From Candidatus Poribacteria bacterium (lineage in GTDB: Bacteria; Poribacteria; DTPJ01; WJIO01): 13,280 bases of DNA. The position numbers were made by a program, and so were the translations under genes. The DNA is taken from positions 1-13,280 of the forward strand of contig WJIO01000241.1 of assembly GCA_014730235.1 (NCBI GenBank), written 5' to 3'. Below, one piece after another: positions 1 to 13,280 of this stretch (position 1 is the stretch's first letter; the number at the start of each line of letters is the position of its first letter). The notes under the pieces are model-generated. The model did not search any database. It saw only the letters and a program-made list of their open reading frames with translations, and had not been told where the DNA came from.

Positions 1-3
1 AGC

Positions 4-36
4 CGGTTTTTTCTCGAAACAACGATCAAAAAACCG
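4..36. terminator. Possible AT-rich hairpin/terminator
   Basis: CGGTTTTTT (4-12) is perfectly inverted as AAAAAACCG (28-36) around a 15-base loop, and five T follow on the plus strand. The stem is mostly A-T and no complete plus-strand gene runs into it, so its function is doubtful. It lies about 100 bases beyond the end of the last toxin tip. Confidence 0.3.
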
Positions 37-136
37 TTTTTGGGTTAGTTTTTAGCTGGTGTCAAACATCTTTTGAGATTTTCGTGAATTCATACATAAA
101 ATTATCGTTTAACAAATTCCACTTTTCATAGTGGAC

Positions 137-991
137 TCATATATTTATCAATGGAACATTTAGCTCTGTTTCAATTGAATTATAGAAATTGATTGATCTA
201 CCGAAAGAAAATGGATTAAATATTAGTTTTGTTTCTCCAAACGGGACGATGTCAACAGTTCCTATATGAATTCGAAGATCCAATTTATTGTAAGGTCTAT
301 TCCAATAAAAATTGCCAGAGATATTAGCTATAGAAACACCATACTTAAGGGATGATATACCCCCTGTTTCAAATTTAAACCTTCCTGTTTCCCTAAGCGT
401 TGCTGAAATAAATCTTGCATAAGGTGTAAATTCAAATGTTTCAAAACCAAACCCAAGTAAGTTGGTTTCCTTTTGGTATGTAAATCCTAACCTATAAATA
501 AAGGTAATAGTTCCTCCATTAAAGGTTGATGGATCATTCCAAACAGAACGGGCATTATAATACCACACTTTCCTCATAGCTGTACTAACCTCGCTGATGA
601 TATAATCTCGATCATTTGGATCCGGATTCAGGTTTGGATTGATATAAACTTGCTCCCAGCGGTATTTCAGACTTCGATTGTAATTACCGGTTTGAAGATT
701 CCATTTAATTTCTTGATAACCATCAGTAAATCCATATTGAGACAACGCATTAGCCATCATCATATCATATTCAAAATCATTCCTGGGACTATGAAGCGTC
801 CCATAACGTGGCCAGCTTATTCCGCCACCAGTACTGCCAGCTGGTCCTATATCATCCTGAATGCCACTTGCGGTTTGTGCCAGTATTCCGATTTTATACC
901 CGCTAGGGTCTGCGTATTTCAGGGGGTTGTTTAGGGCATATCGATAGTAGTAAGAACTGAAAATCACTAAACTCCAATTTTTATAAACCAT
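137..991 (-). CDS. Displaced Rhs C-terminal toxin tip (tip 5)
   Basis: This is a fragment of an Rhs protein, not a whole one. About 20 residues after the chosen ATG (989-991) it enters the end of the Rhs core (YRYALNNPLKYADPSGY), followed by about 115 residues almost identical to tip 4, up to KVWYY. After that the sequence is unique: about 140 residues rich in alternating polar and hydrophobic residues, suggesting beta strands, with no cysteine-rich or obvious nuclease motif. The outer-membrane-like look recalls the polymorphic toxin type 23 group, but I cannot confirm that. The ATG overlaps the end of the upstream lipoprotein gene by 11 bases, so it could be translated by coupling. A TTG at 997 is an alternative start. 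No open frame for an immunity gene follows in the 136 bases to the window edge. The Rhs N-terminal shell and export regions are absent, so on its own the product is probably not delivered; a silent donor cassette is the likeliest role. Confidence 0.75.
   Translation of the reverse strand: MVYKNWSLVIFSSYYYRYALNNPLKYADPSGYKIGILAQTASGIQDDIGPAGSTGGGISWPRYGTLHSPRNDFEYDMMMANALSQYGFTDGYQEIKWNLQTGNYNRSLKYRWEQVYINPNLNPDPNDRDYIISEVSTAMRKVWYYNARSVWNDPSTFNGGTITFIYRLGFTYQKETNLLGFGFETFEFTPYARFISATLRETGRFKFETGGISSLKYGVSIANISGNFYWNRPYNKLDLRIHIGTVDIVPFGETKLIFNPFSFGRSINFYNSIETELNVPLINI
557..953 (-). repeat. 397-bp direct repeat, copy in tip 5
   Basis: It matches 1725-2121 base for base apart from scattered substitutions, roughly 93-95% identical by eye, with a constant offset of 1168 and no indels. 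It codes for the end of the Rhs core plus the linker before the toxin domain. Identity stops abruptly at both edges, as expected of a recombination block. Confidence 0.9.
914..937 (-). repeat. Rhs-core scar, copy in tip 5
   Basis: A 24-base identical core, coding for ALNNPLKY at the end of the Rhs core, occurs four times in the window: 914-937, 2082-2105, 10569-10592 and 12004-12027. It marks where each displaced tip begins and is the obvious homology for tip exchange. Confidence 0.9.
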
Positions 992-1262
992 TACCAATCC
1001 GGATAACTACACTATCCTTCCTCGAAACAAAAACTCGAAAATGATCAGAATACCCTGATGGTGATAGGTAGAGCAACTCGTATTCATCAATATTAAACGA
1101 GTGTATAATAGTTTTTTCTGGATCTCCCATAATCCGTTTAACCTCGTCAAGTGTCATACCTACTTCAACCTTATTTATGTTTTCAGCATTACTTTTAGAA
1201 ACACCTGAAGAACAGCTGATAGTAAGTAAAAGTACCGTATATACAATGGCAAAGGTTTTCAT
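981..1262 (-). CDS. Putative immunity lipoprotein with SmpA/OmlA-like fold (immunity 4)
   Basis: The 93-residue product starts with a lipoprotein signal peptide: MK, then a hydrophobic stretch, then a lipobox-like TISC with Cys17 as the lipidated residue. The mature part holds VEVGMTLDEVKRIMGDPEK, the hallmark opening of the SmpA/OmlA (BamE-type) fold, followed by strands ending in RVFVSRKDSVV. The ATG follows the TAA of the tip 4 toxin with no gap, and its own end overlaps the next tip by 11 bases, so all three are probably co-transcribed. Position and size point to the immunity protein of tip 4, held at the periplasmic face of a membrane. A housekeeping BamE role is unlikely in this setting. 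The immunity role is inferred from gene order. Confidence 0.7.
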   Translation of the reverse strand: MKTFAIVYTVLLLTISCSSGVSKSNAENINKVEVGMTLDEVKRIMGDPEKTIIHSFNIDEYELLYLSPSGYSDHFRVFVSRKDSVVIRIGNGL

Positions 1263-2282
1263 TTATCTATAAATTAGCCAATTATGAAACGATGTTGACC
1301 AATCTTTTGTGAATTTACCTGTATAGAAATAGTAAGTTCCAAATGAGGAACCTACCTTATTTGAATAAATATCTTGTCTGTCAAATGCACTACCTCTTAT
1401 ATCCTTGCCAAAATATGGTCCAAACCACTGAATCAACTCTATCCCAAGACCAAGCACGTTTCCCATTACTGGATTTCCCTGATAAACCATTGTTCCTCCA
1501 AAACCAACGACCATTACATGTCTCATGTCCATAATTCTTCCATCATTAGGATTTATTACCATTCTCATTGTAGGACCACCTGGCAATCCGTCTTTTCTTG
1601 GTTCCTGATTTATAATTTGAAAATATGATCTATCTCGATTCTCAATCCAAAAGTCTTGCACACTATAGACAGGCAATCCATGAGTTTTATTATATGGATT
1701 GCTATTTTGAGAAGTTAATGTTTCATAATACCATACTTTCCTCATAGCTGTACTAACCTCGCTGATGATGTAGTCTCGATCACTTGGGTCCGGATTCAGG
1801 TTTGGATTGATATAAACCTGCTCCCAGCGGTATTTCAGACTTCTATTGTACCTTCCTGATTGAAGATTCCATTTAACTTCCTGATAACCATCAGTAAATC
1901 CATATTGAGATAACGTATTAGCCATCATTATATCATATTCAAAATCGTTCCTGGGACTATGAAGCGTCCCATAGCGAGGCCAGCTAATTCCACCACCAGC
2001 ACTGCCAATTGGTCCGATGTCATCTTGAATGCCACTTGCGGTTTGTGCCAGTATTCCGATTTTATACCCGCTAGGGTCTGCGTATTTCAGGGGGTTGTTT
2101 AGGGCATATCGATAGCAGTAAACCCCCTTTGAGGTCGAGCTCGCGCAATAAATAACCCCATTTTCTTTGTACACACGGGTAAGTACAGGATCCTTTGTCT
2201 TCTGTTCGGCGACTGGATCCTGCATTACAAAATAACTGTACTGCTGAGCAACCGAGGCTGTATAATGGGACTCGCTAAACAT
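1263..2282 (-). CDS. Rhs C-terminal toxin tip (tip 4)
   Basis: The 339-residue frame has an unusual N-terminus. Its first 55 or so residues are unlike an Rhs core, then YCYRYALNNPLKYADPSGY enters the core end and linker shared with tip 5. The unique tip after KVWYY holds a segment with DGRIMDMRHVMVVG, an internal ELIQW and SAFDRQDIYSN near the C-terminus. These clustered Asp, His, Glu and Asn residues look like a conserved active-site set of an Rhs tip family, but I cannot name the enzyme. The start (ATG 2280-2282) lies where the non-coding left end of the island begins, so the first residues may be a junction product. The lipoprotein partner suggests action in the cell envelope. It lacks the Rhs shell and any delivery domain. 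Confidence 0.75.
   Translation of the reverse strand: MFSESHYTASVAQQYSYFVMQDPVAEQKTKDPVLTRVYKENGVIYCASSTSKGVYCYRYALNNPLKYADPSGYKIGILAQTASGIQDDIGPIGSAGGGISWPRYGTLHSPRNDFEYDIMMANTLSQYGFTDGYQEVKWNLQSGRYNRSLKYRWEQVYINPNLNPDPSDRDYIISEVSTAMRKVWYYETLTSQNSNPYNKTHGLPVYSVQDFWIENRDRSYFQIINQEPRKDGLPGGPTMRMVINPNDGRIMDMRHVMVVGFGGTMVYQGNPVMGNVLGLGIELIQWFGPYFGKDIRGSAFDRQDIYSNKVGSSFGTYYFYTGKFTKDWSTSFHNWLIYR
1725..2121 (-). repeat. 397-bp direct repeat, copy in tip 4
   Basis: Partner of 557-953. The copies are ungapped, differ mainly at synonymous-looking positions, and diverge completely after the codons for KVWYY and before those for YRYALNN. Confidence 0.9.
2082..2105 (-). repeat. Rhs-core scar, copy in tip 4
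   Basis: Identical 24-base core described at 914-937. Here it is preceded by an open frame with no stop, unlike the scars of tips 2 and 3. Confidence 0.9.
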
Positions 2283-2305
2283 CTATTATAAAGTTATGTT
2301 TTTTC

Positions 2306-2319
2306 TTTTCAGTTGAAAA
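2306..2319. repeat. TTTTCAnnTGAAAA palindrome
   Basis: A 14-base near-perfect inverted repeat, TTTTCAGTTGAAAA, 24 bases from the tip 4 start. Exact TTCAnnTGAA also occurs at 170-179, 4656-4665, 5199-5208 and 7206-7215, with a one-base variant at 5377-5386. About 0.2 would be expected in 13.3 kb of random sequence. Confidence 0.6.
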
Positions 2320-2349
2320 CAGAAAAGCCGGTATAATTCCTGTCTCCGC

Positions 2350-2389
2350 GCAGCTGCCGGCCCGTTCATATCCCCTCGCCGTCAGCTGC
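2350..2389. repeat. Inverted repeat, 12-bp arms
   Basis: GCAGCTGCCGGC (2350-2361) faces GCCGTCAGCTGC (2378-2389) with one mismatch and a 16-base loop. No T-tract follows, so it is not a simple terminator. Confidence 0.6.
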
Positions 2390-2409
2390 TCCCCTTCGCC
2401 TCCCACCTT

Positions 2410-2448
2410 GTTGCTTGCCCCCGGCTGGAGTGGCCGGGGCAGCGCAAC
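2410..2448. repeat. Strong GC hairpin
   Basis: CCCCGGC (2419-2425) pairs with GCCGGGG (2433-2439) over a 7-base loop. Outside it GTTGC (2410-2414) pairs with GCAAC (2444-2448), giving a two-step stem next to the first 133-bp element. Confidence 0.6.
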
Positions 2449-2455
2449 CCCAAGA

Positions 2456-2588
2456 CTGCTTAACATAATGAGACATTATAGTCGCAACACGCAGAACTAA
2501 TGTTGGCTGTTCATTTGCAGGCGGTTCCGGATCTACAGTACCTGGTTCTCCCGGTGATTGGCCTATAATACGGCATTATGTTAAGCAG
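2456..2588. repeat. 133-bp element A bounded by inverted dif-like sites
   Basis: The outer arms CTGCTTAACATAATG (2456-2470) and CATTATGTTAAGCAG (2574-2588) are a perfect 15-base inverted repeat. After a 4-base unpaired step, ATTATAG (2475-2481) pairs with CTATAAT (2563-2569). Each end reads as a recombinase core site: TGCGACTATAA, 7 bases, TTATGTTAAGC on the minus strand at 2458-2486, and TTGGCCTATAA, 7 bases, TTATGTTAAGC on the plus strand at 2558-2586. The second arm resembles the XerD arm of dif. GCTTAAC and GTTAAGC also fit the RYYYAAC/GTTRRRY ends of integron attC sites, and 133 bp is within the usual attC range. A conserved inner segment at 2530-2551 is shared, inverted, with element B. 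Confidence 0.65.
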
Positions 2589-2674
2589 CCCCTTTGCCTG
2601 CCCGCATACCGTTATCACCGGGGTTTCATCAACCAAGCCAGGGAACTACGGGTTTGGGCGTGTTGGCGCGGGCG

Positions 2675-2807
2675 CTATTTAACATAATTGCCTTATAGGA
2701 CCCGGCTTGTATTTCAGGATGGAGAACTGGTAAGGCGTAGATCGTCGTTTTTGATTTGACCCGGTCAGTACCACCGGGCTACTATAAGATGCTGTTATGT
2801 TAAATAG
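2675..2807. repeat. 133-bp element B bounded by inverted dif-like sites
   Basis: It has the same length and design as element A. Outer arms CTATTTAACATAA (2675-2687) and TTATGTTAAATAG (2795-2807) are perfectly inverted; inner arms CTTATAG (2692-2698) and CTATAAG (2782-2788) pair across a short internal loop. The right end reads GGCTACTATAA, 7 bases, TTATGTTAAAT (2777-2805), and the left end the same on the minus strand with a 5-base spacer (2677-2703). TTATGTTAAAT equals the XerD arm of Escherichia coli dif, as I recall it. The inner segment 2721-2743 aligns with the reverse complement of 2530-2551, so A and B are diverged copies. No target-site duplication flanks either. Confidence 0.65.
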
Positions 2808-2817
2808 TCTTAGCCGT

Positions 2818-2846
2818 TGTTTTGCCCCCTTAACCAGGGCAAAACA
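2818..2846. repeat. Hairpin, 10-bp perfect stem
   Basis: TGTTTTGCCC (2818-2827) pairs perfectly with GGGCAAAACA (2837-2846) over a 9-base loop, just beyond element B. Confidence 0.65.
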
Positions 2847-2865
2847 GCAGGGGCGGCCAGGGGGA

Positions 2866-2924
2866 ACAAAACAAAAGACCGGGCGAGCCTTGAGCGTCAG
2901 CGAGAGGCGGGGATTTTGTTTTGT
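2866..2924. repeat. Inverted repeat, 11-bp perfect arms
   Basis: ACAAAACAAAA (2866-2876) is perfectly inverted as TTTTGTTTTGT (2914-2924), enclosing a GC-rich 37-base segment. It ends 14 bases past the toxin gene's stop. Transcripts from the toxin gene would run into it, so it may act as a 3' stabilising structure, though it is not a classical terminator. Confidence 0.55.
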
Positions 2925-2937
2925 GGGGACAGATTCT

Positions 2938-3234
2938 CTAGTAGGGCAGTTTTTCAGGATCCTGCCGGTTGTCCCAGAAGACAAGTAACTGCAATTCCTT
3001 CTTCCGTGGCCTTACCCGATAATACAAGGTATTGTACTTGGTGACAAATCCCTTTCTGACGTTCCGCTTTTTCCTGGATTCCTCGAACATCTCAGGGTTT
3101 TGCTTGAGTTGTTCCAGCAGACAATCAACCTCGCTAATGAAGTTTTGGGTTTCTTTTTCAGTCCAGGCTTTTTCCAGATAATCAAGGATTTTTAAATATG
3201 TATGCCTTGCTGTGGGTGTCCAGAGGATCTCCAT
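2938..3234 (-). CDS. ParE/RelE-family toxin of a type II toxin-antitoxin module
   Basis: The 98-residue product has the compact ParE/RelE layout: an N-terminal strand (MEILWTPTARHTYLKIL), two helices with EKETQNFISEVDCLLEQLKQNP, then strands RKGFVTKYNTLYYRV and ELQLLVFWDNRQDPEKL ending in the family's typical NRQDP-like tail. Such toxins either inhibit gyrase or cut mRNA on the ribosome; which applies here cannot be told. Its ATG overlaps the antitoxin's TAA by one base (TAATG), the usual antitoxin-first coupling. It sits at the 3' end of the recombinase gene block and probably stabilises the island by post-segregational killing. Confidence 0.85.
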   Translation of the reverse strand: MEILWTPTARHTYLKILDYLEKAWTEKETQNFISEVDCLLEQLKQNPEMFEESRKKRNVRKGFVTKYNTLYYRVRPRKKELQLLVFWDNRQDPEKLPY

Positions 3235-3485
3235 TAGTCCGGGTTGTATTTGTCCCGGACTTTTTTCATCACTTCCTCATGGGGTATCAGTTCTCCTCGA
3301 TCCGCCTCAGCAAGGCCTTTTTCGACAGCCGCCTTTTCAGCCTCACTGATCTCATCCCACCAGTCAGATCCCTTCTCTTTTTTAAATACCGCTTCCACCT
3401 TAGCCAGCACAGAAGGCTTTTCGGTATTTAGGATCATTTGGACCAACTCCAGTTTTTTCGCCTGTAGATTCATGATTGCCTTCAT
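3234..3485 (-). CDS. Antitoxin paired with the ParE/RelE toxin
   Basis: The product is 83 residues, or 79 from the second ATG at 3473. It is highly charged and helical, with the segment EKAAVEKGLAEADRGELIPHEEVMKKVRDKY at the C-terminus. This is the pattern of the 'addiction module component' antitoxins that sit in front of ParE/RelE toxins: a regular helix, then a short toxin-wrapping tail containing the G-x-x-x-P-H-E-E-V motif. No clear DNA-binding domain is visible in the first 40 residues. A Bacteroidota-type -7 box lies 9 bases before the first ATG, so the pair has its own promoter apart from the recombinases 40 bases upstream. Confidence 0.8.
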   Translation of the reverse strand: MKAIMNLQAKKLELVQMILNTEKPSVLAKVEAVFKKEKGSDWWDEISEAEKAAVEKGLAEADRGELIPHEEVMKKVRDKYNPD

Positions 3486-3493
3486 TACATATA

Positions 3494-3501
3494 CAAATTT
3501 A
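3494..3501 (-). promoter_or_regulatory. -7 box of the toxin-antitoxin promoter
   Basis: TAAATTTG on the minus strand matches the TAnnTTTG consensus exactly. It ends 9 bases before the antitoxin ATG, implying an almost leaderless message. A good -33 element is not evident. Confidence 0.45.
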
Positions 3502-3526
3502 CGGATTAATATCCATCTATGTTTTA

Positions 3527-4417
3527 CTATCTCAAAGGATGGAACAGCTCCAGCTGGCGGGTAAGGTCCGTAAGATCCTGCAGGCGGTAGCTTTCCGTTG
3601 TACGGATGCTTTTATGACCTGCCATGTACTGCACCTGGCGGATGTTGTATCGTTTCAGCCAGCCCATGATCACACTGGAGCGTATCTGCCGGCTACCCGT
3701 AACCTGGGGATCGATCCTTTTTACCCCACGCATAATCCTTGCGACCATTTCACCGGGTTTTTTAACCATAAACAGGTAAGCCCCGGGATCCTGCTTCTGC
3801 ATCTGGATCAACTGCGGCCTGGTTTTGTCCAGATAGGTTTTCATAGCCAGGACCTGCATGGTGTGCATATCAAGGATCCGGGCATTGCTTTTCCTGCCGG
3901 ATGGCACATAGAGTGTCCCTTTTTCAAGGTTCAGGTGCGCAGGCTCCAGGCGGGATAGCTGCCCGCTGTCCAGGCCCTGGAATATCATCAGCCCCAGTAC
4001 CACCGTATCGCGCTGATGGATCAGCCTGGCACGGCTCGAGCGGTGGTGCCATAAGGGAAGGTTTGCAAAGGCCTGGTAGATTTTCTCCAACTGCTGCTGT
4101 GACAGCACCTGCGGCAATGCCCTTCGGCCCGCCTGACGAAGCCGGATCCGCCGGAAAACATTATGGGTGGCACAACCGATCTCTACCAGGTAATCGAAGT
4201 AAATCCTTATGGAGTTTACCATCCCTGCGATGCTCTGATGCTTAATGCCTCGCTTGCGCTGGTGATCTATAAATTCCAGGACCTGGTTGTAGGTGATACC
4301 CTGCGGCTCGATGCTCTGGAGAGTGCACCATGATAAAAGCTGGCTTATATGGCTGTCCTGGACCTTTATGCTGCTCTCGGAGTATCCGCCGGCCTGGCGG
4401 TAACGCTTAAAACTCAT
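3527..4417 (-). CDS. Tyrosine recombinase with degenerate active site
   Basis: The 296-residue product keeps the two-domain layout: an N-terminal core-binding region (about 1-95) and a catalytic region (about 110-285). The motif that carries the first catalytic Arg reads QGLDSGQLSRL, with Asp150 in place of Arg. Lys176 is present in GRKSNAR. Box II reads RQIRSS, so Arg243 replaces the His while Arg246 remains. His268 in AGHKS and Tyr277 in TTESYR are intact. It may be an accessory subunit that binds DNA and supplies only some chemistry, acting with the intact recombinase upstream. I chose the ATG at 4415-4417, which overlaps the upstream stop (TAA) by 11 bases and gives a normal N-terminus; a start at 4459 would add 14 unlikely residues. 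A related Bacteroidota family may have lost the box II His generally, so the Asp is the more telling change. Confidence 0.85.
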   Translation of the reverse strand: MSFKRYRQAGGYSESSIKVQDSHISQLLSWCTLQSIEPQGITYNQVLEFIDHQRKRGIKHQSIAGMVNSIRIYFDYLVEIGCATHNVFRRIRLRQAGRRALPQVLSQQQLEKIYQAFANLPLWHHRSSRARLIHQRDTVVLGLMIFQGLDSGQLSRLEPAHLNLEKGTLYVPSGRKSNARILDMHTMQVLAMKTYLDKTRPQLIQMQKQDPGAYLFMVKKPGEMVARIMRGVKRIDPQVTGSRQIRSSVIMGWLKRYNIRQVQYMAGHKSIRTTESYRLQDLTDLTRQLELFHPLR

Positions 4418-5363
4418 TGTCCAGGTGAGTGTAGATCTGCGTGCTTTCCAGGGACTCATGGCCCAGGAACTGCTGGATCATCTCGATCTGCATGCCCGAC
4501 TGCATCAGGTGGGTGGCAATGGAGTGGCGAAGCGTGTGCAGCGAGGGGCGCTTTTCCTGCAAACTGACACTGCCGCTTCGTTTGACAAGTTTGTGGAGAC
4601 TATGCGTCAGGGCCTGGTCGCTGCACCGCCCGCCGAACTGGTTTACAAAAAAGCCTTCAGTTGAAAAAGAAGATGTCGATACCAAAAAGGGTCTTCCCAC
4701 CAGCAGGTACTCAGTGATATGTTCCCGGCTCCTTAAAGATACCGGCACGTAGCGCTCCTTGCTGCCCTTACCCTTGCGAACAAGGATCAGGCCTCGCTGG
4801 GTAAGCACATCCGATACATCCAACCCTGTTCCCTCGCTTCTTCTCAGTCCGCATCCGTAATAGATTCCCAGCATGGCCCTGTCACGCTGTGAGATGGCCC
4901 GTTGCAGAGCCCGGGGCTCAGACCGGGTAAAATGCCCCTGGTAATATGTGGCATCATACAGGGACGTGATATCCCCCCTGGTGAGGATCCCACGGGGATG
5001 GTAGTTTTCTTCAAGATAGGACAGGTTGTCCAGTGTAAAGGACCCGGCGGTGCCGCTCTGGCGAAGGTATTCAAAGAACTTATTGACCGAGCTTACTCCC
5101 ACGTTGATCGTGGCACTGCTCAGGCCCGCTCCATGCAACTTGTTCTGCCGGCGTTTCAGGTAACGTACAAAGCGGCCCGCCTTATACGCTGTTATCTTTT
5201 CAACTGAAGTAATCCCTGAGCGCTCCAGGTACAACAAAAACTCCCGGATGTTCCTTTTTCTTGTCTGGACCGTCGAAGGGCTGTACCCGAGGGCTTGCAG
5301 CCAGCGTAAAAAATCCTTTTCAAGAGTAATAAACTGTTTGCTGTGGATCTGCTCGGTAATCAT
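4407..5363 (-). CDS. XerC/D-like tyrosine recombinase (intact active site)
   Basis: The 318-residue product matches the phage-integrase family in length and order. The SAM-like core-binding domain is about 10-115, and the catalytic domain has Arg174 (CGLRRSEG), Lys199 (KGKGSKER), His276 and Arg279 (HTLRHS), His302 (LGHES) and the nucleophile Tyr311 (IYTHLD). It would cut and rejoin DNA at paired core sites; the dif-like sites at 2456-2807 are candidates. A variable loop at 228-237 contains SSFSTE, encoded by a 19-base sequence that recurs exactly in the primase gene. The gene overlaps the degenerate recombinase by 11 bases, so the two are translationally coupled and probably made in similar amounts. 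The ATG is preceded by a T-rich leader without a Shine-Dalgarno sequence, as usual in Bacteroidota. Confidence 0.92.
   Translation of the reverse strand: MITEQIHSKQFITLEKDFLRWLQALGYSPSTVQTRKRNIREFLLYLERSGITSVEKITAYKAGRFVRYLKRRQNKLHGAGLSSATINVGVSSVNKFFEYLRQSGTAGSFTLDNLSYLEENYHPRGILTRGDITSLYDATYYQGHFTRSEPRALQRAISQRDRAMLGIYYGCGLRRSEGTGLDVSDVLTQRGLILVRKGKGSKERYVPVSLRSREHITEYLLVGRPFLVSTSSFSTEGFFVNQFGGRCSDQALTHSLHKLVKRSGSVSLQEKRPSLHTLRHSIATHLMQSGMQIEMIQQFLGHESLESTQIYTHLDNEF
4656..4674. repeat. 19-bp repeat in the recombinase gene
   Basis: TTCAGTTGAAAAAGAAGAT is identical to 7206-7224 inside the primase gene. In both it is read on the minus strand in the same frame, as SSFSTE, in a loop or linker. 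It includes the TTCAnnTGAA palindrome. Confidence 0.8.
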
Positions 5364-5436
5364 TGGTTTGAAAAATCTCAGTTGAAAAAAAAGTAAAGTG
5401 TGAGGCGGGTAAAAAAGGGGTGCTGCTTGTCCCCCC

Positions 5437-5454
5437 TGTGAAGCTTGTGAAACT
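5437..5454. repeat. Iteron-like repeats, distal pair
   Basis: TGTGAAGCT (5437-5445) and TGTGAAACT (5446-5454) are adjacent direct repeats. The second extends into TGTGAAACTC (5446-5455), perfectly inverted as GAGTTTCACA (5496-5505), bracketing the terminator-like hairpin. Confidence 0.65.
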
Positions 5455-5460
5455 CACTTT

Positions 5461-5493
5461 AAAAAGCCCCGCAAGCCTTGCCCTCAGAGGGCT
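5461..5493 (-). terminator. Intrinsic terminator after the primase gene
   Basis: Read on the minus strand, AGCCC (from 5493) pairs with GGGCT (to 5465) and is followed by TTTTT. The interior folds further: CCCTCAGAGGG (5481-5491) and GCAAGCCTTGC (5471-5481). It lies 60 bases past the primase stop and 98 before the recombinase start, so the recombinases may depend on read-through or their own promoter. Confidence 0.6.
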
Positions 5494-5513
5494 GGGAGTT
5501 TCACATTGTAGGG

Positions 5514-5554
5514 TGTGAAGCTCATGTGAACCCCTGTGAAGCTATGTGAAGCTC
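5514..5554. repeat. Iteron-like repeats, four tandem copies
   Basis: TGTGAAGCTC (5514), TGTGAACCCC (5525), TGTGAAGCTA (5535) and TGTGAAGCTC (5545) follow each other every 10-11 bases, i.e. once per helical turn on the same face. The last copy runs into the primase stop codon. Such spacing beside a replication protein gene is typical of iterons bound by an initiator, making this a candidate origin or control site. Confidence 0.65.
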
Positions 5555-8300
5555 ATGATACGCAGGAGGTTAGAGTCTTTGTTTTTAGCTTTTCCACCAG
5601 GCTGTCCAGCATATTGACCCCGTTTTTTAACATTTCATAGTCGTCCCAGACGCAGACCTCATACTCGTTGCCCGTTTTATTGCTGCGGCTTCTACACTTG
5701 ATAAACCCTCTTCCTTCCAGATCATCCAGAAAGCGTTTCAGCTGCATGGGATGAAGGCGAAAATGTTTTCGGATATCTTTGGCATAAAACACCGGGTTGC
5801 CCTCCTGGTTTTCATATAAAAGGGCTTTGAGGTTTTCAAAAAAGCCGCGGGTCTTACCGCCAAGCTCATCGGATTTTCTTAAAAGGCTTTCTTTGCTCAA
5901 AAAATTTGCCCACTCCACATCTTCCAGGGTGGTAGTAACGTAGGTATTGCCTTCCCTGTCCGTGGTTTCTTCCCTTTGTCTCTGGTTCCACAGCGTAATG
6001 GCTTTTATTAGGGTCAGGTAGTGGTTCTTTGTCCGCATCTTTTTAAAAACATGCGGCGGCAGTTCCAACGCAGGTGCAAAAGGTATGATCACCTCCATGG
6101 GGCGGATCAAGAGCTGGCAGGCTTTTAACATGCGGATCGCATCCTCATGATGCTGCATGTTGACAAGCCCTGCCGCCACCCTTCCCTGGTACTCCAATAC
6201 CTCGGCCTCATGACGGGGGTTCTCCTGGATCTGGATCAAAAAACTGCGGTTGGCATTGTCCTCATAGATCTTATCGCGCGTGGTGGCTCCGGCAACACAT
6301 ACCGGTCCTTCAACATGAAGGTACACCTGCTGGCTTTCGCCCGTGCGGCTGTTGGTGCGCGTAGAGAAGCGGGAGATCTCCTGGTTGCTCATAAGCTCGC
6401 GAAGCGGCAGCAAGGCATTGTAGGCTCCGTCCAGGTCCTCCTGAAGCAGGATCTTATGGGTTAAAAAATCTTTCGGGGTGTAATAAAGCGTGTTTTCGCT
6501 AAGCGAGGTGGTAACATGGATATGCTGGCGGGGTACGCACCCGGCAACCCCCTGCAGAAGATAGGTCTTGCCGGATCCGCTGCTGCCCATCACGATGGCA
6601 TGCAGAGGATTTTTAAAAAAGCGGGTCAGAAAGATAAAAAACAACAGTGCAGCATTGTCCTGCTGGCCGATCAGTCCCAGGTTGCCAAAAAGGGCATGGG
6701 TACGGCGGGTAAGGTCCGCAGAGCTCATAAACCGGGAGGCCCTTTGCATCTGACCCGAGGGAAAACTGTCCTTGCCCTTTTCGGCCTTCAGCTGCTCACA
6801 TCGTCGTTTTTCCTCCCGCTTTTGCTGCCGGTAACCCTCCAAAGCGCGCGTAAGGCCCGCTATGGCATTTCCAACTACACTGCTGCTGATCTCCAGCTTT
6901 TCCGAGGCCTGCTTTATGAGGCGGTCACTCTGGCTATGGCTGTAAAGATCCGCCGTATCACGGAAGCTGGCATACTCGTTGCCCCGAAGATGGATATGTA
7001 GCGTCGCACGAAGGCGGCTTACCGTATGAGTCTCGATTCCGCCCCAAAGGGTGATCTGCAGGCGGTCAGTCTCATAGCGCATATAATCCGCGCTGACCTT
7101 AAGCTTTGGAGTAGGTTCAGTGGAGATTTCCGGTGCTGGCACAGAAGGCTTGTCCTCTTTTTTATTTTCAATTGAGTTTTCGTTTTTTATTTCCGATGAT
7201 TCCGTTTCAGTTGAAAAAGAAGATTCCGGTTCCAGATGGTAGGTTCTGCGGTTTTCCAAAAGGTGAGTGAAGATCTCAGGGCTATGCAGCTGAAGCAGGC
7301 TGTTGACATCTTCCGCTCTGGGAGTATCCACCACACTGACTTTTATATCCTTGTTGGTTATAAAAAAATGCGCTGAGGTGCGTTTTATAGCCTGGCGGCC
7401 GGCAGCATCCCCATCAAAAAACAGGATTATCTCTTTAAGATCCTTCAGCTCTGCGATCGCTGTTCGGTGTTCTGCGGTAAAACCATTCGTACCGTACAAG
7501 GCCAGTATCCCGTATTGCTTTGGTATCTCCGGCAATTGCTCAAGGGTAGCTGCATCAATAATGGCTTCTGTAATAATCAGTCTTGAGACCCCCGGATCCG
7601 GATAGCCGGGATACAGCCCCCGCTGATCACCCTCCAGGTAATGGTGCTCCTGCTTTGTGGTATGACGGCCGTACAGGCTGACAACCTGGCCCGAAGGGTC
7701 CAGCAAAGGGAACACAAGGCATCCATTAAACCGGGTGTAGTAATTCCCCTCCCTCCCAAACTTATCCGGCTTGATCAGCCCGACCTGAAGTAGTGCCTGC
7801 TTCTGGTCCTTTGTGATTCCTTTGCGTTTATGAAGGGTGCCCGCATCGTAACCTACCGAGAGGTTTTTGTAATCCAACGATCGGGAGTCCAGATAATCGG
7901 TGGCCTGTTTAGGTCTGGTGGCCAGGCTGCGGACAAAATGAGTGAAAGATTTCGTGAGGATCTCTGTTCGTTGTTCAGGAGTTGTGGTAGAGTTGGTGGG
8001 AAGGAGTTTCACCCTATGGGGTGCAGGCTCTACGTGCCCGGCCAGATTCTTGGCCTTCAAAATAGCCTCATGTTTGGTGATCCCCTCCATCCGCATAATA
8101 AAATCCACCTGGTCGCCGCTGCCGGCCTCGCAGTTACTCGAAAAACAGGTCCAGGTACCGGTCTCAGGGTAAACCTGCATGCTCGGGGTCTTGTCATCAT
8201 GAAAAGGGCAGTGAAGGCGGTGGTTGCGGTCGCTCTGAAGGTGGTAGTGCTTCAGAACCGTGTTGATGGGAAGGTGTTGTTTGATTTCTGTTAACTCCAT
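5553..8300 (-). CDS. CHC2 zinc-finger/TOPRIM primase-type protein with P-loop ATPase domain
   Basis: The 915-residue product reads as a mobile-element replication protein. Residues 31-57 form a CHC2-type zinc finger (Cys31, His34, Cys52, Cys57; CPFHDDKTPS is the DnaG signature). A TOPRIM domain follows, with Glu245 in ITEAIIDA and Asp296/Asp298 in FFDGDAAG. Residues 350-400 are a Ser/Glu/Lys-rich linker holding SSFSTE, the 19-base repeat. A P-loop ATPase comes next, with Walker A GSSGSGKT (572-579) and a likely Walker B in KILLQEDLDG (616-624), then a winged-helix-like region (about 820-890). Primer synthesis plus unwinding or loading is the likely role, but a catalytic primase core between zinc finger and TOPRIM is only weakly visible. 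It is divergent from the XRE gene and its start region carries operator copies, so the repressor probably controls it. Iteron-like repeats at its 3' end fit a role in replication. Confidence 0.88.
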   Translation of the reverse strand: MELTEIKQHLPINTVLKHYHLQSDRNHRLHCPFHDDKTPSMQVYPETGTWTCFSSNCEAGSGDQVDFIMRMEGITKHEAILKAKNLAGHVEPAPHRVKLLPTNSTTTPEQRTEILTKSFTHFVRSLATRPKQATDYLDSRSLDYKNLSVGYDAGTLHKRKGITKDQKQALLQVGLIKPDKFGREGNYYTRFNGCLVFPLLDPSGQVVSLYGRHTTKQEHHYLEGDQRGLYPGYPDPGVSRLIITEAIIDAATLEQLPEIPKQYGILALYGTNGFTAEHRTAIAELKDLKEIILFFDGDAAGRQAIKRTSAHFFITNKDIKVSVVDTPRAEDVNSLLQLHSPEIFTHLLENRRTYHLEPESSFSTETESSEIKNENSIENKKEDKPSVPAPEISTEPTPKLKVSADYMRYETDRLQITLWGGIETHTVSRLRATLHIHLRGNEYASFRDTADLYSHSQSDRLIKQASEKLEISSSVVGNAIAGLTRALEGYRQQKREEKRRCEQLKAEKGKDSFPSGQMQRASRFMSSADLTRRTHALFGNLGLIGQQDNAALLFFIFLTRFFKNPLHAIVMGSSGSGKTYLLQGVAGCVPRQHIHVTTSLSENTLYYTPKDFLTHKILLQEDLDGAYNALLPLRELMSNQEISRFSTRTNSRTGESQQVYLHVEGPVCVAGATTRDKIYEDNANRSFLIQIQENPRHEAEVLEYQGRVAAGLVNMQHHEDAIRMLKACQLLIRPMEVIIPFAPALELPPHVFKKMRTKNHYLTLIKAITLWNQRQREETTDREGNTYVTTTLEDVEWANFLSKESLLRKSDELGGKTRGFFENLKALLYENQEGNPVFYAKDIRKHFRLHPMQLKRFLDDLEGRGFIKCRSRSNKTGNEYEVCVWDDYEMLKNGVNMLDSLVEKLKTKTLTSCVS
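7206..7224. repeat. 19-bp repeat in the primase gene
   Basis: Exact copy of 4656-4674, here in the codons of the low-complexity linker (residues 360-365). Confidence 0.8.
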
Positions 8301-8326
8301 TGAAAAAAGTAAAAATATTTAGATGA

Positions 8327-8339
8327 GAACTATCAGACA
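8327..8339 (+). promoter_or_regulatory. Operator-like site O1
   Basis: GAACTATCAGACA. It lies directly downstream of the primase -7 box, where the transcript should begin, so a bound repressor would block the leftward promoter. Confidence 0.65.
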
Positions 8340-8370
8340 CAAAAATATATTATATTTCCAAATCTGTCAA
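8340..8370 (-). promoter_or_regulatory. Promoter of the primase gene
   Basis: On the minus strand TTG (8370-8368) and TATTTTTG (8347-8340) are 20 bases apart, fitting the Bacteroidota -33/-7 arrangement. The ATG is about 40 bases downstream, after an A/T-rich leader. Confidence 0.55.
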
Positions 8371-8389
8371 GTAATATCCGCTTTATTTA

Positions 8390-8402
8390 TGTCTGATATT
8401 TC
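8390..8402 (-). promoter_or_regulatory. Operator-like site O2
   Basis: GAAATATCAGACA on the minus strand, inverted relative to O1 and O3. It ends two bases before the -7 box of the XRE promoter. Confidence 0.65.
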
Positions 8403-8404
8403 CG

Positions 8405-8412
8405 TAAATTTG
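8405..8412 (+). promoter_or_regulatory. -7 box of the XRE operon promoter
   Basis: TAAATTTG matches TAnnTTTG exactly and lies 38 bases before the preferred ATG. The -33 region is T-rich without a clear TTG. Confidence 0.5.
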
Positions 8413-8422
8413 CTCTATTGTT

Positions 8423-8435
8423 GAACTATCAGACA
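8423..8435 (+). promoter_or_regulatory. Operator-like site O3
   Basis: GAACTATCAGACA, identical to O1. It lies in the leader just after the expected start of the XRE transcript, suggesting autoregulation. Confidence 0.65.
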
Positions 8436-8450
8436 TTTTTTAGGCAAAAT

Positions 8451-8786
8451 ATGAACACAGGCAACATTATTACCAAGCTAAGAAGAGAGAAAGGATGGTC
8501 TCAGACTGATCTCTCAAAACAATGCGGAGTATCCCGCGAGATGGTCGGTAAATACGAACGTAACGAAGCCGTCCCTTCTATCGAAGCGGCAAAAAAAATT
8601 GCAGATACGTTCGGTGTGTCTCTGGATTACCTGGTGGGAGAAGGTATCAATGCCCATTTTGATAAAAAAACATTACAGAGGATACAAGACCTGGAACTGC
8701 TCGAAGAAGAGAAAAAAAAGACTCTCTTTGATTTGATGGATACATATATCCGTGATGCTAAAACAAGGCAGGCATATTCGGCCTGA
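8451..8786 (+). CDS. XRE-family repressor
   Basis: The 111-residue product has a classical Cro/CI-type helix-turn-helix over residues 5-60: IITKLRREKGWSQTDLSKQC, then VSREMVGKYERNEAVPS, closing with FGVSLDYLVGEG. The C-terminal 45 residues are helical and charged (LELLEEEKKKTLFDLMDTYI), a probable dimerisation segment. I chose the ATG at 8451 because the residues from an upstream start at 8418 would cover operator O3 and sit at the expected transcription start. It probably represses both the leftward replication gene and its own operon through the GAAnTATCAGACA sites, much as phage and conjugative-element repressors do. It is the first gene of a three-gene operon. Confidence 0.88.
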   Translation: MNTGNIITKLRREKGWSQTDLSKQCGVSREMVGKYERNEAVPSIEAAKKIADTFGVSLDYLVGEGINAHFDKKTLQRIQDLELLEEEKKKTLFDLMDTYIRDAKTRQAYSA

Positions 8787-8792
8787 CAATCC

Positions 8793-9038
8793 ATGCAGAA
8801 ATTGAAGTTCTCAAATTACTTCCTGCATACCAGGCAACGGCCCGACAGAAAGGATATTAAGATGGAATGGATTGAACAGGTGTACCGGTTCCCCGAACAT
8901 CAGGAAATTCAGACCGACGGAAGAAAAAGAATGTGGGGGTACATTAAAGAAGCTGACAAGTATTTACGCGTCGTGGTATTGGAAGACCATCAAACGATAC
9001 ACAACGCTTTCTTTGACAGGGATTACAAAAATGACTGA
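8793..9038 (+). CDS. Small protein of unknown function, partner of DUF2283
   Basis: The 81-residue product has an N-terminal SNYFLHTRQRPDRKDIKMEW helix-like part and a C-terminal strand-rich part, GYIKEADKYLRVVVLED then HNAFFDRDYK. I recall similar short proteins, with RPDR, EWI and HNAFFDR motifs, placed directly before DUF2283 genes in other bacteria, so the longer start at 8793 (6 bases after the XRE stop) is preferred to the ATG at 8862. Conserved Arg, His and Asp residues in a small beta-rich protein hint at a toxin-like or RNA-binding role, but this is speculation. Its stop overlaps the DUF2283 start by 8 bases. Confidence 0.7.
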   Translation: MQKLKFSNYFLHTRQRPDRKDIKMEWIEQVYRFPEHQEIQTDGRKRMWGYIKEADKYLRVVVLEDHQTIHNAFFDRDYKND

Positions 9039-9246
9039 TATGAATATTACTTACTTCAAAGATACTGATACACTGCTGGTTAATTTCAACAACAATGAAA
9101 TTGCCCATACCAGAGATCTGAATGAAAACGTTCTGGTGGAACTGGATAAAAATGGTAACGTAGTCAGCATGACCATTGAACATGCACAACAACAGACAGA
9201 GATTCAAAGCTTCTCTTTTAACCAGGTAGAAAATAAAGCGGTATAG
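9031..9246 (+). CDS. DUF2283 family protein
   Basis: The 71-residue product fits DUF2283 throughout: MNITYFKDTDTLLVNFNN, then IAHTRDLNENVLVELDKNGN, then VVSMTIEHA and the tail FSFNQV. The family is a small beta-rich fold of unknown function, often encoded next to another small protein, as here. That pairing and overlap are reminiscent of toxin-antitoxin operons, but no activity is established. ATG 9031 overlaps the previous gene; ATG 9040 is equally possible and gives the more usual N-terminus. Last gene of the rightward operon. Confidence 0.85.
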   Translation: MTDMNITYFKDTDTLLVNFNNNEIAHTRDLNENVLVELDKNGNVVSMTIEHAQQQTEIQSFSFNQVENKAV

Positions 9247-9247
9247 A

Positions 9248-9273
9248 AAAGCCCCGGAGCATTCCGAGGCTTT
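9248..9273. terminator. Bidirectional intrinsic terminator
   Basis: AAAGCCCCGGA (9248-9258) pairs with TCCGAGGCTTT (9263-9273) over a 4-base loop, with one mismatch. T-rich runs follow on both strands, so it can end the rightward XRE operon and the leftward toxin cassette transcript. It marks the right edge of the island. Confidence 0.8.
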
Positions 9274-9321
9274 CGTTTCCAGAAATATGTGATTACCCAA
9301 TTTAAGTACCACCGAACAGGA

Positions 9322-9702
9322 TCAATCTTCTAAATGACTATATGTATTAAATTTCCTTCTTGATCCATCAACCTTAATGATATATACTTCTAGAGAATTC
9401 TCAACCTTAATTATGCTATCCCCTATTTGACAATAATCAAAAAGTCCGCTATCATCTGTTTTCCAGCCTGTTAAAACAGTATCTGAATCATGGCTGATTA
9501 TTAGAGCCTCGTTCATGTGGTTTTCTTCATCAATGTATTTATCATGGATGCTACCTCTAAAGCTTTCATTTAGCCACCATTGTTTGAATTGATTCGTTCT
9601 GGATTGTTGATCATGAATTGCTTTGAAGACAGCAACAATAATTATTAGGATATATAATGGAATAAAGTATTTTTTTGATGAAGGCCAGACGCGGAATTTC
9701 AT
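9322..9702 (-). CDS. Putative immunity protein, membrane-anchored (immunity 3)
   Basis: The 126-residue product has a short basic N-terminus (MKFRVWPSSKKY) and one hydrophobic segment (about residues 12-28), then about 95 polar residues. This predicts an N-in single-pass protein with a periplasmic domain. It starts two bases after the stop of tip 3, the pattern of toxin-immunity pairs. No family is recognised. The anchor implies that the toxin acts outside the cytoplasm. Confidence 0.65.
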   Translation of the reverse strand: MKFRVWPSSKKYFIPLYILIIIVAVFKAIHDQQSRTNQFKQWWLNESFRGSIHDKYIDEENHMNEALIISHDSDTVLTGWKTDDSGLFDYCQIGDSIIKVENSLEVYIIKVDGSRRKFNTYSHLED

Positions 9703-9704
9703 GG

Positions 9705-10538
9705 CTATTTTCTAAAAAATGGTGTAATATATGTACGTGTATCCCAATTTGTATAGCCAATGTCCATACTCCATTTTGTTGGTAAGCTAAGACCAAATAT
9801 GTTATAGTCAGTTTCTATATTATAACCGTAAAATGGAGAGTCAATTTCCACTCCTACCAGAACACCTAAAGAAAACGATGTGCCAACTCCATCAAGATCT
9901 TCAATAAAAAATTGCCTATCCAAGCGTCTCCTGATTGTATATGATATCTCTGGGGCTATTGACAAGGAAAAACCACCTTCATCTGGTCTTGGAGTTTTGT
10001 ATGTTTGATATAAACCAATACCTGTTAGGCTCTTATCTGCAATCAAGCCGACATCATATCCTACACCCCAACCTGGAAATCGCCCGAATGCAGGTATTGC
10101 AAATTCTAATGAGACACCTGCTAATATGGGATCCCATATATCAGGATTTGATCGATTGGGGGCATGATTATTGCCTTGGATATGATCGAACGGATTAACT
10201 GCAGAATTTGTTCCCGGCACAAAAAATTCACCCGTCAAACGGTCATACTCAAAGTAATGCCCCCGATTACCAAATCTGTTCTGGTAGTCAAAGTAGCCCA
10301 GGTTTCTTCGCTTTGAATAACTGGTAAACTGTGAGATAAATCCATAAATCGCGTTGGTGGCTTCTTCAGAACCATAGCCAGTGCTTCCCCAGGAATCATG
10401 ACGATTCACAAAGCCTATCCCCTCGTTCAGCGCATCCCGGCCGGAAGCAAACGGTTCAAAACCACCACCTGAGGTCCATGTACCGCCAAAGGGGCCACTT
10501 CTTTCAAAAAGTGTCGAGGTAAAATTCCTTACTGCCAA
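9705..10538 (-). CDS. Displaced Rhs C-terminal toxin tip (tip 3)
   Basis: The open frame reaches from 10610 but has no ATG except near its C-terminus; the marked start is a TTG. A TAA (10611-10613) stands in frame just before the Rhs scar (SVNYTYALNNPLKYTDPSGY), so this is a cassette cut from an Rhs gene and likely silent unless recombined. After a Gly-rich part comes a linker shared with tip 1 (RHDSWGSTGYGSEEATNAIY to VNPFDH), then a unique C-terminal domain. That domain is about 150 residues of alternating Gly/aromatic strands ending in TYITPFFRK, with the look of a membrane beta-barrel and perhaps related to polymorphic toxin type 23. Function uncertain; the membrane-anchored neighbour suggests an envelope target. 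Confidence 0.7.
   Translation of the reverse strand: MAVRNFTSTLFERSGPFGGTWTSGGGFEPFASGRDALNEGIGFVNRHDSWGSTGYGSEEATNAIYGFISQFTSYSKRRNLGYFDYQNRFGNRGHYFEYDRLTGEFFVPGTNSAVNPFDHIQGNNHAPNRSNPDIWDPILAGVSLEFAIPAFGRFPGWGVGYDVGLIADKSLTGIGLYQTYKTPRPDEGGFSLSIAPEISYTIRRRLDRQFFIEDLDGVGTSFSLGVLVGVEIDSPFYGYNIETDYNIFGLSLPTKWSMDIGYTNWDTRTYITPFFRK
10183..10405 (-). repeat. 223-bp repeat, copy in tip 3
   Basis: Matches 13058-13280 with a constant offset of 2875 and no indels, and continues beyond the window edge in the other copy. It encodes the linker before the toxin domain and ends abruptly after the codons for VNPF. Confidence 0.85.
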
Positions 10539-10568
10539 TGATATTAAAAGATATCCTGAGGGGTCGGT

Positions 10569-10592
10569 GTATTTCAGGGGGTTGTTTAGGGC
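10569..10592 (-). repeat. Rhs-core scar, copy in tip 3
   Basis: Identical 24-base core described at 914-937. An in-frame TAA lies 18 bases upstream on the coding strand. Confidence 0.9.
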
Positions 10593-10621
10593 ATAGGTGT
10601 AATTAACAGATTAAATTCTCG

Positions 10622-11110
10622 TTAATCATTGAATGAATATATCAAGATTTTTTGATTTGTTCTATCAATTATGGTAATTCTATAACTATCATTATTGCTG
10701 AATTTTTTAAACCGATAGTACCCAGAAGTTTCAGTTTTGGTAGAATCAAATAGGACATTATCAGACTTATTTAAAGATTTAACATCCATGTAAATAAAAT
10801 ACTTCTCAGGTAAAGTCTCAGGAAGTTTCTCTGATATTGGTAGCTCATTAAAATCTTCAAGCTTGTTTTTTCGAATTAGTTCTGAATACTGATCTTGGGT
10901 GAGTTTTAAAATAATTTCTGTGGAACCCTCACCAGTGAATGAATAAAAGGAACTATTCTTTTCGAAATTAACTCTATTTGAAACCTTAATACCACCAATC
11001 AAATTAACAACTTTAGTTGGGCTATAAGGAGGTAAATATCTGTACAGAACTATGTAAATCAATGCAAGGGTTACAATTACATATATGAGGATTAATACTT
11101 TTTTCTTCAT
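10622..11110 (-). CDS. Putative immunity protein, membrane-anchored (immunity 2)
   Basis: The 162-residue product begins MKKK followed by a strong transmembrane segment (about 4-24), then a polar, Lys- and Ser-rich domain of about 135 residues expected in the periplasm. This topology matches the colicin M immunity protein Cmi, an N-terminally anchored periplasmic protein, which agrees with the colicin M-like motif in tip 2. It starts 11 bases after that gene. I see no sequence motif tying it to Cmi, so the parallel is topological only. Confidence 0.65.
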   Translation of the reverse strand: MKKKVLILIYVIVTLALIYIVLYRYLPPYSPTKVVNLIGGIKVSNRVNFEKNSSFYSFTGEGSTEIILKLTQDQYSELIRKNKLEDFNELPISEKLPETLPEKYFIYMDVKSLNKSDNVLFDSTKTETSGYYRFKKFSNNDSYRITIIDRTNQKILIYSFND

Positions 11111-11121
11111 CCAGATCTTTA

Positions 11122-11949
11122 TTAAGGATATCTAATATTGAACGGTCTATCTGTCAAGTTAAACCAACTCGCCATATCAATTAATTCGGTTTTCAATTGT
11201 GCATCAAAGAAACTATTCCATCGAATAGGATAAGGATTAAAATCATATACATCAAAAAAACCTATAGGATTTCCTGACAGGTCATAATACATTCTTGCAG
11301 TTCCGAATACACGTGAGTATTCAGAATCATAAAAACTTACATAACGTCGAATTGCTTCTTGATTATTATATATCACCCTGGTGCCCATACCTAAACCATT
11401 CGCATGTTGGGCAATATCATTGAATCGATTTGTAGAAAGTGTGACATCACCACCACCGGTCCAATAATTCGCGAACATTAGTTGGCTAAATTCTGAGCCT
11501 GCTCGCTTCTGTATTTGTCTTCCCAGCCAATTTAGCTCACTGAGATTTGGAATTTGATTGAATGGATCAACTTCCAAAATACCAACAGTAATGAAACCAT
11601 AGTTGCCATTGCCAATCCATTTACCATTGCTATTGAGGAATGCGGTCTCATACATGACTCTAATGCCTGTACCCAATCCTGAATATGAACCATTCCTTGC
11701 GGAGGAATACCTGCCAGAAGCACCGAAAAAATACGTTGAAGAGAAGTCTGAGGCATTCATTGTGCCCCCGGTATATCTATTGATGTAACTGCCAGATCCC
11801 CGGTCATAAGACCACCCCTGGGAAGGATGACTCGATATCAGGCCTCCGATTACAAAAGCCTGATGCCTCATTTTCATCGATTCCCACCAGTCAATAGATG
11901 GGCTGGATCCACCACCACCCCATCTGTTCAGATCCGGATAGTCATCCAT
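11122..11949 (-). CDS. Displaced Rhs C-terminal toxin tip with colicin M-like motif (tip 2)
   Basis: From the ATG the product is 275 residues. The frame runs back another 29 codons through the Rhs scar (YRYALNNPLKYTDPSGY) to a TGA at 12037-12039; other scars have a sense codon there. Near the C-terminus DVYDFNPYPIR (233-243) reproduces the spacing of the essential residues of colicin M as I recall them (D, Y, D, then H-R), with Asp233, Tyr235, Asp236 and Arg243 in place but Ile242 where His is expected. Colicin M-type enzymes cut lipid II in the periplasm and so block wall synthesis; the membrane-anchored partner fits that. The missing His could mean altered chemistry, an inactive copy or a related family. 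Without the Rhs core it is probably a stored cassette, unless started at the internal ATG. Confidence 0.65.
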   Translation of the reverse strand: MDDYPDLNRWGGGGSSPSIDWWESMKMRHQAFVIGGLISSHPSQGWSYDRGSGSYINRYTGGTMNASDFSSTYFFGASGRYSSARNGSYSGLGTGIRVMYETAFLNSNGKWIGNGNYGFITVGILEVDPFNQIPNLSELNWLGRQIQKRAGSEFSQLMFANYWTGGGDVTLSTNRFNDIAQHANGLGMGTRVIYNNQEAIRRYVSFYDSEYSRVFGTARMYYDLSGNPIGFFDVYDFNPYPIRWNSFFDAQLKTELIDMASWFNLTDRPFNIRYP

Positions 11950-12003
11950 AAGGCCGCTTGGAGTTTGTGCCAGTATTCCGATTTTATATCCTGAGGGGTC
12001 GGT

Positions 12004-12027
12004 GTATTTCAGGGGGTTGTTTAGGGC
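12004..12027 (-). repeat. Rhs-core scar, copy in tip 2
   Basis: Identical 24-base core described at 914-937. The bases just upstream read TGA TAT CGA in frame where tip 4 has TGC TAT CGA, so one base change or junction makes the stop. About 100 bases to the right, up to the end of immunity 1, hold no gene. Confidence 0.9.
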
Positions 12028-12147
12028 GTATCGATATCAGTAAAGCCAAAATCAAACAACAACTGGCTTCATAGATCGAATTCCTGAGCTTGATAAATAT
12101 TAACATATCCCAGTCGTGCTTCTCGCTATACGGCTCCTGATTAAAAT

Positions 12148-12543
12148 TTATTCAGAAAAATTTATCGAAGTAATAATAATCATTAGCACAAAAGTGCAAA
12201 TAACGTAAAGCACTGTCAATATACTGCTTAGAAGTTTTTTCCTTCTGTTCTCACTATTATATTTTTTAATTATTTCTCTGTATTTTTTTTTATACATCAA
12301 AATCAAATAACTGATAATAATAATCCCTGCGTTATATCCAAATACAGATAACTTATTACTTAACAAACCATGAATCTGATATTTTCGCCAAATCAAGATA
12401 TTAATTGTAGCAACATTAAATATTAATAACAAGCAAAACGCTATAAAAGCTAAATATTCAGGCATTCTATGTCCGTCAGGCGTAAAGATTTTCTCTGTTG
12501 CTTCAAAGAATCGTAATAACCGGTAGTATAAATAATATATCAT
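12148..12543 (-). CDS. Putative immunity protein, integral membrane (immunity 1)
   Basis: The 131-residue product has three hydrophobic segments at about 29-52, 66-84 and 104-127, separated by Lys/Arg-rich loops, so it should span the inner membrane three times. It starts 9 bases after tip 1. Multi-pass immunity proteins usually protect against pore-forming toxins, such as the channel-forming colicins, which agrees with the Gly-rich hydrophobic end of tip 1. The family is not recognised. Confidence 0.65.
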   Translation of the reverse strand: MIYYLYYRLLRFFEATEKIFTPDGHRMPEYLAFIAFCLLLIFNVATINILIWRKYQIHGLLSNKLSVFGYNAGIIIISYLILMYKKKYREIIKKYNSENRRKKLLSSILTVLYVICTFVLMIIITSINFSE

Positions 12544-12552
12544 TAATTTAGA

Positions 12553-13280
12553 CTATTTTCCACCAAAATACCATGGGTTCTGATTTACTCCACCTACAAC
12601 ATTATTCATATACTGTTGATATTGCCACTCGAATACTGTTTGCCACCCCCCGGGAACAAAGGTATCAACACCAAAATAAAAACTTGAAGCAAATGCTCCC
12701 GAAAATCCGGCAAATCCTAGCACAGTAAATCCAGTATTTGTCCAAAATTTACCAGCAGACATAGTTGGATTTGGTCCACTTGTCTGAATATAATCATGCC
12801 CAATGCTCATCGCTGCAAATAAACCACCACCAATCCTGACTCCCTTTGTGACTTTCCCAAGTTTTAAGAACTCATCAGTATAATCTAAACCTAATCCAAG
12901 TTTATTACTTCTGTGTTGTAGAAATTCAACATTGGAACGTATAAAACCAAGTTTTTCTAGCGACATCGTCACGTTGAATCCGGCTACCCATAAACCTGCT
13001 GAGATTGGATCTATGGATTCGCCTTCTGGATTGCTATTTGATGATGGATTCATCATATGTGCAAAGGGATTAACAATTGTATTTGTCCCTGGCACAAAAA
13101 ATTCACCCGTCAACCGGTCATACTCAAAGTAATGCCCCTGATTTCCAAATCTGTTCCGGTAGTCAAAGTAGCCCAGGTTTCTTCGCTTTGAATAACTGGT
13201 AAACTGAGAGATAAATCCATAAATCGCATTTGTGGCTTCTTCAGAACCATAGCCAGTGCTTCCCCAGGAATCATGACGAT
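12553..13280 (-). CDS. Rhs C-terminal toxin tip, possibly pore-forming (tip 1, 5' end outside window)
   Basis: The frame is open from the right edge (first full codon 13276-13278) to the TAG at 12553, about 241 residues, so the start lies outside. The first 70 residues are the linker shared with tip 3, ending VNPFAH. The unique part includes hydrophobic, Gly/Ala-rich stretches such as IGGGLFAAMSIG and TGFTVLGFAGFSGAFASSFY, able to form a membrane hairpin, which with a three-span immunity partner suggests a pore former. It could be the end of the full-length Rhs protein or another displaced tip; the window cannot tell. Confidence 0.7.
   Translation of the reverse strand, partial: RHDSWGSTGYGSEEATNAIYGFISQFTSYSKRRNLGYFDYRNRFGNQGHYFEYDRLTGEFFVPGTNTIVNPFAHMMNPSSNSNPEGESIDPISAGLWVAGFNVTMSLEKLGFIRSNVEFLQHRSNKLGLGLDYTDEFLKLGKVTKGVRIGGGLFAAMSIGHDYIQTSGPNPTMSAGKFWTNTGFTVLGFAGFSGAFASSFYFGVDTFVPGGWQTVFEWQYQQYMNNVVGGVNQNPWYFGGK
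13058..13280 (-). repeat. 223-bp repeat, copy in tip 1 (continues outside)
   Basis: Partner of 10183-10405, with only scattered substitutions. Confidence 0.85.

What the first reader, a model, noticed from the sequence alone, without database searches (positions are those of the whole stretch)
2456..2807. Two 133-bp elements ending in inverted dif-like sites, near a paired recombinase operon
All four ends read CTATAA, 5-7 bases, TTATGTTAA(G/A)(C/T); element B has TTATGTTAAAT, the XerD arm of dif, at both ends. The elements have equal length and a diverged inner segment in matching position. Two inverted core sites per element with unpaired central steps is the architecture of an integron attC, and GCTTAAC/GTTAAGC and ATTTAAC/GTTAAAT fit its R-box consensus. 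It also recalls pdif modules, which carry toxin-antitoxin pairs, and one such pair lies 130 bases away. They may be substrates of the recombinase pair encoded 0.7-2.6 kb away.
Basis: partly seen in the sequence, partly recalled or inferred. Interest (0 to 1): 0.85.

Follow-up and report, generated by a model that had tools for sequence, protein, structure and literature searches.

The report
Paired hairpin recombination sites beside toxin genes
Next to a two-recombinase mobile module in Bacteroidota, two DNA hairpins built like integron and phage insertion sites face each other, belong to a family found in dozens of genomes, and are probably where toxin and defence genes get swapped in and out.

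Summary
A (2456-2588) and B (2675-2807) are each 133 bp with inverted dif-like ends. They belong to an undescribed family: 44 elements in 39 of 81 loci carrying the same recombinase pair, against 0.3 expected. In 20 genomes 53 of 60 lie within 5 kb downstream of the pair's last gene. The first element points with that gene and the second against it; B and A are such a pair. The module (regulator, primase-helicase, Rec2, Rec1, cargo gene, hairpins) sits in RHS toxin-tip arrays. Rec1 has lost two catalytic residues in essentially every homologue; Rec2 is complete.

The strongest clue: the two spacers of one element are complementary except at the centre. In all 19 elements with 6/6 spacers, position 4 is mismatched while positions 1, 2, 5 and 6 pair. 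That imitates the unpaired central spacer of attC and the central region of CTX-phage attP. I favour folded single-strand recombination sites, but no reaction was shown.

They are not integron attC (R-box and integrase tests fail) nor pdif modules. The link to the pair is not exclusive: 14 of 19 Flavobacteriales genomes found by the hairpin model alone have none near Rec1.

The parts
2456..2588 (.). element A (second hairpin, h2; polarity opposite to Rec1); sites 2460-2481 (+) and 2563-2584 (-), spacers 7/7
2675..2807 (.). element B (first hairpin, h1; same polarity as Rec1); sites 2679-2698 (+) and 2782-2803 (-), spacers 5/7
2589..2674 (.). short non-coding segment between the two convergent hairpins (up to about 1 kb in relatives)
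   Evidence: sequence; relatives
3527..4459 (-). Rec1: Xer-like tyrosine recombinase lacking Arg I and the His of HxxR, Tyr kept
4407..5363 (-). Rec2: Xer-like tyrosine recombinase with complete catalytic set
5553..8300 (-). primase (CHC2/Toprim) with a C-terminal part carrying a Walker A motif (GSSGSGKT), first gene of the module operon
   Evidence: synteny
3234..3485 (-). antitoxin of the cargo slot (83% identical in L051, where Rec1 is only 34% identical)
2938..3234 (-). ParE-type toxin of the cargo slot
8418..8786 (+). HTH (Cro/CI) regulator, divergent from the operon
8872..9246 (+). DUF2283 protein near the left end of the module; homology to the sister copy L114 ends near 9325
1263..2282 (-). 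orphan RHS core fragment with toxin-like tip, directly beyond the hairpins
   Evidence: (weak Rhs_assc_core match), repeats D3, D4
9705..10538 (-). RHS-array tip on the other side of the module
   Evidence: repeats D2, D4

Best explanation
A and B are the convergent pair of recombination sites at the right end of a mobile module that lives in RHS toxin-tip arrays of Bacteroidota. Each element is two inverted dif-like sites that fold, on one DNA strand, into a single recombination site: an outer stem (TWACATAA arm), a conserved unpaired centre, an inner stem (TTATAG arm), and a variable loop. The module's Xer-derived pair probably binds the folded site. Complete Rec2 would cut and exchange one strand, and crippled Rec1 would hold the other arm. 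Replication, possibly helped by the encoded primase-helicase, would finish the reaction. This would capture, exchange or excise the cargo on one side and the toxin tip on the other. Shown: family, position, polarity, pairing, conserved central mismatch, loss of Rec1 residues, mosaic flanks. Inferred: binding, single-strand folding in vivo, strand exchange, role of the primase.
For: Positional linkage: 53 of 60 elements in 20 genomes lie 54-4440 bp downstream of Rec1 (median 832). Polarity: in that set 34 elements share Rec1's strand (from 54 bp) and 19 oppose it (592 bp or further out); where two occur, the nearer is same-strand and the farther opposite. Pairing: 90.6% of cells paired, covariation score 0.233 against 0.083 shuffled and at most 0.068 slid. 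Centre: spacers of one element are 74% identical against 48% shuffled; in 19 of 19 elements with 6/6 spacers position 4 is mismatched while positions 1, 2, 5 and 6 match 19/19; 19 more have 7/5 internal loops; only L053 of 50 is fully paired. Rec1 lacks Arg I in all 70 homologues and the HxxR His in 69, Tyr kept in 69; Rec2 intact in 68 of 68. Mosaics: Flavivirga h1-h2 segments are shuffled against their flanks; C48 and u3 are near-identical inside, unrelated 4 bp beyond h2. Published parallels: full pairing of the attC centre cuts recombination 27-fold (PMC2727003); CTX attP1/attP2 are inverted, 90 bp apart, attP2 centre 5-7 bp (PMC4246890).
Against: No recombination product, circle or binding was observed. 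Most Flavobacteriales genomes found with the hairpin model alone (14 of 19) have no element near Rec1. Four genomes whose modules encode the pair (Chitinophaga barathri, alhagiae and hostae, Geofilum) gave no hairpin match. Mosaic breakpoints at a conserved hairpin are also expected from homologous recombination. The module's own ends (near 9325, and the RHS DYYPFG codons) are not at the hairpins.
Confidence: 0.55

Rival explanations
1. The sites act as ordinary double-stranded dif-like sites, two per element, with centres kept different so that the two sites of one element cannot recombine with each other; folding is incidental.
For: Each half is a plausible Xer-type core site (two arms, 5-7 bp centre); a single obligatory central mismatch would block recombination between the two, as between incompatible lox sites.
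Against: Inner stems often continue to pair beyond the core with bulged bases, the loop is kept at roughly 20-90 nt, and polarity is conserved; none of this is needed for duplex sites.
Confidence: 0.15
2. The host XerC/XerD, not the module's pair, use the elements (IMEX-like), explaining genomes that carry hairpins but only host Xer proteins.
For: The outer arm approaches the XerD arm ATTTAACATAA (49 of 82 right arms one mismatch away, 10 exact); genomes without the pair carry elements.
Against: Strong linkage to the pair where it exists; no E. coli-like dif stood out from the control in 14 genomes, so host dif arms could not be compared.
Confidence: 0.12
3. The hairpins are initiation or transfer sites (primase recognition site or oriT) of the module rather than recombination sites.
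For: A primase-helicase gene opens the operon; paired inverted hairpins are known at ssDNA initiation sites of some plasmids (own knowledge).
Against: Modules whose protein matches only about residues 405-908 of the window's primase-helicase, so probably without this primase half (for example L061, L062, L068), still carry the hairpins; the arms have recombinase-site geometry.
Confidence: 0.08
4. They are structured RNAs (terminators, antiterminators or regulatory leaders) between the operon and the toxin tip.
For: Position between genes; good covariation.
Against: No Rfam match; the stems hold nearly invariant AT-rich sequence (ACATAA, TATA), no U tract; the same element occurs in both orientations around one segment.
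Confidence: 0.06

Closest known systems
Integron attC sites
   Same: Hairpin of two inverted core-site pairs, unpaired central spacer, unpaired or bulged bases in the inner stem giving polarity, variable loop, similar length (62-145, median 99 here), downstream of a cargo gene.
   Different: R-box consensus not conserved; no integron integrase; two recombinases, one degenerate; two facing sites instead of a cassette array.
CTX-phage attP (IMEX, host XerC/XerD)
   Same: Two inverted dif-like sites about 90 bp apart folding into one site; arms like dif; 5-7 nt centre in one of the sites (PMC4246890).
   Different: Own recombinase pair encoded beside it; no phage genes; element occurs as a convergent pair in a chromosomal module.
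pdif modules
   Same: dif-like sites near a toxin-antitoxin pair.
   Different: The sites do not flank the toxin-antitoxin pair, and the inner arm is not a XerC arm.
RIT elements, strand-biased circularising elements (SE), Tn554-type transposons
   Same: Several tyrosine recombinases in one operon of a mobile element (own knowledge).
   Different: Two recombinases plus primase-helicase and hairpins; no shared gene set was tested here.

Membership tests
Integron / attC | Integron integrase (TIGR02249) nearby | tested here: not met
   Rec2 89.7 bits, cut-off 265; Rec1 no hit
Integron / attC | R boxes RYYYAAC / GTTRRRY | tested here: not met
   6/82 left arms, 26/82 right arms, 3 both
Integron / attC | Unpaired central spacer in the folded site | tested here: met
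   49 of 50 distinct elements; 19/19 mismatched at position 4 of the 6/6 type
Integron / attC | Extrahelical bases giving polarity | tested here: inconclusive
   Polarity is conserved and bulges or mismatches recur, but their positions vary
Integron / attC | Recombination of one folded strand | not testable with these tools
   needs an in vivo or in vitro assay
CTX-type attP / IMEX | Two inverted dif-like sites about 90 bp apart | tested here: met
CTX-type attP / IMEX | No own integrase; host XerC/XerD used at dif | tested here: not met
   the window module encodes its own pair; host-only genomes exist
pdif module | Gene(s) flanked by XerC/XerD sites | tested here: not met
   A and B both lie on one side of the toxin-antitoxin pair; no further exact site in the genome
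Known RNA family | Rfam match at the gathering score | tested here: not met

The most novel reading that the evidence does not exclude
An independent, integron-like system of Bacteroidota: a Xer-derived heterodimer with one catalytically crippled subunit recombines folded single-stranded hairpins to exchange RHS toxin tips and defence or toxin-antitoxin cargo.
Probability: 0.35. Interest if true: 0.93.

Novelty: new variant of a known kind. Interest (0 to 1): 0.8.

Why it matters
Recombination of folded single strands is established for integrons and a few Xer-dependent phages. A separate, widespread family in Bacteroidota, where complete integrons are rare, would show that this trick evolved more than once, and would give a mechanism for the exchange of RHS toxin tips, whose mechanism I did not find described. 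The conserved central mismatch makes a direct experimental prediction.

Tried and rejected
Scattered repeat or MITE reading: rejected for the module context by linkage and polarity, kept in part because of unlinked Flavobacteriales copies. The R-box match of A and B: real in these two, but not a family feature. Sites as the extreme ends of the mobile module: rejected, the near-identical Flavivirga modules u1/u2 end elsewhere. Search for an E. coli-like host dif to compare arms: no site stood out from the control. First pattern search in the window's own GTDB phylum: no hits (the pattern was strict). Plasmid and phage collections: only distant recombinases. Papers: searches of the open library found no description of this module or of these hairpins; subscription papers are not held.

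Full report
OBSERVATION. The window (contig C170 of a 5.53 Mb, 451-contig assembly) has exactly four matches of TTAACATAA-N5-8-TATAG, all in 2460-2803, and none elsewhere in the assembly. They form two 133-bp elements, A 2456-2588 and B 2675-2807. Both fold as single-stranded DNA far better than shuffles (z -3.7 to -4.3). A second contig of the same assembly (L114) holds a deleted sister module with two degenerate copies of the same kind.

SURROUNDINGS. On the minus strand the order is: RHS tip, module (HTH regulator divergent; primase with a Walker-A C-terminal part; Rec2; Rec1; antitoxin; ParE), B, A, RHS tip. The same order recurs in many of 79 loci found with Rec1, nearly all in Bacteroidota or in bins likely to hold Bacteroidota contigs. 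The slot between Rec1 and the first hairpin is variable: nothing, ParE-type toxin pairs, ORF6N, Fic or YhcG-type nuclease proteins. In L051 the toxin pair is 83-84% identical to the window's although Rec1 is 34% identical, and the nucleotide homology starts inside the 3' end of rec1.

THE FAMILY. A site-pair scan found 44 elements in 39 of 81 loci, against 0.3 in shuffled sequence. A covariance model (R1) found 60 distinct elements in 20 of 24 genomes chosen for having Rec1; 53 of the 60 lie within 5 kb downstream of a Rec1. The first hairpin has Rec1's polarity and the second the opposite polarity; in the window B is the first and A the second. Flavivirga aquatica has five modules in tandem, each with such a pair. 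Two of its modules are 99.55% identical over 5,581 bp with different sequence on both sides, so the module moves or is copied as a unit. Module right ends meet RHS genes at the codons for (D/N)YYPFG in several genomes.

STRUCTURE. Across 32 aligned elements 90.6% of pair cells are complementary, with nine pairs changed on both sides. This could come from folding or from two copies of one protein site. The spacers help to separate the two: in 50 distinct elements the two spacers are 74% identical against 48% when shuffled between elements, yet the centre is unpaired in 49. In all 19 elements with 6-nt spacers on both sides, positions 1, 2, 5 and 6 always match, position 3 in 15, and position 4 never. 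The mismatched bases differ between elements. In 19 more the spacers are 7 and 5 nt. The elements are related by descent, so these are not 19 independent trials, but the variety of mismatches argues against a single inherited one. In integron attC, pairing the central spacer lowers recombination 27-fold (PMC2727003). In CTX phage, attP1 and attP2 are inverted dif-like sites 90 bp apart, attP2 with a 5-7 bp centre (PMC4246890).

RECOMBINASES. Both proteins are Xer-like. Rec2 keeps the full catalytic set in 68 of 68 homologues. Rec1 lacks Arg I in 70 of 70 and the His of HxxR in 69 of 70, but keeps Arg II, His III and (69 of 70) the Tyr. A pair with one crippled member fits single-strand exchange, as on folded sites; this is inference.

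FLANKS. In Flavivirga the sequence left of h1 and the h1-h2 segment are shuffled relative to each other (C48 and u4 share the left, C48 and u3 the inside, u3 and u5 the left, u5 and u2 the inside); C48 and u3 are near-identical from h1 to h2 and unrelated 4 bp beyond h2. L035 and L079 share 85% identity over 1 kb of hairpin region although L079's Rec1 is only 30% identical to the window's against 57% for L035. This fits exchange at the hairpins but does not exclude homologous recombination.

LIMITS. A search of 296 Flavobacteriales genomes with the model alone found elements in 20. Of the 19 apart from Flavivirga, five have an element near Rec1; the others sit in a second context, downstream of varied genes (methyltransferase, metal efflux, nuclease-like) and about 1 kb before DUF6943, DUF6266 and DUF5675 genes, mostly in genomes where the Rec1 profile finds only matches of the strength expected of host XerC/XerD. 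Orphan attC clusters (CALIN) are a possible analogy (PMC9024848). Conversely, four genomes with the pair (Chitinophaga and Geofilum) gave no match. The assembly's own GTDB phylum is small and only one of its other searched genomes has a clear Rec1 homologue, so the contig may be Bacteroidota DNA misbinned or recently acquired.

VERDICT. A real, conserved and, in the papers searched, undescribed family of folded-site-like elements. Recombination at the site is the best reading (0.55); the single-strand mechanism and the acting recombinase remain to be shown.

Noticed in passing
L161-L179 (Flavobacteriales), for example L165 6998-7094: Second context of the hairpins: downstream of varied defence, efflux or other genes and about 1 kb before DUF6943 / DUF6266 / DUF5675 genes, usually without Rec1; an IntDOT-like integrase lies 12-27 kb upstream in about 7 of 10.
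   Followed up: partly
L035 6930-8060; L171 6750-8010: The hairpins sit in about 1 kb of non-coding DNA made of several adjacent long imperfect palindromes, shared by both contexts, followed by an outward promoter-like sequence and, in the RHS modules, a GTTCTTTGA motif.
   Followed up: partly
L114 745-2128: Sister module in the same assembly with an internal deletion from primase codon about 8 to Rec1 residue about 263; similar orphan Rec1 3' ends in L074 and L086.
   Followed up: partly
G153:C54 1194000-1240000 (L146-L148): Five modules in tandem in Flavivirga aquatica, most with diverged recombinases, separated by RHS tips.
   Followed up: yes
L103, L085, L077: Tandem copies of RHS tip plus module (7,670 bp exact in Chitinophaga alhagiae).
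   Followed up: partly
window 137-2282 and 9705-13280: Array of at least five RHS core fragments with different toxin-like tips, several followed by small putative immunity genes, all on the minus strand.
   Followed up: no
window 3611-3689 (3' part of rec1): About 80 nt of rec1 stay unusually conserved at the DNA level across homologues of about 28-38% identity, and homology between modules often starts there.
   Followed up: no
window contig: The assembly is placed in a small GTDB phylum, while all close relatives of the module are in Bacteroidota or mixed bins: possible misbinning.
   Followed up: partly

What the first reader, a model, noticed from the sequence alone, without database searches (positions are those of the whole stretch)
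4656..7224. Identical 19-bp in-frame sequence in two unrelated genes, part of a wider TTCAnnTGAA set
TTCAGTTGAAAAAGAAGAT occurs at 4656-4674 and 7206-7224, encoding SSFSTE both times, in a variable loop of the recombinase and in the primase linker. Related palindromes lie at 170, 2306, 5197 and 5377. Placement at tolerant positions recalls small palindromic elements that insert in frame into genes, as in Rickettsia; a protein-binding site is the alternative.
Basis: partly seen in the sequence, partly recalled or inferred. Interest (0 to 1): 0.65.

Follow-up and report, generated by a model that had tools for sequence, protein, structure and literature searches.

The report
Repeated control site in Rhs-tip elements
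The 19-base repeat is two copies of a short palindromic DNA site that a family of mobile elements carrying toxin tips keeps several times per element, sometimes hidden inside its own genes; it looks like a protein-binding site and not a piece of DNA that jumped into those genes.

Summary
The 19-mer occurs only at 4656 and 7206 in the 5.53-Mb genome, and TTCAnnTGAA is about 12-fold enriched in the window while the rest of the genome is at background. The insertion reading is wrong. The window holds a member of an apparently undescribed family of Rhs-tip-carrying elements (Rhs tip, immunity gene, Cro/CI-type regulator, DnaG-like primase plus ATPase, two tyrosine recombinases). In 50 of 51 relatives with the primase domain the palindrome recurs, usually as TTTTTTYTTTCAnnTGAAA, at stereotyped places: the primase linker, recombinase genes, and about 1 kb after the second recombinase, just before the next displaced Rhs tip. 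In 24 relatives lacking the primase domain it is near background (3 of 24). Inside the recombinases it adds no length. It is read in two frames, even at the same spot of the primase, so selection acts on the DNA. Terminal copies often sit 9-13 bp upstream of a Bacteroidetes-type TAnnTTTG promoter box, some followed by a boxA-like sequence; coding copies never do. Best explanation: a dyad operator with one promoter copy and auxiliary copies inside genes. A primase-recognised replication site is the main rival. The binding protein is unknown.

The parts
7206..7224 (-). Site copy in the primase/ATPase linker (residues about 359-365); coding strand ATCTTCTTTTTCAACTGAA
   Evidence: the same linker position carries the site in most full-primase relatives
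4656..4674 (-). Site copy inside the first tyrosine recombinase (residue about 233), identical 19 bp to the linker copy
   Evidence: no length change relative to homologues; this position was found only in the window's element
5377..5386 (-). Imperfect copy (CTCAGTTGAA) just upstream of the first recombinase start, with a T-tract on the coding strand
   Evidence: L135 (UBA5235 relative) has a perfect copy at the equivalent place
5199..5208 (+). Site copy in the first recombinase (residue about 52), opposite orientation, weaker flanks
   Evidence: Fulvivirga/Ekhidna-type relatives have a copy at residue 56-63
2308..2317 (-). Terminal copy (TTTTCTGTTTTCAACTGAAAAGAAAAAACA on the minus strand), upstream of the next Rhs tip
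2289..2296 (-). TAACTTTA, a -7-box-like sequence 11 bp downstream of the terminal copy
5553..8300 (-). DnaG-like primase (CHC2 zinc finger, TOPRIM) fused to a C-terminal ATPase-like domain
   Evidence: for the primase part; the ATPase reading rests on a Walker-type GSSGSGKT seen in the translation
4407..5363 (-). First tyrosine recombinase (Xer-like)
3527..4459 (-). Second tyrosine recombinase (Xer-like)
8418..8786 (+). Cro/CI-type HTH regulator; the likely start codon lies within the ORF, near 8452
8331..8435 (.). Three TATCAGACA copies (8331, 8390 inverted, 8427) between regulator and primase: a likely operator of the regulator, unlike the TTCAnnTGAA site
2456..2807 (.). Two inverted-repeat structures of 133 bp (2456-2588 and 2675-2807, stems containing TTAACATAA): candidate recombinase substrates
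1263..2282 (-). Displaced Rhs C-terminal tip downstream of the terminal site
   Evidence: weak Rhs core match, E 0.006, below the family cut-off

Best explanation
The repeat is a DNA-level dyad site, consensus TTTTTTYTTTCA-nn-TGAAA(A/G)AAA, usually kept 1-5 times per element by a family of Rhs-tip-carrying mobile elements. Shown: it recurs across many host genera, at stereotyped positions, in coding and non-coding DNA, in two reading frames, and without adding length to the recombinases. Inferred: a sequence-specific protein binds it. The terminal copy sits at about -20 to -35 of a promoter-like sequence that reads toward the next displaced Rhs tip, so it would act as an operator or activator site there. 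The copies inside the primase and recombinase genes would act as auxiliary sites (looping or roadblock, as with a secondary operator inside a gene). The element's own Cro/CI regulator is unlikely to be the binder. The primase-ATPase protein or a host factor is more likely.
For: An unbiased scan of all 4+4 gapped palindromes puts TTCAn2TGAA far ahead in primase-bearing elements: 114 against 10.4 expected, in 43 of 43 non-redundant elements. It is present in 50 of 51 primase-bearing and 3 of 24 primase-less elements. Positions are stereotyped: primase residues about 350-374, rec1 56-63, rec2 53-55 or 133-138, end region about +1 kb. Coding and terminal copies share the same T-tract consensus. 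No insertion in recombinases. Two reading frames, including a frame switch at the same primase site, S-x-E against QLK in L122. Terminal copies: TAnnTTTG-like box in 28 of 51 clusters against 4.5 expected, boxA-like GTTCWTTGA in 16; coding copies 0 of 46 for both. The site-to-box spacing is 9-13 bp in 33 of 39 cases. Regulator recognition helices vary while the site does not, and the window's regulator gene is flanked by a different repeated sequence, TATCAGACA.
Against: No binding protein is identified and no binding or expression was measured. Roughly half of the terminal clusters lack a recognisable -7 box. The link to the primase domain rests on about 3 changes on the tree and 2-3 independent contrasts, so it may be lineage history. 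Site counts used the exact palindrome, which makes the core columns look invariant. One tandem element (L194) has only a poorly flanked match or none. The operator reading was chosen after seeing the promoter-like context.
Confidence: 0.5

Rival explanations
1. The site is recognised by the element's DnaG-like primase (replication origin or priming site), used while the excised element replicates; copies inside genes are dispersed priming or origin sites.
For: Presence follows the CHC2/TOPRIM domain: 50/51 against 3/24. It is often close to the primase-ATPase junction. No other gene was found in all site-bearing elements besides regulator, primase-ATPase and recombinases. It usually occurs 2-5 times per element in both coding and non-coding DNA.
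Against: Few independent gains or losses. The fixed 9-13 bp spacing to a promoter box has no obvious role in priming. Distant primase relatives L069, L070 and L073 show no analogous repeated palindrome (a partial run that stopped with an error).
Confidence: 0.27
2. The site is a crossover or accessory site for the element's two tyrosine recombinases.
For: Palindromic, several copies per element, some at borders between conserved and variable DNA (L057 against L117; L122). In the host's second, partial copy homology stops exactly at the T-tract.
Against: Primase-less elements keep both recombinases but lack the site. Tip borders map at the YRYGFNGKE codons, about 100 bp from the terminal site. 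The end regions of both element classes carry larger inverted repeats, some with ACATAA-type stems, that are better recombinase candidates. The L127 break leads into an IS-like sequence, not into element DNA.
Confidence: 0.12
3. It is an operator of the element's own Cro/CI-type regulator.
For: Dyad symmetry and the promoter-proximal terminal copy.
Against: Recognition helices are diverse and similar ones occur in site-bearing and site-less elements. The regulator-primase intergenic region usually lacks the site, and in the window has three TATCAGACA instead.
Confidence: 0.06
4. Small palindromic elements inserted in frame into the two genes (Rickettsia-type).
For: In-frame, palindromic, in tolerant segments.
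Against: No extra length in the recombinases, two reading frames, stereotyped positions across many genera, only about 20 bp of shared sequence, and genome-wide frequency at background.
Confidence: 0.02
5. Chance repetition in low-complexity sequence.
For: The primase linker is Ser/Glu/Lys rich and one flank is A/T rich.
Against: Shuffle tests and recurrence in 43 of 43 non-redundant elements.
Confidence: 0.01

Closest known systems
Auxiliary operators inside genes (e.g. lac O2 in lacZ; from general knowledge)
   Same: A dyad site repeated at a promoter and inside coding sequence of the same unit
   Different: The binder is unknown, copies sit in several genes, and the site is conserved across a mobile element family
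Primase-linked replication sites of small replicons (RSF1010 ssi sites, P4 ori/crr; from general knowledge)
   Same: Short repeated cis sites in elements that encode their own primase and helicase-like ATPase
   Different: Here the sites are T/A-flanked palindromes, several in coding DNA, and terminal copies are tied to a promoter-like sequence; no replication was shown
Rickettsia palindromic elements (reviewed in PMC10969869)
   Same: Palindromic sequence read in frame within unrelated genes
   Different: RPEs are about 150-bp insertions; this site is about 20 bp, adds no residues to the recombinases, occurs in two frames and in non-coding DNA
Rhs tip displacement loci (PMC2935791)
   Same: Arrays of displaced Rhs C-terminal tips behind one core; that paper predicts an episomal pool of tips and circular intermediates
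   Different: Here each tip lies next to a primase, two tyrosine recombinases and a conserved cis site; the cited work describes Enterobacteriaceae and homologous recombination

Membership tests
Rickettsia-type palindromic inserts | Insertion that lengthens the host protein relative to homologues | tested here: not met
   rec1 and rec2 segments have the same length with and without the site; the primase linker is too variable in length to decide
Rickettsia-type palindromic inserts | One reading frame giving a conserved peptide | tested here: not met
   S-x-E frame and H/Q-L-K frame, both seen at the primase linker
Rickettsia-type palindromic inserts | Dispersed, genome-wide repeat family | tested here: not met
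   the 19-mer only twice, the palindrome at background elsewhere
Dyad operator / protein-binding site | Conserved dyad sequence above chance | tested here: met
Dyad operator / protein-binding site | Fixed spacing to a promoter | tested here: met
   for terminal copies only, against a promoter-like box found by consensus; coding copies have no such box
Dyad operator / protein-binding site | A protein that binds it and changes transcription | not testable with these tools
   needs binding and expression assays
Primase-recognised replication site | Present only where the cognate primase is present | tested here: inconclusive
   50/51 against 3/24, but only 2-3 independent contrasts
Primase-recognised replication site | Primer synthesis or replication depends on it | not testable with these tools
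   biochemistry needed
Tyrosine-recombinase crossover site | Present wherever these recombinases act and located at the recombination junction | tested here: not met
   primase-less elements with both recombinases lack it; tip borders lie about 100 bp away; true excision junctions were not available
Rhs tip arrays | Several dissociated tips with a shared conserved start next to an Rhs locus | tested here: met
   repeated YALNNPLKY starts, 93% identical segments; the Rhs core itself lies outside this contig

The most novel reading that the evidence does not exclude
A widespread, undescribed class of self-replicating elements carries Rhs toxin tips and inserts them at Rhs genes. It uses one conserved palindrome both as the control site of the promoter facing the displaced tip and as a replication or looping site written into its own genes, so that element replication and toxin-tip expression are coupled through one DNA-binding protein.
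Probability: 0.2. Interest if true: 0.8.

Novelty: new variant of a known kind. Interest (0 to 1): 0.55.

Why it matters
Rhs tip exchange was proposed to draw on an episomal pool of tips (PMC2935791), but in the papers found here no carrier is named. These elements are a concrete candidate, and the shared site gives a handle: it marks members, points to a likely promoter facing displaced tips, and offers a direct test of what controls them. It also shows a regulatory-type DNA site kept inside several coding sequences by substitution rather than insertion.

Tried and rejected
Insertion reading: rejected by alignments and reading frames. Genome-wide repeat family: rejected. Regulator operator: unlikely. 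Site as tip crossover point: borders do not coincide. Another gene specific to site-bearing elements: ORF clustering found none universal; SymE-like and RelE/ParE-like ORFs are only in subsets. Viral contigs: no near relatives. Plasmid collection: only distant relatives, under 35% identity in the rows listed. The IS-like break at the T-tract in the host's second copy was considered as a recombination junction and set aside. The rRNA family search failed in the relatives; GTTCTTTGA was seen twice ahead of the 16S gene of the window's own assembly, which supports the boxA reading only weakly because that contig may be from another organism. The palindrome scan of distant relatives stopped with an error after five loci. 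A search for the inverted-repeat pattern of the end region found nothing because the pattern had one N too many.

Full report
Observation. The 19-mer is at 4656-4674 and 7206-7224, with no other near match in the window and no other exact copy in the genome. TTCAnnTGAA occurs five times in the window against 0.47 expected, while the whole genome holds 175, or 0.42 per window length. The signal is therefore local to this piece of DNA.

What surrounds it. On the minus strand the window reads: displaced Rhs tips with putative immunity genes, a Cro/CI-type regulator (opposite strand), a 915-residue protein with DnaG-like CHC2 and TOPRIM domains and a C-terminal ATPase-like domain, two Xer-like tyrosine recombinases, a ParE-like gene with a small upstream partner, an end region with two 133-bp inverted repeats, then further displaced tips. 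The ATPase assignment rests on a visible Walker-type GSSGSGKT and conservation, not on a Pfam hit. Relatives with the same layout occur in many Bacteroidetes-type genomes (Fulvivirga, Ekhidna, Chitinophaga, Hufsiella, Aquimarina and others), often in tandem: L117 has two 7.8-kb copies that are 99.9% identical over the stretch compared, and L214 has three copies 7.7 kb apart. Twelve of 195 genomes of the Chitinophaga family and 39 of 295 of the Fulvivirga family had a match.

The site is a family trait. Among 51 elements with the primase domain 50 contain TTCAnnTGAA, mean 2.6 per element; among 24 elements with only the ATPase half, 3 do, mean 0.2 (Fisher p about 2e-14, not corrected for relatedness). 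An unbiased scan of all 4+4 palindromes with nine spacings ranks it first by a wide margin in the first group (114 observed, 10.4 expected, 43 of 43 after removing near-identical copies) and not in the second. On a tree of the ATPase domain the primase domain changes state about three times, giving only 2-3 independent contrasts, so the link to the primase is suggestive, not proven.

Where it sits. Copies cluster at primase residues about 350-374, at residue 56-63 of the first recombinase in Fulvivirga/Ekhidna-type elements, at residues 53-55 or 133-138 of the second recombinase in others, and about 1 kb past the second recombinase. The window's copy at recombinase residue 233 is the only one seen at that spot. 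Coding and terminal copies share the consensus TTTTTTtTTTCAAnTGAAAaaa; the core columns are fixed by the search itself, the T-tract is not.

Not an insertion. In alignments of 73 first recombinases and of the second recombinases, site-bearing rows have no extra residues: window STSSFSTEGFFVN against LTRSGTSDDAFFIN; PFFLHLK replaces an ordinary helix segment; DLFSSTELEQL stands where others have DLFTTEELEKL-like sequence. The site is read as (F)S-x-E in most genes but as (F)H/Q-L-K in others, including both frames at the primase linker (DFFLSVES in L117, TFLFQLKKE in L122). A protein motif or an inserted coding palindrome would not do this; a selected DNA sequence would.

Terminal copies look like part of a promoter. 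In 28 of 51 terminal clusters a TAnnTT[TAG] box follows within 36 bp (4.5 expected from shuffles), and in 33 of 39 measured cases the gap from TGAA to the box is 9-13 bp. Coding copies have none in 46. TAnnTTTG is the Bacteroidetes promoter consensus (PMC6414381). In 16 terminal clusters GTTCWTTGA follows; this resembles the boxA of rRNA leaders, and GTTCTTTGA is found ahead of a 16S gene in the window's assembly. The promoter would read toward the next displaced tip. One primase-less element (L120, first copy) has the promoter box and boxA-like sequence without the site.

Which protein. The element's regulator is a poor candidate: its recognition helix varies between elements that share the site and is nearly the same in some that lack it, and in the window three TATCAGACA copies lie between regulator and primase. 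The recombinases are present in both element classes. No further gene common to all site-bearing elements was found. That leaves the primase-ATPase itself or a host protein; this step is inference.

Mechanism and limits. I favour a dyad control site with a promoter copy and auxiliary intragenic copies. A primase-recognised replication site is the main rival, and the two can be combined if the replication protein also controls the promoter. Nothing here measures binding, transcription or replication. That it is a selected DNA-level site I hold at about 0.93; the operator mechanism at about 0.5. No paper describing this element family or the site was found in the searches run, which cover open-licence papers only.

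Noticed in passing
window 2456-2588 and 2675-2807; end regions of L129, L193, L135, L067, L049, L125, L214, L218: Paired inverted repeats (stems of about 10-15 bp, often a second inner stem, spans about 85-170 bp, TTAACATAAT-like in several) in the end region of elements of both classes; they resemble attC or dif-type recombinase substrates.
   Followed up: partly
window 137-2282 and 9705-13280, minus strand: Array of displaced Rhs C-terminal tips, several sharing a conserved YALNNPLKY start and followed by a small putative immunity gene.
   Followed up: partly
terminal regions, e.g. L117 11988-12045, L130 12496-12570, L228 13415-13475 (element orientation): Promoter-like TAnnTTTG box followed by a boxA-like GTTCTTTGA ahead of displaced Rhs tips, suggesting transcription with antitermination.
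   Followed up: partly
between regulator and primase in relatives, e.g. L129 7767-8033, L126 6562-6873 (element orientation): SymE-like toxin ORF ending at the primase start (one sequence above the Pfam PF08845 cut-off, one just below); the ORF cluster holds 22 elements, 20 with the primase domain.
   Followed up: partly
L127 (own genome contig C342), about 3999-4070: Second, partial copy of the primase (86% DNA identity) whose homology stops exactly at the T-tract of the site, where an IS-like sequence begins.
   Followed up: partly
window 2938-3485, minus strand: ParE-like toxin gene with a small upstream ORF, a probable toxin-antitoxin pair inside the element.
   Followed up: no
L130 6460-7678 (element orientation): About 1.2 kb of extra DNA between the primase and ATPase halves, beginning right after three tandem site copies.
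   Followed up: no
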